Shown: piece after piece, positions 1 to 64,000 of the stretch
How the letters are laid out: every line of letters starts with the position of its first letter
Position numbering within the stretch: position 1 is the first letter of the stretch
Assembly: GCA_020437395.1 (NCBI GenBank)
Contig: JAGQWJ010000001.1
Location: forward strand, 120,699-184,698
Length of the DNA: 64,000 nucleotides
Source: Ignavibacteriota bacterium
GTDB taxonomy: Bacteria; Bacteroidota; Ignavibacteria; Kapaibacteriales; UBA2268
Direction of reading: 5' to 3'
Notes under the pieces: model-generated
The model's database searches: none
What the model was told of the DNA's origin: nothing
Seen by the model: the letters and a program-made list of their open reading frames with translations, nothing else
Program-made: the position numbers and the translations under genes

Positions 1-608
1 TCGTAAAGTGGACTATTTTTTAATATCTGGTTTAGCTCCTGTATTGCCTTGACATTTCCAGGTTCACTTTTAGGATTTGGCTCTGCTATATAACCGAAGC
101 CAAGAGCATTGTCAGCAGCGAATATACCACCTTTACGGATAAGTGGAGTAGTTAGCTCGAAGTAGGTCTTATAACCTTTCTTGTCAGCATCTACGAAAAC
201 GAAATCAAGTTCGTATTCTGGCTTCCATCCAGCTAGAAAATCTTTTGCATCCGCATTTACGACTTCTATTTTGTCTGCTAATCCAGCTTTCTCAGCCATT
301 TGTTCTATAAATCGAGCATTCTTATCAAATATCTCAACAGCTATTAGCTTACCACCTTCGGGTAGTGCCCTTGCCATAGTAATAGCAGAGTAACCAGCTA
401 ATGAGCCAATTTCGAGCACATATTTGGCATTAATTGACTTTAGGAATACTTGCAAAAACTTGCCTTGCTCTTCTGAAATACATATCTCAGGGATTCCTGC
501 TTCTTTCGCTTCGTGTTTTAGTTGTCTAAGAAAATCATCTTCTGACGAGAAATTCTTACGCAAGTATTGGTAAATCTCTTCTGTTACTTGAGTAGGACTT
601 GATGACAT
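1..608 (-). CDS. O-methyltransferase (class I SAM, caffeoyl-CoA type), 3' end cut off
   Basis: The gene starts at 608 and runs off the left edge; about 202 residues are visible. A SAM-binding motif I (VLEIGSLAGYSAITMA, near residue 63) is followed by an acidic strand end (AVEIFDKNA) and the metal-site motif FVFVDADKKGY. This order is typical of the cation-dependent O-methyltransferase 3 family, which methylates small catechol-like or other hydroxylated substrates using S-adenosylmethionine. The start is set by GAGGA six bases upstream of the ATG. It lies 29 bases downstream of the Mce gene and could be co-transcribed with it. The substrate cannot be read from sequence. Confidence 0.85.
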   Translation of the reverse strand, partial: MSSSPTQVTEEIYQYLRKNFSSEDDFLRQLKHEAKEAGIPEICISEEQGKFLQVFLKSINAKYVLEIGSLAGYSAITMARALPEGGKLIAVEIFDKNARFIEQMAEKAGLADKIEVVNADAKDFLAGWKPEYELDFVFVDADKKGYKTYFELTTPLIRKGGIFAADNALGFGYIAEPNPKSEPGNVKAIQELNQILKNSPLY

Positions 609-637
609 ATTTTCCTCTTATTCGGTTTTTTATAATA

Positions 638-1585
638 TTACGGGCGTGTGCCTAATCGTACATTTACGTTGATACCATGTTGGTCGATTTTCTCTACAAA
701 CGTTCCCAAATTATACATAACACTATCCAAGCGTTGAGCTAGTTTTTTGTCATATAGTAGTTTATTGAGTAGCGATTCGTTGCTCTGAATGTCTTCTATT
801 ATTTTGCGAACATCAGCCGTGATTTTAGAAACATCATCCCAACTATTGTCAACTTTATCAATAAGTGTTACGGCTTTTTCGGAAACCTGTTTCATATCTG
901 TGATTATTCGCTCTATATTCGGCTTTTGTTCTTTGACAGCAGAGTTCAATTCTCTTGATAATTCGGATAGATTAGCAATACTCGAGTTGATTGCCACTTC
1001 GTTGACTGCTACCATATTGTTGATTCGTTCCATTGCTTCGGAAGCATTGGTTATTGTTGTTCTTAAATCTGACATTAAAACGGTGTCGCCTAACACACCA
1101 TTTGCATTGACTATCAGAGTGTCTAATCCTCTAACAATTCTTTTCAAATCAACACTAACTTCCCCAACGTCCGCTATTAAGTCGCCCAAATCGGCAGCCG
1201 TTTTTCCTCTAATTATGTAGTCCGCTGGAATAGTTTGCGAAGAATTTCCAGGGAATATTTCAAGTTTCTTACCACCTGTAATCTCTAAAATAGTTATTCG
1301 AGCTGTTGCATCTGTATATATATCATTAGTACCATCTATTAACGCGGTTACAAAAACTGAATCATTTTTATTTTCAATTTTTGTTACCGAACCACGTTCC
1401 ACACCATTGACTACGACTGGTGATGATGGCTTAATACCACCAGAACTTGGAAACATAAAATGTATAGTCTTTTGGTGACCACTTAAAGAAAAACTGTTCC
1501 CTAGCATAACGCCTACAATCAACATTACTATACCGGCTAGGGCTACAAGACCAACTATTAACTCTTTCTTTTTATCAGGATTCAT
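638..1585 (-). CDS. MlaD/Mce family lipid-transport protein
   Basis: 315 residues. One N-terminal membrane anchor (about residues 8-30) precedes a single Mce/MlaD domain (about 38-115, including PSSPVVVNGVERGSV), then a long mostly helical C-terminal region of about 190 residues. Family members form hexameric rings in the periplasm that carry phospholipids or sterols between membranes, fed by an MlaE permease and MlaF ATPase. Neither partner is visible on the 5' side, so this copy looks like an orphan unless partners lie past the left edge. It is longer than Gram-negative MlaD (about 180 residues), as is common in Bacteroidota. Start ATG at 1585. Confidence 0.85.
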   Translation of the reverse strand: MNPDKKKELIVGLVALAGIVMLIVGVMLGNSFSLSGHQKTIHFMFPSSGGIKPSSPVVVNGVERGSVTKIENKNDSVFVTALIDGTNDIYTDATARITILEITGGKKLEIFPGNSSQTIPADYIIRGKTAADLGDLIADVGEVSVDLKRIVRGLDTLIVNANGVLGDTVLMSDLRTTITNASEAMERINNMVAVNEVAINSSIANLSELSRELNSAVKEQKPNIERIITDMKQVSEKAVTLIDKVDNSWDDVSKITADVRKIIEDIQSNESLLNKLLYDKKLAQRLDSVMYNLGTFVEKIDQHGINVNVRLGTRP

Positions 1586-1735
1586 ATTTTTCGTATTTCG
1601 TTTGAATCATTTAAATTATGTTTAAAAATACTATAACTATGCAAATTACCAATTTCTTGCGTTTTTATGATACTATTAATAAAAAAATGATTCAAATCCG
1701 ATGATGTTAATATTAGTTCTGTGTGAAAAAAGAAA

Positions 1736-1766
1736 TGCCCAACACGAAATATCATCGCGTTGGGCA
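1736..1766 (-). terminator. Rho-independent terminator after the 1789-2385 lipoprotein gene
   Basis: TGCCCAAC pairs with GTTGGGCA (8 bp, extendable inward by a further CG/CG pair after one mismatch). On the minus strand it is followed by a T-rich run. It sits 23 bases past the stop of the minus-strand lipoprotein gene. Confidence 0.75.
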
Positions 1767-1788
1767 GAATTTCAATTGTTAAGATTGC

Positions 1789-2385
1789 TTAGAGATTAAA
1801 CTTCTGAGTAGTTATCGGAACACCTTCAAATGTCGCTACTACATCAACTTCTGAAGTCTCGCTCATATCGTTTGTTAACTTCATTGTTAAAGTACCATTA
1901 GTGTAATATGTTCCTATCTGATCAGTTCCTACATAAGTTATTTTACTGATTTCTAAAGTAGCACCATCCGAATTATATACTCCTTCGTCCAAATCTTTGT
2001 TTATATATGAACCCAGTAAAAACTTCCCATCATTTTTTACTAGTTCATATTTACCAGTTTTATACTCTTGTAAAATAGCGTTAAGTTGAAACACATACTT
2101 ACTCTCTATTTGGGAAAAATTTATGATAAACATTTTTGTAATATCTGCATAAGATCCACTCGGAGAATAATCAGAAGGTACATATTTATTATCAACTTTC
2201 TCTATTGTCTTAGTGTCTATTACTTCACCATTGACTTTCGTTACTAATGTGACTTTAGTCGCTGGCAAATTATCACCATCTCCGTCACCATCGCCATTGC
2301 CAACAGGTGTTTTACTATCATCGCTACAAGTCATTATCACCATTCCCATCAATAGTGATATTATAGTTAGTTTAATTATTTTCAT
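1789..2385 (-). CDS. Hypothetical lipoprotein with Gly-Asp repeat
   Basis: About 198 residues, no family recognised. A signal sequence ends in a cysteine (VIMTCSDD), an imperfect lipobox, so it is probably a lipoprotein. A low-complexity GDGDGDGD linker follows directly, then a beta-rich region. An upstream in-frame ATG at 2397 also exists. I chose 2385 because GGAG lies six bases before it and because the upstream ATG would overlap that ribosome site. A strong terminator follows, so it is probably a single-gene unit. Confidence 0.65.
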   Translation of the reverse strand: MKIIKLTIISLLMGMVIMTCSDDSKTPVGNGDGDGDGDNLPATKVTLVTKVNGEVIDTKTIEKVDNKYVPSDYSPSGSYADITKMFIINFSQIESKYVFQLNAILQEYKTGKYELVKNDGKFLLGSYINKDLDEGVYNSDGATLEISKITYVGTDQIGTYYTNGTLTMKLTNDMSETSEVDVVATFEGVPITTQKFNL

Positions 2386-2473
2386 AACTATCTCCATATA
2401 ATATAAGTGTATTAAAGCTCAATTTAATACTTTTTTGTATTATTTGCAACTCATTAAAAGATAGACACCTATA

Positions 2474-3211
2474 CTACCTATGCCTAATAGCTTCCAGTAT
2501 CGTTTCACTACTATTCAGTCCAAATCTAGTTTCCATTAGCACCTCAAAATCTAATACGTTTACTCTGAACCCTACCTCTTCTAAACGTGACTTTAAACCT
2601 GGCACAGAATAAATCCGCAAATGATCCGATTGACCGAAATGTTCTAATCTTCCTTCTGGAGTGGTTATTTCTGGATTTTCATATATTTCACCTTCTTTGT
2701 ATGGTGTTTGAATATAGCACTTGCCACCAAGTTTTAACACTCTGTAAAGCTCACCCATTGCCTTTTTGTCATCGGGTATATGCTCTAATACGTGATAGCA
2801 GATAACAATATCAAAACTACTATCTGGTTCATCAATTGCTTGTATATCGTGCTTTTTATCTGCCTCGAACTCATCTTCGTAATCTGTTGTTATGTAGTTT
2901 TTGGGATTGCTATTAGCTATTTTATTTCTCATACTTTTGGAGGGAGAGAAATGCAGTATGTCTTTGCCAGATACTTCTTGCTCAATTATCTGCCATAGTC
3001 GGCGAGTTCGTGGCAAACTGCCACACTTCGGACAAAGTTTGTTCCCATTACTTAGGACTATAAACTTGTTCATTGTAAAATTGCAGATGTTGCATTCGTA
3101 AGCATTACCCCTGTACGAGAGGGAGACAAATAGTCGCAATAATTTATCGTTCTTCCTAATGAAGGAAGTTGGTACTATGCTCTTGACAAGCTTTTTTATA
3201 AATTCGTACAT
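2474..3211 (-). CDS. SAM-dependent methyltransferase with N-terminal zinc ribbon
   Basis: 245 residues. The N-terminal third carries two CxxC pairs (CNIC and CPKC, about residues 39-68), a zinc-ribbon arrangement. The rest is a Methyltransf_11-type Rossmann domain: FDIVICYHVLEHIPD is the post-II/motif III signature and LYRVLKLGGKCYIQTP is the standard late strand. Motif I (ILHFSPSKSM) lacks the usual glycine-rich loop, so cofactor binding is either unusual or weakened. Zinc-ribbon methyltransferases of this layout often occur in surface-polysaccharide loci, but no such locus is seen here. The target is unknown. Confidence 0.75.
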   Translation of the reverse strand: MYEFIKKLVKSIVPTSFIRKNDKLLRLFVSLSYRGNAYECNICNFTMNKFIVLSNGNKLCPKCGSLPRTRRLWQIIEQEVSGKDILHFSPSKSMRNKIANSNPKNYITTDYEDEFEADKKHDIQAIDEPDSSFDIVICYHVLEHIPDDKKAMGELYRVLKLGGKCYIQTPYKEGEIYENPEITTPEGRLEHFGQSDHLRIYSVPGLKSRLEEVGFRVNVLDFEVLMETRFGLNSSETILEAIRHR

Positions 3212-3271
3212 TAAATGGATTGTTTATTTTTTTTGAAATTCAAATTAAACAATTTTGTTGTTAATATTCGG

Positions 3272-4423
3272 CTAGTCTATAAACTCGATTTTGATGTAAG
3301 AGTTATTTACGTCACATGATTGAAAATTCCAATTAGTGTAATGACCTAAGCAACCATAATTTGAATATATCTGATTCTCTGATGAAATCATTGCATTTAG
3401 CTCTTTATAGAACTCAAATATTATATTCTCACTACTCAAGCTATAAGTTACTGATTTTTCGAAGTTAAACACCAAAAACTGCGATTCATCATGAAATCCA
3501 TATATATTACCAGTCCTTACATTAGATTCTTTAGTTAATCTAAAATTGCTAATAGTTTGATTCAAAGTGTCTATATCAAATTGAATCTTATGCTTATCGA
3601 AATTGTATTCATCTTCATTTTTATAATATTTCACTAGATTTACTTTACCATTTCTTATAACCAAAGTATCAATTAAAATCTCTGTAATGTCATTACTACG
3701 GGTATATTTTATTTCTGGATCCTGATGTACTTTTATGCTATAATCCGAAATATAGTTTTTAATAAATAAAGTCACCCTAATATGTTTTCCATCAAAAGCA
3801 CTAGTTATAGTTGACATATCCAACTCAACAACGGTATCCTTTGTTAGAGCTTTGGTATAGTAATTCTTAGGTTTGAAGCCATCAGAGTAGATAGTAAAAC
3901 GATAGTCAAATTGTGATTGTACTTCGTTTTCTTTTACCAATGAGCTGGGTGAATTAGATGAAGATAGTAGCCGTATATCTTGTCCATTGCTTGGTGTATT
4001 TTTTACAAAAGTTTGTGATTTGTTTCCTGTTCTAATAGCATATACACCTTGGGGTAAACCTGCAACATTGAGTGATACATTTCCTGAAATTACGGTTGAA
4101 GATTTATAGTGGACTTTGCCACTAATATCGGAGACTACTAGTTCAGAACTATTAGTATTGATGTTTAGAATATCTTCCACAGGGTTAGGGTAGAGCTGTA
4201 AACTATATTCATTCGTCTGCTCTTCTACCGAGCTTACTGTCTCGAAGAAAAGTGAATCAGTTAAGTATAGCTTCTCTTCACCAGTATTCATATCGTGGAC
4301 TAATATGCTATCTATTGGTAATTCTTCATTATAATACCTATCCATTGCTACAAACTTAATGGAATGGGACCAGAGGGGTGAAACTATGAGTAGAAACGCG
4401 AATATGATTAATAGCTTTTTCAT
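3272..4423 (-). CDS. Secreted protein with internal T9SS type A-like domain (tandem paralogue B)
   Basis: 383 residues. A signal peptide (to about SHS, residue 21) is followed by a short beta domain (about 22-70), then a complete sorting-type module at about 77-141: LYPNPVEDILNI, DISGKVHYKS, LPQGVYAIR. About 240 more residues follow, whereas true T9SS sorting domains sit at the extreme C-terminus. The first 203 residues match the upstream neighbour at about 180 positions; the rest is strongly divergent until the shared last nine residues (SYIKIEFID). Its ATG shares one base with the upstream stop (TAATG), implying translational coupling. Function unknown; an exported or surface protein is the safe reading. 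Confidence 0.7.
   Translation of the reverse strand: MKKLLIIFAFLLIVSPLWSHSIKFVAMDRYYNEELPIDSILVHDMNTGEEKLYLTDSLFFETVSSVEEQTNEYSLQLYPNPVEDILNINTNSSELVVSDISGKVHYKSSTVISGNVSLNVAGLPQGVYAIRTGNKSQTFVKNTPSNGQDIRLLSSSNSPSSLVKENEVQSQFDYRFTIYSDGFKPKNYYTKALTKDTVVELDMSTITSAFDGKHIRVTLFIKNYISDYSIKVHQDPEIKYTRSNDITEILIDTLVIRNGKVNLVKYYKNEDEYNFDKHKIQFDIDTLNQTISNFRLTKESNVRTGNIYGFHDESQFLVFNFEKSVTYSLSSENIIFEFYKELNAMISSENQIYSNYGCLGHYTNWNFQSCDVNNSYIKIEFID
3815..4423 (-). repeat. Conserved 5' module of tandem paralogues, copy B
   Basis: This 609-base segment encodes residues 1-203 of paralogue B. It is nearly identical to 4972-5580, with long exact stretches (for example around 3815-3880 against 4972-5040). Similarity drops abruptly at the codon after VELDM. 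Confidence 0.8.
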
Positions 4424-5580
4424 TAGTCTATAAACTCGATTTTGATGTAGGATTTGGCTCTATCAAAGGAACCAAATGAAGTGAAATCGAAATGACCTGG
4501 ACAATTATAAGAAGTAATTTCTTCTCTACTATAATTATGCTCGAAATCGAATTTATCTAAACTAATTAGGAGAAAAACTCTATTACCATCATTATAATCA
4601 ATTGAATTAGCAAAAGAAAAACTATAATTCAATTCATCAACATATGATTTAGAATCATCATTCTTAAAATTCCGATAATTATTGTTATAATTCATATTCA
4701 AAATTGTTTTATTCATTGTATCTATCAAGAAATCTAATTTATTCGAATGATACTTAGAAGTTCCTTGATTCTCTTCTTTATAAAATAACTCGATTTTATT
4801 ATTTCTAATTACTATTGAATCCTCATATTCAAAGCTTCTATCTTCAATTTCATTTTTATAAATATAGTTACCTTGTGTGTAATGAGAATATGAAGAGTAT
4901 TTAACATCAACATCTTTCAAATAAATTTCAAAGCGCATCTTGTTACCAAAAAGAGAAATACTATTGGCAATCATATCCAACTCAACAACGGTATCCTTTG
5001 TTAGAGCTTTGGTATAGTAATTCTTAGGTTTGAAACCATCAGAGTAGATAGTAAAACGATTGTCAAATTGTGATTGGACTTCGACTTCCTTTACCAATGA
5101 ACTTTGTGAATTAGACGAAGAAAGTAGCCTTACATCTTGTCCATTGCTTGGTGTGTTTTTTATAAAAGTTTGGGATTTGTTTCCTGTTCTAATAGCATAT
5201 ACACCTTGGAGTAAACCTGCTACATTGAGTGAGACATTTCCGGAGATTACGGTCGAAGATTTATAGTGGACTTTGCCACTAATATCAGAGATTATTATTT
5301 CAGAACTATTAGTATTGATGTTTAGAATATCTTCTACTGGATTGGGATAAAGGTGAAGACTATTTTCATTCGTCAGCTCTTCTACAGAGCTTACAGTCTC
5401 GAAGAAAAGTGAATCAGTTTGGTATAGCTTTTCTTCACCAGTATTCATATCGTGGACTAATATGCTATCTATTGGTACTACTTCTTCATAATACCTATCC
5501 ATTGCCACAAACTTAATGGAATGTGACAAGAGGGGTGAAACTATGAGCAATAATGCGTATATTAATATTAAGTTTTTCAT
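4423..5580 (-). CDS. Secreted protein with internal T9SS type A-like domain (tandem paralogue A)
   Basis: 385 residues and the first gene of the two-gene unit with 3272-4423. Same layout: signal peptide, beta domain, sorting-type module at about 77-141 (HLYPNPVEDILNI, DISGKVHY, QGVYAIRTG), then a variable region from residue 204 on rich in Asn, Tyr and Asp. The variable regions of the two copies still share a C-x-GH spot (NCPGHFDF here) and the identical tail SYIKIEFID, so they are diverged versions of one fold rather than unrelated domains. Function unknown. Confidence 0.7.
   Translation of the reverse strand: MKNLILIYALLLIVSPLLSHSIKFVAMDRYYEEVVPIDSILVHDMNTGEEKLYQTDSLFFETVSSVEELTNENSLHLYPNPVEDILNINTNSSEIIISDISGKVHYKSSTVISGNVSLNVAGLLQGVYAIRTGNKSQTFIKNTPSNGQDVRLLSSSNSQSSLVKEVEVQSQFDNRFTIYSDGFKPKNYYTKALTKDTVVELDMIANSISLFGNKMRFEIYLKDVDVKYSSYSHYTQGNYIYKNEIEDRSFEYEDSIVIRNNKIELFYKEENQGTSKYHSNKLDFLIDTMNKTILNMNYNNNYRNFKNDDSKSYVDELNYSFSFANSIDYNDGNRVFLLISLDKFDFEHNYSREEITSYNCPGHFDFTSFGSFDRAKSYIKIEFID
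4972..5580 (-). repeat. Conserved 5' module of tandem paralogues, copy A
   Basis: This is the partner of 3815-4423. By eye about 180 of 203 encoded residues are identical, and most differences lie in the signal peptide and residues 32-97. Confidence 0.8.
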
Positions 5581-5663
5581 CTTTTGTCTCCTTTATAATT
5601 ATAAAGACACATGAACACGAAAAACGTCTCAAAAAAGTCACAGTTTTTTTAGAAAACTATTAG

Positions 5664-6776
5664 CTAATCCCTAGGTATATTTCTATCGTCAACTTTTGTT
5701 GAGGTTTTTAGCTCATGGTTGAAACGAAGATCGTAGTAATAGTCGGCTTTGGGTAGTGGTATTACCATTGTTCCTGATTTGTCAACAAATCCAACTTGCT
5801 CACCATCAACAACCCATGCAAGTCCGTTTTCTCCAAAGCTCTCGGCATAGTCAAAATTCTTACTAAACAAGAATTGACCTGTAGAGTCTATATATCCCCA
5901 TCTGCTGCCGTACATAACTACTGCAGCACCATTTCTAAAGCTCTTAGCGTGATCAAACCGAAAATCAGTTATCTGCAAACCCTTACTGTCTAACATTGCC
6001 CATCTCATCACATAATTATCATCATAGAATCCAGCCATTGTTCTGTCTTCATTCATATTATAAGCCTCATCATAGATTTTTTGAATAGTAACAACACCAT
6101 ATTTATTTATGAAACCAATTTTACCAGTAGCAGTATCGGCAACTCGAGCTAATCCATTGTTAAAATTTGAAGGGATATCTAATATAAAATCGATAATCTG
6201 GTTCCCTTCTTTATCGATGAACCCAACTTTATAATTATCATTAGAAACTGCTGCAAGACCTTCGCTGAATGCGTAACCGACAATATTCTCATCAAGTGGA
6301 ATAGCTATTTTTCCAGATTGATCTATATAACCACGTTCACCGTCTTTCATAACATAAGCCAGTCCTTCGCTGAAACTCAAAGCATCTCTATACTGAATTT
6401 CTTTGAACACCTTACCTGTTGAATCTACGTAGCCAAATTCGAACATTTCTTCTTCGGGGTTGACGGGATTGAAAATAACAGCTTTACCTTCATTGAATGG
6501 AACGCCCTGTTCAGCATTTGTCCTAATTTTTATTTTGCCTGTATTGTCAAAATACACCCATGTCAGTTTTCTATCAAGAATAACCTGAGCTCCAATTAGC
6601 CCTTCTGAATAACCACCAACATCAGTGATTCCACCAGCCCTAAACATCTGTTTACCATCGGAATTGATAAATGTCCATTCCTGCCCTTGTTTATAAGCGA
6701 CCAAGGGAGTTTGTGCAAATGAATCAAAAATAAATAAAGCAAATATTGAAATTAGTAGTGTAAATTTGAGTTTCAT
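5664..6776 (-). CDS. WG-repeat protein, exported
   Basis: 370 residues with a signal peptide (ending about SFAQ, residue 22) and at least six WG-type repeats, seen as recurring W/F/YG-F/Y-I/V-D-x-x-G units such as GYIDQSGKIAIPL, GFIDKEGNQIIDF, WGYIDSTGQFLFS and VGFVDKSGTMVIPL. WG-repeat proteins form beta-propeller-like binding scaffolds, and their partners are mostly unknown. A Bacteroidota-type -7 element lies upstream at 6851-6859. There is no sorting domain, so a periplasmic or inner-surface location is more likely than T9SS export. Confidence 0.85.
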   Translation of the reverse strand: MKLKFTLLISIFALFIFDSFAQTPLVAYKQGQEWTFINSDGKQMFRAGGITDVGGYSEGLIGAQVILDRKLTWVYFDNTGKIKIRTNAEQGVPFNEGKAVIFNPVNPEEEMFEFGYVDSTGKVFKEIQYRDALSFSEGLAYVMKDGERGYIDQSGKIAIPLDENIVGYAFSEGLAAVSNDNYKVGFIDKEGNQIIDFILDIPSNFNNGLARVADTATGKIGFINKYGVVTIQKIYDEAYNMNEDRTMAGFYDDNYVMRWAMLDSKGLQITDFRFDHAKSFRNGAAVVMYGSRWGYIDSTGQFLFSKNFDYAESFGENGLAWVVDGEQVGFVDKSGTMVIPLPKADYYYDLRFNHELKTSTKVDDRNIPRD

Positions 6777-6850
6777 AGTTCAGAATTAATATGTTTAAGG
6801 ATGCATATTTATACGGAAAAACAAAGGATTAGTTAAGTTTTCTTCCAATT

Positions 6851-6859
6851 GCAAATATA
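6851..6859 (-). promoter_or_regulatory. Candidate Bacteroidota -7 element (TATATTTGC) for the WG-repeat gene
   Basis: On the minus strand TATATTTGC matches TAnnTTTG exactly, 75 bases before the ATG at 6776. No clear -33 TTTG box was found at the usual spacing. Confidence 0.4.
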
Positions 6860-6886
6860 AGACTTCTAATTTGATTAAAAATTCGT

Positions 6887-6895
6887 TAATTTTGC
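6887..6895 (+). promoter_or_regulatory. Candidate -7 element (TAATTTTGC) for the GT5-like operon
   Basis: TAATTTTGC matches TAnnTTTG and lies 33 bases upstream of the ATG at 6928. It is divergent from the element at 6851-6859, so both promoters would share this short intergenic region. Confidence 0.4.
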
Positions 6896-6927
6896 AACTT
6901 ACGTACATTTAATTAAATCAGAAAGTT

Positions 6928-8403
6928 ATGGCAAAAGAATTAAGTGTTTTGTTTGTTACTCCCGAGGTATATCCTTTTTCGAACGAAACTACGATCGCGG
7001 ATTTTTCTTATTCGTACACGTTAGCTCTCCGAGAGTTAGGACATGACGCAAGGATAATGATGCCCAAATTTGGAAATGTCTCGGAAAGAAGAAACAGAAT
7101 ACATGAGATCAACAGGTTGAAAGAATTGACATTCGATATGGGGGGTGAGCAGATTATTGGCTCAATCAAATCTTCATCGATAAGTAATTCGAGAAACAAA
7201 GTACAAGCATATATAACGACAAATCAAAACTATTTTGATTCGTTCAAAGGTGCATATCATGATCAAAAGACATGGGAAGAGCATCCTGATAGTTTAGAAA
7301 GATTTATATTCTTCAGTAAAACAGTAATCGATACATGTGTTTTGCTGAATTGGTTCCCACAAGTTATTCACTGTTTTGGCTGGCAAACTGCACTTATTCC
7401 TGCCTATGCTAAAACATTATATCCTAAAGAATTCAAAAAGACAAAATTTGTATTCACAACAAATGATTTCGCTGATCAGGGAATAGCCAAAATTTCAAAA
7501 TTTGGACTTTTGGGTTTACCAGATAAAATGAAAACAGACTTCACTTTCAACAAAGAATTGAATATGATGAAAGGTGGTTTGATCTATGCCGACAAGATAA
7601 CAACAATTAGTGTTGGATACGGTGAAGAAGTACTCAAAGATGAGTCGTTGTCAAACGGATTGATCAAAAAAATAACGGATTTCAAAAAGAAATTTGCTGC
7701 AATTGACAGCAGAATAGACACTTGGACTTGGAATCCTTCGCAAGATGACACTTTGGTAGCAAAGTATGATGAAGAATTTGTCGATTTCAAATATCACAAT
7801 AAAGTTGATTTGGTCAACAAATTTGGATTAGAGTTCCATCCGAAAACTCCACTTATTGCAATCAATGTAAAAATAGATAATAAGCAAGATTTGAAACTTT
7901 TTATCGATTCAGCCGATACTCTGTTTAAAGAAAATTTACAAGTTGTACTTTTGGGTCCTGGTGATAAGGAATTGAAAAAAGAATTAGACGCTATAGAGAA
8001 AAAGTATCCTTCTAAATTCAAATTCAAACTAGGGTTCTCTGAGGCATTGAACTCGGAAGTGGAAGCTGGCAGCGATATGTATTTGATTACTGCTGAAAAG
8101 CCAACAACCGCAGCTAAGTTTATGCAAGCCTGCTTATATGGCTCTGTTCCGATTGTTCACAACGCAGGGATAATAAAAGAACTTGCTGAGCCGTTCAATG
8201 ACGAAGAATTCGAAGGAAATTCATTTTTATTCGAAGAGTACACAACGGAATCGTTGATGGAAGCGGTAAGAAAAGCGTTAGAACTTTTCAGCGATAAAGA
8301 TGATTGGATTACAATAGCTAGAAATAGTATGCTTGAAGATTTCAGTTGGAAAGAAAACATAAAGCAATACGACAGTTTATATAAAAAGCTTTTTAAAAGT
8401 TAG
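6928..8403 (+). CDS. GT5 glycogen/starch synthase-like protein, catalytic motifs degraded
   Basis: 491 residues, the usual size of bacterial GlgA. The N-terminus (VLFVTPEVYPF, then LALRELGHDARIMMPKFGN) and VIHCFGWQTALIPAYAK clearly match the GT5 starch-synthase catalytic domain, and a second Rossmann half follows from about 300. The residues that make the family work are missing. The KxGG loop that should follow PEVYPF reads NETT. The Arg-Lys segment of the second domain (normally GRLxxQKG) reads NVKIDNKQ. The E-x-x-GL motif reads KPTTAAKF. Glycogen synthesis from ADP-glucose is therefore doubtful; a structural or regulatory role is more likely. It heads a tight cluster with the two envelope genes downstream. 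Confidence 0.75.
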   Translation: MAKELSVLFVTPEVYPFSNETTIADFSYSYTLALRELGHDARIMMPKFGNVSERRNRIHEINRLKELTFDMGGEQIIGSIKSSSISNSRNKVQAYITTNQNYFDSFKGAYHDQKTWEEHPDSLERFIFFSKTVIDTCVLLNWFPQVIHCFGWQTALIPAYAKTLYPKEFKKTKFVFTTNDFADQGIAKISKFGLLGLPDKMKTDFTFNKELNMMKGGLIYADKITTISVGYGEEVLKDESLSNGLIKKITDFKKKFAAIDSRIDTWTWNPSQDDTLVAKYDEEFVDFKYHNKVDLVNKFGLEFHPKTPLIAINVKIDNKQDLKLFIDSADTLFKENLQVVLLGPGDKELKKELDAIEKKYPSKFKFKLGFSEALNSEVEAGSDMYLITAEKPTTAAKFMQACLYGSVPIVHNAGIIKELAEPFNDEEFEGNSFLFEEYTTESLMEAVRKALELFSDKDDWITIARNSMLEDFSWKENIKQYDSLYKKLFKS

Positions 8404-8406
8404 AAG

Positions 8407-9651
8407 ATGACGAAATTATTAATTAAAGTAATTATTGCGATTCTATCGCTCTATATTATTGGTTGTAATGAGCAACCAACCGAGTTGGGCTACAAGATTG
8501 ACAGTGTCACTTTTACAGCAATCTCGAACAAAGAAAACAATCTAATAACTGCTTCTGCTTCGCAGAAGTATTATCTTACACCATTTAACCAAGGTATATT
8601 TCACGTTGGTAGCATGGGCGAATATGCCTCATATCCAATACTTAGATATGGTGACTTGCTAAATTTAGTCGATGCTGAAATAATATCTGCCACATTGCAT
8701 CTGATAAACAGCGGTTACGCTTTGGGCGACACAAACGACTTGCAATCATTTGAGATATATGAAGTTCAACAAGCTATTTTGCCTTCCTCTACTTACGAGA
8801 CTGTAATTAAAATCAATGGTTTAGAGGCAATTTATAAAAACGAGCTAATGGGCTCATTTGAAATGCCTTACAGGGATATAAAAGACACTACAAGAATTGA
8901 ACTTAAGACACAATTGATTAAAAATTGGATTGAATTTTCTAAATTAGAAGCATCTAACACGATAGATACAAATGACGAAAGACGTAAATATAGCTATTCT
9001 ATAGGTTTGAAACCCACTAACAATTCAAAAGTTATAAACGGTTTTCTTTCCGACAGAATAGGCAATAGTGGTGATGATTCTCCAAATCCCTATATCAAAA
9101 TAGCATATAGAATGAAAGATAGTGTTGATATTGACACAATGATACTTCGTTCTAATATTGCAGCTTACTATGCAAATGGCCCTGCTTCTGACTCAAAATC
9201 TTTGACTGTACAATCAGGACTAAGTCTTCGCTCTATGCTGAATTTTGATATATCATCACTTCCGCAATATTCATCAGTTGTTAAAGCAGTACTGAAAGTA
9301 TATGTTGATGATAGCCGCTCTATGTTCGGAACTACCGGAAAAGATAGTTTTCTATTGGCTCAGAAAGACTTGGATTTTGAATCGGGCTTCTTCCTTGACA
9401 ATAAGAATATATATTTAGGTACGAGAGCTGCCGGTACAAACTATTACAAATTCTCTAGCGTTACATCAGCAGTAGAAGATTGGGTGAAAACAGGCAACAA
9501 AGGTTCATTATTGCTGAACTATGCTCCAAACGGTAATCCTAATGATAGCTACAAGAGATTGGACAAATACTATTTATATGGGATTGAAGCTGATAGTGCT
9601 TTGCGTCCTGAATTAACAATATTTTATGCTAAAAGACCAGACTTCAGATGA
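8407..9651 (+). CDS. DUF4270-like outer-membrane/surface lipoprotein
   Basis: 414 residues. A signal peptide ends in a lipobox (YIIGCNEQ), followed by PTELGYKI, which resembles the start of DUF4270 lipoproteins of Bacteroidota. The remainder is beta-rich with two similar halves of the kind N/K-x-L-x-F-D-I-S-S-L-P ... AVLKVYVD, also reminiscent of DNRLRE domains. It begins four bases after the GT5-like gene and its end overlaps the next ATG by four bases, so the three genes are almost certainly one operon. Neighbouring of GT5-like and DUF4270 genes is, from memory, common in Bacteroidota. Function unknown. Confidence 0.6.
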   Translation: MTKLLIKVIIAILSLYIIGCNEQPTELGYKIDSVTFTAISNKENNLITASASQKYYLTPFNQGIFHVGSMGEYASYPILRYGDLLNLVDAEIISATLHLINSGYALGDTNDLQSFEIYEVQQAILPSSTYETVIKINGLEAIYKNELMGSFEMPYRDIKDTTRIELKTQLIKNWIEFSKLEASNTIDTNDERRKYSYSIGLKPTNNSKVINGFLSDRIGNSGDDSPNPYIKIAYRMKDSVDIDTMILRSNIAAYYANGPASDSKSLTVQSGLSLRSMLNFDISSLPQYSSVVKAVLKVYVDDSRSMFGTTGKDSFLLAQKDLDFESGFFLDNKNIYLGTRAAGTNYYKFSSVTSAVEDWVKTGNKGSLLLNYAPNGNPNDSYKRLDKYYLYGIEADSALRPELTIFYAKRPDFR

Positions 9652-10874
9652 AGAAAACAATAATAGTAATACTTTTTATTTTAACTAACGCGGCTCTATT
9701 TTCTCAAGGTGGATCTAACTATTCCATATTTGGAGTAGGTGAGTTAAACTATGTTAATGGTGCTAAATACGATGCCTTAGGTGGCACTTCGGTTGCATTC
9801 CCACATGCAACTGGAATAAATTTATCCAATCCTGCTATGTGGTCAGAAAACGAAGACACACGTATTCAGTTAGGTTATAAATTCAACCAAAGTTTAGTTT
9901 CTAATCAGAACCAAGATCTTTATCAAAATAATGGCGGCTTAGATGGTTTACTAACTTTGTTTAACTTAGACACTGCTATGGGTGCTTCAGTATCTATGGG
10001 TTTTTATAGCTATACTAATGTGAATAGTTTAATATCAACACCAATATCAGTGAATGCTAATGGTGAATCTCTTTCTGGTCTTACTACCTATCAATCGAGT
10101 GGTGGAATAACAAGAGTATATTTTGGTTTCTCAATAAAACCAATTGATATGCTTGCCGTTGGTGCTCAGGTCTTTGGGAATACTGGATTAATCGAAAATA
10201 CAACCCGTTCAGTGTTTTATGAAGCAAACGCATTTTCTACTTTTACCGAAGCAAAAGACGGATTGAGTGGAACTGGATTCAGATTTGGTTTGATGTTGAA
10301 ACCTCTCAATAATCTTCGAATAGGCGCTTTTTTCGAGCCGAGTTCTAATCTAACAGTTGAAAATGAACTTACTTTTGGCTCGAGTTTGATTGCGGATACT
10401 ACTTTCAAATCATCTAACGATTACAACATACCAAGTACTTTGGGGCTTGGTGCTTCTTACGAGACAGGGAAATTCATTTTTGGTCTTGATTATCAAACCT
10501 CAGACTATAGTTCATTTAGCTATAACGCTTATAACAATGTGCAATACTCTGCTTTCAACTCTTACTCTTTGGGAATTCAAAGAATTGGCAACAACAGCCC
10601 AAATGCTCGCGGATTAGACACTTGGGGCTATAGTCTTGGTGCCAATTTTAAAAATCATTATTTCAAGATTAATGGATTGGCTATTGACGAATTTTCTGGC
10701 TCATTTGGGTTCACAATACCAATCAGAGGAACAGCAGAATTAGACGCTACATTAACATTTGGACAAAGAGGAACTACTGACAGTGGACTAATAAAAGAGA
10801 GCTTCGGAAGATTATCTATGAATATTAGTATTGGTGACACTTGGTTCCAGCCGTTCAACAGAAGCTACGAATAA
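9648..10874 (+). CDS. Outer-membrane beta-barrel protein
   Basis: 408 residues with a signal peptide ending about LFSQ (residue 20). The mature start GGSNYSIFGVGELNY ... ALGGTSVAFPHATGINLSNPAMW resembles FadL/PorV-like and other Bacteroidota barrel families that open with a glycine- and asparagine-rich plug segment. Alternating hydrophobic strands continue to the end (FGRLSMNISIGDTWF). The ATG overlaps the upstream stop (ATGA), indicating translational coupling to the lipoprotein gene. A terminator follows, closing the operon. The substrate is unknown. Confidence 0.75.
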   Translation: MKKTIIVILFILTNAALFSQGGSNYSIFGVGELNYVNGAKYDALGGTSVAFPHATGINLSNPAMWSENEDTRIQLGYKFNQSLVSNQNQDLYQNNGGLDGLLTLFNLDTAMGASVSMGFYSYTNVNSLISTPISVNANGESLSGLTTYQSSGGITRVYFGFSIKPIDMLAVGAQVFGNTGLIENTTRSVFYEANAFSTFTEAKDGLSGTGFRFGLMLKPLNNLRIGAFFEPSSNLTVENELTFGSSLIADTTFKSSNDYNIPSTLGLGASYETGKFIFGLDYQTSDYSSFSYNAYNNVQYSAFNSYSLGIQRIGNNSPNARGLDTWGYSLGANFKNHYFKINGLAIDEFSGSFGFTIPIRGTAELDATLTFGQRGTTDSGLIKESFGRLSMNISIGDTWFQPFNRSYE

Positions 10875-10903
10875 TACATAATTGAAAAAGAAATTTTGAA
10901 GAT

Positions 10904-10929
10904 AAAGGAGCAGAGAAATCAGTTCCTTT
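10904..10929 (+). terminator. Rho-independent terminator closing the GT5-like operon
   Basis: AAAGGAGC pairs with GTTCCTTT (8 bp with one G-T pair, 10-base loop) and is followed by TTTTTATTCTTTT. It begins 30 bases after the stop at 10874. The rest of 10930-11158 holds nothing I can identify. Confidence 0.7.
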
Positions 10930-11158
10930 TTTTATTCTTTTAATATACTAAGTAGCTAAAGATGAGAATCACGTCTATAGGAATTAACTTAACAACTACA
11001 CTATTCATTCCTAAATAGCTCTTGTAACTTATACAGAATTCTGCCTTTTATCCAATAAGTTAAAAAATTCTTATCTCTTTTGTTTGATCATTTATATAGA
11101 AGATTATCTTGATATGGGAGTTTGAAGTCTTTATATTAGATTTCATAAACTAATTTAG

Positions 11159-11830
11159 TTAACTAATTATATTACCGTCTTCCATCACTATTATTCTGTC
11201 GGTCTTGTCTGCAAAATCTTGATCATGAGTTACGATAAGAAGTGAAAGGTTTTGCTTTGTACTAAGGTCTTTGAATATATTAAACACATTTTCGGAGTTT
11301 TTCGTATCTAAGTTTCCGGTAGGTTCATCACCCATTATAATAGCAGGGTCGTTTATCAAAGCACGAGCTATTGATACTCTCTGCTTTTGCCCACCAGACA
11401 GCATCGAAGCTTTTTTGTCAGCTTGTTCTTGTATCCCTAATAGTTCTAATTTGTCGTAAGCATCTTGTCTTATTTCTTTGTAACTTTTCTTACCTAATTT
11501 ACGAGCTGGAAGCATGACATTATCGAGTACTGTAAACTCGGGTAGCAAATAGTGGAATTGGAATACAAACCCTATGTGCTCATTTCTTATCACAGCTAAT
11601 TCTTCATGTGGGCGACCAGTTACTAATTCACCTGCCAAATGTAATTCTCCCGAGTAATCCGTATCCATAGTAGAAAGGATATAAAGCAAAGTTGATTTAC
11701 CACAACCAGATTTACCCATAATAGAGACAAACTCACCCTCGTCAATTGAAAAAGTGATATCTTTCAATACGTGGAAATCAACAGGGTTACGGAAGTGTTT
11801 ATTTATTTTTTTTGTTTCTAATACTTTCAT
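11159..11830 (-). CDS. ABC transporter ATPase, LolD/MacB type
   Basis: 223 residues, a single nucleotide-binding domain. Walker A is GKSGCGKST (39-47), the ABC signature is LSGGQKQRVSIARAL (144 on), Walker B is AIIMGDEP, and the switch His is in LLIVTHD. Close to LolD in length and motif spacing. It begins one base after the permease stop and is the last gene of a fusion-protein/permease/ATPase run. It would power lipoprotein release or efflux of a periplasmic substrate. Confidence 0.9.
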   Translation of the reverse strand: MKVLETKKINKHFRNPVDFHVLKDITFSIDEGEFVSIMGKSGCGKSTLLYILSTMDTDYSGELHLAGELVTGRPHEELAVIRNEHIGFVFQFHYLLPEFTVLDNVMLPARKLGKKSYKEIRQDAYDKLELLGIQEQADKKASMLSGGQKQRVSIARALINDPAIIMGDEPTGNLDTKNSENVFNIFKDLSTKQNLSLLIVTHDQDFADKTDRIIVMEDGNIIS

Positions 11831-11831
11831 A

Positions 11832-13094
11832 TTACTGCCCCCTTATTATTTCTACTGGGTCTATTTTCTCTGCTTTTCTAGCTGGTAAGTAACCTGCCAG
11901 AAAAGTCGAAATCATAGCAAAAGTAATCCCAACTATATAGAACAAAGGGTTGTAGTTAATAGGATATGTTTTTATAGTTGGTAGCGCCTCAGTCTCAAAA
12001 GGAGCATTATCTATCAAAACTGACCCAATGAACCCAATCAATAATCCTAATAAACCACCTAGGAAGCCAATTATAACAGCTTGACTGATAAATACTTTCT
12101 TCACATCGCTGCCAGAGAATCCAGTAGCTTTTAGAATGGCTATATCATTCATTTTTTCGTATATCAGCATATTCAATATATTATATATCCCGAAACCAGC
12201 TACTATCAGAAGTGTTATCGAAACAGCATAGGTTATTAGATTTCTTATTGATGTTCCCGTATCAAATTGTGCATTTGCTGTCTGAATATCTATTGCAGTG
12301 AGATCAAAATTCTTTGATAATTCCTTAGACATCGAAGGTGCTAACGCCATATCGTATAGTTTAACATTAATATCCGAAATATAGTTGCTTCCTTCTCCCA
12401 ATAGCTGCTGTGCTGTTTTTAAGCTCACAAAACTCTGAATATTATCAACTTCAGCTAATCCACTTTGATATATACCAACTACTTTTAGAGGAAAAACTCC
12501 ACCATTGGCAGTAGAAACATTGATTTTATCTCCAACGCTAATTGACATTTTCTTAGCAATTCCGGCCCCTAATAATATTCCATTATTCCTTTTTAATAAA
12601 TTCTCTCCTTCTCCTTTAACAATATAATCGCCGAAATTGAATAATTTTACCTCTTCCATCACATCAATTCCATTTATCACCCCGTTCAACTCGATAGAAC
12701 CAGCCACATAGAAAACCCTAGCCGTTGCTTGAGCCGTTACACCCTTTACTCTTTTATCTTGCTTAAGTTCAGAAATCAATGGTAGAGCATTGTGTATGCG
12801 AACAAGACTTTCCTTAGGTTTGACGCTGCGAACTATATTCAAATCGTTAGAATAGACTTCGTCAAGCTCAATTGGCTGTTCTTCAGTTGGCTTTATTTCG
12901 TTATAAATATGTATGTGGGGAGTTCTATTGAGGACTAAACCATCCAAAAGACCATTAAGACCTGTCATAAACCCCATCATAATTATAAAAGTACCAATCC
13001 CAAAGGTTACCCCTAATGCAGCAACGCTAGTTTGTTTCAACCGTGATTGAAGATGTGTTCTGGTTATGTCAAATATTACTCTGTAATTAGTCAT
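11832..13094 (-). CDS. ABC transporter permease, LolC/E-MacB (FtsX) family
   Basis: 420 residues. A first membrane helix near residues 22-45 is followed by a periplasmic MacB-PCD-like region (about 50-270) and the FtsX domain with three helices near the C-terminus. The segment MLIYEKMNDIAILKATGFS is the characteristic cytoplasmic coupling loop. Start ATG at 13094, one base downstream of the adaptor stop. With the adaptor and ATPase it makes a three-component export system; MacB itself has the ATPase fused, while here it is separate. Confidence 0.88.
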   Translation of the reverse strand: MTNYRVIFDITRTHLQSRLKQTSVAALGVTFGIGTFIIMMGFMTGLNGLLDGLVLNRTPHIHIYNEIKPTEEQPIELDEVYSNDLNIVRSVKPKESLVRIHNALPLISELKQDKRVKGVTAQATARVFYVAGSIELNGVINGIDVMEEVKLFNFGDYIVKGEGENLLKRNNGILLGAGIAKKMSISVGDKINVSTANGGVFPLKVVGIYQSGLAEVDNIQSFVSLKTAQQLLGEGSNYISDINVKLYDMALAPSMSKELSKNFDLTAIDIQTANAQFDTGTSIRNLITYAVSITLLIVAGFGIYNILNMLIYEKMNDIAILKATGFSGSDVKKVFISQAVIIGFLGGLLGLLIGFIGSVLIDNAPFETEALPTIKTYPINYNPLFYIVGITFAMISTFLAGYLPARKAEKIDPVEIIRGQ

Positions 13095-13095
13095 A

Positions 13096-14181
13096 TTATG
13101 GTTTTATTATCTTGGTATTTTCGTCTATTTTCGGTGATTCAATCTCAACTCTCTCAATATTTCTCATACCTGTTCGGACTTCTATTTCACCATCTTCAGT
13201 TATTACTTTTCCGTCTTCGGTCAGATATTCAAGAGGAATAGTCATCACATTGTCTTTTTGCGACACAACAATATTTGCCTCACCTGATAGCCCAGCATAC
13301 AAAGCGTCTGGAGGATTTATAAACTTAGCTTCCACTTTGAATGTTTGTGTTCTTTCGTCTTTTTCAGGATAGATTTTAGTAATTTTTGCTTTGAAGCTTT
13401 TGCCCTTGTATGCATCAAGTGAAATCACCACATTTTGATTCAAAGAAACAGAAGCAATATCCACTTCGTCAATTCGCATTTCAATAATAAAAGAATTACT
13501 ATAACCAATTTTTGCGATTGGAGTTTGTTGCGTTATAAGCTCGCCTTCTTCTTTGAGCAATGAATAGATTTTACCATTTATTTTAGAGCGGATTGAAAAA
13601 TCACTCAAATTAGCCAAAGCAATTTCTACAGCATTCGTAGATTGTTTGTAATTATTCCTTAACTCATCTTCAGTTTGCTTATACTGTTTTTTTAGGATTG
13701 ATAATTGCTTTTTGGAAAGGTCAAATTTCAGTTTTTTTGTCTCTAAGTCAACTTTGGCTCCAACTCCTTTCTCAATCAAACGCTTTTGTCGTTCGTAGTT
13801 GATAGAATCTTGGGTTAGTTGCTCCTGATTAGCTTCTAATTCTTTTTCTAATCTATCTAATACATTATCATCCCCCTTGTACTTGGCTTCGGCTAACTTT
13901 AAGTTAAGTTGAGCTTGCTCTTTGTTCAGTTTGGACAAATCCGATGTCACTTTAGCTAATATCTCACCTTCAGCTATCGTATCACCCTCTCGGAAGTATA
14001 TATTACTTATAATTCCGGAGGCAGAGGCATAAACATCGTATAACTCTTCGGGTTGAACCGTTACGGAGGCATAGACAGATTCAGTTAAGGTTTGTATTTC
14101 AGGGGTAGTTGATTCTTCTTTCTTACCGCAAGAAATAAGAAAAATTAAAAGTATTACAAAAACTATATTTCTTTTCATCAT
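13096..14181 (-). CDS. Periplasmic adaptor (HlyD/MacA-type membrane-fusion) lipoprotein
   Basis: About 361 residues. The signal peptide ends in a lipobox (IFLISCGKKEE). A split lipoyl/biotinyl half (SGIISNIYFREGDTIAEGEIL), a long coiled coil (about 85-190, rich in Lys, Glu and Gln), the second lipoyl half (INGKIYSLLKEEGELI) and a beta-barrel region follow in the expected order. The adaptor would link the downstream permease to an outer-membrane channel, but no TolC-like gene is seen nearby. An in-frame ATG at 14199 exists; I prefer the ATG at 14181, which gives a compact signal peptide. Confidence 0.85.
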   Translation of the reverse strand: MMKRNIVFVILLIFLISCGKKEESTTPEIQTLTESVYASVTVQPEELYDVYASASGIISNIYFREGDTIAEGEILAKVTSDLSKLNKEQAQLNLKLAEAKYKGDDNVLDRLEKELEANQEQLTQDSINYERQKRLIEKGVGAKVDLETKKLKFDLSKKQLSILKKQYKQTEDELRNNYKQSTNAVEIALANLSDFSIRSKINGKIYSLLKEEGELITQQTPIAKIGYSNSFIIEMRIDEVDIASVSLNQNVVISLDAYKGKSFKAKITKIYPEKDERTQTFKVEAKFINPPDALYAGLSGEANIVVSQKDNVMTIPLEYLTEDGKVITEDGEIEVRTGMRNIERVEIESPKIDENTKIIKP

Positions 14182-14272
14182 TTCCACATTTAAACTCATT
14201 TATAAATATATTGACGAATAAGTACTCAATAATCTAATAAAATTAGAAGAAATATGGGTCAATTGAAGAAAA

Positions 14273-14905
14273 TTAATCCCTCCTGCTTAATGGAAAAGAA
14301 ATACCTAATTGAATATCAATGCTTCTCAGATACACTTCATCAGGAAAAGTAACACCTTCTGGAGCATTATAAATATCATTCAGTCCATGGCCATAGTAAG
14401 CTTGTCCGAACAAAGAGAACGATTCGAATTCTAACTCTAAGCCGACACCTGCTCTTATTGAGTATTCTATTGTTTCTACGTCATCGCTAATATCTTCTTT
14501 ATTACTAACAATACCAAAACCTGAAGAATTTGAAGTTGGATTTGTGATTATTCCAATATTGGGTCCTGCAAATATATATGGCTTTAACATCCCAAAATCT
14601 AGTTCGAAACTTAGTAGTATTGGCAAATCTATATATCCAGAAGAAAGTTCTAAATCGTAAAAAAATTGATCTGCACTTATTTTCTTTTTAGTATAAGAAG
14701 GTGAAAACTGAATTGCAAAATTATCAGACAATCCGAATTTTGAATATAAACCGATTAAGGGCATAGCATGCAAAGTTTTTACGAAGGGCTCATTTGGTCT
14801 AAAATTTGCGTTAGTGGTTTGAAGTCCTGTCATAACACCTAAATCGACTTTTGCATAAGCAGTAGATAAAGTAGTCATTAGTACTATTAGAATTAGCTTT
14901 TTCAT
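14273..14905 (-). CDS. Small outer-membrane beta-barrel protein (PorT/OmpA-barrel like)
   Basis: 210 residues. A signal peptide to about AYA (residue 18) is followed by eight or so alternating strands; DLGVMTGLQ opens and VYLRSIDIQLGISFPL closes the barrel. LKPYIFAGPNIG and IRAGVGLELEFESFSLFGQAYYGHGL are typical of the outer-membrane barrel family annotated as PorT or OMP_b-brl_2 in Bacteroidota. It precedes the ABC adaptor on the same strand with a gap of about 90 bases, so co-transcription is possible. Too small to be a TolC-like channel. Confidence 0.7.
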   Translation of the reverse strand: MKKLILIVLMTTLSTAYAKVDLGVMTGLQTTNANFRPNEPFVKTLHAMPLIGLYSKFGLSDNFAIQFSPSYTKKKISADQFFYDLELSSGYIDLPILLSFELDFGMLKPYIFAGPNIGIITNPTSNSSGFGIVSNKEDISDDVETIEYSIRAGVGLELEFESFSLFGQAYYGHGLNDIYNAPEGVTFPDEVYLRSIDIQLGISFPLSRRD

Positions 14906-15063
14906 TTATTTCTCAAATTATTTTTTTTCTTATTACGGTTGAGAAAAGAGAATGGTTACAGTAAAAACAATGCACTTTATTCGTTAAATGGAAAAGGAAT
15001 ATTGGTGGATTTGGAGACGTATGCAATACGCCTCTACATCACTTTTAAAATTGACGAAATTCA

Positions 15064-16236
15064 TCACGCAAATATAACACCAGAGCCGACTAGTTCATCA
15101 CCGTCATACCAGACAGCGAACTGCCCTGCTGCTACTCCCTTTTGTAACTTATCGAAGACTATATAAATACCATTTTCCTTTCTTATTAATTTGGCTTTTT
15201 GGTTCGGTTGGCGGTAGCGGATTTTAACGTCGTACTCACGGATTTCATCTATTGCCATTTCTTGCGATGGACGAACCCAATTAACATCGGCAGCTTTAAT
15301 ATGGAGACCAGGTCGATTAAGTGCAAAATGATTTTCTCCTTGCCCAGTGTATATAATATTATTTTGAATATCTGTAGCAACAACGAATAGAGGGAGTTCT
15401 GTACCACCTATCGCAAGACCTCTTCTTTGCCCAACTGTGAAGAAATGTGCTCCATCGTGCTCACCCAACTTCTTGCCTTTAGCCGCTGATAGATGCACAG
15501 GGTAGCATACTTCATCTAGCATACATTGGTCGAGTAAATCATCACCTATTTTCCAATCATAGTCCGTATTAGCAATTTCAATTACATCACCTTTTTTGGG
15601 TTCTAATTTCTGTTTTAAGAAAGTTGGCAAATCAATCTTGCCAATAAAGCACAGCCCTTGAGAATCTTTTTTATCATAGTTAGGTAATTTCAGCGATTTT
15701 GCTATTTCGCGAACCTTTGGTTTTGCAATTCCACCAATAGGAAAATATGCATATTTTAGCATTTCTTGATTTAACTGACAAAGGAAATAGCTTTGGTCTT
15801 TATTATCATCCTTACCCTTTAGTAATCGGTATTCATCACCTAAAGTATCTTTTTGACAATGGTGACCTGTTGCAACTAAATCTACATTATACTCCAATGC
15901 GGCCTTCAGAAAAACATCCCACTTTATCTCTCGATTGCATAGTACATCGGGGTTTGGGGTGCGACCTGCTTCGTATTCACGGAACATATAGTCAGCAACT
16001 CGAGATTTATATTCTTTACTCAAATTTATGTGATGTATTGGTATCCCTAAATGTCTTGCTACAAGCTGAGCTATTTCAAAGTCCTCTTCCCACTCACAAT
16101 CGCCACGAAGTGTGCCGGTTGGGTCATCCCAGTTTTGCATAAACAGAGCAATAACCTCATGTCCCTCTTCTTTAAGGAGGTGAGCTGCAACGGCGGAGTC
16201 AACACCACCCGATAAACCTATTGCTATTCTTGCCAT
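15064..16236 (-). CDS. mnmA: tRNA 2-thiouridine(34) synthase
   Basis: 390 residues. The PP-loop SGGVDSA (9-15) adenylates U34 of Lys, Glu and Gln tRNAs. The catalytic cysteines are Cys100 (NPDVLCNREIKW) and Cys196 (DSQGLCFIGK). HFFTVGQRRGLAIGG is the conserved middle segment and a C-terminal beta-barrel follows. It is slightly longer than E. coli MnmA because of short insertions after the PP-loop. It is the last gene after an exonuclease and a hydratase gene, 22 bases away. Confidence 0.95.
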   Translation of the reverse strand: MARIAIGLSGGVDSAVAAHLLKEEGHEVIALFMQNWDDPTGTLRGDCEWEEDFEIAQLVARHLGIPIHHINLSKEYKSRVADYMFREYEAGRTPNPDVLCNREIKWDVFLKAALEYNVDLVATGHHCQKDTLGDEYRLLKGKDDNKDQSYFLCQLNQEMLKYAYFPIGGIAKPKVREIAKSLKLPNYDKKDSQGLCFIGKIDLPTFLKQKLEPKKGDVIEIANTDYDWKIGDDLLDQCMLDEVCYPVHLSAAKGKKLGEHDGAHFFTVGQRRGLAIGGTELPLFVVATDIQNNIIYTGQGENHFALNRPGLHIKAADVNWVRPSQEMAIDEIREYDVKIRYRQPNQKAKLIRKENGIYIVFDKLQKGVAAGQFAVWYDGDELVGSGVIFA

Positions 16237-16258
16237 TTTTTTGAGTCGTTTCTCTTAT

Positions 16259-16921
16259 CTAAAACAATGAAATATTTCCATCTTCTGCCGTATTGTCTTC
16301 GGACTCTTGATTCGATACTCCAATAATTTGAGGAGATTTTAACTGTTCTGTGTCTATAATTCCTCTTTGTTTCAAAGACCAAAAACACTTTGCAGTTGCC
16401 TCAATATCAGCTTGAGCGTCGTGCGCATTATCAAAATTTTCTGCAAAAAGCTTGTAGTAAAGCTCTGATAATCGTGGAAATTTGAGCCCATTGCTACCTG
16501 GAAGATTGCAAAACTCAATAGTTTCTTGCATAGTACAGATTTTCGTTTTTTCTTCTAACTCACTTTTCATATACAATCGAGCAAATTCGGAGCTAAGAAC
16601 TTTGTAATCGAAATCAAGATTATGAGCAATAATATATTTCGATTTTTTAATCACAGCATTGAAAACCTCTAATACATCAGCAATTGGGTAACCCAAATCA
16701 GTTGCTTTTTCTTTGCTGATACGGTGTATTTTCTCCGAATCTGGTGATATGTCGAATCCCTCTGGAGTAACGTAATAGTTACCAGTAGAGATGTCATTAC
16801 CATATTTATCTTGCTCTAACCAAGCTATTTGCACTATTCGTGGCCAATTATCCAAATCTGAAATTGGAGCATTATAATTCTTCGGTAATCCGCTTGTCTC
16901 TGTGTCAAAAAACAAATACAT
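16259..16921 (-). CDS. DnaQ-family 3'-5' exonuclease
   Basis: 220 residues. All three Exo motifs are present: FDTETSG (residues 5-11) for Exo I, HNLDFDYKVL for Exo II, and HDAQADIEATAKCF for Exo III of the DEDDh type. It resembles proofreading-like or stand-alone exonucleases (epsilon/ExoX group). There is a short acidic C-terminal tail. Its ATG shares a base with the stop of the upstream hydratase gene (TAATG), so translation is coupled. Confidence 0.88.
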   Translation of the reverse strand: MYLFFDTETSGLPKNYNAPISDLDNWPRIVQIAWLEQDKYGNDISTGNYYVTPEGFDISPDSEKIHRISKEKATDLGYPIADVLEVFNAVIKKSKYIIAHNLDFDYKVLSSEFARLYMKSELEEKTKICTMQETIEFCNLPGSNGLKFPRLSELYYKLFAENFDNAHDAQADIEATAKCFWSLKQRGIIDTEQLKSPQIIGVSNQESEDNTAEDGNISLF

Positions 16922-17682
16922 TATTTACTTTCTTTGAATTGTTTGATATAGTTTTTAGTAAAATTCGAAAGCACTAACCGACCGCTAATCTCCGCTCTAC
17001 TCTCTAATAGCTCATCCCAATGCTCTGTACCTGCCCAAGTAACTTGTTTCAGTTCCTTCATTGCCTCTGGGCTGTTAGCGGCCATTTTTGTAGCGAATTC
17101 ATCTACTGCTCTATCAAGCTCCTCAATGCTTTCGTAAATTCCTGAATAGAAACCGCGATCCTTAGCCCAATTAGCATCATACCAGTCATAGTCTATTGAC
17201 ATTTGCGAAAAAGCTGATGTTCCAACTTTTCTTTCAACAGCAGGACCAACAACAAACGGGCCTATACCTAAGGCCAATTCACTTAACTTAACAGATGAAT
17301 ATTTGGTTGCTAAAGTATAGTCAGCTGCCGAAAGTAAGCCAACACCTCCACCTACTGCTTTTCCTTGTACTCGGCAAATTACAAATTTCGGACACTTTCG
17401 CATAGCGTTAATAACTAATGCAAAACCCATAAAAAAATTCTTACCAGTTGGGTAGTCTGTAATAGAGATTAGCTCATCGAAAGAAGCACCAGCACAGAAA
17501 GCACGATCACCTCCAGATTTGAGAACCACAACATTAACTAGTTCATTTTTTCCTGCGTTCTCGATTGTTTCAGCTAATTTTCGCAAAACATTTCCTGGCA
17601 AAGCATTGCTTGATGGATGGTAGAATTCAATCGTTGCTATCTTGTTTTCTATTTTAATATTTACATCACCATTCGGATTCAT
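16921..17682 (-). CDS. Enoyl-CoA hydratase/isomerase family protein
   Basis: 253 residues of the crotonase fold. The first oxyanion-hole segment is AFCAGASFDEL and the second is GKAVGGGVGLLSAADYTLA. The position of the catalytic Glu after ELALGIGPF is not in the canonical E-x-x-x-G-x-x-P context (GIGPFVVGPA), so the exact reaction (hydration, isomerisation or other CoA chemistry such as methylglutaconyl-CoA) is uncertain. A Bacteroidota -7 element lies 35 bases upstream, so this gene probably heads a unit with the exonuclease and mnmA. Confidence 0.85.
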   Translation of the reverse strand: MNPNGDVNIKIENKIATIEFYHPSSNALPGNVLRKLAETIENAGKNELVNVVVLKSGGDRAFCAGASFDELISITDYPTGKNFFMGFALVINAMRKCPKFVICRVQGKAVGGGVGLLSAADYTLATKYSSVKLSELALGIGPFVVGPAVERKVGTSAFSQMSIDYDWYDANWAKDRGFYSGIYESIEELDRAVDEFATKMAANSPEAMKELKQVTWAGTEHWDELLESRAEISGRLVLSNFTKNYIKQFKESK

Positions 17683-17716
17683 ATTCTTTTTATCTTATTT
17701 AGTTATTAATAATAAT

Positions 17717-17725
17717 GCAAAGATA
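17717..17725 (-). promoter_or_regulatory. Candidate -7 element (TATCTTTGC) for the hydratase-exonuclease-mnmA unit
   Basis: The minus-strand TATCTTTGC is an exact TAnnTTTGC match 35 bases before the ATG at 17682, giving a leader of about 28 bases. Confidence 0.45.
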
Positions 17726-17821
17726 CGAATAAACGTGATTTTGAGTTTTATGGGGTTTGAATTTAGTTAAGTGACGTTGCTTATTTTTATAAAAGCAGTC
17801 AAAATTCAAGCAAGAGACAAA

Positions 17822-19015
17822 TCATTCCAAATCATATTGCTTGAGTTTACGATAGAGTGTACGTTCGCTAATGCCAAGTTCTTTAGCTGCTAATCGGCGA
17901 TTGCCTTCAAATCTGTTTAAAGAAAAAACGATTAATCTTTTTTCAATATCAGCAAGATTTAATGTATCAAAACTTTCTAACATCTCGTCATTTTCTATAA
18001 CTTCATCTGCCGTTTGAATCATTATTTCATTCTGATTTGCAACTATCTCATCGAGTTTAATCGAATTAAAATGAACCTCATGTTTCAAATCTTGAATATC
18101 ATTTTTAATCTCAAGCAAAGTCCTGAAAATTATGCCAAGCTCTAAGTTGGGATTATCGTCGCTTTGTTGATTCGTAGTAACAAGAGCAGTGGGCCTAACT
18201 TTCGTGTGCCTAGGAAGTGAAGGTCTAATATACTTTGTTACGTTTTCTGATTCAATAAACTCTTTTGCTTCGAGTGTTAGCATTGTTTCGGTGATATTTT
18301 TGAGTTCACGTACGTTGCCTTCCCAAGTTTGACTCTTTAGAATTTCTAAGGCCTCGTGGCTGATACCTTTGAAGTCGAGACCTATTTTATTTGCAATATT
18401 ATTCGCAAAATAATAAAAAAGAGCTTCAATATCTTCAGGATGTTCCCTAAGCGAGGGTAGCTGAATATGTACTGAGCGAAGTCTGAAATATAAATCCTGC
18501 CTGAATTGCTTTTGTTCCACTCTTTCTTCTAATTCACGATTAGTAGCTGCTATTACCCTAACATCAACTTTGCGAATATCAGAAGATCCCAATCTTGAAA
18601 ATTCACCGGACTCTAGGACTCTCAGTAGCTTTACCTGAGTTTCAAATGGCATCTCACCTATTTCATCGAGGAAGATAGTACCTTTGTCAGCAGTTTCAAA
18701 AAATCCTTTTCGTTGTTCTGCAGCACTAGTAAAAGCACCTTTCTCGTGACCGAACAATTCGGATTCGAGCAGTGTTTCTGGTATTGCACCGCAATTAACG
18801 CTCACAAAATTGTTACCTTTGCGTTTGCTTAAGCCGTGAACCGCCTTAGCAAAGACCTCTTTTCCTGTGCCTGTTTCGCCTGTGATTAAGACGCTAAGTT
18901 CGGTTGGGGCAGCTTTTAATAATAGCTTCTTAGCTTTCCTCATTGGTTCGGCTGAACCTATAATACCGAACTTTTTTTCTAATAATTTATCGCTATGTAT
19001 TGTGCTAACATTCAT
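17822..19015 (-). CDS. Sigma-54-interacting transcriptional activator (AAA+ and Fis domains, no sensor domain)
   Basis: 397 residues. The AAA+ domain starts almost at the N-terminus: Walker A GETGTGKE (45-52), the sigma-54 contact loop GAFTSA (93-98) in place of the usual GAFTGA, Walker B TIFLDEIGEM, and a sensor-type RVIAATNREL. An acidic linker (about 275-345) leads to a Fis-type helix-turn-helix (RRLAAKELGISERTLYRKL) at the C-terminus. There is no receiver, GAF or PAS domain, so control must come from a partner, from expression level or from the linker. It starts directly after the rhodanese stop (TAA-ATG abutting). Confidence 0.92.
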   Translation of the reverse strand: MNVSTIHSDKLLEKKFGIIGSAEPMRKAKKLLLKAAPTELSVLITGETGTGKEVFAKAVHGLSKRKGNNFVSVNCGAIPETLLESELFGHEKGAFTSAAEQRKGFFETADKGTIFLDEIGEMPFETQVKLLRVLESGEFSRLGSSDIRKVDVRVIAATNRELEERVEQKQFRQDLYFRLRSVHIQLPSLREHPEDIEALFYYFANNIANKIGLDFKGISHEALEILKSQTWEGNVRELKNITETMLTLEAKEFIESENVTKYIRPSLPRHTKVRPTALVTTNQQSDDNPNLELGIIFRTLLEIKNDIQDLKHEVHFNSIKLDEIVANQNEIMIQTADEVIENDEMLESFDTLNLADIEKRLIVFSLNRFEGNRRLAAKELGISERTLYRKLKQYDLE

Positions 19016-19516
19016 TTATTTTGTTACCCACTCTTCCCAGCCACCTTCATAAATAAAAATATTCTCAAAACCAGCAGTTTTCATATCTTCGGCTAAGTGA
19101 TGCGATAAATCGCAGTTGCCACCTGTGCAATAAATTAAATATTTTTTACCACGTTCTAAAGTATAAATCTTCTCAAAATATTCAGATTCATCCCCATAAG
19201 GGAAAATATTAATCGCTTCGCCTATCATTCCCTTAGAGTAATCCTCTGGGCTTCTTGCATCTATTATTATAAAATCTGGATTGTTGACCCTTGCTTTTAT
19301 TTGCTCATAGCTGATAGTGCCGCCTTCTAATTCTTTGCTACTATTACTACCAGAAAATCCAACTTCAAGTAGAGAATCTGAAACAGCTGGACCTTTAGCT
19401 GTGAGATATGAAAGCCCTTTTGAACTTATATCGTTATAATTATATGCAAATGCCAACACAACTGAAGCTAATATTATAACTAATATTATTTTAAAATTCA
19501 TTTTTTTCATAATCAT
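19016..19516 (-). CDS. Membrane-anchored rhodanese-domain protein
   Basis: 166 residues. One N-terminal membrane segment or signal (about 8-25) is followed by a rhodanese domain (about 68-166): DARSPEDYSKGMIGEAINI is the entry strand and the active loop is YCTGGNCDLS with Cys130 as the predicted persulfide-carrying residue; a second Cys135 sits in the same loop. It would act in the periplasm or at the membrane as a sulfur carrier or redox sensor. It lies between a patatin gene and a sigma-54 activator, touching the latter. A start at 19510 (second ATG) is equally possible. Confidence 0.82.
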   Translation of the reverse strand: MIMKKMNFKIILVIILASVVLAFAYNYNDISSKGLSYLTAKGPAVSDSLLEVGFSGSNSSKELEGGTISYEQIKARVNNPDFIIIDARSPEDYSKGMIGEAINIFPYGDESEYFEKIYTLERGKKYLIYCTGGNCDLSHHLAEDMKTAGFENIFIYEGGWEEWVTK

Positions 19517-19526
19517 ACCAAATTAA

Positions 19527-21728
19527 TTACAAGTTAATTCCAATTGCAAAATACGCTAACAATGGCCCAAATATTACTTTGTCTGGATTGTTTAACAAAT
19601 AAAAACTATTACCCAAGGAGAATTTGGCTGGGCCAACAGGTGTGTCGAACGATATCCCCCCACCTATTCCTTGTCTCAAGTTAGAAAACTTTATTTGTTC
19701 TGGTAAACTCCAGACTCCTCCTATGTCATACCTGAAATCTATATAAGTATCAAAGAATATTTCAAACGGTAATTTGTATCTAAATTCTAATGAAGATACA
19801 AATATCTGTCTTCCTATTCTCTCATACTCTCTCATTCCATAGAACATTTCCTGACCACCTAAACCCCAAAATTCTGCTAGTGGTGTTGTCTTATCGCCCA
19901 ACCCAAACATAATAAATGGATTAATAGTAAAATCATTCATTGGCGATAAATAAGCATCAAGTACAAATTCTAATTTAGAAAAATTTACATCATTTTCTAA
20001 AGATAGTAAATTAGATTCAAAATTCAAATCTATTAACGTCCCTTGAGTCGCAAAATTGGATTTGTTTTTACTATCTATTAATGTACGTATAAAAAAAGTG
20101 GATACGTTTTTGAATTCATTTGGTTCCATTTCCAAATTATAAGCTCGTTGCTTCTCTAATTGAAAACCTAAGTTTAATTTTCCGGATTTATCAAAGTTAG
20201 TACCAGTTGCTACGTTGAATCCATAGTTTTCTACTTTGTACTCTCCAATTAATTCTCGGTTGTAATTGTTATTTTGCACTACTTGTGGACTGTAGCTCCT
20301 ATAAAGAGTGTTATTGTAGTAAGCTGTAAAGTTAAAATTAATTGGAAAATTTAAGACCTTTGGATTCGAAATCGACCAAACAATTCTTTGATTCCTTGCT
20401 CCTCCTGCAGCACCGAGCAACATTCTTGTGCCAGTGTTGAGTAAATTTTCTTGTATAATATCTACTTCTGCTTGGGTGTTACGTTCATTATCAACCCTTG
20501 CACCCAATAGTATTAGTTGATTGCCTTTTTCTTTGACTTCAATTGTTAGATTAATCTTATTTTCTTCTACTATTTCCGTCAGTAATCTAACTTGTGAAAA
20601 GAGTTCAGTTGAATAAATACTTTGCCATAAATTGAACAAATCTAATTTACTTATTTTTTCCCCTTTGTTGATTAGTAAATCAGTAAGAATAATCATTTTA
20701 TCAGTATTGTTATTGCCTACAACTTCAACGCTGTTCAAGAAATACTCCGTATCCGTCAATCTTGTTGTTTTTGGGTTTTTTGTATTATCTAGACCGTTAA
20801 AATCAATATTTGCACAAGCCTTTTCGCCCCTTTCCACAATTCCTTCCAAATTGATGAAGTCTGAGTTTGAAACTCCAGCTAAATCTGGTTCAATATATAT
20901 ATCACTTTTCTCCTTTACCATTTCTTCATTTGACCTCATTATAACGCTAACGATTTGGTCTGCTATATTAACGGGATTGTTCAAATCACTATATTGGTAA
21001 ATATCAGAAGTTGTATTAACTACAATTATCCGTTCTGGATTGAATTCAGCAACTGCTTGATCGAAAGGGATGTTTGCAACAGGGCCACCATCAACTAATA
21101 TCATAGAGTCCAATTCAACTGGAGTGAACCTCAGTGGTACCGTAATACTAGCCCTTATAGCCGTCATCAAATCACCATTTCTGAATATATATGGCTTGCC
21201 ATTGACAATATCCAAAGATACAGCTCTAAATGGTATTTTGAAGCGATCAAAATCATTTGTAAATGGATATTTCGAATTTAGAATCTTTTCTTGTAAAAAT
21301 TCAGAGAATTTGTATCCATTGCTAATTGCCTGTGGAATTTGAAATTTGAATTTATCAAATCTGAGATTAATTAGCTTCCTATCATAATATTTTTTTTGGT
21401 CAATGAACATTTTACTACGATTATAAAAATTAGAAGAAGAAAGCAAATCTTCCCAATCAGCACTAAGCATTATTTCTTCTATTTCGTCCGGAGAATAGCC
21501 GACAGAATAAAGACCGCCAATCACTGAACCTATGCTAGTACCAATAATATAGTCAATCTGTACATTGCGATTTTCTAATTCACGCAATACACCAATTTGC
21601 GATATTCCTCTTGCTCCACCACCGCTTAGTACAAGGGCTGTCCCTTTTTTCTCATTAGCTAATACTGAAGAGTAAATCAGAGAAGTAAGAAACAATATTT
21701 TAAATATAATTTTCAATATTCGTAACAT
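19527..21728 (-). CDS. Patatin-like phospholipase fused to an Omp85-type outer-membrane barrel
   Basis: 733 residues. After the signal peptide (to about residue 24) comes a patatin domain: oxyanion loop GGGARG (36-41), nucleophile Ser65 in GTSIG, and catalytic Asp214 in VDGGP. A POTRA-like region follows at about 325-400. The last 330 residues are a beta-barrel with the strand pattern of BamA/TamA relatives, ending GPLLAYFAIGINL. This is the PlpD (type Vd autotransporter) layout, a lipase exported and held by its own barrel. It overlaps the DJ-1 gene end by 16 bases. Confidence 0.9.
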   Translation of the reverse strand: MLRILKIIFKILFLTSLIYSSVLANEKKGTALVLSGGGARGISQIGVLRELENRNVQIDYIIGTSIGSVIGGLYSVGYSPDEIEEIMLSADWEDLLSSSNFYNRSKMFIDQKKYYDRKLINLRFDKFKFQIPQAISNGYKFSEFLQEKILNSKYPFTNDFDRFKIPFRAVSLDIVNGKPYIFRNGDLMTAIRASITVPLRFTPVELDSMILVDGGPVANIPFDQAVAEFNPERIIVVNTTSDIYQYSDLNNPVNIADQIVSVIMRSNEEMVKEKSDIYIEPDLAGVSNSDFINLEGIVERGEKACANIDFNGLDNTKNPKTTRLTDTEYFLNSVEVVGNNNTDKMIILTDLLINKGEKISKLDLFNLWQSIYSTELFSQVRLLTEIVEENKINLTIEVKEKGNQLILLGARVDNERNTQAEVDIIQENLLNTGTRMLLGAAGGARNQRIVWSISNPKVLNFPINFNFTAYYNNTLYRSYSPQVVQNNNYNRELIGEYKVENYGFNVATGTNFDKSGKLNLGFQLEKQRAYNLEMEPNEFKNVSTFFIRTLIDSKNKSNFATQGTLIDLNFESNLLSLENDVNFSKLEFVLDAYLSPMNDFTINPFIMFGLGDKTTPLAEFWGLGGQEMFYGMREYERIGRQIFVSSLEFRYKLPFEIFFDTYIDFRYDIGGVWSLPEQIKFSNLRQGIGGGISFDTPVGPAKFSLGNSFYLLNNPDKVIFGPLLAYFAIGINL

Positions 21729-22267
21729 ATTTCTTTGGCTACTTTCTCTGCTGTTTCAATATCAGTCATAACTCGGATTATACTCAAAGCAAAATCTATT
21801 GCTGTACCTGCACCGCGGCTTGTAATAAAATTACCACTAATTACAACATTTTCGGTGGAGTAATTTTTATGATTTAGTTCATTTCTAACTTCTGGAAAAG
21901 ACGTAATAGTCACTGATTCATCTATTAAGTTGTGAGAAGTTAGGAAAAGTGGAGCCGCACAAATAGCACATAAAAGATTTCTATTCTTGAGATTATATTT
22001 AACAATTTCCAACAAATGCTCATCTTCGATAAAACTATCGACTCCTTGTCCACCCCCCGGCAGGACAATAGCCCCGAAATTCTCATATTCGGATACTTCA
22101 GAAAGAGGAATATCTGGGATTATTTTAACTCCTCTTGATAAAGTAACCATATCATTGTCTCCTGCAACTGTTACTTTTATATTTGCTCTTCGAAGCAAAT
22201 CAACAATTATAACTGTCTCCATTTCTTCACTTCCGTATGCTATGGGAACTAAAACAGATTTTTCCAT
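21713..22267 (-). CDS. DJ-1/PfpI family protein
   Basis: 184 residues. The nucleophile-elbow cysteine is in LCAICAAPLFL, VLPGGGQGVDSF is the conserved glycine loop, and SRGAGTAIDFALSII is the C-terminal signature of the DJ-1 subfamily (ThiJ/YajL). Members act as chaperone, glyoxalase or deglycase-type stress proteins; the exact activity is not certain. I start at the ATG at 22267 rather than an upstream TTG. Its end overlaps the start of the patatin gene by 16 bases, so the DJ-1, patatin, rhodanese and sigma-54 genes are probably one operon. Confidence 0.85.
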   Translation of the reverse strand: MEKSVLVPIAYGSEEMETVIIVDLLRRANIKVTVAGDNDMVTLSRGVKIIPDIPLSEVSEYENFGAIVLPGGGQGVDSFIEDEHLLEIVKYNLKNRNLLCAICAAPLFLTSHNLIDESVTITSFPEVRNELNHKNYSTENVVISGNFITSRGAGTAIDFALSIIRVMTDIETAEKVAKEICYEY

Positions 22268-22362
22268 TGATTTATCCAATAATTTTAAATATCTTTAGTG
22301 TTATTGCCGATTGTAAAATAGAATATATTTTTTTTGTAGTAAACAAAGTTTAATATCGTAAA

Positions 22363-23679
22363 ATGACTAAGAAAAACGAAATAAATGAAGCCGAAAGTTG
22401 GGCTGAAAAAGGAGAAAATTTCTATAAAACAGAAAATTATTCCAACGCTTTGGAGTGTTTCAACACTGCTATTTCACTTTATGACAAAAACTCACTTTAT
22501 TTCTACAAAAGGGGTAATTGCTTTTATGAGTTAGACAATCTGTCAGCAGCAATGGAAGATTATAACCAATGTATAAAGATGAACCCAACTTTCTCATTTG
22601 TCTATTTCAAAAAAGGAAATCTTTATTACAAGAATGGCGAATACCAAAGTGCTATAAAGCTTTACAATGAATCAATAAAACTAAATTCATCATTTTCATT
22701 CGCATATTTGGCGAAAGCTAAAATCTATGCTTCAGAGAACAATTTTGTAGAAGCACTCAAAATGATAAACGAAGCACTTTCACACAACAACGGTATAACT
22801 GAAGCATATATAATAAGAGGGGATCTTTTCTTCAAAGCAGGCAGCAACGAAGAAGCTAATTTGGATTACTCAAGAGCATTGAAAATAGACCCTGACAATA
22901 TAGAGGCACTAAGAAAAAGAGCGGCTTGTTACATAGCCGATGGTGATTTTCTCAATGCTGTCAAGGATTATTCTGCGGTGCTGAGAATAAGACCAGAAGA
23001 TTCGGAAACTTTAAAATCGAGAGCAATATTATTAGCGAGATTCAACGAGAAGGAGCGAGCTCTGGAAGATGCCAATAAATTAGTAGAATATAACAACGAA
23101 GACCCAGACGCATACAACACTAGAGGGCTATTGTACTTTAGTTTTAAAGAAAATGACAAAGCATTATCTGATTTTGGGAAAGCCATTAGTTTAGACCCCG
23201 ACAATGCAGTTTACTACAACAATCAAGGTAACGTATATACTGCTTTGAAAGATTATCTTAATGGTTTAAAAGCATACAATGAAGTAATATCGAGGGATGG
23301 CAGTATTGCAAACGCTTATACTGGAAGGGCGAACTGCAAGGCAGGGAAAGGGTACTTGAAAGAAGCGATAAAAGATTATACAAAAGCAATATCACTGAAC
23401 CAAAGGTATATTAGTGCTTACATAGGTCGGGGCAATGTTTACAAGAAGTTGGAATATGATAAAAAAGCGCTTGAAGACTATACTTTAGCATTGGAGATAG
23501 AACCAGATTCACCTCATGCTCTTCTCAATCGTGGATTGATTCTAAAAGCAAATAATCAAAATGCCAAGGCAAGAAAAGATTTAGAAAAATTCTTAGAAAT
23601 TTCACCCAGAGGTAAATTAGCTTCTAGCGTTAGAAGTTGGTTGAAAACACAAACATCTGCTGATGGCAAAAAGAATTAA
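22363..23679 (+). CDS. Tetratricopeptide-repeat (TPR) protein
   Basis: 438 residues made almost entirely of about a dozen 34-residue TPR units, for example AMEDYNQCIKMNPTFSFVYF, ALEDYTLALEIEPDSPHAL and AIKDYTKAISLNQRYISAY. No signal peptide or membrane segment is evident, so it is probably cytoplasmic. TPR arrays bind other proteins; the partner is unknown. The gene end overlaps the convergent kinase gene by four bases. Confidence 0.9.
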   Translation: MTKKNEINEAESWAEKGENFYKTENYSNALECFNTAISLYDKNSLYFYKRGNCFYELDNLSAAMEDYNQCIKMNPTFSFVYFKKGNLYYKNGEYQSAIKLYNESIKLNSSFSFAYLAKAKIYASENNFVEALKMINEALSHNNGITEAYIIRGDLFFKAGSNEEANLDYSRALKIDPDNIEALRKRAACYIADGDFLNAVKDYSAVLRIRPEDSETLKSRAILLARFNEKERALEDANKLVEYNNEDPDAYNTRGLLYFSFKENDKALSDFGKAISLDPDNAVYYNNQGNVYTALKDYLNGLKAYNEVISRDGSIANAYTGRANCKAGKGYLKEAIKDYTKAISLNQRYISAYIGRGNVYKKLEYDKKALEDYTLALEIEPDSPHALLNRGLILKANNQNAKARKDLEKFLEISPRGKLASSVRSWLKTQTSADGKKN

Positions 23680-24623
23680 TTCATCTCTGCGATGAGTTCG
23701 GAGCCCATAGCCAAAGCACCGATAAGTGCTGTTGATCTTGCTTCTACTAATTCCAAACTCTTATTCTTGTTTATTTTGTCTTTTAGTTTTTCTGCAAGAA
23801 GTGTGTCGTTTTCTACTATTCCGCCCATAAGTGCAACTTTGACTTTCTTTTCTTTGAAACTAGGAACAAGAGCAAGTGGCAATTCGAGTAAGTGTTCAGC
23901 CGATCTATTGATAATATCTAAGCAAACTTCGTCACCATTGACAGCACAACCCATTACAAATGGTGAAAGTGAATGATATTGGAATGCTCCCTCGCTATAT
24001 GCCTTAACTATTGTTCGCGGTTGATCTATGTTAATACTTGGGTAGGCATCTGCAATAATTGACGTAAGTTCTGTTTTCTTACCTCTGCCATCTATTGCCC
24101 TGACTACTGCCGTCAGCCCTTCTCGCCCTATCCAAGCACCACTTCCTTCGTCGTCAAGTTCTATTCCCCACCCGCCGCAACGCACTAATTCTTTACTTTT
24201 GGGATTTCCCAAGGCAATAGATCCAGTTCCGATGATTGTTATTATTCCATTTCCACCATCGAAAGCTCCCCTTAAAGCTATTTCGGCATCTGATGTTACT
24301 ATTAGGTCAGTGAAATGGAAATCATGTCCACGCCCAAGGGTTTTTAGTAAACGCGCTGAGCGTTGCTTCTCTTCTTCTAGCCATACACCCGCTAAACCTA
24401 CAACTACGGCATCTATTTCGCTCGATTCCAAACTTGCTTGTTCGCATAAATCAAGAATCACATTTAAAGTTCGTTCGCAGGATTCTCCAACTCCAACAGC
24501 ACCTATTCGTGTGCTTCCAGCTTTCGATTCCGCTACTATTTTTCCTTCTCTTAGTAATATTCCCCTAGTGTGCGTCCCACCACCATCTATACCAATTATA
24601 GTAAAATCTTTGTTAAATTCCAT
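23676..24623 (-). CDS. BadF/BcrA-family ATPase, N-acetylglucosamine-kinase-like
   Basis: 315 residues of the ASKHA fold. The phosphate-1 loop is GIDGGGTHTRGILL near the N-terminus, the phosphate-2 region is IITIIGTGSIALG, and GGWGIELDDEGSGAWIGREGL is characteristic of the eukaryotic-type GlcNAc kinase group (PF01869). It probably phosphorylates an amino sugar in cell-wall recycling. Start ATG at 24623. No sugar-transport genes adjoin it. Confidence 0.82.
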   Translation of the reverse strand: MEFNKDFTIIGIDGGGTHTRGILLREGKIVAESKAGSTRIGAVGVGESCERTLNVILDLCEQASLESSEIDAVVVGLAGVWLEEEKQRSARLLKTLGRGHDFHFTDLIVTSDAEIALRGAFDGGNGIITIIGTGSIALGNPKSKELVRCGGWGIELDDEGSGAWIGREGLTAVVRAIDGRGKKTELTSIIADAYPSINIDQPRTIVKAYSEGAFQYHSLSPFVMGCAVNGDEVCLDIINRSAEHLLELPLALVPSFKEKKVKVALMGGIVENDTLLAEKLKDKINKNKSLELVEARSTALIGALAMGSELIAEMN

Positions 24624-24711
24624 TTAATCTTCTCAGTAAAATTTCTTGTTCTTTTTAATATAGAATTTAATTCACAAATACTATGCCATAGAAATAAATA
24701 ATGCGAACTTA

Positions 24712-25494
24712 TTAATTACCTTTTGGTGGTGTCCAACCTTTGCGTGTCCATTCTATCAATTCTATATTTACCTTACCAACATATACGTTCATCTTTGCTA
24801 ATATTGGTACACTAGCCTCGTCATCGCTGAACCAACCTTCGAATCTGCCACTAAGACCATAGAGTCCTTCCCAATCTGCTTGACCATCGAAGTACTTAGT
24901 TCTAATAGGATATTTTACTTTATCAATTTCAACATTTTCTGTCTTGTCTCGGAAATTTAGTTTTGTGTCAAACAGCTGCCCATCTATCACTGTTGGTACT
25001 TTGATAGAACGCTTCAATGAAGTGTATTGGCGAGCCAAAAAGAAAAGCGAAGAACCATCATTTATTTTTGCTTTCAAATCAATATCATCTTCAGTTTTTA
25101 ACACTTTGTTTTCCCATATTTTAAGATTAAGATTCATCTTATCATAATCCATCAATAGTTGTTGATATTCCCAAGTTTTATCGTCTTTTTTCATATTAGA
25201 AGTAAACTTATGAGAAAAATTCATTGATTGGTCAAACCATGCGTTAAAAGTTGCTTTCAAATCTACAAACGGTATTCCGTCATAGGTTTTTATATCTGCT
25301 TGAACCAAATATACTTTTTTACCATTATAGTCCTCCGTACCGTTAGTGCTCATTTCTATTGTGCCCAGTTTGACACCTAAAAATGACACTTCGTACTTTA
25401 ACTTCTCACCGACTTGCATTATTTCCTTAGACCCTGCAAAGGAGCTGAAAGGTAAAGTAATAAGCATTAGAATTGTTATAATTATCTTTTTCAT
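24712..25494 (-). CDS. DUF3108-domain exported protein
   Basis: About 260 residues. A signal peptide (to about SSFAG) precedes the DUF3108 domain, recognisable from GEKLKYEVSFLGVKLGTIEM near the start and from the alternating strands that follow. The function of DUF3108 proteins is not established; they are periplasmic or outer-membrane associated. An upstream TTG at 25515 is rejected in favour of the ATG at 25494, which has AGGA seven bases before it. A terminator of the upstream protease gene separates the two. Confidence 0.75.
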   Translation of the reverse strand: MKKIIITILMLITLPFSSFAGSKEIMQVGEKLKYEVSFLGVKLGTIEMSTNGTEDYNGKKVYLVQADIKTYDGIPFVDLKATFNAWFDQSMNFSHKFTSNMKKDDKTWEYQQLLMDYDKMNLNLKIWENKVLKTEDDIDLKAKINDGSSLFFLARQYTSLKRSIKVPTVIDGQLFDTKLNFRDKTENVEIDKVKYPIRTKYFDGQADWEGLYGLSGRFEGWFSDDEASVPILAKMNVYVGKVNIELIEWTRKGWTPPKGN

Positions 25495-25523
25495 TTTTTT
25501 CCTATAGTTTTTCAAATAAAAAA

Positions 25524-25547
25524 CGGCTTCGCAAAAATTGGAAGCCG
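25524..25547 (-). terminator. Rho-independent terminator after the CtpA-type protease gene
   Basis: CGGCTTC pairs with GAAGCCG (7 bp, 10-base loop). On the minus strand TTTTTTATTTG follows immediately. It lies 29 bases after the protease stop. Confidence 0.8.
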
Positions 25548-25575
25548 CAAATTAAATATATTTTGTTTCAGTTTG

Positions 25576-27231
25576 TTACTTCAAACTCGATATTTTGATA
25601 GCTTCATTAAATAAAGTTTTTGCTTTCTTTAACTGTCTATCTAATACGCTTGAAACTTGCATTTGTTTGTTGCTGTCCCAAACTATTTTCGCAATAGTTG
25701 ATTTCAAAGCCACTTTCAAAAATTCTTTATCTTGTTTAATATCTTCTTCTTTTACTTCTATTTCTTTCTTTTTCGCTATCTCTATTGCCCTGTCAACCAT
25801 AGCGTCTGTAATCACGAAGTTTTTATAGAAATCATCAAAATTGTTCTCATATTTAGCTTTGAATTTCTCCCCTTTCTCACCTCTTAAAAATTCGTATGTG
25901 AAATCGTAGAATATTCGTTTCATTCTCATTGATACTACTGTTTCGGTCAATTTGGTAGTATCTCTTTTAACTATGTAGTCCGGAGTTATTCCTCCACCGC
26001 CTAATACTTTTCTTCCTTTGCGAGTATAGAAGATAGGGATAGAATCCATATTTATTTTGTCATCGCCTTTTTCTTTACTCAATGATTCCAAGCTATGTTG
26101 TAAATTAGCACCTTCTTCCAATTCCAATCGACCAACTAAATTACGATAATCATCTTTATCTTCAAATGGTCTTTGGATTGATCTACCAGAAGGAGTATAG
26201 TAATAAGAGATTGTCAATCTGAATGCACTTCCATCACCCAAATCATATTGTCTTTGAACTAAACCCTTACCGTAGGAAGTCTCACCCACAATCAAAGCTC
26301 TATCCAAGTCTTGCATTGCTCCAGAAACAATTTCACTTGCAGAAGCACTTCCCGCATTTATCATAACAATCAGTGGAATATTCTTTAACGAACCACCATC
26401 TGTAGAAGCAAACATCTCGTTGAACTCTGGTCTTCTTCCTTTAGTATAGACTATTGTGTCGCCACCATTTAGGAACTCATCTGCCATATAAAATGCCTGT
26501 GTAAGATACCCACCTGGATTACCCCTCAAATCTAAAATCAACTTCTTCATTCCCTTTTGTTTCAACTCATTGACTGCTTTCATCATTTCTGAATGTGTGT
26601 TAGCAGCAAATCTGTTAATTGTTATATAGCCAATTTCGTCATCAATCATATAATTGGCATCTACCGTTTCGATTGGTATTTTATCACGTATAATATCGAA
26701 ATGAATTAATTTACTTTGACCTTCTCTTTTTATATCGACTTCGACTTTCGTTCCTTTCGGACCTTTTAATTTTTTTGGAACGTCAGAGCGATTCATTCCA
26801 ACAACTTCCTCACCATCTATTTTTACGATTTTATCTCCGGCCATTATGCCTAGCTCCTCGCTTGGACCCCCGTTAATAGGAGAGACAACTATTATTGTGT
26901 CATCGACCATATCGAACTCGATTCCAATACCTTCAAACTCGCCAGAGAAATTTTCCGAAACCTTTTCCATTTCTTCTTTGTCGATATATACGGAGTGAAC
27001 ATCAAGCCCCTCTAACATCCCTTTTATCGCATTTTCGTTTAGCTCTTCAGGAGTCTTCTCTGTTACATAATTCCTGTACGCAACATTGTAAACGTATTGG
27101 AATTTTTTGAGTTGCTCATATAGATTATCGCCAGAGATAGCAGTGTTGATAAATATACCGAGGAATGCCCCAACGGACACTAAGCTTAAAACAAGTACAG
27201 TTTTTTTCATTATAGAAATTTTCCCTTTCAT
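25576..27231 (-). CDS. C-terminal processing peptidase, S41 family
   Basis: 551 residues. An N-terminal signal or anchor (about 9-30) is followed by a CPP N-terminal helical region, a PDZ domain (about 95-170: GIMAGDKIVKIDGEEV) and the S41 catalytic domain: LILDLRGNPGGYL, the nucleophile Ser in NAGSASASEIVSG, and the Lys base in GETSYGKGLVQ. A helical C-terminal extension of about 150 residues is rich in Lys and Glu. Tsp/CtpA proteases trim or degrade periplasmic proteins from their C-termini. A second ATG at 27210 would give a tidier signal peptide and is an equally good start. Confidence 0.92.
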   Translation of the reverse strand: MKGKISIMKKTVLVLSLVSVGAFLGIFINTAISGDNLYEQLKKFQYVYNVAYRNYVTEKTPEELNENAIKGMLEGLDVHSVYIDKEEMEKVSENFSGEFEGIGIEFDMVDDTIIVVSPINGGPSEELGIMAGDKIVKIDGEEVVGMNRSDVPKKLKGPKGTKVEVDIKREGQSKLIHFDIIRDKIPIETVDANYMIDDEIGYITINRFAANTHSEMMKAVNELKQKGMKKLILDLRGNPGGYLTQAFYMADEFLNGGDTIVYTKGRRPEFNEMFASTDGGSLKNIPLIVMINAGSASASEIVSGAMQDLDRALIVGETSYGKGLVQRQYDLGDGSAFRLTISYYYTPSGRSIQRPFEDKDDYRNLVGRLELEEGANLQHSLESLSKEKGDDKINMDSIPIFYTRKGRKVLGGGGITPDYIVKRDTTKLTETVVSMRMKRIFYDFTYEFLRGEKGEKFKAKYENNFDDFYKNFVITDAMVDRAIEIAKKKEIEVKEEDIKQDKEFLKVALKSTIAKIVWDSNKQMQVSSVLDRQLKKAKTLFNEAIKISSLK

Positions 27232-27282
27232 AAAGTATTTATATTTGTAATAAATTAACGAATAAACACAATCTTAGTTGCA

Positions 27283-27290
27283 CAAACCTA
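27283..27290 (-). promoter_or_regulatory. Candidate -7 element (TAGGTTTG) for the S41 protease gene
   Basis: An exact TAnnTTTG match on the minus strand in the 78-base gap upstream of 27231. Confidence 0.35.
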
Positions 27291-27309
27291 CTAAATTAAG
27301 CAATAATTC

Positions 27310-30264
27310 TCACTTCGCTATTATTACTTTCTGTGTTATTATTGATTCGACTGATATTATCTGGAGTATATAGTTACCGCTTGGTAGCTCGGGAATGCCA
27401 ATCCTAAAGTCATAAACCCCCTCACCAATAGATTCATCCATTAGCTCATAAGTTTTACCAAGTTGGTTGACCAACTTCATTTTTAGTGGGCGTTCTTTGT
27501 CAACATTGAGTTGCATAAATAGTTCATCAGTTACTGGATTCGGATATAGCTTGTCAATAGAAAGCGATTTGGGCACATCATTAATAGAAATGATTAGTTC
27601 ATAGTCACATTTAGAATTTGCATTTATCAAAATCTCTTTTGCTTCTCCATCTAGTTTAATTGTTTTTTCATTACAATTGAATAGCATTTTCATTTCGTCT
27701 TCTAACAATTCTTCGCTCGGAGCATCACCAAAAAAACAAACTGTGAAAGGCAATGATGTGTCTGCTGGGATTGTAAAAGGCAATTGCGATTGGGGAATAA
27801 AGAAATTCAGTTTCTCGCTAATTTCTATTCTTTCTAATGTTATTGGCAATAATCCATAGTTTTCTATCATAATATCCATACATTTAGAGCTACCAACATT
27901 GTGCTTATTGAATGAGATTATGTCACCAGAAATATTGCTAACAAAATTAGCTGTGAAACCTTGAACTATACCCATCAGTATTGTGTCATTGCCAGCCAAA
28001 TCTTTATACTCAATTTCGTAAACCCCATCTTTGAATGGATCATCTAATCTAGCTGTCAATCTTTTGAGTTTATCGCTATCTACTCTTAGTCCAAATATTA
28101 AATTGTCCTTTTTCAAAATATTATAACTATCGAACCCATAGTCTGTAAGCTTATTTTCGGTCGCAAATATTTCCTTGTTACCACAATCGATATCAACTAC
28201 GTTGATTTCTGGCAGATTAGTATCTGGAATTTGATAGAAAGCAATTTCACCCAATAGTTCTGAATAACATTTATTTTCATACTCCAATGTATCTTTGTGC
28301 CAGCCAGAATCTAAGGAATTATAAAAACAAACTTTAATCATTGTTGATTCACCTGCGTCTAATGAATCTAAATCACTATTAATTCTAATAACTTTACCAT
28401 TCTTAAGTCTCAAATTCGAAATGTCTTTTTTTACCAACCCGTAATTTGTAATCTCAAATTCCATACATCTATCACTTCTGTAGATAGTGGAATCTTCAAC
28501 AATAGTGAATCCGAATTTATTGCTATTGCTCATTGTGAAAGTGAATCCTTCAACTATTATGCTGTCTCTAACCACAGAGCCAAATTTATCAGTTGCTGTA
28601 ATATTTATCTTTCCATCATTATATTTATCGATTAACTCTAAGTCTATACTATAAGAAATTGAATCGCTTCTTACGTTCGATGTATCTAAATTGTTAATAT
28701 TTGTGATTTCCACTGACTCAAGACCAGTATCTTGAATATAATTTTCAGTTATAATCAGGTTTTTAGTTCCGCAACCAGTTATATTTTGGGTGAACTCTGG
28801 TGGAGTCCAATCAAGCATATTAAGTGCCATTCCTCCAACATAGCCATAGGAATTAGTTTGTCCATAGCCATAAACACAAATACCAAAAGATGTATCCGCA
28901 GAGATTAAGTGTGCACCCGCCGTTACATTAACACTAGCGTATGCGTATTCCGAATTAGGTATATTTTTAAAATTACCAATTAAAGGCTCACCATCTAAAA
29001 TAATATTGTCAGTGTTAGTTTGAGGAATAACGATATTTACATAGTGACTTATGTACTCGGCTAAATCTACATTCAAAAAATTATATTCTTTTAAAAACTG
29101 TTTATTTGGAGGATAAAGAACCATAAATGGGTCGCTGGTAAACTTAACTTGGCCTGAGCTACTGCCAGTTGTTGTCGATCTTTTGTATATACTTGCTCTA
29201 ATTGGCTTATCTCCTGTTATATACATCGGTCCTATTATTGGCAAAACATAGTTTTCTCCCCTATTCAAAGTTAATGCATAGTTTCCACCTATGAATATTT
29301 GAGTGTCATCATAACTCACTATAATTTTAGTCAAGTCATAAGTATTATTGTCAATTTTGGAGGGGTCCGCAAATGGAACTACGAAAACGTCACGCCCCCA
29401 GGCTTCCAATGGTATCATCTGCGAAAGTAAATAGTCACGGGAAGAAGAATCAGTGTAGGGAATATTTGCTCTTTGATGACCACCAAAGACAGCAATTGGC
29501 TTATCAGATACGATACTAGTCCCTGTTAAATCAAGAGAAACACTTTCAGGATAGTCATTTATTATATCCGCTTGTACTAAATACGTGTCACCTTCATTCA
29601 TTATAATATTCTGTTCATCGAGTCCATTTCTAAATGTGGGAGCAGTTGGTTTTATGTTAATATTCGTATTGTTCTCAGTTGCTACTATTAAGAATTGAGA
29701 AGGCGTTCTTTGTCTTCTTCCATTGTTTAGATGTGATTCGTAGGAAAAGACATAATAATTTCTTCCTAAGGAACGAACAGGGTAAACCAGACAAGCATCG
29801 CTGCTAAATTCTGCTTCGTTGTGAATAACTAAAGTAACATTTGTGTCGGCTGTTAAGTGAAATGAAGTATGCTGAACTAATTCCACATCCCCACCATCGT
29901 AACGAAAATCCCCTGAATCATTCTGACCCAATATCTCATGATAATTGGGATAAAACGGGAACTTTATTATTTGATTAGCACTATCTATTTCAAAATTTCT
30001 ATAAGTCGTTACTCCATCGCGTCTAGTTGCACTCAAAGTGCCTTTGGTAGGAACTTTAGAGGTAATAATAAAATATAATGAATCTGTATATCTATATTTA
30101 TAGTAGTTATACTTTTGATTATGCCAATTAGGCATAAAACCAAAATAGAATTCCTTGCCTGTATTATCTATAGGAATTTCTATACCATCTTGTGCTGAAG
30201 AATTCCCGTGAAATGAGAATAAGGCAATGATGATAAAAACTGTTAGTTTTGTAAAGACTTTCAT
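27310..30264 (-). CDS. Large T9SS-secreted protein with IgGFc-binding-like N-terminal region
   Basis: 984 residues. After the signal peptide (ending SSAQ, about residue 25) comes a region like the IgGFc_binding domain family: GKEFYFGFMPNW near the start, HTSFHLTADTNVTLVIHNEA, and VSDKPIAVFGGHQRANIP, a hallmark of those proteins. Two similar Ig-like segments follow (about 495-880; each begins with a C-G-x-K/T-x-L/I pattern after a P-E-F/I motif). The end is a type A sorting domain: LYPNPVTDELFM, then LPSGNYILQII and KVIIAK. It should be exported by T9SS to the cell surface, perhaps as an adhesin. I use the ATG at 30264; a TTG lies six bases upstream. Confidence 0.82.
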   Translation of the reverse strand: MKVFTKLTVFIIIALFSFHGNSSAQDGIEIPIDNTGKEFYFGFMPNWHNQKYNYYKYRYTDSLYFIITSKVPTKGTLSATRRDGVTTYRNFEIDSANQIIKFPFYPNYHEILGQNDSGDFRYDGGDVELVQHTSFHLTADTNVTLVIHNEAEFSSDACLVYPVRSLGRNYYVFSYESHLNNGRRQRTPSQFLIVATENNTNINIKPTAPTFRNGLDEQNIIMNEGDTYLVQADIINDYPESVSLDLTGTSIVSDKPIAVFGGHQRANIPYTDSSSRDYLLSQMIPLEAWGRDVFVVPFADPSKIDNNTYDLTKIIVSYDDTQIFIGGNYALTLNRGENYVLPIIGPMYITGDKPIRASIYKRSTTTGSSSGQVKFTSDPFMVLYPPNKQFLKEYNFLNVDLAEYISHYVNIVIPQTNTDNIILDGEPLIGNFKNIPNSEYAYASVNVTAGAHLISADTSFGICVYGYGQTNSYGYVGGMALNMLDWTPPEFTQNITGCGTKNLIITENYIQDTGLESVEITNINNLDTSNVRSDSISYSIDLELIDKYNDGKINITATDKFGSVVRDSIIVEGFTFTMSNSNKFGFTIVEDSTIYRSDRCMEFEITNYGLVKKDISNLRLKNGKVIRINSDLDSLDAGESTMIKVCFYNSLDSGWHKDTLEYENKCYSELLGEIAFYQIPDTNLPEINVVDIDCGNKEIFATENKLTDYGFDSYNILKKDNLIFGLRVDSDKLKRLTARLDDPFKDGVYEIEYKDLAGNDTILMGIVQGFTANFVSNISGDIISFNKHNVGSSKCMDIMIENYGLLPITLERIEISEKLNFFIPQSQLPFTIPADTSLPFTVCFFGDAPSEELLEDEMKMLFNCNEKTIKLDGEAKEILINANSKCDYELIISINDVPKSLSIDKLYPNPVTDELFMQLNVDKERPLKMKLVNQLGKTYELMDESIGEGVYDFRIGIPELPSGNYILQIISVESIITQKVIIAK
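30244..30251 (+). promoter_or_regulatory. Candidate -7 element (TAGTTTTG) for the SpoU methyltransferase gene
   Basis: A TAnnTTTG match 32 bases upstream of the ATG at 30283. It lies inside the first codons of the divergent gene, because the two start codons are only 18 bases apart. Confidence 0.3.
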
Positions 30265-30282
30265 TTTCAATTATAACATATT

Positions 30283-30837
30283 ATGAAAAAATTAACCTAT
30301 GAAGAACTACTGAATGAGCGGAAAACAGTAGATCAAGCTTTAGAATCTAACAGATTTCCTATTAGCGTAATAGTAGATAATGTTCGCTCTATCTACAATG
30401 TTGGTTCTATTTTCCGAACTTGCGACTCCGCTCTTGTTAGCCAGATAGCTCTTTGTGGTTTGTCGCCTCGTCCACCCAGAGAAGAAATCTCCAAAACAGC
30501 TCTCGATGCCGAAAAATCTGTGCCATGGAAATATTTCCGTGATACTTTAGATGCCGTCAAAGAAGCCAAATCCACCGGACACACTGTTTTAGCTTTAGAA
30601 CTAACCGATAAACACAGAAGCTATACATCAATAGAAAAATCAGAGTTCCCTTTAACTATTGTCGTTGGAAATGAGTTAACGGGCATTAGTAATGATGTAA
30701 TAGCTCAATGCGACGGAGCCATAGAAATACCTATGTTTGGCGTAAAACATTCGTTAAATGTAAGCGTCAGTACAGGGATTGTATTATTCGAAGCATTAAG
30801 AACTTATTTTAATTATTTTTCTTCTGAATCGCTATAA
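30283..30837 (+). CDS. SpoU/TrmH-family RNA 2'-O-methyltransferase
   Basis: 184 residues, the compact SPOUT domain without an N-terminal substrate-binding extension. Motif 1 is VDNVRSIYNVGSIFRTCD (catalytic Arg), motif 2 is IVVGNELTGIS, and motif 3 is IPMFGVKHSLNVSVSTGI. These proteins methylate ribose 2'-OH in tRNA or rRNA using SAM bound in a trefoil knot. The exact site (TrmH, TrmL or rRNA type) is not certain. Confidence 0.9.
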   Translation: MKKLTYEELLNERKTVDQALESNRFPISVIVDNVRSIYNVGSIFRTCDSALVSQIALCGLSPRPPREEISKTALDAEKSVPWKYFRDTLDAVKEAKSTGHTVLALELTDKHRSYTSIEKSEFPLTIVVGNELTGISNDVIAQCDGAIEIPMFGVKHSLNVSVSTGIVLFEALRTYFNYFSSESL

Positions 30838-30870
30838 ACTAACAGTAATATATACAAAATAGTTACAAAT

Positions 30871-31704
30871 ATGAAAATAAAAATTGCAATACCCGACAAC
30901 GCTATTTATAGAGACCTATTCTTCAACGCGGATACTGTCTGCAAGGAGTTTGGAATATCACTAATTCGTACTACAGAAAGGGAAGTGGCCAAATTATTTG
31001 AAAATAATCGAGTAGATGTCGCTTTTTTGACACCAATGGATTATGGAAGAGGTACTCGTATCTCTGACTATAGAATAATCCCAGCTAATGTATTTGCAGT
31101 TAGTGGCTATAGTCGCATTGCTTCTACTTTTTTCAAACAAGGGTTGAAAACAATAAAAAGTTGTGGGAGCCCAAATCCTAAAGATTTTATAATGGCTATT
31201 GGTAAGATTCTATTAGCAGAAAGATATAATATTCATGTGGATTTGATTGAAACAAAAGATGAGAAGAAAGACGATATTTTAGCTGAGTTTGATTCCGCTA
31301 TGCTTTGGAAGAAAAATTTTGTCGATGACACCGCACTTGACATCACAGAAGATTGGTTCGATTCATACCAAATACCATTAATTATGGGTGCTTGGGTGAC
31401 AAGACACGAAGAGGAACCAGAAGATTTAGTTAGAGTACTAAAATTGTTCGAATCAGACGCCTTGCACGATAACAAGTCTGTTGTTGACAAGCCCAATAAG
31501 GAGTATGACCCAAGAGAAGGTGAAATTAAGTACTCTTGGAATGATGAGATGGAGAAGGCTTACGACGCATTGTTGGAGATCTTGTTCTACCATCAATTAA
31601 CAAATGAGATGGCAACTGTAAAAATGATGGGCGATGAGCTAACAAGTCCTGTTGATGATAATTCTATTTTTTCATCGGACAGTGAGGAAGACGAGAATCA
31701 ATAA
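30871..31704 (+). CDS. MqnA/MqnD-like protein (menaquinone, futalosine pathway) or solute-binding relative
   Basis: 277 residues with the two-lobed periplasmic-binding-protein fold. RVDVAFLTPMDYGRG is the signature segment of MqnA (chorismate dehydratase) and SYQIPLIMGAWVTRHE matches its late conserved strand. There is no signal peptide, which favours a cytosolic enzyme over a transporter subunit. Other mqn genes are not in the window. It follows the SpoU gene by 33 bases on the same strand and its last 41 bases overlap the convergent thiamine gene. Confidence 0.7.
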   Translation: MKIKIAIPDNAIYRDLFFNADTVCKEFGISLIRTTEREVAKLFENNRVDVAFLTPMDYGRGTRISDYRIIPANVFAVSGYSRIASTFFKQGLKTIKSCGSPNPKDFIMAIGKILLAERYNIHVDLIETKDEKKDDILAEFDSAMLWKKNFVDDTALDITEDWFDSYQIPLIMGAWVTRHEEEPEDLVRVLKLFESDALHDNKSVVDKPNKEYDPREGEIKYSWNDEMEKAYDALLEILFYHQLTNEMATVKMMGDELTSPVDDNSIFSSDSEEDENQ

Positions 31705-32323
31705 ACACAAAGCATTTGCCTGAATGAATATCGAGTGAGAAATTTTTACTTATTGTTATATTTCTAGCTCCTTCACGTGAACCCAGTTCTAGGTACTCTT
31801 GGTTCAATTCCCACTTCAGATTTTTAGTAGTTAGTTTGACTTTTGGATAAGGGACAAGCGACACAATTTCATTATCATTGACTTCAAAAGTAGATGATTT
31901 TTCAACTAGAAAAGAATATCGTTCTTGATGAAAAATAGTGAAATCGAACTTAGGGTTATATTTCATCAATACACTCGTGTTATTCAATGTATGTTCTAAC
32001 AATCCACCAGCAAAGCCAATTATCAATACATCTTTATATCCCTTATTTTCAATATACTGAATACATTTCTCAAAATCGTTCGTGTTCTGATCATCTATTT
32101 TAATGAATTGAGTTTGCGAATCATCGTGAACACAATCAACCGAATCCATATCTCCGACTATAGCCATCGGATGTATATCTAGTGAACTCAAGACATTATA
32201 GGCACCATCGGCAGCAATAAGAGGTATTCCTTTAAGTAAATTGAATATTTCTTTGTTAGGAATATCACCATTGAGACAGATAGCTAAATCAAATTTCTTA
32301 TTTTTGAAAATGTATTCATTCAT
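31664..32323 (-). CDS. Thiamine pyrophosphokinase
   Basis: 219 residues. The catalytic domain carries IAADGAYNVLSSLDIHPMAIVGDMDS (here seen as two adjacent motifs, AADGA and GDMDS) and DQNTNDFEKCI, which bind ATP-Mg and thiamine, and GFAGGLLEHTLNN. The C-terminal beta domain ends GARNITISKNFSLDIHSGKCFVF. It makes thiamine diphosphate directly from thiamine and ATP. Its 3' end overlaps the convergent MqnA-like gene by 41 bases, so both strands code there. Confidence 0.9.
   Translation of the reverse strand: MNEYIFKNKKFDLAICLNGDIPNKEIFNLLKGIPLIAADGAYNVLSSLDIHPMAIVGDMDSVDCVHDDSQTQFIKIDDQNTNDFEKCIQYIENKGYKDVLIIGFAGGLLEHTLNNTSVLMKYNPKFDFTIFHQERYSFLVEKSSTFEVNDNEIVSLVPYPKVKLTTKNLKWELNQEYLELGSREGARNITISKNFSLDIHSGKCFVFIDSRLPHCPMKK
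32299..32306 (+). promoter_or_regulatory. Candidate -7 element (TATTTTTG) for the sulfoxide reductase gene
   Basis: A TAnnTTTG match 36 bases upstream of the ATG at 32342, lying within the first codons of the divergent thiamine pyrophosphokinase gene. Confidence 0.3.
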
Positions 32324-32341
32324 AATTTCAATCTAAGAATA

Positions 32342-32818
32342 ATGTACGACTTGTTAATAAAACAATTGCCCCATGTACTTGAGGGTGAAACAAATGTAAT
32401 CACAAATTTTGCAAATTTTTCGTCACTATTATTCAACTCAATGAGCGATGTCAATTGGGTAGGGTTTTATATTTTCACTGGAAAAGAGTTACTATTAGGC
32501 CCTTTCCAAGGCAAACCAGCTTGTGTTAGATTACAACTTGGCAAAGGGGTTTGTGGAACTTCATTTGCCCAAAATAAAACAATTATTGTTCAGGACGTAG
32601 ATAAATTCCCTGGGCATATAGCTTGTGATGCTGACTCAAAATCAGAAATTGTGATACCAATTGTTAAAAATGAAAAGTTATATGGTGTTCTGGATATTGA
32701 CAGTCCGAATTTGTCAAGATTTGATGAAAATGATTGTAAATATTTAGAAATTTTATTAAATTTACTCGTTGAACATTCGGACATCGAGGAACTATCAGAA
32801 ATATATCAAAATACATAG
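32342..32818 (+). CDS. msrC: Free methionine-(R)-sulfoxide reductase, GAF type
   Basis: 158 residues, one GAF domain. The three redox cysteines are Cys61 (KPACVRL), Cys71 (GVCGTSF) and Cys95 (HIACDADS). Their spacing of 10 and 24 residues equals that of the E. coli enzyme (Cys84, 94, 118). VNWVGFYI and SEIVIPIV are further family landmarks. It reduces free Met-R-sulfoxide and so protects against oxidation. The start is divergent from the thiamine gene with an 18-base gap. Confidence 0.92.
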   Translation: MYDLLIKQLPHVLEGETNVITNFANFSSLLFNSMSDVNWVGFYIFTGKELLLGPFQGKPACVRLQLGKGVCGTSFAQNKTIIVQDVDKFPGHIACDADSKSEIVIPIVKNEKLYGVLDIDSPNLSRFDENDCKYLEILLNLLVEHSDIEELSEIYQNT

Positions 32819-32853
32819 TATTTTTTCTAGCTACTCAGTTAATTGGAAGGGTT

Positions 32854-34416
32854 GTGGTCAATGAAATCCAATATGCTCCAACCTCACCCGAGCCAGAGTG
32901 GATAGAACTATATAATATTACTGATAATGATATAATCTTCGAGAAATTTACAGTCGCTGACTATGCAACTACAACCGACCCAATCACATTAGAAATACCA
33001 GCTTATGGATTCATAGTAATAACAGAGAAAAAATCAGAGTTGCTGAAAATATACGACATTGACTCATCTCTTGTTATTGAATCAGATTTACCAACTTTCA
33101 ACAATACTGATGATTTGGTGTTAATTGCTAATAATGGAAAGATGATTGATTCAGTTAAATATAACTCCAAATGGGGAATTAAGGGTAATAGTCTAGAAAG
33201 ACGAAGGTACTTCGAGTTTGAAAATGACTCTACTAATTGGGGAGCTTCTGAGGTTTCTGGTACTCCAACGAAAATCAACAGCATAGCTGCCTATTATGAT
33301 TTGGAAATTATAGATGCTACATTAGTACCGGCAGGATTTCGCATTATTCTCGAAAATAAAGGTAATATCACATCTTTGCAGGGGAGAATAGATTTAGAAA
33401 TAAATGATAATTTGGTCACTTTTTACCAAATAGACTCAATTGCTGCCTTTTCAGATAAAGAAATCATTCTAGACCAAACAATTATAGGATATACACCTAA
33501 GATTAAAGATAAGTTGAGGTTTATTGTAAAGACCAATGAAGATATAAACATACACAATGATGATTTCACAATATTCGTACCTAACACAACTTCAAGAGGC
33601 GACGTTCTCATAAATGAGATTATGTACAATGTAGATGATGATCACTTCGAATTCATAGAGCTTTATAATAACTCAGCCGTTGATGTCCAAATTTCAAATT
33701 GGTCAATTGCAGATGAATTGGACATAAAAAATAATCGCTTCAATCAAATAATAACTAATATCAATCTAAAACCTGGTAACTATGCAGTTATCGTATGTGA
33801 TGACGCTATTTATAATTTAGTAGATGAGTCTTCGAATGATAAGATACTCTTCACAAAGAAAAAATTTAGTTTAAATAATAGTTCGGATATTATAAATTTA
33901 TACAATGAAAATAAAGAATTGATTGATTCGGTAGCTTATCTCGATTCTTGGCATGAGGACTATCTAAGTTCAACAAAAAACATAAGCTTAGAGAAAGTTA
34001 GACCATCATTATTAAGTTCTGAAGCTTCAAATTGGAAAACCTGTACAAATGAAAATGGCTACACAATATTGGCAAGTAATAGTTATAATAACAATCTGTC
34101 ATCAAAGAATGAAATAAGCGTTGTACCTAATCCATTTTCACCTACTTCATCAACTAAGCCATATATCTTAATTGAGTACAAGCTCCCTTTTGACAATGCA
34201 TTAATCGATTGCAATATTTATTATCCCAACGGTAATATTGCCTTTAATTTGACCAAATCGAAATTTGTATCGGGCGAAGGAACTTTAACTTGGAACGGCA
34301 GAAGTTTAGACAGCAACGTATTACCAGTTGGTCCTTACGTAGTGATGATAGAGGCAACTGACCAATATTCTGGCGAAAGCAAAACCCTTAAAACGGTAAT
34401 AGTATTAGCCCAATAA
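32854..34416 (+). CDS. Lamin-tail-domain surface protein with FlgD-like C-terminal Ig domain; start uncertain
   Basis: At least 520 residues. Two lamin-tail (LTD) domains are seen: VVNEIQYAPTSPEPEWIELYN at the start and GDVLINEIMYNVDDDHFEFIELYN at about 248. The end is a FlgD-Ig/T9SS-type module: VVPNPFSPTSS, IEYKLPFDNALI, TLTWNGRSLDSNVLPVGPYVV. Export is therefore expected, yet the GTG at 32854 leaves no signal peptide. The frame stays open back to 32773 and encodes KYIVFFLATQLIGRV just before the LTD, a good signal sequence, but there is no ATG, GTG or TTG ahead of it. A rare start (ATC 32794, ATA 32803 or ATA 32815) or a sequence error is implied. Confidence 0.75.
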   Translation: MVNEIQYAPTSPEPEWIELYNITDNDIIFEKFTVADYATTTDPITLEIPAYGFIVITEKKSELLKIYDIDSSLVIESDLPTFNNTDDLVLIANNGKMIDSVKYNSKWGIKGNSLERRRYFEFENDSTNWGASEVSGTPTKINSIAAYYDLEIIDATLVPAGFRIILENKGNITSLQGRIDLEINDNLVTFYQIDSIAAFSDKEIILDQTIIGYTPKIKDKLRFIVKTNEDINIHNDDFTIFVPNTTSRGDVLINEIMYNVDDDHFEFIELYNNSAVDVQISNWSIADELDIKNNRFNQIITNINLKPGNYAVIVCDDAIYNLVDESSNDKILFTKKKFSLNNSSDIINLYNENKELIDSVAYLDSWHEDYLSSTKNISLEKVRPSLLSSEASNWKTCTNENGYTILASNSYNNNLSSKNEISVVPNPFSPTSSTKPYILIEYKLPFDNALIDCNIYYPNGNIAFNLTKSKFVSGEGTLTWNGRSLDSNVLPVGPYVVMIEATDQYSGESKTLKTVIVLAQ

Positions 34417-36669
34417 TCATTTGTTGACTATCGCAAATTTAACAACTTGAGTGCTTTCGTTAGTTGAAGAAACTGCATAGAGCAAATAGACACCAGGTGA
34501 AGCATCTTCGCCTCTTTCATTTTTTCCATCCCAAGTCGTTTTTCTACTATTAACTTTTAGCGACCTTACTAACTCACCGTTTACAGTAACTATTCGTAAA
34601 TCGGAATTCTCCGCAAGACCTTCGATTGTTAAAACTTTGTTTTTTCTTGTGTCGAAAGGTTGTGGATAAACTTTTACATTAAACTCATTTACTGGTTTTA
34701 TTGCATTCGTCTGAACACTATAAAGTCCTTTGTCCGTACCCACATAGATTTTACCAGAATTTTCGTCATAAGCTAAGGCATAAAGATTGTTCGTAGGCAA
34801 TGGACTATTATCAGTTGTAATTGTATGGAGAACATTCTCACCATCGGGATCAACAACAATAAGACCACTTGCTGTTGCTATCCACTTATTATCTAAAGCA
34901 TCGACTACTATTTCACGAACATTCAGATTAGCAAGAGATCTGACATTCACAAAAATTGGTGTTCTATTACTCATCACAGCACTTGGATTAATTATCCTAT
35001 TAACTCCACCGATAGTACCTAACCAGAGAGTGCCTTGTTTGTCAAATGCTAATGCTTGTTGATTGTTACTAATTATATCTGAGTTGTTGACTGTAAACAT
35101 ACCGCAAACATCGTCGGAATTATCTGTCAAAGTCCTCATCTCATTATAATATGCTAAGCCTACTGCAACCTCAGTCCCTGAGAAAGTAACATCAGTTCCT
35201 GCTGAAGCAACCCATTTTGTACCGTTGAAATCAATAGCAGTTTTGTACAAAACCCTCCTAGTAGAACCAGCACAATTATATAGAGTTTCGTAGTTACCAG
35301 ATGGTGTTCTGATAACAAACAATGGTCCGGAACCACTATTTCCCCAATTGACAATCCACATATTACCGAACTCATCATCGAATACATCTCCGGTAATAAC
35401 AAAGTTACCGGAACCACCTGTGCCAACCAATGGACTGTTTTCTGCACCAATATTTTGAATATATTTATTCTCCCCAGGTGGTATCAAATATAATCCCCCA
35501 CCATAAGTGCTAGCAGTGATAGTACCATCTTTCAATTCATTCACATTTATAACACTATTAGCAAGAAACTCAGGATTTGTGCTCCTGTTATAGTAATCCC
35601 ATTCACCATTTTTGAAGCTCATAACTCCATTACCAGTGAAGTTACCAGTACCTATCCAAAGAGAGCCATCATCTGAAATATGGATATGGGCTATACCGTT
35701 TGAAAGTGGAGAATTGGGCTCTATTGTCATAATAGTATCTTGTAACGAAGCTTTCAAGCCAGATTTTGTTGCTAAATAAATATTATCGTTATTGGAGTCA
35801 AATTGAATATCGTTTATTTGCTCACTAATTTTGATTAAGCGTTCTTCAAACGGATATTCTCTTATATCTTTTTCTCGGAAGTAAAATAGCTTTCCATTTT
35901 TAGTATCTAATCCGAAAATATCTTTAGTTGGATATTCGAAAACGGACTGTAAATATTCGCCATTCCAGCTATAAATACGGTCGCCCGAAGTAGCATAAAG
36001 TGAATCGTTCACCCATTCAATATCAATAATATCTGCATCGTGGAAGGATTCAATAGGCGTTATTGTCTTCCAATCATCCCTATTTGCGAGACTATTATCC
36101 AAATCCGTATAGACTACTCCCGCAGAAGTCGCAAGCCAGATTTTATTATCATGAATTTTAATTGTTCTTGCTTCTGTACCAATAGTCAAATCCGAAAATC
36201 GCTTAACGTCTTCTATCGTAACATTATTCTTGTGATCAAATACAACTAATCCAAATCCACCTGCAATATAGAGTTTATCACCTATAGGCACTATACTGTT
36301 AATATTTGCTTTTACGAAGCCAGCGTTTTCTATATCGTGAATAGCTTTCCACTCACCATCTTTATATATGTCGAAAACCCCGTCATTATAGCCAACGAAG
36401 ACTTTGTTCGATTCTTTCTGATAGGTAATATACTTCGCATCAATCCTACTCAGCCCTGTTACATTGGTGAATTGTTGAATCTCATTTGAGTTCAGATCTG
36501 CAAAATAAACACCACCACTAGTTGCAGCGTAAACTTTGTTTTCAAATTGGTATAGGGAATTGACATTGTACATTGAAGTATATGCCTCCCAATTGGTGAG
36601 CTGTATTTCTTGTGAATAAAGGTTAATTGCACATAAGGAAACAACTATTAATGTTAATAATCTGAACAT
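34417..36669 (-). CDS. PorZ-like T9SS beta-propeller protein
   Basis: 750 residues. After the signal peptide (ending LYSQ, about residue 19), WEAYTSMYNVNSLYQFENKVYAA begins a long series of propeller blades of the two-component-regulator-propeller type, with repeated V-Y-A/V-A-T-S/K-x-G-V/L units (KIWLATSAGVVYTDL, NIYLATKSGLKASL, KIYVGTDKGLYSV). The end is a sorting-domain-like fold (VKVYPQPFDTRK, TTWDGKNERGEDASPGVYLLY). Length, two-propeller layout and C-terminal fold match PorZ, which helps attach A-LPS to T9SS cargo at the surface. The TTG start at 36717 is rejected for the ATG at 36669. It may be co-transcribed with ribH. Confidence 0.7.
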   Translation of the reverse strand: MFRLLTLIVVSLCAINLYSQEIQLTNWEAYTSMYNVNSLYQFENKVYAATSGGVYFADLNSNEIQQFTNVTGLSRIDAKYITYQKESNKVFVGYNDGVFDIYKDGEWKAIHDIENAGFVKANINSIVPIGDKLYIAGGFGLVVFDHKNNVTIEDVKRFSDLTIGTEARTIKIHDNKIWLATSAGVVYTDLDNSLANRDDWKTITPIESFHDADIIDIEWVNDSLYATSGDRIYSWNGEYLQSVFEYPTKDIFGLDTKNGKLFYFREKDIREYPFEERLIKISEQINDIQFDSNNDNIYLATKSGLKASLQDTIMTIEPNSPLSNGIAHIHISDDGSLWIGTGNFTGNGVMSFKNGEWDYYNRSTNPEFLANSVINVNELKDGTITASTYGGGLYLIPPGENKYIQNIGAENSPLVGTGGSGNFVITGDVFDDEFGNMWIVNWGNSGSGPLFVIRTPSGNYETLYNCAGSTRRVLYKTAIDFNGTKWVASAGTDVTFSGTEVAVGLAYYNEMRTLTDNSDDVCGMFTVNNSDIISNNQQALAFDKQGTLWLGTIGGVNRIINPSAVMSNRTPIFVNVRSLANLNVREIVVDALDNKWIATASGLIVVDPDGENVLHTITTDNSPLPTNNLYALAYDENSGKIYVGTDKGLYSVQTNAIKPVNEFNVKVYPQPFDTRKNKVLTIEGLAENSDLRIVTVNGELVRSLKVNSRKTTWDGKNERGEDASPGVYLLYAVSSTNESTQVVKFAIVNK

Positions 36670-36730
36670 TATTCGACCACTCTTATTTTTTTTATTTTTT
36701 TTAAACCTTAGTAACAATTACTTATAAGTA

Positions 36731-37198
36731 CTAACCTTTTATTTGTTCCAAAATTGTAATCATATTCAATGTAGTTTCGGCTGACTCATAGCCCTTATTT
36801 CCTTTGTTGCCACCAGCACGAGCAAATGCTTGCTCTGTAGTATCGGTAGTCAGCAAACCGAATCCTATGGGTACACCAGTCTCTAACATTGTGTCGGTTA
36901 TACCGCGTGAACAATCACCAGCTACGAAATCGAAGTGAGGTGTTTCACCTCTGATAACACAACCCAAAGCTACAATACCATCAAATCTGTTTGATTTTGC
37001 AAGTGTATTACATGTCAATGCTATCTCATAAGCACCATCTACTGTTACAACTGTTATATTTTCGTCTGCTATACCGTGTTTTGCTAAAGCTTCTAAACAT
37101 CCAGAAAGTAACTTTCCCGTAATTATTTCGTTCCAATTTGTAGTTATTACGGCAATATTGTAATTTTTGTTCGCTTTTTTTGAAGAAATTTTATTCAT
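36731..37198 (-). CDS. ribH: 6,7-dimethyl-8-ribityllumazine synthase
   Basis: 155 residues, normal length. VITTNWNEIITGKLLSGC carries the substrate-binding Trp/Asn segment, VDGAYEIALTCNTLA and ALGCVIRGETPHFDFVAGDCSRGI are the active-site signatures, and GLLTTDTTEQAFARAGG the later loop. It joins the butanone phosphate and aminouracil to make lumazine, the riboflavin precursor. Other rib genes are not nearby. No FMN riboswitch was recognised upstream. Confidence 0.95.
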   Translation of the reverse strand: MNKISSKKANKNYNIAVITTNWNEIITGKLLSGCLEALAKHGIADENITVVTVDGAYEIALTCNTLAKSNRFDGIVALGCVIRGETPHFDFVAGDCSRGITDTMLETGVPIGFGLLTTDTTEQAFARAGGNKGNKGYESAETTLNMITILEQIKG

Positions 37199-37233
37199 TG
37201 TTAAACTTTTTTAGTTAAAAGACTTTATTTATG

Positions 37234-37241
37234 TAAGTTTG
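37234..37241 (+). promoter_or_regulatory. Candidate -7 element (TAAGTTTG) for the FKBP gene
   Basis: An exact TAnnTTTG match 53 bases before the ATG at 37294. A start site about seven bases past it would leave the in-frame GTG at 37255 almost at the RNA end, supporting the ATG. Confidence 0.4.
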
Positions 37242-37293
37242 TAACTTGTAAAAAGTGAAAATAACATTTTTGTTAAATTATAAAGGAATATTT

Positions 37294-37989
37294 ATGAAAA
37301 TAATTAACCTACTAGTAGTCGGTTTAGTTTTTTTATCATTGGCTTGTAGCGATACTAATGCACAAGTAGAATTAAAAACAAAGCAAGATTCACTAGCATA
37401 CGCAATTGGTACTCAATGGGGTAAAAACCTAAAAACTGATGACCTAATTTTGAATACTGATTTAATCAAGCAAGGTATAGACGATACTTTCAAAGACGCT
37501 TCAAAGTTAAACGACGATGAAATCCAATCTGTACTAATGGCTTTGCAACAAGAAATTCAAGAAAAAAGAATGAAAAAGCAACAAGAAGCTGCTTCAAATA
37601 ATATCAAAAAAGCAGATGAATTCTTGGCTGCAAACAAATCAAAAGAAGGCGTAAAAACTACTGCAAGTGGATTACAGTACAAAGTCCTAACAGAAGGAAG
37701 CGGAGTAAGTCCTAAAGCTACTGATAAAGTTAAAGTTCATTACCACGGAACTCTTATCGACGGTTCTGTTTTTGATAGCTCTGTGAAAAGAGGTGAGCCA
37801 ATTACTTTCCCTCTTAACGGTGTTATTCCTGGTTGGACAGAAGGTCTTCAGTTAATGAAAGAAGGCGGAAAATTTAGATTCTTTATTCCTCCTGGATTAG
37901 CTTATGGTGCTCAAGGTTCTGGTGCTATTGGCCCGAATGAAGTCTTGATATTTGATGTAGAGTTAATCAAAGTAAATCCTGCTGAATAA
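37294..37989 (+). CDS. FKBP-type peptidyl-prolyl isomerase, lipoprotein
   Basis: 231 residues. The lipobox is LSLACSDT. An N-terminal helical dimerisation region (QDSLAYAIGTQWGKNL, then a charged helix) is followed by the FKBP domain from about 125: VKVHYHGTLIDGSVFDSS, VIPGWTEGLQLMKEGGKF and FIPPGLAYG. This is the Mip/FkpA layout, an envelope folding catalyst. The ATG at 37294 has AGGA seven bases upstream; a GTG at 37255 is rejected. A strong terminator follows. Confidence 0.93.
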   Translation: MKIINLLVVGLVFLSLACSDTNAQVELKTKQDSLAYAIGTQWGKNLKTDDLILNTDLIKQGIDDTFKDASKLNDDEIQSVLMALQQEIQEKRMKKQQEAASNNIKKADEFLAANKSKEGVKTTASGLQYKVLTEGSGVSPKATDKVKVHYHGTLIDGSVFDSSVKRGEPITFPLNGVIPGWTEGLQLMKEGGKFRFFIPPGLAYGAQGSGAIGPNEVLIFDVELIKVNPAE

Positions 37990-38011
37990 ATTCAATCTGA
38001 ATTAAACTTTG

Positions 38012-38048
38012 AAAAAGAGTTACTATTTTTTAAATAGTGACTCTTTTT
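38012..38048 (+). terminator. Rho-independent terminator after the FKBP gene
   Basis: A long stem (AAAAAGAGTTACTATTT against AAATAGTGACTCTTTTT, one G-T pair, 3-base loop) ends in a run of T. It lies 23 bases after the stop. I see nothing further in 38049-38234. Confidence 0.88.
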
Positions 38049-38234
38049 TTTTTGATTTGCTAATATTAGTTTTAAATAATTCAATTGTATAAATTCTAAT
38101 AAACCCAATTATATACCATCTAAATATAAAAGCAAAGGGCTTTGAAAAGTCAGAAGAATGTCATAATAAATAACATTACTTAGAGCCAAGTTGTATAAAA
38201 TTTGAAATTATCTACGAAGAAAATTACTAATGAA

Positions 38235-39593
38235 TTAATTTTTTGCTTTTAATCTTATAATTCTACCGGGGTTTTGAGTAGCAGCATAAAGGTAACCATC
38301 TGGTGACATTTGTACGTCTCGGAACCGAGCATATCCTTCTAAACTTCTCACAGTCTCAGTAACTTTATAATCTTTTACTTTTATTCTGTGTAGATGCGAA
38401 CTCGACAACGTACCAATTATTATATCGATTTCGTTTTTTGCTTCATCGTAATTTACCATATCCATTCCACATGGCGCGATAGAAGGAACCCAATAAGTTA
38501 TCGGATCTTTGTATCCTGGTATTGATGTTTTATCAGTAATAGGTGTGTCATTATAATTTATTCCAAATGTAGCTAATGGCCATCCATAATTCTCTCCGCC
38601 TTCGATTAGATTCAATTCATCTCCACCTTTTGGACCATGCTCTATAGCCCAAATCTCATCTCTTTCGCTCAGATAGAACATACCTTGGATATTTCTATTA
38701 CCCATAGTGTAGATTTCTGGTTGTGCACCAGGTGCATCTAAATATGGGTTATCATTAGGAATTGTTCCGTCGTCGTGCAGCCTAAGCACACCACCAAGAT
38801 GGTTCGTACTGTCTTGTGCGTTTTCTTGCCTTCCTCTTTCGCCAATTGAGAAATATAACATATTATCATTATCGAATACTATTCTGGAACCAAAATGATT
38901 ACCGCCTTCTAATAGTGGTGATCCTCTGAAAAGTTCTTCAAAGTCTATTAACTCATCGCCGACTAATTTACCACGCCCAATTGCAGTTGTGTAGCGATTG
39001 TCTTTTTCAACTGTATATGCAAGATATACAAAGCCATTTTCATCGAAATCAGGATGGAGTGTTACATCTAATAATCCACCTTGGCCTACAGATTTAATTT
39101 TTGGTAAACCTGTGATGGAAACACTTTTACCGTTTTTCAGGTTGTGCTTATAGAGTCGCCCACTAATTTCTGTAAATATTAAATTATCCTTATCTAAAAA
39201 ATCTATCCCCCAAGGATTTATTAAGTTATCAACTATTATTTCATCAACAGTTAATTCTCCAAAAGGATATTTATTCTCTATATTAATCTCTTCAAACTCT
39301 ATCGAAGTTAGTTTACTAAGCTCAAACTTTTCACTACTATTTACTCCCATCAAAGTAATATTTTCAGAATCAAATGTTATCGATGACTCATTATCTAATT
39401 CCATTTCAGCCATTTCATTATCTGAAGTCATGACAATAGCAAGAGTTCTACTTTCAAATTCGAATGTTATATTAGTTATATCTTCAACAGAATATTCATT
39501 GACTGAGTCGTCAACCCCGATAATCTGAATTTTGTGTTGAGAGTATAGACACATTGTGGCTAATAATACAAGTATTATGACAATTTTTTTCAT
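38235..39593 (-). CDS. PQQ-dependent glucose/sorbosone dehydrogenase-family protein
   Basis: 452 residues. After the signal peptide (ending LYSQ), a 95-residue beta module (HKIQIIGVDD, YSVEDITNITF) precedes the six-bladed GSDH propeller: LINPWGIDFLDKDNLIFTE, GQGGLLDVTLHPDFDENGFVY, GGNHFGSRIVF, GERGRQENAQ, IYTMGNRNIQG and EHGPKGGDELN. Aldose sugar dehydrogenases of this family oxidise sugars with PQQ in the periplasm; PQQ synthesis genes are not seen, so the cofactor may be imported. It has no sorting domain. It lies eight bases after the Ig-like T9SS gene, in the same operon. Confidence 0.88.
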   Translation of the reverse strand: MKKIVIILVLLATMCLYSQHKIQIIGVDDSVNEYSVEDITNITFEFESRTLAIVMTSDNEMAEMELDNESSITFDSENITLMGVNSSEKFELSKLTSIEFEEINIENKYPFGELTVDEIIVDNLINPWGIDFLDKDNLIFTEISGRLYKHNLKNGKSVSITGLPKIKSVGQGGLLDVTLHPDFDENGFVYLAYTVEKDNRYTTAIGRGKLVGDELIDFEELFRGSPLLEGGNHFGSRIVFDNDNMLYFSIGERGRQENAQDSTNHLGGVLRLHDDGTIPNDNPYLDAPGAQPEIYTMGNRNIQGMFYLSERDEIWAIEHGPKGGDELNLIEGGENYGWPLATFGINYNDTPITDKTSIPGYKDPITYWVPSIAPCGMDMVNYDEAKNEIDIIIGTLSSSHLHRIKVKDYKVTETVRSLEGYARFRDVQMSPDGYLYAATQNPGRIIRLKAKN

Positions 39594-39601
39594 ATAGATA
39601 T

Positions 39602-40249
39602 CTACTTTTTAATTAGTTTAAAATTGTAGTATTTGTTGTTTGCGATCAGAGTAAGAAAATAATTTCCAGAACTAAATATACTGAAATCAATTTCATTCTT
39701 GTCGAATTCCGAATAAAGGATATTACCAGAGATATCACTTAAAACTACTTCATATTTCAATATGTCTCCAGTTTCAATAACTAATCTATTTTCTATTGGG
39801 TTTGGATATATCTTTATATTAATATTAGCAGTTTCAACAGAAGTAGTTGGTGAGACAATAACTTCAACTATATCTTTCAACTTTCCATCTTCTGTTTCCA
39901 CTTCTATTGTAGCGGAACCTTCTGAAATAGCTGTAACTAGTCCATTGTTATCAACTGTTGCAACGTTATTATTACTCGAAGACCAAGTAACAGATTTATT
40001 AGTAGCATTTTCTGGCACTATATTATAATTTAATTGATAATTCTCATTCTTTTTTAATTCGATATTACTTACTTCTATTGTAATTGATTCAACGCTTACT
40101 GTATTTTTAATAATAACAATTTTGTCAATATCATTTAGCAAATAACTGTCCGAGCTACCTCCTATTAGATTGACATTCAATTTACTTTGGGCAGTTAAAT
40201 TAGTAGTATAAAAAATAAAAAGTAAAAATAGGATAAAATGTATCTTCAT
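39602..40249 (-). CDS. Short T9SS cargo protein with a Big_2 Ig-like domain
   Basis: 215 residues. A signal peptide (ending NLTAQ) leads to a short module (SKLNVNLIGGSSDSYLLNDI) like the one opening the dehydrogenase downstream. A bacterial Ig-like group 2 domain follows (YNIVPENATNKSVTWSSSNN, VATVDNNGLVTAISEGSATI), then a type A sorting domain (KIYPNPIENRLVIET, DISGNILY, SSGNYFLTLI). The start at 40249 has GGAAG seven bases upstream; an earlier start at 40279 is rejected. It would be displayed at the surface and may serve as a partner of the dehydrogenase, though this is inference from the operon. Confidence 0.8.
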   Translation of the reverse strand: MKIHFILFLLFIFYTTNLTAQSKLNVNLIGGSSDSYLLNDIDKIVIIKNTVSVESITIEVSNIELKKNENYQLNYNIVPENATNKSVTWSSSNNNVATVDNNGLVTAISEGSATIEVETEDGKLKDIVEVIVSPTTSVETANINIKIYPNPIENRLVIETGDILKYEVVLSDISGNILYSEFDKNEIDFSIFSSGNYFLTLIANNKYYNFKLIKK

Positions 40250-40276
40250 AAATCTTCCATTTTGATATTTCATATT

Positions 40277-40284
40277 CAAATATA
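40277..40284 (-). promoter_or_regulatory. Candidate -7 element (TATATTTG) for the Ig-like/dehydrogenase operon
   Basis: An exact TAnnTTTG match on the minus strand, 28 bases before the ATG at 40249, which supports that start over 40279. Confidence 0.4.
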
Positions 40285-40442
40285 ATATTTTTTTTAGAAT
40301 AACAGTACAAAAGGGAATTAATTACATTTTTTTTTTAAAATTTTTTACTTAAATTATTCATATATAATAGGGTGCAATGTGATGTTTATAGAAACAATTT
40401 GCTAATTTGATGAATAGCTGACTATATTAAAATAAAAAACTA

Positions 40443-41405
40443 ATGGCATTAACAAAATCAGATATTGAATTAGCACACACCCAAATAGAAAGACATATAA
40501 ACAGAACTCCTGTTTTAACTAATTCTTACTTAGATGAATTAGTGAATGCCAAATTACATTTCAAATGTGAGAATTTTCAAAAAGTTGGTGCTTTCAAGTA
40601 CAGGGGTGCAACAAATGCACTTCTTTCAATACCGCAAGATAAATTGAAATATGGAGTAGCTACTCATTCTTCTGGTAATCACGCTCAGGCATTAGCATTA
40701 GCTGCACGAGTAGCTGGTACCAAGGCCTACATAGTAATGCCAAGCAATTCGCCAAAAGTCAAAATAGATGCTGTAAGGGGATATGGTGCTGAAATTACTT
40801 TCTGCGAACCGACTTTGGAAGCAAGAGAATCAACTTTGAATAAAATTGTTGAAGAAACCAATGCAGAATTTATTCATCCTTATGACCGCGAAGAAATAAT
40901 CGCAGGTCAAGGAACTACTTCTTTGGAACTTTTAAGAAGCTATCCGAACTTAGATGTTGTTATCACTCCAGTAGGAGGAGGTGGACTTTTGTCTGGGACT
41001 GCTATTTATAGTAAGGGGTTCAATCCGAGTATTGAGGTCTTTGGAGCAGAACCAATGGGAGCAAACGATGCTTATAAGTCATTCAAATCCGGTGCAATTA
41101 TACCTTCAACTAATCCGAATACAATATGTGATGGATTGCTAACTTCGCTAGGCAAACTGAATTTCGGCTATATTGAGAAGAACGTTGACGATATTCTGTT
41201 AGTAGAGGATTCGGAAGTGCTATCAGCGCTAAAAATTATTTACGAAAGGATGAAAATTATAATTGAACCCTCTTCAGCTACAGTATTAGCGGCTGTTATA
41301 AAAAACAAAGAATTGTTCGCTGAGAAGAAAATCGGTTTGATACTATCGGGTGGGAATATAGATTTGCAGTCCCTATTCGACCATTTTAGAGATAAACTTC
41401 AATAA
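40443..41405 (+). CDS. Threonine/serine dehydratase-type PLP enzyme
   Basis: 320 residues, fold-type II PLP enzyme. The Schiff-base lysine is Lys52 (GAFKYRGA), SSGNHAQALA binds the substrate carboxylate, GGGGLLSG is the phosphate cup, and SGGN closes the site. There is no C-terminal ACT domain, so this is the catabolic/serine-racemase-like form rather than feedback-regulated IlvA. It makes 2-oxobutanoate or pyruvate plus ammonia, or D-serine; sequence alone does not choose. Confidence 0.88.
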   Translation: MALTKSDIELAHTQIERHINRTPVLTNSYLDELVNAKLHFKCENFQKVGAFKYRGATNALLSIPQDKLKYGVATHSSGNHAQALALAARVAGTKAYIVMPSNSPKVKIDAVRGYGAEITFCEPTLEARESTLNKIVEETNAEFIHPYDREEIIAGQGTTSLELLRSYPNLDVVITPVGGGGLLSGTAIYSKGFNPSIEVFGAEPMGANDAYKSFKSGAIIPSTNPNTICDGLLTSLGKLNFGYIEKNVDDILLVEDSEVLSALKIIYERMKIIIEPSSATVLAAVIKNKELFAEKKIGLILSGGNIDLQSLFDHFRDKLQ

Positions 41406-41481
41406 TTCAGATTTCTATATTTGATAAAGAATTTGTAAATCTATAAATTGATATTACAGTAACATCTTAAATGCGAAAACT

Positions 41482-42684
41482 TTGCTACTCACGAAGAAAC
41501 ACTATATTGTCATATCGCTTATTTGGCTAACAATCGCTGTAGTTTTTGCGGCTATTATTAGAAGTTCTTTCGTAGTTGGAATGGGCAGTTGGTTCAACTA
41601 TAAATACTTTTTGCACACTCACTCACATCTGGCATTTCTTGGTTGGATATTCAACATAATCTACTATTTCCTATTAAAACAGTTCAAATTATTAGATTCA
41701 AAAAAATATGGGTATTTATTTATTGCACTTAATATAAGTGTACTTGGAATGTTGCTTACTTTCCCTTTCCAAGGATATGCACTATGGTCGATAATATTTT
41801 CTACTCTCCATATTTTGATTTCTTACATCTTTGCAATTTTCTTTTACAAAGACACTAAGGGCAACAATTCCATAAACAGAAAGTTTGCAATCGCAGCAAT
41901 AGTTTTTATGGTTGTTTCATCAATTGGACCCTTTTCCTTGGCACCAATAATTGCAAATGGTCTGAAAGATTCTATTTGGTACGATATGGCTATTTATTTT
42001 TATTTGCATTTCCAATATAATGGTTGGTTTTTGCTATCAATAATCAGTATGACAGCATATAGTATAAAAATAAAAGACAATGACAATTGGCAAAGAGCAT
42101 TCAACCTATTTGTTATATCAACAATTCTGAATTTTAGTCTTTCTACACTTTGGACTGATCCGGGGTGGGTAATCAATATTATATCAGTACTCTCATCACT
42201 CATGCAGTTCCATGCCCTATTCCTTATGAGCAAGGACATATTTATCCATTTGAGAAAAATGGACAAATTCAAAGCTATGTTAATGAAAATAATCTATCTT
42301 CTTTTCATCTTAAAAATATTTTTTGCTCTTGCAGGCTCAATTCAAGAAGTTGCTATGTTTGTCTATTATAATAGAAATCTGGTAATTGGTTATTTGCATC
42401 TGATATTTCTTGGGATAGTAACGCCATTCTTTTTCATAAAAATATCAGAAGAATATGCAATTCTCAACTCAAGTAATCATAAATTAGCTTTGATTATTTA
42501 CCTTTTCATTTTTCTATTGAGTGAACTACTATTGACAACAACATCGGTTGGGTTCAATGGCGATGTTATCTTATTTATCTCTGATTTGATAGTCTATACA
42601 ACATGGATTTTGGCTGGTATAACAATTTATCTAAGTTCTAGATATAAGTTAGAGGCGTTAAACCACAATAAATCTAATTCGTGA
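41482..42684 (+). CDS. Multipass membrane protein with conserved-looking intramembrane histidines
   Basis: 400 residues with about 12 hydrophobic segments; no named family recognised. Histidines sit in or at membrane helices: His45, His47 and His49 (FLHTHSHLAFLGW), His110, His176 (YLHFQYNGWF), His244 (MQFHALF) and His306 (GYLHLIFLG). This resembles the heme/copper-ligand pattern of NnrS and of oxidase subunit I relatives, but I cannot show homology. The frame has no ATG near its beginning. The TTG at 41482 is the first usable start after a stop at 41449, and an ATG at 41471 is out of frame. Confidence 0.65.
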   Translation: MLLTKKHYIVISLIWLTIAVVFAAIIRSSFVVGMGSWFNYKYFLHTHSHLAFLGWIFNIIYYFLLKQFKLLDSKKYGYLFIALNISVLGMLLTFPFQGYALWSIIFSTLHILISYIFAIFFYKDTKGNNSINRKFAIAAIVFMVVSSIGPFSLAPIIANGLKDSIWYDMAIYFYLHFQYNGWFLLSIISMTAYSIKIKDNDNWQRAFNLFVISTILNFSLSTLWTDPGWVINIISVLSSLMQFHALFLMSKDIFIHLRKMDKFKAMLMKIIYLLFILKIFFALAGSIQEVAMFVYYNRNLVIGYLHLIFLGIVTPFFFIKISEEYAILNSSNHKLALIIYLFIFLLSELLLTTTSVGFNGDVILFISDLIVYTTWILAGITIYLSSRYKLEALNHNKSNS

Positions 42685-42701
42685 TTAGAAAATTTTGTTA
42701 C

Positions 42702-42788
42702 TTATTTTTTCTTCCGTCTATCTTTTATATAAGCATAAACGAATCCGATAAGGAGTCCTAAAACTATCCATCCAATTAATTCTTGCAT
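42702..42788 (-). CDS. 28-residue single-span membrane protein
   Basis: Sequence start MQELIGWIVLGLLIGFVYAY, then IKDRRKKK and a TAA. One hydrophobic helix of about 17 residues with two glycine pairs (GLLIG) is followed by a strongly basic tail, the inside-positive pattern of a genuine small membrane protein (N-terminus out or periplasmic, C-terminus cytosolic). It fills the whole gap between the histidine-rich membrane gene (convergent) and the EamA gene (divergent). No ribosome site is evident. It could be a subunit of a membrane complex or a toxin-like peptide; neither is shown. Confidence 0.5.
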   Translation of the reverse strand: MQELIGWIVLGLLIGFVYAYIKDRRKKK

Positions 42789-42800
42789 TGTTTTTTTCTT

Positions 42801-43814
42801 ATGTTTTTCTTTTCAATTGATAAATATACTCAAACTTTATCAAAAAGATTGCATAAATTAAATTTTATATCAGAGTGGACTCACAATATTTTTAGCAAAC
42901 TAGACAATACGACAAAAGGAATACTATTCGCAGCGACTACTGCTTTGTTTTGGGGATTCCTAGGTATATTTCTGAAGATAGCACTCAAAGAGATAGATTC
43001 TATGACAATAATATGGATGCGATTTGTAGTTGCATTCTCATTTCTATCGCTTTGGTTAGCAATAAAAAGACCTTCTGAATTCATAATATATAAGAAAATG
43101 CCGCCATTGTTGTTAGTTGCGGCACTCTCTTTGGGCTTCAACTATATTGGCTATATGAAAGGTATAGAACATGCAGGCCCAGCAACTGCACAAATATTGA
43201 TTCAATCTGCACAAGTTATGTTAGTGCTTGTGGGAATATTTATCTTCAAAGAGCGGTTGAACAAAAAACAATTAATTGGAGTTGCAATAGTTACAGTGGG
43301 TTTCCTACTCTTTTACAGCGAAAGTATTGAGAATATTTCGACAAATAGGGAAACATACGATATGGGAGTACTCTACACACTTTTCGGTGCAGCCATTTGG
43401 GTAGTCTATGCAGCCATCCAAAAAAGATTAGTAGCAACACACTCCGCTCAGCAACTTAATATGATTATATACTTAGTGCCAGTACTAATGTTCGTTTGCT
43501 TTGCAGATTTCGGAAGATTAGCTGAAATTTCATTAGAAATGTGGTTGTTAGTTATCTTCCTAGGTTTGAACACTTTAATAGCTTATGGCTCACTTGCCGA
43601 GGCGTTTAAATATTTGGAAGCATCGAAAGTAAGTATAATAATCACGTTGAATCCCATCATAACAATTACCACCCTAACAATAATGGCTTATCTTGAAGTT
43701 ACAATTATAGAAACCACTGTTATAAGCATCTTGGGATTCGTTGGTGCCATATTAGTAGTTTTTGGTGCAGTATTAGTAATCACCAAAAAGCGACAACCGA
43801 AAGTGAAGGGCTAA
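42801..43814 (+). CDS. EamA/DMT-superfamily transporter
   Basis: 337 residues with about ten membrane helices in two EamA halves. GILFAATTALFWGFLGIFLKIAL opens the first as adjacent short motifs (TTALFWGFLGIF is clear), and YTLFGAAIWVVYAAIQKRL the second. It probably exports or imports amino acids, metabolites or nucleotide-like compounds. The first 40 residues are unusual for the family, so the real start may lie further in; I use the ATG at 42801 rather than the TTG at 42783, which would overlap the small divergent gene. Confidence 0.85.
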   Translation: MFFFSIDKYTQTLSKRLHKLNFISEWTHNIFSKLDNTTKGILFAATTALFWGFLGIFLKIALKEIDSMTIIWMRFVVAFSFLSLWLAIKRPSEFIIYKKMPPLLLVAALSLGFNYIGYMKGIEHAGPATAQILIQSAQVMLVLVGIFIFKERLNKKQLIGVAIVTVGFLLFYSESIENISTNRETYDMGVLYTLFGAAIWVVYAAIQKRLVATHSAQQLNMIIYLVPVLMFVCFADFGRLAEISLEMWLLVIFLGLNTLIAYGSLAEAFKYLEASKVSIIITLNPIITITTLTIMAYLEVTIIETTVISILGFVGAILVVFGAVLVITKKRQPKVKG

Positions 43815-43823
43815 ACCTCTGTT

Positions 43824-45980
43824 CTATCTCTTGAAGAAAAACCCAGATTGACCGACTTTACTTATTATATACTTACCAATTGAAAGATTAGATATATTGA
43901 CTACAATGTTCCCGTAATTGTTTGAATCAATAATCACATCTTGTCTATTACCATTTAAGTCATAAATAGTCCAATCGGATTTATCTAACCCATCTGTAAT
44001 AACAGTTATTCTACTATCGCTGATATTTGGATATATTAGCAATTCCTCAGCAACGGCATAGCTATTTTGCTCGACTGAACTAATTATTTGGTCTTTAGAT
44101 TTGTAAATACCACGCAAGTTGCACACTATCAAATGTCCATCTTTAGTTGGCGTATAACTAATGAAAATTGGTGATGCATTATCATCCGAAAGTTTAGTAG
44201 AAACTAAATCATTCTGCTCATCTAAGTGTAATTCGTAAAAATCATAAAAAGGATCGCTCTGGTCATTACCATAGAAATAGAATTTATCTCCTAAACGAAT
44301 ATACTTTTGAGAAGAGTTATTGGAAATACTTAGACTATATTCATCTATTGTTTGTCCGAAATCTGTTGAGTAGATAATATCTCTGTAGGTAAACCCAATC
44401 ATAACACCATTTATCATCTCAAAGTACATATCTCTATACCCAGAATAAGGGCTATATATGTCATCTTCGTAATCATAAGTCGCTATCTTAGTCCAGCTAC
44501 CGTTAGTCCCATATTTAAAAGTCCCTTCGGAAGTAATTGCAAATACTTCCTCATTTTCTATGAATATATGGCTTACATCAGAGTATAATTCCTCAAATTC
44601 TGGTTTTATTATTGTGCGTACACTCAAATCATCATACTGGATAAAGTATAAGCTATCAACTCCGATTATTGAGAAAATACCATCCCCTAAATCTCTGCTT
44701 TCTCCGTCATATCGTTTTTCTTCTATCACAAATTTAAACCAAGTTGCGCCAAAGTCTTTAGTAATGGCCATGGTATCTTCAGCTCTGTACCAAAAAGCAT
44801 TGTCCCATCTGAAAAGCTTTTCTTCACCAGAACCAATCACATCTAATTCACTATCTTTTGCTTCAAAAAATAAATTACTCAGAGTCGCACGATAACCTTT
44901 TTCTGTTTCAATTATATTATCATAGATTCCATTCCCCATCTCAAGTGAGATAGATTCCAAATCATCGAAATTCTTACCCTTTGCTCTAAACAATCCAACC
45001 CCCATACAAAGCAGATAATCATCATCTTGAGTATATATATTGCTCAACATCCAATTCTCACCATAGTCTAAATTGTGCAGTTTAGGATTCTTGAATCCAG
45101 CATCAGCTATAATGAAATCACCACTAGCTCTGTTAGGTATTAATAATTTGCCATTGTCGAATGTCTTCATTTCACCAAAGTAAACTTGGTACTTTTCTAT
45201 TCTCTCTGTAGTGAGGAACTCCTTCAAATCATATTTGGTTATAACTGGCTCTGAGCCACTACGGAGCGGTCTATCTAATACAAAAAGACTATCATCAGTA
45301 AGAACGTAACCCATATCATCATTTTCGTAATAGTCACCATTTAAATCAAAAGAATAAAGTTTTACTGAATCCACTATAGCTTCACTTTCAATATCAAAAA
45401 TATCAAAAGTATATTGATTATTATTGTTAACATATATACTATGTTGCAAAATAAGAGAATTTCCATTTCTGATAGCTTTTCTTATTGAAGGACTGCCTTC
45501 TTCTATTTCATAAACCGACTTTACAGTGTCCTTATTTTGTGTCGTTTTATAAATACCTTTTCTAGTAACTATGTAAACACTCTTATTGTATTCAGTTAAT
45601 ATCTCAGGTCTGCTAATATCATCAGAAATTACTGACCAATTTTTACCATCATCAACTGATTTTAGCAGTAAACCTTCGCTAAGCATTGTGAAAAGTTCTT
45701 CATCTATTTTTACTAATCCATTTGTAAGTATCCCAAGTTCATTTATATTACCATCAAACTCTATTCCTCCCAGTGTGGCTTTCAAGTGGTTTTTAGAATG
45801 CCATTTACCATCGGTATCTAGCTTATAAATACCTACGCCGATAGTGTAAATGGACCCATCTTCATCTAATTTCAAATCTTGTACAGGCCAGTTAGAAGGA
45901 AGGTCCAATTCCTCCCAATAGTCTTGAGATTTCAAATTCAGCAATGTTAATACAGTAAAAGCTAATATCAGTGATTTCAT
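43824..45980 (-). CDS. T9SS-secreted Asp-box beta-propeller protein
   Basis: 718 residues. A signal peptide (ending LLNLKSQ) leads to a long propeller region with Asp-box-like turns (SVDDGKNWSVI, TKDFGATWFKF, STDFGQTI), as in BNR/sortilin-like folds. The C-terminus is a type A sorting domain (LLIYPNISDSRITVI, YDLNGNRQDVI, LSIGKYIISK), ending FFFKR. Cell-surface location is expected; no catalytic motif was seen. The 3' end lies nine bases from the convergent EamA gene with no terminator between. Confidence 0.78.
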   Translation of the reverse strand: MKSLILAFTVLTLLNLKSQDYWEELDLPSNWPVQDLKLDEDGSIYTIGVGIYKLDTDGKWHSKNHLKATLGGIEFDGNINELGILTNGLVKIDEELFTMLSEGLLLKSVDDGKNWSVISDDISRPEILTEYNKSVYIVTRKGIYKTTQNKDTVKSVYEIEEGSPSIRKAIRNGNSLILQHSIYVNNNNQYTFDIFDIESEAIVDSVKLYSFDLNGDYYENDDMGYVLTDDSLFVLDRPLRSGSEPVITKYDLKEFLTTERIEKYQVYFGEMKTFDNGKLLIPNRASGDFIIADAGFKNPKLHNLDYGENWMLSNIYTQDDDYLLCMGVGLFRAKGKNFDDLESISLEMGNGIYDNIIETEKGYRATLSNLFFEAKDSELDVIGSGEEKLFRWDNAFWYRAEDTMAITKDFGATWFKFVIEEKRYDGESRDLGDGIFSIIGVDSLYFIQYDDLSVRTIIKPEFEELYSDVSHIFIENEEVFAITSEGTFKYGTNGSWTKIATYDYEDDIYSPYSGYRDMYFEMINGVMIGFTYRDIIYSTDFGQTIDEYSLSISNNSSQKYIRLGDKFYFYGNDQSDPFYDFYELHLDEQNDLVSTKLSDDNASPIFISYTPTKDGHLIVCNLRGIYKSKDQIISSVEQNSYAVAEELLIYPNISDSRITVITDGLDKSDWTIYDLNGNRQDVIIDSNNYGNIVVNISNLSIGKYIISKVGQSGFFFKR

Positions 45981-46113
45981 ATCAATTCGGTTTGTTTATT
46001 TAATATAAAAGGTAATATACGAAATTACGCTAGGAAAAGGAAATTGTTATATAGCAATTTTGTTTTTTTATACTTTTATTAAAAAAATTTAATTTTATAT
46101 TCTTTGAAAGAAT

Positions 46114-46121
46114 TATATTTG
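46114..46121 (+). promoter_or_regulatory. Candidate -7 element (TATATTTG) for the exported unknown at 46158
   Basis: An exact TAnnTTTG match 37 bases upstream of the GTG at 46158. It lies downstream of the TTG at 46104, so that longer reading would not be transcribed from here. Confidence 0.4.
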
Positions 46122-46157
46122 TCTTGTTATTTTCTACATAATTTTATTAATATTGGA

Positions 46158-46823
46158 GTGTCTTTCAATAAAAATCTGTTACTTTCAATTGTAGCATTAG
46201 TTGCTTTAAGTTTCTCAGCTCAAGCACTTGAGCCGATAACTGTAGTTTTCCCTAATTCTAATAATGCAGAAATTACCTGCGAATTAGTTGATTACGAAAA
46301 TACAGGTGAAGTAGAAACTATATACAGCAAAAACTTAGGAGAATTAAAAGTTAATTCTTCTGGAATAATTCTATTCACTATAGGTGCGAACGATGAGAAC
46401 TGGGAAAATATTTCAGCTTCTGATGTAACTTCATACTATATAGTAAATTTAAAAATAGATGGCAATGTAAAAGCTCAGTTCAGATTAGATGAACTAATTA
46501 ATGCTTCTGCTAGAACTGCCAACTTTAGTAGTTTTACCTCTTCCGAATTTGAAGATTCGGATGAACTTAGAGATTTAACTTCAAACATAGTAGTATATAC
46601 AGGAGAAGGCGATATTGAATTAGATAAGAATAATTTTAGTGATGATATACCAAACAATTCGTTGGTAATAGTAGTAAACAATTCAAGTGATGATAGTAAT
46701 ATTGGCTTCTTATTTCCTCCAGAAAATACTGTTACTGTAAGACCTAGAGAATTTATTACATTACTTAAAGTTGGTGGGAATTTTTACTTCCAATTACAAC
46801 CAACAGCATTTTTTCAACCATAG
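46158..46823 (+). CDS. Exported protein of unknown function
   Basis: About 221 residues if begun at the GTG at 46158, which gives a clean signal peptide (NLLLSIVALVALSFSAQA, cut before LEP). The mature part is beta-rich and acidic; segments such as ITCELVDYENTGEVETIYS and GIILFTIGANDENWENIS resemble the prefix region found in Bacteroidota tail-fibre or collagen-like exported proteins, but I recognise no domain with confidence. There is no sorting domain. The reading frame continues upstream to a TTG at 46104, which I reject. Confidence 0.6.
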   Translation: MSFNKNLLLSIVALVALSFSAQALEPITVVFPNSNNAEITCELVDYENTGEVETIYSKNLGELKVNSSGIILFTIGANDENWENISASDVTSYYIVNLKIDGNVKAQFRLDELINASARTANFSSFTSSEFEDSDELRDLTSNIVVYTGEGDIELDKNNFSDDIPNNSLVIVVNNSSDDSNIGFLFPPENTVTVRPREFITLLKVGGNFYFQLQPTAFFQP

Positions 46824-46946
46824 TATTTGAATAAAAATTTCAATTTCCGCCCAACGAATCGAGTTAAGGGCATCAAATGTTTTTTATAGGTTCGGGGTGT
46901 TTAACTACCACCCACTAGCCAAATCTAGCAAAAAGAAGAAATGAAA

Positions 46947-46971
46947 AAGGCAACTCAAGTCAAGTTGCCTT
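46947..46971. terminator. Bidirectional rho-independent terminator
   Basis: AAGGCAACT pairs with AGTTGCCTT (9 bp, 7-base loop). T-rich tracts follow on the plus strand (ATTTATTTT) and on the minus strand (TTTCATTTC). It lies between the convergent genes ending at 46823 and 46986. Confidence 0.78.
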
Positions 46972-46985
46972 ATTTATTTTCAAAT

Positions 46986-47687
46986 CTATTTAAAATGTTT
47001 TTTTAATGCTTTTATAGATTTATGAATATTCTTTTCTATATCCTTCCAATTATCTTCTATTGGTTTTATAATAACTCCACCCTCAACAAATAAGAGTTCT
47101 GGATAAATATCTAAATCTATATTGTTTACTTCGTCATCGTCCAATTGTAATATAGGATCAAACTTCAAAGTCAAATTCTCTGTTTTATTACTTTTGAATT
47201 CGAATGAAAATTTCTCTCCATCTTCGTAGTAATATCCATCTATCAAAATTGTGTATTTATCGTTGGTTGCAAATTCGCCGAATAAAGTATCGCCTATATA
47301 CTGAACTCTTTCAGACTCAGGAAATTTATGAATCTCAAATTTTATTTTATCATAATCACCTGTTGGTACAGTATGTTCAGATAGATAGTAAAAATTGCCA
47401 GTAGAATCTGCTTTTAAAACATAAGGTCCAGTTTTAAAAGATTCATATTTCTCAGACTCTTCATTGTACCCATGCAATTTTAGTGAAGAAATTAGGATAC
47501 GGAAATTCGTTACTATAAGAGAATCAACTCCATGTGATTGAAACCCTGAGCTGCTATTAGAGTAAACGCTTTTACTAGACATAGACGAAATAACTTTTAC
47601 GTCTGCCATCCCATTTGAAGATGTTGTATCGTCTTGGCATGATAATAAGAATACTAGCGCTGATAATAGAATTATTTTCTTCATCAT
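46986..47687 (-). CDS. Hypothetical lipoprotein, possibly DUF4382-like
   Basis: 233 residues. The lipobox is VFLLSCQDD. A Ser-rich linker is followed by a beta-rich domain: LIVTNFRILISSLKLHGY, then TVPTGDYDKIKFEIHKF and the C-terminal helix WKDIEKNIHKSIKALKKHFK. The pattern (an early strand on a property of the peptide, then a P-x-G-x-Y-D-x-I-K turn) is reminiscent of DUF4382 lipoproteins, but this is from memory of the pattern only. Tandem ATGs lie at 47687 and 47684. Confidence 0.65.
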   Translation of the reverse strand: MMKKIILLSALVFLLSCQDDTTSSNGMADVKVISSMSSKSVYSNSSSGFQSHGVDSLIVTNFRILISSLKLHGYNEESEKYESFKTGPYVLKADSTGNFYYLSEHTVPTGDYDKIKFEIHKFPESERVQYIGDTLFGEFATNDKYTILIDGYYYEDGEKFSFEFKSNKTENLTLKFDPILQLDDDEVNNIDLDIYPELLFVEGGVIIKPIEDNWKDIEKNIHKSIKALKKHFK

Positions 47688-47765
47688 TTTTTTTTACCTT
47701 TATGTTAATAAATTTAATTACATCCTATATACGATTTAAAAGTTATATTGGATTTTATAAGAAAT

Positions 47766-47785
47766 GGCAGCCTTAATAGACTGCC
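47766..47785 (-). terminator. Possible terminator after the Asp-box propeller gene
   Basis: GGCAGCC pairs with GACTGCC (7 bp with one G-T pair, 6-base loop), 28 bases past the stop at 47813. The following minus-strand T-run (ATTTCTTAT) is short. Confidence 0.5.
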
Positions 47786-47812
47786 TTGTAGTACTCAAAT
47801 ATTAAGTGTGTG

Positions 47813-48910
47813 TTATTTTACAATAACCAATTGCTTAGTTAAAGTGACTTTATCTAATCTTAATTCAATAAAGTAAGTACCATTTGTTATATCATTAATA
47901 TGAAATCCTACTCTGTTTACACCCGGACTCAATGATAGATTACTCACTGACGCTACTATCTGACCATTCGAATTATAAATGTTTAGATTTGCTATAGCAG
48001 ACTCATCCAATACGAGTAATTTATTATTGTTCGTAATCTCTAGATTAGTAACTAGATTACCAGACCCTTGTATCTTAGTGAAGTTCGTTCCATCTGCGGA
48101 ACTATATATTCCTTTATTTTTAGTAGAAACTAGGATTCCCAAAGAAGAATTAGACTCAATATCGACAATAGCATCTGCTATTACATCTGAACTAAGTACC
48201 TCTTCTAATTCGAGAGTGGCTTTATTCAAAGTCATTATCTCGCCTTCGCTTCCACCTAACCATACATTTCCTTTACTGTCTAATTCAATAGCAGTAATCG
48301 TTGAAAGTGAACCACCAACACTTAAACCCAAATCAAGAGCACTAAATGTAAGACCACCATCATTAGATATATTTATCCCAGAGCTAGTACCGGATATCAG
48401 TAGATTACCTTCACTATCTTCGCCAATAGCTAAGATAACATCATTGCTCGATTGGCTATTCAGATTTATCTTAACCCAAGAATTAGCATTGCCATCCCAT
48501 CTGAAAGCACCGTTTTCAGTAGCTGCTAGTACCATACCGCTAGCCATCACTTCTAGATTAGTCACTACTGAACTGCTAAGCTCATTTGTTATATCTAACC
48601 AAGTGTAACCTTCGTTTTCGGATACTCTAACTTTGTCTTTGTAAATAATTAGTAATTGCCCTTCGGAGCCAACCTCGAAATCCGTGACCTCATTCAAGTT
48701 CAAATCTGAATCCAAATTGAGCCAGGTCTCACCTTCATTAGTTGATTTCAGCAAACCAATGTCCGTCAGTTGGTATATATTATTATCTGATTTGACTAAA
48801 AATTTGCTGTAAGTATTTGCTTTGTATTCGGCTGTTTTGTTGAACTCTATGGCTCCCAAAGTAAGATTTGCTAACGCCGTTATCAGCAATAATGTAAGTA
48901 ACTTTTTCAT
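47813..48910 (-). CDS. Exported Asp-box propeller protein with sorting-like C-terminus
   Basis: 365 residues. A signal peptide (LLTLLLITALANLTLG) is followed by a beta-propeller with Asp-box turns (STNEGETWLNL, SENEGYTWLDI, SNDGGLTF) and blade motifs such as GNVWLGGSEGEI. The C-terminus ends like a type A sorting domain (LNIYNSNGQIVASV, ITNGTYFIELRL, QLVIVK), but the initial YPNP strand is absent, so the module is shortened. It is a smaller relative of the 43824-45980 protein. The ATG at 48910 has GGAG six bases upstream; the longer frame to 48970 is rejected. Confidence 0.75.
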   Translation of the reverse strand: MKKLLTLLLITALANLTLGAIEFNKTAEYKANTYSKFLVKSDNNIYQLTDIGLLKSTNEGETWLNLDSDLNLNEVTDFEVGSEGQLLIIYKDKVRVSENEGYTWLDITNELSSSVVTNLEVMASGMVLAATENGAFRWDGNANSWVKINLNSQSSNDVILAIGEDSEGNLLISGTSSGINISNDGGLTFSALDLGLSVGGSLSTITAIELDSKGNVWLGGSEGEIMTLNKATLELEEVLSSDVIADAIVDIESNSSLGILVSTKNKGIYSSADGTNFTKIQGSGNLVTNLEITNNNKLLVLDESAIANLNIYNSNGQIVASVSNLSLSPGVNRVGFHINDITNGTYFIELRLDKVTLTKQLVIVK

Positions 48911-49565
48911 TTTTAACTCCAATAATTTAATTATAAATATTGTTTTTAATTTTTGAATAATTCGATTCAATTTCTCGAATCAGAATTTTAGTACACTTAC
49001 GATTTTAAAGCATCAACGGATTATATTTGTTAAGATTTTTTCATAAAATAAAAAATAAATGCTTGTAAATAGAATGATAACCGTCGGTTAAATAATTCTT
49101 CGAAATTACTCTAATTTCATTTTTAAGAGCCCATTACAACTGATATTATGCTTCCATATAGCTTTATGAATTCTGACTGTGAATTGTTGAGTTTCTTTGA
49201 ATTATTAAGAAATTTATTTGAATTCTTCGATTATCAAAATCTTTTGCTTCTTATATATATTATTTTGTGGATTAGTGTGTGCCGATTGGTTTTGATAGTT
49301 CGGACAACTTTTAAGCTGATAGTAGAAAAAAAGACTGCCCAAAATAATTTTTGGGCAATCTCTTTTGAAGCTAACGGATAATGTCAGCTGAAGTGATATA
49401 GAATAATGCGGATTCTATTCTATTACACTCAAATAACACTCAAAGAGAAAAATGGTTTCAAAATAAGCATCAAATATTCCATTTTGCCTTAATGAATTGT
49501 ATCCGAATCATCATTTCCTTAATTTCGAATTAATTTTTCGTACACAACCCAAAAAAATATTTTAA
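48911..49565. other. Intergenic region without a convincing protein gene
   Basis: 655 bases. The only plus-strand open frame of size (49148-49381) has no family match, an odd Phe/Leu-rich composition and contains a terminator hairpin within it, so I do not call it. The segment holds the hairpin at 49398-49418 (ATAGAAT/ATTCTAT) and the terminator at 49336-49357. Confidence 0.6.
49336..49357 (-). terminator. Strong minus-strand terminator hairpin without an obvious upstream gene
   Basis: TGCCCAAAA pairs with TTTTGGGCA (9 bp, 4-base loop), followed on the minus strand by GTCTTTTTTTC. No minus-strand protein gene ends nearby, which suggests a short untranslated transcript from 49360-49560. Confidence 0.65.
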
Positions 49566-50153
49566 ATGGAATCATTTAGCATCTGGTCATCGGCAATAAT
49601 ATTAATCTTTCTAATGGATCCTTTGGGCAATATCCCAATATTACTTTCTGTTCTGAAAGGAATTGACCCTAAACGACAAAGAGTTATAATTATCCGTGAA
49701 CTCCTAATTGCGTTAGCTATTCTACTCCTGTTCTTGTTCATAGGAAGACCGCTATTGAACTTTCTACATTTGCAGCAAGAAGCTGTAACAATATCAGGAG
49801 GGATAATATTGCTTATCATCGGATTGCGAATGATATTCCCAACCAAAGATGGACTAATGGGCTCACAGCCCAATGGTGAACCATTTATTGTACCACTTGC
49901 TATACCACTAATAGCAGGGCCTTCGGTCTTAGCAATGCTAATGCTTATGACCCAAAACGGACCTGGTAAAATGACCCATTGGTTTTTTGCTCTTATTATT
50001 GCCTGGTCAATCACAGCCGTAATACTTTTAATAGCTCCCAAATTGCTCAAAGTACTTCGTGAACGTGGACTAACTGCATTAGAAAGACTTATGGGTATGA
50101 TATTAGTAATGATGGCTGTCCAAATGTTAATAGATGGCGTTAAAATACTTTAA
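49566..50153 (+). CDS. MarC-family integral membrane protein
   Basis: 195 residues with six membrane helices in two halves. LIFLMDPLGNIPILLSVLKG (first half) and VPLAIPLIAGPSVLAMLMLM (second half) are the two MarC/YhgN signature segments. Despite the name, a role in multiple antibiotic resistance is not established; the function is unknown, with some members linked to amino-acid transport. It is followed after 69 bases by the copper ATPase. Confidence 0.9.
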   Translation: MESFSIWSSAIILIFLMDPLGNIPILLSVLKGIDPKRQRVIIIRELLIALAILLLFLFIGRPLLNFLHLQQEAVTISGGIILLIIGLRMIFPTKDGLMGSQPNGEPFIVPLAIPLIAGPSVLAMLMLMTQNGPGKMTHWFFALIIAWSITAVILLIAPKLLKVLRERGLTALERLMGMILVMMAVQMLIDGVKIL

Positions 50154-50222
50154 AACACAATTCCGAATTTATTTACGTCAATGTTACGATATTAAAAATC
50201 TAATATTCTTTAGCTGTGCGAT

Positions 50223-52604
50223 ATGCCTGATAAATTAATTTGTAAACACTGCAATAGCCAATGCCCTGACGATACCATCTCGATTGGAGATAATGTGTTT
50301 TGTTGTAGCGGTTGTAAAACTGTTTATGAGATATTGCACGAAAGTAACTTGGATGGTTTTTACGATTTGGAGCAAGGTAAAGGTGCCTTGAAACCCGATG
50401 CCTTAGATTCAGACGATTTTGCATTTCTCGATAATTCAGAAATAGCCGAAAAGCTAAAGAAATATAATATTAATGGCAAATCGAAAGTAGTATTCCATTT
50501 GCCCCAAATTCATTGCTCCGCATGTATCTGGTTACTTGAAAATCTACCAAAGTTGAAAGATGGTATCCTGAAATCGGAAGTTAACTTTCCTAATAAGGAA
50601 ATAGACATAATTTATGACGAGACAAAGATCTCAATCAAATCTGTAGTGGAGCTTATAACTGCCCTTGGCTATAGACCAAAGCTAGATATGTCATCAATAG
50701 ATGGAAAAAAAAACAGTAACCCAAATCGTTCATTGTACATAAAGTTGGGGGTAGCAGGATTTTCTTTTGGCAACTTGATGATGCTTGCATTCCCCGAGTA
50801 TCTTTCAGGTGGCGAGACAATAGAGCCCGCAATAAAAGAACTAATAAACTGGCTTAATATTTTATTCATAATACCCCTTCTTTACGCTGGGAGTGATTAC
50901 CTCAAATCGGCATATTACGGTTTAAAGACTAGAATCTTTAATATAGATATACCAATTTCTATTGGAATTATTGTGCTTGCAATTCGCTCCACGATAGATA
51001 TAATAACTAATTCAGGGCATGGTTATGTTGATTCACTAGGTGGATTGCTGTTCTTCTTGTTGATAGGAAAATTATTTCAACAAAAGACATATAGTTTATT
51101 ATCTTTTGATAGAGATTATAAATCCTATTTCCCACTATCTGTAATCAGAAAAACAGAAGATAAAAACGAGCATATACCTTTGAATAGCATAAAAATTGGC
51201 GATGTATTATTAATCAGGAACAACGAAATAGTGCCAACAGACAGTTTGCTACAATCTGATAAAGCAATGATGGACTATAGCTTTGTGACAGGAGAATCGG
51301 CACCCGTTTCTATTGTAAATAAAGAAAGAATATATGCTGGTGGAAGAGCATTAGGTAAAGCAATAGAAGTCATCGTAACCGAAGAGTTCAACCAAAGTTA
51401 TTTGACAAAATTATGGAACAACGACGCGTTTGACAAATTTTCGCAAAAAGGCATATCAAAGTTCTCGAATTTAATAGCCAGAAATTTTTCTATAGTAGTT
51501 CTAGTAATAGGAATAGTAACATTTGGATTTTGGTTGCCACACAGCACAGCAAAAGCGTTCGATGTATTGACAGCAATAATGATAATAGCTTGCCCATGTG
51601 CTTTAGCACTTACGCTACCCTTTACCTATGGTTCTACTATGCGAGTATTTGGAAGAAATAAATTCTTCATTAAAACCGACTCTATAGTAGAATATCTATC
51701 AAATATCACCTCATTAGTATTTGACAAAACCGGGACTCTCACAAAGGCATCGGGGGGAGGAATAGTATATAAGGGAGAAAATTTTGATCAATTTCAATCA
51801 TTAATTAAAGCTGCTGTATCCAACAGTACTCACCCAATTAGTACTCTTATTAACAATTCATTGCCAAATTCTAACCAGACGACACTTAGTAGCTTCGAGG
51901 AATTGCCAGGTAAAGGTATAGTAGCAACTTCTAAAAATATTTCAATCCGAATTGGTTCATCCAAATGGATTGATAAGCATTCGGAATCACAAGCAGAAAA
52001 CGCCGCCCTACTCGAAATAAACGGCAAAGTATATGGTGCATTTTATAACAAAAGTGAATTCCGTAGTAATGCATTTGAAACTCTGAAAGAACTATCAAGA
52101 GATGGTTATCAAATATCTATTATCTCGGGTGACAATCAGAAGGACGAGAAAACAATTATCGACAATGCACCCTCGGGAACAGACACGAGATTCAACAAAC
52201 TGCCTCATGAAAAATTGGACTATATTGCAAGTTTACAAGGAAGAGGAGCAAAAACGGCAATGATAGGAGACGGTTTGAACGATGCAGGTGCCTTAGCCAA
52301 AGCCGATGTGGGAATTGCCGTGGCAGAAAAATCGAGTAATTTTACACCTGGTAGTGACGCTATAATTTTAGGTGAAGAGCTAAACAAATTACCCAAATTT
52401 TTGCAAATGTCTAAAACAGCAATAAAAATTGCCTACGCAAGTATAGGTATCTCATTTCTCTACAATACTGTTGGTATTTCTGTGGCAGCAAGTGGCAATC
52501 TATCACCAGTTGTAGCCGCTATTCTGATGCCTATCAGCTCAATTAGTGTGATAGTTTTCACTGTAACAGCCGTCAACCTTTTGGCTAAGAAAAAGGGACT
52601 TTAG
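50223..52604 (+). CDS. ccoI: Copper-transporting P1B-type ATPase, CcoI/FixI-like
   Basis: 793 residues. A cysteine-rich N-terminal domain (CKHCNSQC, then FCCSGCKTVYEI) typical of FixI/CcoI precedes an HMA domain (IHCSACIWLL, Cys98 and Cys101). The core follows: TGESAPVS actuator motif, CPC metal site in IACPCALALTLP, DKTGTLT phosphorylation site and MIGDGLNDAGALAKA hinge. CcoI supplies copper for assembly of cbb3-type cytochrome oxidase. The rest of the cco operon (ccoNOP, ccoG, ccoS) is not in the window. GTG or TTG alternatives are not needed; the ATG at 50223 is in frame at the conserved start. Confidence 0.88.
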   Translation: MPDKLICKHCNSQCPDDTISIGDNVFCCSGCKTVYEILHESNLDGFYDLEQGKGALKPDALDSDDFAFLDNSEIAEKLKKYNINGKSKVVFHLPQIHCSACIWLLENLPKLKDGILKSEVNFPNKEIDIIYDETKISIKSVVELITALGYRPKLDMSSIDGKKNSNPNRSLYIKLGVAGFSFGNLMMLAFPEYLSGGETIEPAIKELINWLNILFIIPLLYAGSDYLKSAYYGLKTRIFNIDIPISIGIIVLAIRSTIDIITNSGHGYVDSLGGLLFFLLIGKLFQQKTYSLLSFDRDYKSYFPLSVIRKTEDKNEHIPLNSIKIGDVLLIRNNEIVPTDSLLQSDKAMMDYSFVTGESAPVSIVNKERIYAGGRALGKAIEVIVTEEFNQSYLTKLWNNDAFDKFSQKGISKFSNLIARNFSIVVLVIGIVTFGFWLPHSTAKAFDVLTAIMIIACPCALALTLPFTYGSTMRVFGRNKFFIKTDSIVEYLSNITSLVFDKTGTLTKASGGGIVYKGENFDQFQSLIKAAVSNSTHPISTLINNSLPNSNQTTLSSFEELPGKGIVATSKNISIRIGSSKWIDKHSESQAENAALLEINGKVYGAFYNKSEFRSNAFETLKELSRDGYQISIISGDNQKDEKTIIDNAPSGTDTRFNKLPHEKLDYIASLQGRGAKTAMIGDGLNDAGALAKADVGIAVAEKSSNFTPGSDAIILGEELNKLPKFLQMSKTAIKIAYASIGISFLYNTVGISVAASGNLSPVVAAILMPISSISVIVFTVTAVNLLAKKKGL

Positions 52605-52605
52605 T

Positions 52606-53175
52606 TTAAGGTTTTCCGTCTGTTTCTCGCTTTGTTTTTAATGCCTCTGCGTACCACATGAACTCTATTAAGAATCTATCAAAACCTTTGTTGATGTGCT
52701 CATTTTCAGTCGCACCATCTTCATCGAAGTTTTTTCCGACTGACGGAACTGGGAAAGTAGTCGGAACAGAAGGCATACCCAATTCAGATGTAACGGCTCT
52801 TAAGTGCATAGCAGCTCGCACTCCACCGAACATACCAGCTGAATAAGTGGCTAATCCTGATGGTTTAAAATGATATTCACTCTGATAATGGTCAAGCAAG
52901 TTTTTCAGAGCTGGTGGTAAACCATGGTTATATTCACCACTGACTATTATAAACCCATCTGCTGATTCGAATATCTGATGAACCCTCTCTATTTCATTGG
53001 GAGCATCGCCTTTGTACTCTTTATACATTTTATTCAAGAAAGGGAGTTGGTGCTCCCTAACATCAACGAATACATTTTCTATTCCTCGATCATTAAGTTG
53101 GTTTACTATATATTTTGCAACTCTTATGCCTTGTCGTTTTTCTCTAACTGACCCATAAATTACTGCTATTTTCAT
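52606..53175 (-). CDS. NADPH-dependent FMN reductase-type flavoprotein
   Basis: 189 residues of the flavodoxin-like fold. YGSVREKRQGIRVAKYI binds the FMN phosphate and SGEYNHGLPPALKNLLDHY is the family signature around the isoalloxazine. The likely role is quinone, azo or chromate reduction with NADPH. I start at the ATG at 53175, which places MKIAVIYGS at the N-terminus as in relatives; another ATG lies at 53190. The stop is one base from that of the convergent copper ATPase. Confidence 0.85.
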   Translation of the reverse strand: MKIAVIYGSVREKRQGIRVAKYIVNQLNDRGIENVFVDVREHQLPFLNKMYKEYKGDAPNEIERVHQIFESADGFIIVSGEYNHGLPPALKNLLDHYQSEYHFKPSGLATYSAGMFGGVRAAMHLRAVTSELGMPSVPTTFPVPSVGKNFDEDGATENEHINKGFDRFLIEFMWYAEALKTKRETDGKP

Positions 53176-53200
53176 ATTTTCTACTCTCATTAGTAAAAAA

Positions 53201-53231
53201 AAGACTACAAGTTTATCAAATTTGTAGTCTT
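53201..53231 (-). terminator. Rho-independent terminator after the YciO-type gene
   Basis: AAGACTACAA pairs with TTGTAGTCTT (10 bp, 11-base loop), followed on the minus strand by TTTTTTACT. It begins 27 bases after the stop at 53258 and separates that unit from the FMN reductase gene. Confidence 0.85.
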
Positions 53232-53257
53232 GATTTAATTTTTAAAAATAAATATTA

Positions 53258-53893
53258 TTACACCGTGAACAACATACTGTCTAATTTCTCTGCACCAGCA
53301 CCGCGTCTGATAATCTCAAAGTCTGTTTGTGTCATATCAATTACAGAAGAATCTCCTTCAAATTCGTAATTGTCAGAAGTTACAGTCAAATCGACTTGTT
53401 TACCAAAAAAGTCAATTATTTCATCAGGAGAAGCCGATGAGTTATCTTCTAATTTAGCAGAAATTGCTAATATAGGGTTTCCCACATCTTTAAGTAAAAG
53501 TTGAACTAGTTTATTCTTTGGTACTCTTATACCTGCTGTGTTCCTTTTTGGGTTATAAGCAAAGTGAGGCACATTTTTCGATGCGGGCAAAATAAAAGTA
53601 TATGGCCCAGGAATAAGTGCTTTAATAGTTCTGTAAGCAACATTATTCACCTGTGCGAATTCAGAAATATTAGCCAAATCGCGACAAAGGAATGTAAGTT
53701 GGTGGTCTTTGCCTAATCTTCTTATCAATCTAATCTTATCTATCGCTTCTTTATTTGATAGATCACAACCCAGACTAAACCCACTATCAGTAGGATAAAG
53801 TATAACCGCACCATCTTTCAAAGCATCTGCTGCCATTTTCACTTTTCTCATTTCTGGCGTTTCTGAGTGAATATTCAAAATTTCTTTCGCCAT
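53258..53893 (-). CDS. Sua5/YciO/YrdC-family protein
   Basis: 211 residues. GAVILYPTDSGFSLGCD, GPYTFILPASK and RNTAGIRVPKNKL are the nucleotide/threonine-binding motifs of the YrdC fold. TsaC/Sua5 makes threonylcarbamoyl-AMP for tRNA t6A; the YciO branch is a paralogue of less certain activity, and the Ser-Gly-Phe variant after YPTD looks more YciO-like. The ATG at 53893 with GGAGG seven bases upstream decides the start; the longer open frame to 53956 overlaps the permease gene and is rejected. It lies 13 bases after the permease stop. Confidence 0.85.
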   Translation of the reverse strand: MAKEILNIHSETPEMRKVKMAADALKDGAVILYPTDSGFSLGCDLSNKEAIDKIRLIRRLGKDHQLTFLCRDLANISEFAQVNNVAYRTIKALIPGPYTFILPASKNVPHFAYNPKRNTAGIRVPKNKLVQLLLKDVGNPILAISAKLEDNSSASPDEIIDFFGKQVDLTVTSDNYEFEGDSSVIDMTQTDFEIIRRGAGAEKLDSMLFTV

Positions 53894-53906
53894 TTGACCT
53901 CCAAAA

Positions 53907-55361
53907 TTAGTTGTTAGAATAATTCTTCTTATTGAAGTATATGTAAAACGGAACACCTAAAGATAATAAAAATAATCCGAAAACTGAACGAATAATTTCA
54001 GATTCTCCATTTACATAACTCTGTATATCTGTATAAAGTGTAGCTACTACATATATTGTAGCAACAATAACAAAAATCGCTGGCACGTAAGGATAGCCCC
54101 ATACCTTGTATGGTCTGGGAGTATTAGGCATTTTCTTTCGTAGAACAAAAACACCATAGGCACCTCCGGCATAAAATATCCAACTAACGAATATCAACAT
54201 ATCTGTGAGTTGGTCAAAGGTTCCCGAAAGCACTAATACTGAAGACCATACGGCTTGCAAAATCAATGCATTGCCTGGCGTAAAATATTTTTTGTGGCTT
54301 TTTCCGATTTTTTTAAAGAAAAGTCCCTTTTGTGACATAGCATAATAAACTCTCGAGCTCACCATAATAGTACCATTGGTAGTACCGAAAGTTGAAGCCA
54401 TCACTGCTGCTGCAACGAACATAGCTCCTATTGGTCCCATAGCGATATTTGCTACATCGGCTGCTATTCTGCTGCTTCCAGCCATTTGTTCGACAGGGAT
54501 TACATAGAGAAAAGCAACATTAATCAAAAGGTAAACCGCAATAATAATAAAAGTTCCAATAATTAATGATTTCGGAATATTAACCATTGGATTTTTTACT
54601 TCACCTGCAATATAGGTTATATTATTCCAACCATCATAAGACCAAAATGCAGCCGATAGAGCACCCACTATACCGGCGAACATTATTTTTATATCAGAAG
54701 AAAAGCTCACTGCATCAGTAGTCAAATTTGCCACAGAGCCATTGCTATATGCAAATCCAAACCCTACTAATACAAGAATTGCTAAAACTTTCGCTAATGT
54801 AAATATAACAGATATTCTTCCACCAAACCTTACACCTAGATAATTGACAAAGCTTAAAAAAAGAATAGTACCAATTGTTATGGCTTTCACACCAATATTT
54901 TCAAGTGGAAAAAATTTACCAATAAATGGAATAGTAAAAGTAATACTTTGTTCAATTTCAGTGGAAAAGCGTGGAAGCACCAGAGCTGAGAATTCTTGCG
55001 AATATTCTGCGAATACGTAAGCAATTGAAGCTATTGAACCAGTTTGGATTACTGCAAGCAAAGCCCATCCGTACATAAATGCGATGAACTTACCGTACAT
55101 CCGATCGAAGTAAACGTACTGACCCCCAGTCTCAGGTATCATTGATGCAACTTCGGCATTAGACAATGCTCCAAAAAGAGTAAGCACCCCTGCTAGAATC
55201 CAAACAAATAGCATTAGCTCTGGCGAGCCAGTTACCTCTGCCATAACAGCAGGTTTTTTAAAAATCCCAGAACCTATAACTGCTCCCACTACTATTGCGA
55301 GAGTAGTATATAGCCCTAGAGTTGGTAATAATCCGCGTTTGGGGGTTTTATTTTCTTCCAT
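53907..55361 (-). CDS. APC-superfamily amino acid permease
   Basis: 484 residues with 12 predicted membrane helices. VVGAVIGSGIFKKPAVMAE is the helix 1 unwound substrate site with the G-S-G motif, and AFWSYDGWNNITYIAGEVKNP is the helix 6 region typical of the LAT/APC group. It probably exchanges or imports neutral amino acids. The substrate is not fixed by sequence. A -7 element (55386-55393) sits directly upstream, and the YciO-type gene follows closely, so they form one unit. Confidence 0.9.
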   Translation of the reverse strand: MEENKTPKRGLLPTLGLYTTLAIVVGAVIGSGIFKKPAVMAEVTGSPELMLFVWILAGVLTLFGALSNAEVASMIPETGGQYVYFDRMYGKFIAFMYGWALLAVIQTGSIASIAYVFAEYSQEFSALVLPRFSTEIEQSITFTIPFIGKFFPLENIGVKAITIGTILFLSFVNYLGVRFGGRISVIFTLAKVLAILVLVGFGFAYSNGSVANLTTDAVSFSSDIKIMFAGIVGALSAAFWSYDGWNNITYIAGEVKNPMVNIPKSLIIGTFIIIAVYLLINVAFLYVIPVEQMAGSSRIAADVANIAMGPIGAMFVAAAVMASTFGTTNGTIMVSSRVYYAMSQKGLFFKKIGKSHKKYFTPGNALILQAVWSSVLVLSGTFDQLTDMLIFVSWIFYAGGAYGVFVLRKKMPNTPRPYKVWGYPYVPAIFVIVATIYVVATLYTDIQSYVNGESEIIRSVFGLFLLSLGVPFYIYFNKKNYSNN

Positions 55362-55385
55362 GAATTCCTTTGATTGGAGTCAATT

Positions 55386-55393
55386 CAAAGATA
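55386..55393 (-). promoter_or_regulatory. Candidate -7 element (TATCTTTG) for the permease/YciO unit
   Basis: An exact TAnnTTTG match on the minus strand, 25 bases before the ATG at 55361. Confidence 0.4.
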
Positions 55394-55515
55394 GGTAATA
55401 ATAAAAAGAAAAAAAAGTAAAAAAAATAACAATATATTAGGATAAAATAGTCTTATATCTAAAAGATTTGCTAAATTGCATTTCCGTTTAGTAATTATTA
55501 TGGAGAATTAAAATA

Positions 55516-56217
55516 ATGACGTATCCAAAAGTAGGCGAAATCGTTGCTGGAGACATCCGAGCAGCAGAAGTATTAAAAAAGTTAAATATTGATTTTTGTT
55601 GTGGTGGTGGTATTAGTTTAGAAAGAGCGTGTGAGAAAAAAGGTCTTGACCCAGCTGTTGTAATGGCTGAGATAGAAGCTCACTTAGCTGGAAAGCCGCA
55701 GCTAGAAGACAAATTTGGAAAAATGTGTTTGACAGAGTTAGCCGAATATATAACAAACAAACATCACAGTTACGTAAGAGAAAGTGCTGAATTCATAGAT
55801 CCTCTATTAGATAAGGTAATTAGAGTGCACGGCGATAAACACCCAGAATTAAACGAAATTGGTGATTTATTCTACGCATCTGTCAACGAACTCAGCTCGC
55901 ACATGAAGAAGGAAGAAAACATATTATTCCCTCTTATCAAAGCGTTGGAAGCTGGTAATATAAAAGAATTAGATCCAAATGCTTCAGTAAAATATCCGAT
56001 TGAGATGATGGAAGCAGAACACACAGAAGAGGGCGATAGATTCATGAGAATACGTGAATTGACAAATGACTATACACCTCCTGCTGATGCTTGTAATACT
56101 TACAAACTGACTTATTACAAATTGAAAGAATTTAACGAAGACTTAGAGCAACACATACATTTGGAAAACAACATCTTGTTCCCTAAATCCATAAAAATGG
56201 AAGAAGAACAAGCATAG
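55516..56217 (+). CDS. ric: Iron-sulfur cluster repair di-iron protein (Ric/ScdA/YtfE)
   Basis: 233 residues. The ScdA N-terminal domain holds the Cys-Cys pair in NIDFCCGGGISLERAC (Cys28, Cys29). The hemerythrin-like domain carries the iron ligands in ITNKHHSYV, VHGDKHPEL, SHMKKEENILFP, MEAEHTEEGD and EQHIHLENNILFP. It repairs Fe-S clusters after nitrosative or oxidative damage. It lies just before nadA, whose [4Fe-4S] cluster is damage-sensitive, a sensible though unproven pairing. No Fnr or NsrR site was recognised upstream. Confidence 0.93.
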   Translation: MTYPKVGEIVAGDIRAAEVLKKLNIDFCCGGGISLERACEKKGLDPAVVMAEIEAHLAGKPQLEDKFGKMCLTELAEYITNKHHSYVRESAEFIDPLLDKVIRVHGDKHPELNEIGDLFYASVNELSSHMKKEENILFPLIKALEAGNIKELDPNASVKYPIEMMEAEHTEEGDRFMRIRELTNDYTPPADACNTYKLTYYKLKEFNEDLEQHIHLENNILFPKSIKMEEEQA

Positions 56218-56261
56218 TTAATTATTTTTTACATCGGCGTTATAATTATTGAAAGTAAAGA

Positions 56262-57188
56262 ATGCGAACACTCCAAGATAGAATAAGACACACTTTAGAG
56301 AAAAAAAATGCGATTTTACTTGCTCACTACTATCAACGAAAAGAAATCCAAGAAATAGCACACTTCTTGGGTGATAGTTTGGAGCTTGCTAGAAAAGCAC
56401 AGCAAACAAAACATGATATAATTGTATTCGCCGGTGTTAAATTTATGGCCGAAACCGCCAAAATACTTAATCCCGACAGAAAAGTATTACTTCCGAGTTT
56501 GGAAGCCGGCTGTTCGCTTGCAGACTCGTGTCCACCTGAGGAATTTGCAAAATTCAAGTCTCAAAATCCTAACCACATAGTAGTTAGCTATGTTAATACG
56601 AGTTCAGAGATTAAAGCAATGAGCGACTATATATGCACTTCGAGTAACGCACTGAAAGTAATAGAAAGTATTCCCAAAAATCAACCCATTATATTTGCTC
56701 CTGATAAAAATCTTGGTCATTACTTGAACAAAATAACAAAGCGTGATATGTTGCTTTGGGACGGTGTTTGCACAGTACATGAAGCTTTTTCGATGGAGAA
56801 GATTACGAATCTTAAGTTAGCAAATATGGATGCTAAAATAATAGCACATCCAGAGTCCGACCATATTATATTAGATGTAGCAGATTTTATTGGCTCTACT
56901 TCGGCACTGCTCAGCTTTGTTGTTAATGACAAGTCCGAGAAATATATAATAGCTACGGAAGTGGGCATATTAGACAAGATGAAATTAATGGCTCCGAATA
57001 AGATTTTTATACCTGCACCTGTGAATGAGAATAATACTTGTGCTTGCAGTGAATGTGCATTTATGAAAACTATTACATTAGAAAATCTTTATACTTCAAT
57101 AGTAGAAGAGAAGCACGAAATAGTAGTTGAAAGAGAACTCGCCAAAAAAGCACTCATCCCATTAGAAAATATGATTAATATGAATTAG
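56262..57188 (+). CDS. nadA: Quinolinate synthase A
   Basis: 308 residues, three similar domains. AHYYQRKEIQEIAHFLGDSL is the N-terminal substrate segment. The [4Fe-4S] ligands are Cys84 (EAGCSLAD), Cys170 (WDGVCTVHE) and the final cysteine of CACSECAFMK. It condenses iminoaspartate with dihydroxyacetone phosphate to quinolinate. One base separates it from nadB, so the two are co-translated; nadC is not in the window. Confidence 0.96.
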   Translation: MRTLQDRIRHTLEKKNAILLAHYYQRKEIQEIAHFLGDSLELARKAQQTKHDIIVFAGVKFMAETAKILNPDRKVLLPSLEAGCSLADSCPPEEFAKFKSQNPNHIVVSYVNTSSEIKAMSDYICTSSNALKVIESIPKNQPIIFAPDKNLGHYLNKITKRDMLLWDGVCTVHEAFSMEKITNLKLANMDAKIIAHPESDHIILDVADFIGSTSALLSFVVNDKSEKYIIATEVGILDKMKLMAPNKIFIPAPVNENNTCACSECAFMKTITLENLYTSIVEEKHEIVVERELAKKALIPLENMINMN

Positions 57189-57189
57189 G

Positions 57190-58644
57190 ATGCATACCGA
57201 CATTCTTATAATTGGCAATGGAATAGCCGCTCTCTCCTTAGTGTATCATCTCGGTGAATTGGGGCTTGATAAAAAAATAATTGTCCTTTCGGAATGCACC
57301 ACAAAAAATTCAAACTCTTATCTGGCACAAGGAGGTGTTGCAGTAGAATTTGGAGGGGTGGAGAATAAAAACAAACACATAGACGATACTATTCTATGTG
57401 GTGTTATCAATAATAAATCGAACACTAAAATTATACTCAGTGAAGCCGAAAATTCGATTACTAGAATAATAGATTCAGGTCTAATATTTGACAATGATAA
57501 GGAAGGCCATTATCTTAGAAGGTTAGAAGGTGGCCATTCATCAAGAAGAATACTTTACCATTCGGATACTTCGGGAAAACATATTTCGGATTTTCTACTT
57601 CAGAAAGTTAAGAGCAATAAAAAGATTACATTACTACAGAACAGATTCTGTTTTGAACTTGTTAAACAAGATGATAGCTGTGTTGGGGCAAAAGTATATA
57701 ACACAAAGAAAAATATGATAGAAACGATATTTGCTTCCAAAACAATATTAGCAACTGGAGGAGCGGCAGCATTATATAAAAACACAAGCAACTCGGACTA
57801 TTCCGTTGGTGCAGGGGTCACTTTAGCCAAAGATATAGGTGCTAAGATTACTAACATAGAATTTATTCAATTCCATCCAACTGGCTTCAGATCTGGTAAA
57901 AAATCCATTTTGCTTTCTGAAGCGTTAAGAGGCGAAGGAGCAATTATAGTAAACAAAGATGGCCAGAAGCTCGAAGGGGTAGAGCTTTTGACAAGAGATA
58001 AGTTATCTAGAATACTATATGCTGGAATAAAACAAGGCGAAGAGTATTTCCTAGATTGTACGATGCTATCGGATGAGGTGTTGAATCAATTCGAATATGT
58101 ACGCAATAGCTTAAGAAATTGCAAGTTAGATATGAAAGTAACACCTATACCAATTGTACCCGTTGCACACTATATGTGTGGTGGGATAGCCACTAATGTT
58201 AATGGCAAAACTAACATAAATAATCTCTATGCAATTGGAGAAACGGCCGACACAGGATTGCATGGTGCAAACAGACTGGCTTCCAATTCGTTAACCGAAG
58301 CAATTACTGTACCTTATTTACTTACATTCGAGTTAATAAAATCTGATTGGAACAAGATAGATAATAAAAAAGATTACTATTATGAAATTGACACTGCAAA
58401 AGATTATAGTCTCAAAATAGAATCATTAAGAGAGTTAATGTGGCAAAAATGTGGTATAGTCCGTAAAGATAATTTGCTCATAGAACTGCTAGATTATATC
58501 AAATCAGAACTCAGAGAGTTAGGCAATGATTCTATGATTTGCTACTCCAAATTGAGATATATTTCAATGCTTAAAACTGCGAAATTGATAGTAGCAGCTT
58601 CAATAAAAAGAACCGAAAATGTTGGTACTTTCTTTAAATATTAA
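57190..58644 (+). CDS. nadB: L-aspartate oxidase
   Basis: 484 residues, slightly shorter than E. coli NadB. FAD is bound by IIGNGIAALSLVYHLGELG at the N-terminus; EGGHSSRRILYHSD, FIQFHPTGF, SEALRGEGA and HGANRLASNSLTEA are the conserved flavoprotein/active-site segments of the succinate dehydrogenase/NadB family. It oxidises aspartate to iminoaspartate for NadA. A short helical C-terminal domain (REDLRELMWQ-like, here ESLRELMWQKCGIVR) is present. Confidence 0.95.
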   Translation: MHTDILIIGNGIAALSLVYHLGELGLDKKIIVLSECTTKNSNSYLAQGGVAVEFGGVENKNKHIDDTILCGVINNKSNTKIILSEAENSITRIIDSGLIFDNDKEGHYLRRLEGGHSSRRILYHSDTSGKHISDFLLQKVKSNKKITLLQNRFCFELVKQDDSCVGAKVYNTKKNMIETIFASKTILATGGAAALYKNTSNSDYSVGAGVTLAKDIGAKITNIEFIQFHPTGFRSGKKSILLSEALRGEGAIIVNKDGQKLEGVELLTRDKLSRILYAGIKQGEEYFLDCTMLSDEVLNQFEYVRNSLRNCKLDMKVTPIPIVPVAHYMCGGIATNVNGKTNINNLYAIGETADTGLHGANRLASNSLTEAITVPYLLTFELIKSDWNKIDNKKDYYYEIDTAKDYSLKIESLRELMWQKCGIVRKDNLLIELLDYIKSELRELGNDSMICYSKLRYISMLKTAKLIVAASIKRTENVGTFFKY

Positions 58645-58670
58645 ATCGATATAAATTCATAAAATAAAAA

Positions 58671-58698
58671 AAGGACTGATTAATTAAAATCAGCCCTT
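58671..58698 (-). terminator. Terminator between convergent nadB and the M16 pair
   Basis: AAGG-CTGATT pairs with AATCAG-CCTT with one mismatch. On the minus strand TTTTTTATTTT follows, so it serves the M16 genes. It may also end nadB transcripts. Confidence 0.78.
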
Positions 58699-58727
58699 AA
58701 AATATCGACAACTAATAATGTTAATTT

Positions 58728-60794
58728 CTACTTTGCTGGTTCAAATTTTGAATCAGGAACAGTAGTAGAATCAACTTTATAATTATATTTCGTCTCCATA
58801 GTGAACATAGGAGTTACTGTATTGGAAACAGTTGGTAATTTCTTACCATTCACATCTTGATAAGCAGAGTAGTTAATCTCTACTAATACACTTCCTCGAG
58901 GAGTTTCTTGTATCATTTCTGCTTTTTCTAATAAAAAGTTCTCAGAATTGAAGTAAAGAGTCTCAAGCAATTTGTCGCCGTCTTTTAGTTCCGCCACAAA
59001 TTGATTATTTTTTTTGCCTTTAACTTCTACATTGTAGCCGTGTTTTATGGCATTAGCATATTTGAAAGGATCCGCATCAAATTTCATTGATTTCAAATCA
59101 GCACCTTCTTTCTTAATAGTACCAGAAGTTGATATTTCCCAACCATTAGTACCATTATAAAGTTCTTCCGATTTATAGACATTCAAATCAACAAGTCTAT
59201 ACAGTTTACCACTCTTAGTAAAAATAATTTCTGTTTTCCCAGGTAAGCTTTGTCCTCCAGCACTCATAGTAACTGTCCCACTTGCTTCTATTACATTAAA
59301 ATCATTTATCTCATCTTCACCACCAATAGCTTCCGTATAGTTCTCCAACAAATCTTCTGCATCTATATCGGCAGCTTTAATACCAGTTGCTGGTTTGTAG
59401 TCCGTATCATAACTGAAAACAGTGCCGAATTTCTCCAATTGCTCTTTAACAGATGGGTCGCCAACAACGACAACATATCCATCAGCAGGATTTAGATAAT
59501 TAGTAACGGCTTTTTGAACATCTATCGCAGAAACTTTCGAATATTCATTCGGGTACTCTTTTATCATTCTTATTGGAACGCCCTTGAAATCATAAGATTG
59601 GATTAGTGCGCCAAGAAATCCTGATGATTCGAAATTCAAATAGAATTGCCCTATTCTGAATTGTTTGATAGTGTTAAGTTCCTCTTCACTAGGTCCGTTT
59701 CTATATAAATCCCCTAATATTTCATCATTAATAGAAATAATAGTAGAATCAGTAACATCATTTCTAACGTCAGAACCAAATATAGAATAATTATAGAAAC
59801 GGTTCGATGAATGTCCACCAGTTGGTGAGTAAGTATAAGAGTGCTTTTCTCTAATTATTTTGAACATACGACCCGCAAAGCTCGAATTAATAACGTGGCT
59901 AGCAACGTTAATATCCATATAGTCTGCGTCGTTGAATGGAACTGTTAAATTAGCATAGCGAACAGCCGATTGAACAGAACCTTTTCTTTCAATAAAATAT
60001 ATACCTTTTGGCATTGGTTTAGGTTTCGGGATTTCTAATTTTACCAGCTCACCTTTTTTCCATGGTACCAATTTTGAATTCAATTCTTTAATAATATCTT
60101 CAGTATTGAAATCACCAACTATTACCATAGTTGATGAGTTTGGTAAATAGAAATTATTATAATATCTCTTAATATCATCAACTGTTACAGCATCTATCGT
60201 TTCTTCTGTAGAAACAAAAGCATAAGGGTGATCTGGTCCGAACATAGCTTTTTTAGCCATATTTGCAGCTAATGAACCCGGATTTGATTTTTCACTTTTT
60301 ATTGCTGCTTTTGCTTGAGTTTTAAACTTTTGCAATTCTTCCTGAGGGAAAGTAGGGTTAGTTAAAACATCAACCAACACGTCGAACAGTACGTCTTTAT
60401 GTTTCATAACAGAAGAGCCAGAAACTGAAGTATATTCTGTAGCATTTGAAACAGAAAGATTAGCTCCCAGACCATCAAGAGTCTTAGAAATATCTAAAGC
60501 GGATTTGGTTTTAGTACCTTTCATTAATAGAGCGGCAGTAAAACCAGCAGCATCTTTTTTACTTTCAAGTGCATCGCCACCAGGCATCAATATATTAAAA
60601 CTAAGCATTGGTTGTTCATGATCTTCTATTACGAAAATACGCAAACCATTGTCTAACGTAGCTTCTTTATACGAAGGGAACTCGAATTTTTTTGATTCAA
60701 GTGGTTCTGGTTTATCACCTAACTTATAATTCTGTGCAATAGCGAATTGTGAGAAGAAAATAGCTACTACTACTAATTTGATAATTTTATTCAT
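58728..60794 (-). CDS. M16B peptidase, inactive (R/Y-type) subunit with C-terminal LolA-like extension
   Basis: 688 residues. The M16 domain lacks the zinc motif HxxEH; the equivalent segment reads GFTAALLMKGTKT. It keeps the second-subunit hallmarks GRMFKIIREKHSYTYSP, giving the Arg and Tyr that complete the active site of the partner. From about residue 490 a beta-rich domain follows (VIEASGTVTMSAGGQSLPG, LYNGTNGWEIST) that resembles LolA/outer-membrane lipoprotein carrier-like folds. A signal peptide ends about AIAQ. The start at 60794 has GGAG six bases upstream. Five bases separate it from the active subunit. Confidence 0.88.
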   Translation of the reverse strand: MNKIIKLVVVAIFFSQFAIAQNYKLGDKPEPLESKKFEFPSYKEATLDNGLRIFVIEDHEQPMLSFNILMPGGDALESKKDAAGFTAALLMKGTKTKSALDISKTLDGLGANLSVSNATEYTSVSGSSVMKHKDVLFDVLVDVLTNPTFPQEELQKFKTQAKAAIKSEKSNPGSLAANMAKKAMFGPDHPYAFVSTEETIDAVTVDDIKRYYNNFYLPNSSTMVIVGDFNTEDIIKELNSKLVPWKKGELVKLEIPKPKPMPKGIYFIERKGSVQSAVRYANLTVPFNDADYMDINVASHVINSSFAGRMFKIIREKHSYTYSPTGGHSSNRFYNYSIFGSDVRNDVTDSTIISINDEILGDLYRNGPSEEELNTIKQFRIGQFYLNFESSGFLGALIQSYDFKGVPIRMIKEYPNEYSKVSAIDVQKAVTNYLNPADGYVVVVGDPSVKEQLEKFGTVFSYDTDYKPATGIKAADIDAEDLLENYTEAIGGEDEINDFNVIEASGTVTMSAGGQSLPGKTEIIFTKSGKLYRLVDLNVYKSEELYNGTNGWEISTSGTIKKEGADLKSMKFDADPFKYANAIKHGYNVEVKGKKNNQFVAELKDGDKLLETLYFNSENFLLEKAEMIQETPRGSVLVEINYSAYQDVNGKKLPTVSNTVTPMFTMETKYNYKVDSTTVPDSKFEPAK

Positions 60795-60805
60795 TTTCAT
60801 CTCCT

Positions 60806-62134
60806 TTACTTCTCAGCTTTTGCTGGTATATATGTTAAAATAACTTTCTTATCTGTGTCCAAATACTTTTTAGCAACTCTCTTTATATCGTCCAATGTAA
60901 CATCAAGATATTTGTCAATCTCTGTGTTAATCATTCTTGGCTCATTGTAATAAGCCCAATAGCGAGCTATTGACATTGCCTTGCTAAGTGTATTTTTGTT
61001 TGACATTATCGATTCAGCTTCTACAATATTTTTTGCTTTTGTTAATTCTTCTTGAGTAACACCATCTTTGACAACTTTCGCTAATTCTTCATTGAGTGCT
61101 TTTTTAGTTGCTTCTATATTGTCCTCAGAATTAGGAATATTAACAAATATCATTGCTCCTGAATATTGTAGTGAGAAAGGTATCATCTGGCTAGCAACTG
61201 CCAATTGTTTCTGGTTTACCAAAGACTGATATAGTCTTGAGCTTTCGCCTGAAGCCATTATATTAGAAAGCAAAGACATTGCATAGTAATCATCTTCGCC
61301 TAATTTCGGGCCTCTGAAACCTTCGAATATGCCTGGTAATTGGGCTTTCTCGTCTTCTACTACTATATCTACTTTTTCTTTCAAATCAGAGAATTTTTGT
61401 TCTCTTCTTACTATTTCTTTTCCTTTTGGAATAGAGCCAAAGTACTCTCTAACATAGTTCTTTGCTTCATCAACATTGAAATCACCCGAGATTACTAAAC
61501 AAGCATTATTCGGTTGATAGAATTGATTGTAGAAATTCTGAAAATCTTCTATTGTAGCTTTGTCCAAATGCTCATGGTAACCTATTGTTGGCCACTCATA
61601 ACCACTTCCAGGCCATAGCTTCTTTGCCATTCGCTCTATCAAGTCACCATAAGGTTGATTATCGACTCTTACGTTTCTTTCTTCTTTTACCACACCTCTT
61701 TGAGTCTCTACACCCTCGGTTTGCACTTTCAATTTTCTCATTCTTGAGGCTTCTATCCATAGAGGTAGTTTGATTTGGTTTGCTGGAACAGTAAATTTGT
61801 AAACTGTTTCATCCATAGAGGTATGAGCGTTAAGTGTTCCACCTGCTTGATTAATATATTTGTCTATACTTGCTCTTGGAATTTCTTCTGTTGATTCGAA
61901 CATAAGGTGTTCGAAGAAGTGAGCAAAACCTGTTTTTTCTGGATTCTCGTCTTTCGAGCCCACTTTATAGTGCACCACTGTTGACACAACCGGCGCCGAT
62001 CTATCTATGTTGTAGATTACTACTAATCCATTGTCTAACTTTTCTTGTTCTAATTTAATTTCATTGGCTTGACCAAACAACCCAATTGCTGAAATAAAAA
62101 CTAGAAGAGTAGAAATACTTAATATCCTTGTCAT
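60806..62134 (-). CDS. M16B zinc peptidase, active subunit
   Basis: 442 residues. A signal peptide ends about GLFGQ. The zinc site is HFFEH at residues 72-76 with the third ligand at Glu152 (KEERN), exactly the 76-residue spacing of the family. It should pair with the inactive subunit encoded directly downstream to form a periplasmic clam-shell peptidase. AGGAG five bases before the ATG fixes the start. Confidence 0.93.
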   Translation of the reverse strand: MTRILSISTLLVFISAIGLFGQANEIKLEQEKLDNGLVVIYNIDRSAPVVSTVVHYKVGSKDENPEKTGFAHFFEHLMFESTEEIPRASIDKYINQAGGTLNAHTSMDETVYKFTVPANQIKLPLWIEASRMRKLKVQTEGVETQRGVVKEERNVRVDNQPYGDLIERMAKKLWPGSGYEWPTIGYHEHLDKATIEDFQNFYNQFYQPNNACLVISGDFNVDEAKNYVREYFGSIPKGKEIVRREQKFSDLKEKVDIVVEDEKAQLPGIFEGFRGPKLGEDDYYAMSLLSNIMASGESSRLYQSLVNQKQLAVASQMIPFSLQYSGAMIFVNIPNSEDNIEATKKALNEELAKVVKDGVTQEELTKAKNIVEAESIMSNKNTLSKAMSIARYWAYYNEPRMINTEIDKYLDVTLDDIKRVAKKYLDTDKKVILTYIPAKAEK

Positions 62135-62226
62135 AATTCTCCTAAAAATTTGTATTTAGTATAGCTTACAGAATACGAAAATACGAGAGAATTTGTTGCA
62201 AAAAAAATCATAGTAGAAAGTAAAAA

Positions 62227-62257
62227 TGCCTCCAAAAAAAGAAATTCTTTGGAGGCA
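62227..62257 (-). terminator. Rho-independent terminator after the CRTAC1-like gene
   Basis: TGCCTCCAAA pairs with TTTGGAGGCA (10 bp), followed on the minus strand by TTTTTAC. It lies 32 bases past the stop at 62289. Confidence 0.85.
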
Positions 62258-62288
62258 CTTTGCAAAATTGAAAAAATTGAATTATTGG

Positions 62289-64000
62289 TTATTTTATAAC
62301 CACTTTCTTAGTTATGAATTTTTCTTTGTCAATTAATCTTAGCATATAAACTCCTGTTGGTAAATTCTTGTTCTCAAATTTCCAAATCAAGTTGTTTTCT
62401 CCTTGTTTACTTATACCATCGAAGATAGTTGCTATTTTCTGTCCCAAGCCGCTATAAATCTCAATAGTTACTTTTGTTGCTACGGGTTGATTATAGCTAA
62501 TATCTATATATGATTCAGCTGGATTAGGATAAACATTAAGCCCCAAACTATTAGAATAATCAAAACTAACAGATGATTGAGTTACGTTTATCATTACTGC
62601 CAACAAGCTGTCGCAACCATTTATTGATTTGATTCCTAAGTTTTTATATAAAGTCGTATCTGTTTCGTAATACTTACCTTCGTACATTTCATCGCTATAG
62701 ATATTAACTACAGTATCCCTCATACCATAAGGCAACATAACGATTTGTTCTTCATAAATACTATCGCAACCAGATGAAGTCTTAAATGAATTGAAAAGGA
62801 TGGTATCGCTCACAATAAGAACATCTCTGTACATTTCTCCTTGACAAACTTCGAAGGTCTCCGAGAACTTCGGTCCGTCATTTACAGTAATATTATAAAC
62901 CATTATGCTATCGCAACCATTTGGATTTTCAATTTCTTGACTTATTATCCTATCCCTTGTGATTCTTGTTTTGCCAAACAATCCCCCATAGCATACTGAA
63001 GTATCAATTTGTGTTTCGACAGCTGGTAAAACGTTGATATTGTAAACAATCGTACTATCACATCCGAGATAGGATCTGAGCACTTCATTTGTTGTGCCAT
63101 TATTCTTCCATGATATTTCTTTAAATTCATCACCATAGCATAAATCTAAATACTCATTAACTTTTATTTCATCATATACACTTATATTCACAGTTACTAT
63201 ACTATCAACATCGTCGCTTGTCTTGTAATTTTCGATTACTACAGTGTCTTTATAAACTTTGAATTTATTGCCATATCTTTCACCATAGCACAAATCTATA
63301 TGAGCCGAAGTTCTGTATGTTTGGGTTATATTATATCTTTGATCAGCACTTAGATTATTTTTTACTACGACTTCTCCGTTCGGGAAGGTAACCTCCACTC
63401 TATCAATGGAAGTAGCATTTCCGAGTCCAAAATGAATAATTCCTGTTCTTTGTGCCATATAGCTCGAACCACCAGATGGCGATTCGGCAATTAGTCTTCT
63501 TCCATTGAAGTAAATAGCTATTTTACTCCCGATTGCATCACGATTATCTGTAGTTCCTTTTAAATGGAACTGAATCCAATGATTCCCATTTTCAGAAGCG
63601 TTACTTTTAAAGAAGTTTACTCTATCGTCAGCAGTCTCCGATTTTGCACCATATTTCCCTGTCACTACAGACTGTACAATATCCATATCACCATCATTAT
63701 CGAAATCAATCAGTCCTATGCCTCGGCCTTTCTTAATGTCTGCAATGCCTTCCATCTCGCCAACTTCTGTAAAAGTATTGTCGCCATTGTTCCGATAAAG
63801 TAAATTAGGATCCATAAACGACATCAATGAATCTGTTAGTACAACATTTCCGTTACTAACAAACAAATCCAAATATGAATCGTGATTATAATCATACCAA
63901 TGTATTCCCCAACTTGTAGCTAATGAATCTGTGCCTTTTTTGTATTTATTATCCAATCCAAACTCTACACCTCTTTCAGTCATAGTTTTGTTGCCATTGT
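62289..64000 (-). CDS. CRTAC1-like T9SS protein with FG-GAP and cysteine repeats, 5' end cut off
   Basis: At least 570 residues; the frame stays open through the right edge (reading NGNKT before the first internal Met), so the N-terminus is missing. FG-GAP/VCBS units (WYDYNHDSYLDLFVSNGN, LIDFDNDGDMDIVQS) are followed by an ASPIC/UnbV domain (about 135-220, DAIGSKIAIYFNGRR). Five repeats of about 38-48 residues with CYG and GCDS anchors come next (230-467), then a type A sorting domain (NVYPNPAESYIDIS, IYSGLGQKIATI, LPTGVYMLRLI). Expected at the cell surface, perhaps binding calcium through the FG-GAP loops. The FG-GAP array probably continues beyond the window. Confidence 0.85.
   Translation of the reverse strand, partial: NGNKTMTERGVEFGLDNKYKKGTDSLATSWGIHWYDYNHDSYLDLFVSNGNVVLTDSLMSFMDPNLLYRNNGDNTFTEVGEMEGIADIKKGRGIGLIDFDNDGDMDIVQSVVTGKYGAKSETADDRVNFFKSNASENGNHWIQFHLKGTTDNRDAIGSKIAIYFNGRRLIAESPSGGSSYMAQRTGIIHFGLGNATSIDRVEVTFPNGEVVVKNNLSADQRYNITQTYRTSAHIDLCYGERYGNKFKVYKDTVVIENYKTSDDVDSIVTVNISVYDEIKVNEYLDLCYGDEFKEISWKNNGTTNEVLRSYLGCDSTIVYNINVLPAVETQIDTSVCYGGLFGKTRITRDRIISQEIENPNGCDSIMVYNITVNDGPKFSETFEVCQGEMYRDVLIVSDTILFNSFKTSSGCDSIYEEQIVMLPYGMRDTVVNIYSDEMYEGKYYETDTTLYKNLGIKSINGCDSLLAVMINVTQSSVSFDYSNSLGLNVYPNPAESYIDISYNQPVATKVTIEIYSGLGQKIATIFDGISKQGENNLIWKFENKNLPTGVYMLRLIDKEKFITKKVVIK
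62583..63296 (-). repeat. Five tandem CxG...GCDS peptide repeats
   Basis: Each unit of about 38-48 residues opens with C-Y/Q-G (replaced by NIYSDEMY in the fifth) and closes GCDS followed by a hydrophobic strand. The first unit has DDVDS in place of GCDS, so cysteine pairing is incomplete in the first and last units. Confidence 0.7.

Follow-up and report, generated by a model that had tools for sequence, protein, structure and literature searches.

Two tandem genes of an Ignavibacteriota bacterium, P0002 and P0001, encode predicted exported proteins that carry a complete type A T9SS sorting domain (CTD) in their interior, with some 240 residues behind it. Judged by its sequence, this internal module is a real relative of the sorting domains, and it is under purifying selection. 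The explanation that we favour, with about an even chance of being right as a whole, is that the module derives from a T9SS sorting domain of type A and that the fold has been reused here as a constant internal Ig-like scaffold or docking domain.

The window, meaning the whole stretch of DNA that was analysed, comprises 64,000 nucleotides of a genome of 2.94 Mb. An earlier, sequence-only reading had placed the pair at 3272-5580 and the module at residues 77-141 of both paralogues, and the open reading frames and the profiles agree with these positions. The parts of the two genes are the following:

4423..5580, minus strand: P0002, the upstream paralogue, a predicted exported protein of 385 aa (ORF), with orthologues in the genus genomes G002 and G003
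5521..5580, minus strand: P0002 signal peptide, residues 1-20, without a lipobox cysteine (read from the translation)
5353..5520, minus strand: P0002 residues 21-76, beta-rich N-terminal segment and linker, conserved in the genus, with no Pfam match
5158..5352, minus strand: P0002 internal type A sorting module, residues 77-141 (PF18962 E 1.9e-10; TIGR04183 33.5 bits), the PF18962 genome match C48:125856-126050
4972..5157, minus strand: P0002 residues 142-203, end of the constant half (..FTIYSDGFKP..VVELDM), 90-97% identical between the paralogues
4426..4971, minus strand: P0002 residues 204-385, the variable tail, which ends in SYIKIEFID and shares about 23% identity with that of P0001
4421..4425, minus strand: TAATG stop-start overlap coupling P0002 and P0001, kept in all four genus genomes (also in G001, G002 and G003)
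3272..4423, minus strand: P0001, the downstream paralogue, a predicted exported protein of 383 aa (ORF)
4364..4423, minus strand: P0001 signal peptide, residues 1-20 (read from the translation)
4196..4363, minus strand: P0001 residues 21-76, beta-rich N-terminal segment and linker
4001..4195, minus strand: P0001 internal type A sorting module, residues 77-141 (PF18962 E 7.2e-11; TIGR04183 37.3 bits)
3815..4000, minus strand: P0001 residues 142-203, end of the constant half
3275..3814, minus strand: P0001 variable tail, residues 204-383, a predicted antiparallel beta domain (AlphaFold)

The hydrophobic N-terminus of P0001, MKKLLIIFAFLLIVSPLWS, recognised by eye in the translation, is a putative Sec signal peptide, from which export through Sec seems likely; the putative signal peptides of both proteins are without a lipobox.

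PF18962 (Por_Secre_tail) and TIGR04183, both of them models of the type A T9SS sorting domain, are the only profiles that score above cut-off in the two proteins, with E-values of about 1e-8 to 1e-11. The first covers profile positions 1-71 of 75 in both, with 42.7 bits in P0001 and 41.3 bits in P0002 (cut-off 27 bits), and the scores of the second also lie well above its cut-off of 23 bits. The module is followed by 242 residues in P0001 and by 244 in P0002, and thus does not occupy the extreme C-terminus. The type B models TIGR04131 and PF13585 match neither protein, and profile searches of both full proteins gave no second sorting domain of type A or B. A profile built from 113 terminal CTDs of the window genome itself recognises the modules, with E-values from 1e-10 in the window to 3e-18 in the G001_e copy. 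When compared with the PDB, the G001_e module finds the CTD of 8GLJ (E 5.5e-6), which is labelled as a Por secretion system C-terminal sorting domain and was solved in the T9SS translocon, and the family profiles find 5JVK, the mirolase CTD 8QB1 and 8GLJ/8GLK. The positions that specify the fold, YPNP, D..G and L..G.Y, are invariant in all six full-length members of the family. The module therefore has the motifs of a type A T9SS CTD (these three and F.K), in a host that also has a T9SS, and differs from it by its place at residues 77-141 and by the replacement of the beta7 lysine in five of the seven copies.

The predicted fold may point in the same direction. Structure prediction, which the sequence-only reading had proposed as a check, gave for P0001 a low-confidence AlphaFold model (full-length pLDDT 52, and about 58-67 over most of the module region) with seven strands between residues 74 and 141, consistent with the seven-strand sandwich of type A CTDs. 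The highest Foldseek probabilities of this full, low-confidence model are those of 8gl8_D (0.96) and 8gl6_D (0.89), the translocon-bound CTDs of the T9SS substrates RemZ and RemA, and the next match is the DUF3244 structure 3sd2 (0.84). Ig-like folds are often alike, and this last resemblance could be taken to mean that segment 77-141 is no more than an Ig-like domain of the common kind, without relation to sorting domains. This is very improbable, being contradicted by the profile comparison, where only the two sorting-domain models exceed their cut-offs and the terminal CTDs of the same genome match to E 3e-18, and by the best PDB sequence matches, which include known T9SS CTDs. The claim of a complete type A module inside both proteins, with about 240 residues behind it, has thus held, and neither of the two results that the sequence-only reading had set against itself, an unrelated Ig domain or a second sorting domain at the true C-terminus, was obtained.

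Such a position is rare. A census of the DNA around each of the 150 PF18962 matches of the window genome, measuring how far behind the model's end the stop codon lies and allowing for any unmatched end of the model, placed 148 of them within 8 residues of the stop codon (median 2); the two internal ones are P0001 and P0002, with 238 and 240 residues to the stop. All 89 PF18962 matches are terminal in G258, a single-contig genome of a distant Bacteroidota from another family of the phylum. At two other loci, L056 and L046, a weak CTD-like stretch (profile E 8e-5 and 0.03, respectively) precedes a normal terminal sorting domain by about 60 residues and is possibly a degenerate duplicated CTD. 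As for the secretion system itself, PorZ is encoded at window 34417-36717 (NF052228, 350 bits) and PorU elsewhere in the genome (789 bits). The own C-terminal sorting domain of this PorZ is weak (18.7 bits, below cut-off), and a 520-aa ORF with a GTG start at window 32854-34416 has no signal peptide and a C-terminus that looks, by eye, like a FlgD-Ig-like sorting tail, and the start assigned to it may be wrong.

The family is present at the same place in all four genus genomes examined, which are the window genome, G001, G002 and G003, and in each of them it adjoins the same WG-repeat-like gene. In the window, this neighbour is a predicted exported protein at 5664-6776 with a WG-repeat look (by eye), and its presence beside the pair in the four genomes perhaps indicates a functional link. 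Because the three other genomes share the architecture at the same place, we regard as practically negligible the explanation that the internal position is an artefact, where a lost stop codon, a frameshift or a misassembly would have fused a short CTD protein to the next ORF. The tandem arrangement of the genes and one frame-split copy in G003 could suggest it, but the frame is open through the module-tail junction in seven copies from four genomes. Six full-length copies have this junction in common, and the seventh, the one of G003, crosses it as well, its frame being split later, within the tail; the second copy of G001 is interrupted by the end of its contig. In orthologue comparisons, dN/dS stays below 0.3 on both sides of the junction, with values of about 0.07-0.2 for the module (comparisons with finite dS) and of 0.22-0.29 for the tail.

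A sharp break at codon 204 separates the homogenised N-terminal 203 residues from the differing tails. Between P0001 and P0002, identity over residues 21-203 is 90-97% by segment, with 79% in the 14-residue linker (residues 63-76), the least conserved part of this constant half, vs 23% over the tail (204-372), the last 11 residues being again 82% identical. The P0001 tail is 64% identical to that of G002_b and the P0002 tail 43% identical to that of G002_a, whereas the N-terminal halves are closer within a genome than between genomes, dS over residues 21-203 being 0.2-0.35 between the window paralogues and 0.7-3.6 between genomes. Gene conversion that acted on the 5' half and the very 3' end, and spared the distinct tails between them, is the best explanation for these sequence patterns. 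The tails seem to have been exchanged too, since the order of the tail types is opposite in two genomes (the upstream copy is type a in the window genome, G000, and type b in G002) and in the split G003 copy two tail types seem to be joined in a mosaic, with the frameshift where they meet. Modelled alone by AlphaFold, the P0001 tail is predicted to form a single antiparallel beta domain of about eight long strands (pLDDT mostly 60-84). The structure search gave no confident fold match for it (best E 4e-3, TM <0.32, with weak barrel-like matches to YwiB, PsbO and OmpX), and a search of 387 further genomes of the class and of a sample of the phylum gave no convincing relative of the tail beyond the genus. 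A marginal, partial tail match in G567 (E 3e-4) was discarded, as it lies in an ordinary protein with a terminal CTD. That residues 21-76 and 160-203 form a split carboxypeptidase-regulatory-like domain holding the module is no more than a guess, the spliced segments having no Pfam support.

According to the sequence-only reading, sorting domains are recognised and cut at the extreme C-terminus, so the module cannot work in the usual way. The module is indeed internal, and no terminal CTD follows it, but "cannot" is too strong, because short C-terminal extensions are tolerated in published work, namely His tags after the CTD of PorU, PorZ or PPAD (PMC11285876). Neither PorU nor PorZ tolerates having its last residues replaced (PMC11285876), and in RgpB the deletion of two C-terminal residues blocks export, while the last 22 residues are enough in fusions (PMC5445135). 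PorU, in turn, cleaves known cargo just before type A CTDs and not at the end of the protein (PMC5445135, PMC11285876). A terminal position of the CTD is the rule, but may not be a requirement. In the translocon structures, the CTD lies within the pore of SprA and against PorV, its conserved motifs specify the fold and not the contacts, and a single near-invariant lysine touches PorV in all of them (PMC10994853); this beta7 lysine is near invariant in working CTDs (PMC10994853, PMC11285876). It aligns at Thr138 of P0001, and the position is Thr or Ala in five of the seven copies (both of the window, both of G002, and G003_d) and Lys in G001_e and G003_c (HKF.K). Terminal CTDs of the window genome have Lys or Arg at -4 to -7 in 92% of cases. 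The argument that the lysine offers against sorting is nevertheless weak and suggestive only, since terminal CTDs without the usual lysine exist (8% in the window genome, and some in G258, such as ..HQFIKR) and the window copies keep a lysine at residue 135.

The search for further proteins with an internal module, which the sequence-only reading had suggested, was successful within the same class. FISUMP proteins with internal sorting domains are known from Bacteroidota; a first sample contained none, and in a wider one PF18962 was internal in four proteins from further genomes of the class (L347, L348, L352 and L355, of families f12, f17 and f21), a number from which no frequency of internal modules follows, as these loci were picked by FISUMP matches. 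Like the genus family, the FISUMP proteins L347, L352 and L355 and the related L348 have an N-terminal beta-rich segment, an internal PF18962 (34.9-39 bits) and an unrelated downstream part. They differ in what follows the module, which is fn3-like and FISUMP domains in L347, L352 and L355 and a tail with no assigned domain in L348, contrary to the genus-specific beta domain of P0001 and P0002, and in the K-K/R that they keep in the last strand. A signal peptide is seen in L348, L352 and L355, and the start of L347 lies outside its locus. By hhalign, the flanks of these proteins do not match those of the genus family (probability 0.1-2.3%), whereas the linker just before the module does align between the two sets. 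As the flanks are unrelated, a sorting fold in an internal position, followed by a varied C-terminal part, has emerged, or been retained, in two or more settings within the class.

In the explanation that we favour, P0002 and P0001 would be Sec-exported three-part proteins, made of an N-terminal beta-rich segment, an internal CTD fold and a C-terminal beta-rich domain. The CTD fold, probably folding as in the terminal CTDs, would have been kept as an internal Ig-like domain that is most likely no longer a canonical cleaved C-terminal tag, its sorting role presumably lost. Labour would be divided between the constant half common to both paralogues, of which the module would be a conserved scaffold or docking part, and the tail, which would carry what differs between P0002 and P0001. 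We favour it because internal PF18962 matches are so few (2/150) while the fold positions are invariant and the dN/dS of the module is low; because the terminal-CTD profile and the best Foldseek matches tie the module to T9SS substrate CTDs; because the beta7 lysine is replaced in most copies, vs the 92% Lys/Arg of terminal CTDs; and because internal modules also occur in a second set of proteins of the class, where flanks and tails are unrelated, as would be the case for a reusable fold. Against it, conservation of the module is on a par with that of the remaining constant half, and the G001_e and G003_c modules keep the lysine and score like good terminal CTDs (62 bits), all of which would also be expected of a working signal; the low confidence of the full-length model speaks against it too. 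Overall, the evidence suggests that reuse of the fold of the tag as a building block is more likely than a tag working with cargo behind it. Among the three options of the sequence-only reading, the plain Ig-like scaffold fits best, a different export logic is possible but less likely, and nothing in the sequence points to a cut that would release the downstream domain.

The module could instead be a working T9SS signal in an inverted substrate, where the constant half, made up of the signal peptide and residues 21-203, would carry a variable cargo, placed C-terminally behind the signal, over the outer membrane by way of SprA/PorV. The module is strongly conserved within a constant half that is homogenised, and the tails that follow diverge; this would fit, as would the presence of a T9SS, the sequence match to the translocon-bound CTD 8GLJ, the lysine kept in two copies, and the K-K/R of the FISUMP-type modules. 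Even though the tolerated His tags also speak for it (PMC11285876), such extensions amount to a few residues, vs a 180-residue beta domain here, and the replaced lysine and the terminal position of the 148 other matches of the window genome and of all those of G258 make this explanation possible but rather unlikely. Somewhat less probable still is the corresponding view of the constant N-terminal half as an export cassette, whose working internal CTD would bring a variable, folded C-terminal domain over the outer membrane, so that T9SS cargo could stand on either side of the signal. We consider it quite unlikely that the module marks a cleavage point, where PorU or another protease would cut the linker 63-76 after export and so part a short N-terminal peptide from what follows, the module and the tail, or cut after the module to release the tail. 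PorU is present, its known cuts lie just before type A CTDs, and this linker is the least conserved part of the constant half, but the N-terminal product would have only about 45 residues. To our knowledge, PorU has no sequence consensus, so that no cut is indicated by the sequence of P0001 or P0002, and cleavage on the C-terminal side is not known to us for any CTD.

No description of internal CTDs was found in the open-access literature searched. A close known case is that of PorU, PorZ and PorA of Porphyromonas gingivalis, where the CTD is likewise kept in the mature protein, in PorA in one of two surface forms (PMC7712824, PMC11285876). The CTD is thus not always a discarded tag; contrary to P0001 and P0002, however, the CTDs of these proteins are still C-terminal.

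Wherever a sorting-domain profile matches, the domain is annotated and the protein counted as T9SS cargo. If internal modules are reused folds, such counts take in proteins that are not cargo, and the module reveals which part of a CTD stays once sorting is lost. If, on the other hand, internal modules still sort, the belief in an obligatory terminal signal would be wrong, and the translocon must take a polypeptide on both sides of it.

Follow-up and report, generated by a model that had tools for sequence, protein, structure and literature searches.

We examined the locus around a glycogen/starch synthase (GT5)-like gene in the window, that is, the whole stretch of 64,000 nucleotides analysed here (Table 1). 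The gene is the first of a three-gene run, GT5-bamH-bamG, whose flanking genes are divergent on the upstream side (5664-6776) and convergent on the downstream side (11159-11830). A Flavobacterium-type promoter pattern, in what we take to be its usual form, occurs 5 times in the window against 4.0 expected and 0 times before 6928. The divergent gene, on the minus strand, encodes a WG-repeat protein with six repeats (Pfam) and occupies that place at only 3 loci, all of the window's genus, among 53 fetched. Elsewhere on the minus strand, two genes sharing one base (3272-4423 and 4423-5580) encode tandem, clearly similar proteins; the first contains a type IX secretion sorting domain (Pfam), and the second resembles its N-terminal half by eye.

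Table 1 Features of the GT5-bamH-bamG run, in window coordinates
Feature	Position	Strand	Remarks
GT5 (glycogen/starch synthase)-like pseudoenzyme gene	6928..8403	+	491 aa, internal stops absent
NETT in place of the KxGG loop, residues 19-22	6982..6993	+	E. coli GlgA alignment, alignment columns
Most constrained block, residues 40-155; R42, G49, E53, R54, H59, R63, L64, K81, Q93, N99, E124 inside	7045..7392	+	
G151 at active-site Asp column (E. coli D137)	7378..7380	+	alignment
N179 at His column (E. coli H161)	7462..7464	+	alignment
K315 and Q320 at Arg and Lys columns (E. coli R300, K305)	7870..7887	+	alignment
P392 at Glu column of ExxGL (E. coli E377)	8101..8103	+	alignment
bamH-like (DUF4270-type) surface lipoprotein, 414 aa	8407..9651	+	starts 3 bases past GT5 stop; lipobox IIGC
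bamG: FadL-like outer membrane BAM subunit, 408 aa	9648..10874	+	start overlaps bamH stop by 4 bases

The third gene of the run encodes BamG by sequence, matching PDB 9n2d_B ('Bam G', E 2.2e-20) and 9hjm_F (E 5.6e-13), with an NCBIfam NF053685 score of 219.2 bits, below the cut-off of 250. The second product is probably BamH, judging from its position, its lipobox and a weak profile match: an IIGC lipobox is read in the sequence, the gene adjoins bamG, and the family profile (A2, bamH-like) finds as its best PDB match the DUF4270 protein 9his_G, weakly (E 0.019). The protein itself scores 35.6 bits for a DNRLRE domain, and Pfam DUF4270 (PF14092) has no match in the window genome. A same-class relative (G151) carries a weak PF14092 match, below the cut-off, directly after its GT5 gene, and the protein following GT5 at another locus (L112) matches PDB 9n2d_C at E 1e-10. 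In Flavobacterium anhuiense the protein after GT5, the single Flavobacteriaceae product tested, is 9n2d_C 'Bam H' (E 2e-187). The bamH and bamG genes downstream, the linkage across the phylum and the truncated relatives are context absent from an earlier note on this gene, made from the sequence.

The 491-aa protein belongs to GT5 by sequence (PF08323, 175.5 bits, cut-off 22.7) and has GT-B length, and E. coli GlgA (3d1j) aligns end to end with its residues 6-488 (E 5e-44). Against the 175.5 bits of the GT5 N-domain, the C-domain matches poorly (Pfam Glycos_transf_1, 34.3 bits). The TIGR02095 score, 332.3 bits, barely exceeds the cut-off of 328.45; by this score the protein would be labelled glycogen synthase in an annotation pipeline. 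Hydropathy reveals no signal-peptide-like or transmembrane-like stretch. An AlphaFold model made from an alignment of window and related-locus sequences reached a mean pLDDT of 58.3 and was excluded from our conclusions.

None of the eight active-site positions checked retains the canonical residue: N19, T21, T22, G151, N179, K315, Q320 and P392 stand at the columns of E. coli K15, G17, G18, D137, H161, R300, K305 and E377, respectively, where the columns come from alignments and the E. coli numbers are those we take to apply to GlgA. The exchange of R300 for K315 is conservative. Thus, of the features checked for a glycogen/starch synthase, the protein has neither the KxGG loop, nor the C-domain residues R300, K305 and E377, nor the N-domain residues D137 and H161, whereas 18/18 canonical GlgA proteins of the phylum keep all eight in the alignment. 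The same eight changes are found in 4/4 genus genomes examined (the window's included), which makes a sequencing error unlikely. The earlier note had described a protein missing its catalytic motifs, with the segments NETT, NVKIDNKQ and KPTTAAKF in their place; all three are present as quoted, and the loss was indeed understated, since the replacement of D137 and H161 had gone unmentioned.

An intact canonical GlgA with all eight residues is encoded in the same genome on a different contig (G000:C81; L240, 8564-10030). Three weak matches to glgC models, none over the cut-off, were found in this genome, and there was no match to TIGR01515, the branching-enzyme model searched; at these thresholds, the canonical GlgA thus has neither gene alongside it in the genome. 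Among second GT5 copies from degenerate-lineage genomes (n = 10, two of which also belong to the canonical set of 18), 8 keep all eight residues, 1 has T at K15 and 1 is cut by the contig. For the window protein, the genes that would make up a glycogen context (glgC over the cut-off, and glgB as represented by TIGR01515) are likewise missing, and we saw no intact glycogen operon using it, the case that the earlier note had named as refuting its reading; the neighbours are bamH- and bamG-like. We therefore rejected an ordinary glycogen synthase that tolerates its motif changes: the TIGR02095 score slightly above the cut-off speaks for it, but with 8/8 active-site positions changed and the glg genes missing (glgC over the cut-off, TIGR01515 branching enzyme), its probability is close to negligible.

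To place the gene among its relatives, we surveyed its order. GT5 matches are present in 60/60 genomes (the window's own included), with at least two matches, some of them fragments, in 56/60; the closer copy shares 36-91% identity with the window protein and the other copy about 25-29%. Order-level loci were obtained for 53 of the 54 full-length closer copies outside the window genome (G010 is missing), and the bamH and bamG HMMs were built from these loci, themselves found with window proteins. The arrangement is GT5-bamH-bamG at 44 of the 53, GT5-bamH at 2, and without bamH by HMM at 7 (L038, L057, L068, L071, L073, L075 and L076); L057, L071, L073 and L075 each encode a fully intact GT5 protein, and the L076 locus is at the end of a contig. 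GT5 and bamH are always on the same strand, with gaps of -82 to 366 bases. We define a bamH-linked GT5 family by position and by seven residues (R42, E53, R54, H59, R63, K81 and Q93); the window protein carries all seven and its gene immediately precedes bamH on the same strand, with a 3-base gap. A survey of relatives with the same neighbours, which the earlier note had proposed as a check on the catalytic loss, turned out only partly favourable: 54/79 full-length linked copies keep R300, K305 and E377, and 41/79 keep all eight residues. The majority of copies in the order still have most of the catalytic residues, which may therefore have been required for the ancestral role.

The linkage extends through the phylum. 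At 25 further full-length loci (L120-L142, L157 and L158, the last from the window's order), bamH is found downstream by HMM in 23, mostly with one gene between, and bamG in 19; at the two bamH misses (L136, L140) an unconfirmed lipoprotein ORF lies nearby. A GmhB-like phosphatase gene, identified by regex, follows GT5 in 21/25 of these loci, either between GT5 and bamH or simply after GT5 (for example L133 3493-4098 and L140 4426-4998), in relatives at class and phylum level; four GmhB-like proteins tested score 121-146 bits with NF006506 against a cut-off of 178. A further family (f23), which appears to be Chlorobi-like, has a GmhB-like phosphatase gene after GT5 in 4/4 loci (for example L143 3469-4062) and no recognised bamH alongside. 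Its four aligned GT5 proteins (L143-L146) are without K15, GG, R300 and K305, and are either not normal synthases or working differently. By E-value the best NCBIfam match of protein P0001 is PRK14098 'starch synthase', presumably a Chlorobi model. Exceptions to the pairing include 7/53 order loci, this family and, on the DUF4270 side described below, 4/41 loci.

The GT5 of the Chlorobi-like family is the genome's only one in 10/10 genomes searched, which bears on whether the window protein could pair, in a regulatory or structural capacity, with the cell's active GlgA (a pseudoenzyme-enzyme pair). An intact GlgA in the same genome, and the 56/60 close-set genomes with two or more matches (own included, some fragments), are as such a pair would have it. 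However, the window gene and the canonical gene are on different contigs, the neighbours are bamH and bamG with no glycogen genes, and a lone linked or truncated copy also occurs in G113, G101 and G127 (one match each) and in G196 (one GT5). Genomes that show only a linked or truncated copy make it unlikely that such proteins generally act together with GlgA, and we regard this explanation as improbable for the window protein.

In Flavobacteriaceae the GT5 product is reduced to one domain of about 270 aa. At the best 20 DUF4270 loci, an N-domain-only GT5 of 256-318 aa lies directly upstream in 20/20, and overall GT5 is upstream in 37/41 DUF4270 loci examined, the four without it being G061, G066, the G078 copy shown in L259, and G198. 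These 41 come from 56 DUF4270 rows, from which 13 were left out for GT5, one was a second G110 piece, and G151 was counted among the full-length loci. Conversely, among the matches listed, DUF4270 is next to GT5 in 79/80 titled loci, nearly all from Flavobacteriaceae, with L187 as the miss. KxGG is kept in 0/15 aligned truncated proteins. Modelling of the Flavobacterium truncated form gives one GT5 N-domain closed off by a C-terminal helix (pLDDT 79.2, pTM 0.83), and the nearest PDB entry is the glycogen synthase 1rzu_B; the model suggests that the truncated form may have arisen by internal deletion of the C-domain. In 13 regions near truncated GT5 genes (L262-L274), panC is present in 10 and glmS in 9; six of these regions (L262-L267) were chosen because rfaE was known to be near.

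One alternative is that the window protein has kept enzymatic function through a re-made active site, as a transferase or hydrolase with another donor or chemistry, for example one tied to ADP-heptose, whose GmhB-like and RfaE genes lie close by in other lineages. The GmhB-like gene after GT5 in 21/25 further loci and 4/4 Chlorobi-like loci points in this direction, as does rfaE domain II (heptose-1-phosphate adenylyltransferase), which in family f2 is the next gene past bamG, on the opposite strand, in 5/5 loci fetched (L080, L081, L082, L085 and L158), and the window's order keeps a full-length C-domain. Against this, the window genus has lost every one of the active-site residues K, GG, H, K and E, and the N-domain-only forms are without the C-domain altogether. 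GT5 is a retaining family, and the ADP-heptose of LPS is a beta-linked donor. In addition, rfaE domain II is present in 55/60 genomes (own included), among them degenerate and window-genus ones, which argues that donor loss is not the cause of decay. ADP-heptose as the cause was accordingly rejected, since the presence of rfaE domain II does not track GT5 integrity and serves as a neighbourhood clue only. Taken together, we consider a re-made enzyme unlikely, though it is the foremost of the alternatives.

A tree built from 105 full-length sequences sets the linked group apart from canonical GlgA and places the Chlorobi-like family inside the linked group. The number of clades losing at least one of R300, K305 and E377 is 7, with 5 losing at least two and 4 losing at least five of the eight residues; the Chlorobi-like family is counted each time, and the counts, which assume no regain, are approximate because the tree is a 'quick' one with motif columns kept and an outgroup that is not monophyletic on rooting. 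Catalytic residues have thus been lost repeatedly, while a second set of residues in the N-domain persists. R42, R63 and Q93 are present in all of 111 family sequences (15 degenerate, 59 near-intact and 37 truncated), followed by R54 (99%), L64 (98%), H59 (97%), G49 (95%), N99 (92%), K81 (89%), E124 (87%) and E53 (86%); five of the 79 linked rows, in an intermediate motif state, fall outside the 'degenerate' and 'intact' groups. In the 18 canonical GlgA proteins the same set is found at 0-28%, with R42, R54, R63 and Q93 at 0-6%, although E. coli GlgA has Arg at the R42 and R63 columns, and those two are not unique to the family. Entropy in the C-domain versus the N-domain is 1.78 versus 1.22 in degenerate copies, 1.77 versus 1.48 in near-intact copies and 1.47 versus 1.44 in canonical GlgA. 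The residue set kept in intact, degenerate and truncated forms, together with this entropy contrast, points to a shared constraint in the N-domain that is independent of the catalytic residues; as the N-domain is also better conserved in near-intact copies, the contrast is not special to degenerate ones.

Within the genus, the linked GT5 is under strong purifying selection and is more conserved than the intact GlgA. Pairwise identity is 89-97% for linked GT5, compared with 82-93% for canonical GlgA, 81-91% for BamH and 82-90% for BamG. Variable columns in linked GT5 number 60/491 overall and 5/116 in block 40-155; in canonical GlgA there are 106 overall and 28/116 in the same block. NG86 dN/dS for linked GT5 is 0.022-0.034, where G002-G003 is the sole sound pair (dS 0.62, dN/dS 0.022), as dS exceeds 1 in every other linked-GT5 pair and some methods returned no estimate. 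A pseudogene was rejected, as the ORF is open in four genomes and dN/dS is about 0.02-0.03 (one sound pair). The replaced active site, the strong purifying selection and the intact GlgA elsewhere in the genome together support the earlier note's proposal of a full-length pseudoenzyme retained for another job. The same data address whether the gene is a passenger, kept for the upstream promoter or coupled translation of bamH while its own product is irrelevant. The 3-base spacing to bamH and the 4-base bamH/bamG overlap do suggest translational coupling, but a dN/dS of about 0.02-0.03 shows selection at the amino-acid level, residues are conserved in intact, degenerate and truncated forms alike, and GT5-bamH gaps vary from -82 to 366 bases; we consider a passenger role very improbable.

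The explanation we favour, with somewhat better than even confidence, is that the window gene encodes a cytosolic GT5-derived protein that is no longer a synthase and is retained with bamH and bamG for outer-membrane biogenesis, where the outer-membrane link comes entirely from gene neighbourhood and the mechanism is our inference. The ancestor was probably a working ADP-sugar transferase; in lineages that could do without its chemistry, decay of the catalytic residues or deletion of the C-domain would have followed. The N-domain would then be the working part: a site made up of R42, E53, R54, H59, R63, K81 and Q93 may be where a partner protein or a small phosphorylated ligand binds, and the domain could serve as a scaffold or sensor through which envelope sugar metabolism is tied to the production of BamH and BamG. 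Such a tie to envelope sugar metabolism is proposed because GmhB-like, RfaE domain II and GlmS genes neighbour GT5 in other lineages. Extended to the phylum, the 'glycogen synthase' would be an unrecognised cytosolic outer-membrane-biogenesis factor of Bacteroidota, which abandoned its chemistry several times (by point changes or domain deletion) while keeping a second N-domain binding site, and which serves BamH/BamG production or LPS-BAM coordination; we put the chances of this broader proposal at about even.

The subunits BamG and BamH have been described recently, in 2025 (PMC12611786, PMC12578637). As far as the accessible portions of these two papers go, the Nature paper (one of the two) assigns BamG to Fjoh_1412 and BamH to Fjoh_0823, with the complex deposited as 9N2D; both are reported to be required for BAM function in F. 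johnsoniae, and in B. thetaiotaomicron BamG is reported as probably essential and BamH as important, not essential. No GT5-like subunit is listed in the published BAM complexes in those portions, and the word 'glycogen' is absent from the main texts of both papers. Absence from the subunit lists is as expected for a cytosolic protein, and equally for an unrelated one. In the excerpt of PMC12578637, BamH is BT_4306, which BT_4307 adjoins by number. BT_4307 appears as a 'putative glycogen synthase' in a table of B12-probe data (PMC8941943, table entry) and is read as a hint of possible glycogen storage (PMC10797578, in the passage concerned). Our literature search, with supplements and figures outside it, found only passing mentions of BT_4307 and no study of its role. 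The bamH-linked GT5, read as a glycogen synthase phylum-wide, would be a further, cytosolic candidate alongside BamG and BamH, and, if our reading is true, annotations such as BT_4307 as a glycogen-storage hint (PMC10797578, same passage) would be corrected. The family also presents one GT-B fold that repeatedly loses its chemistry while the gene stays under strong selection.

Compared with known systems, the window protein is like GlgA (E. coli 3d1j, A. tumefaciens 1rzu) in its length, end-to-end alignment and GT5 N-domain, and differs from it in the replacement of eight active-site residues, in having bamH and bamG rather than glg neighbours, and in the extra set of N-domain residues. Relative to the Bacteroidota BAM complex (PMC12611786, PMC12578637), the genes downstream in the window correspond to BamG by sequence and probably to BamH, whereas the GT5-like protein is not among the subunits described in the portions available. 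Its closest counterpart in arrangement is the GT5-like protein of about 270 aa that precedes bamH in Flavobacteriaceae, to which BT_4307 of B. thetaiotaomicron is likened by locus number only: the two share the same position, the N-domain and the conserved residues, and the shorter protein has no KxGG in 15 aligned, whereas the window protein retains the whole C-domain.
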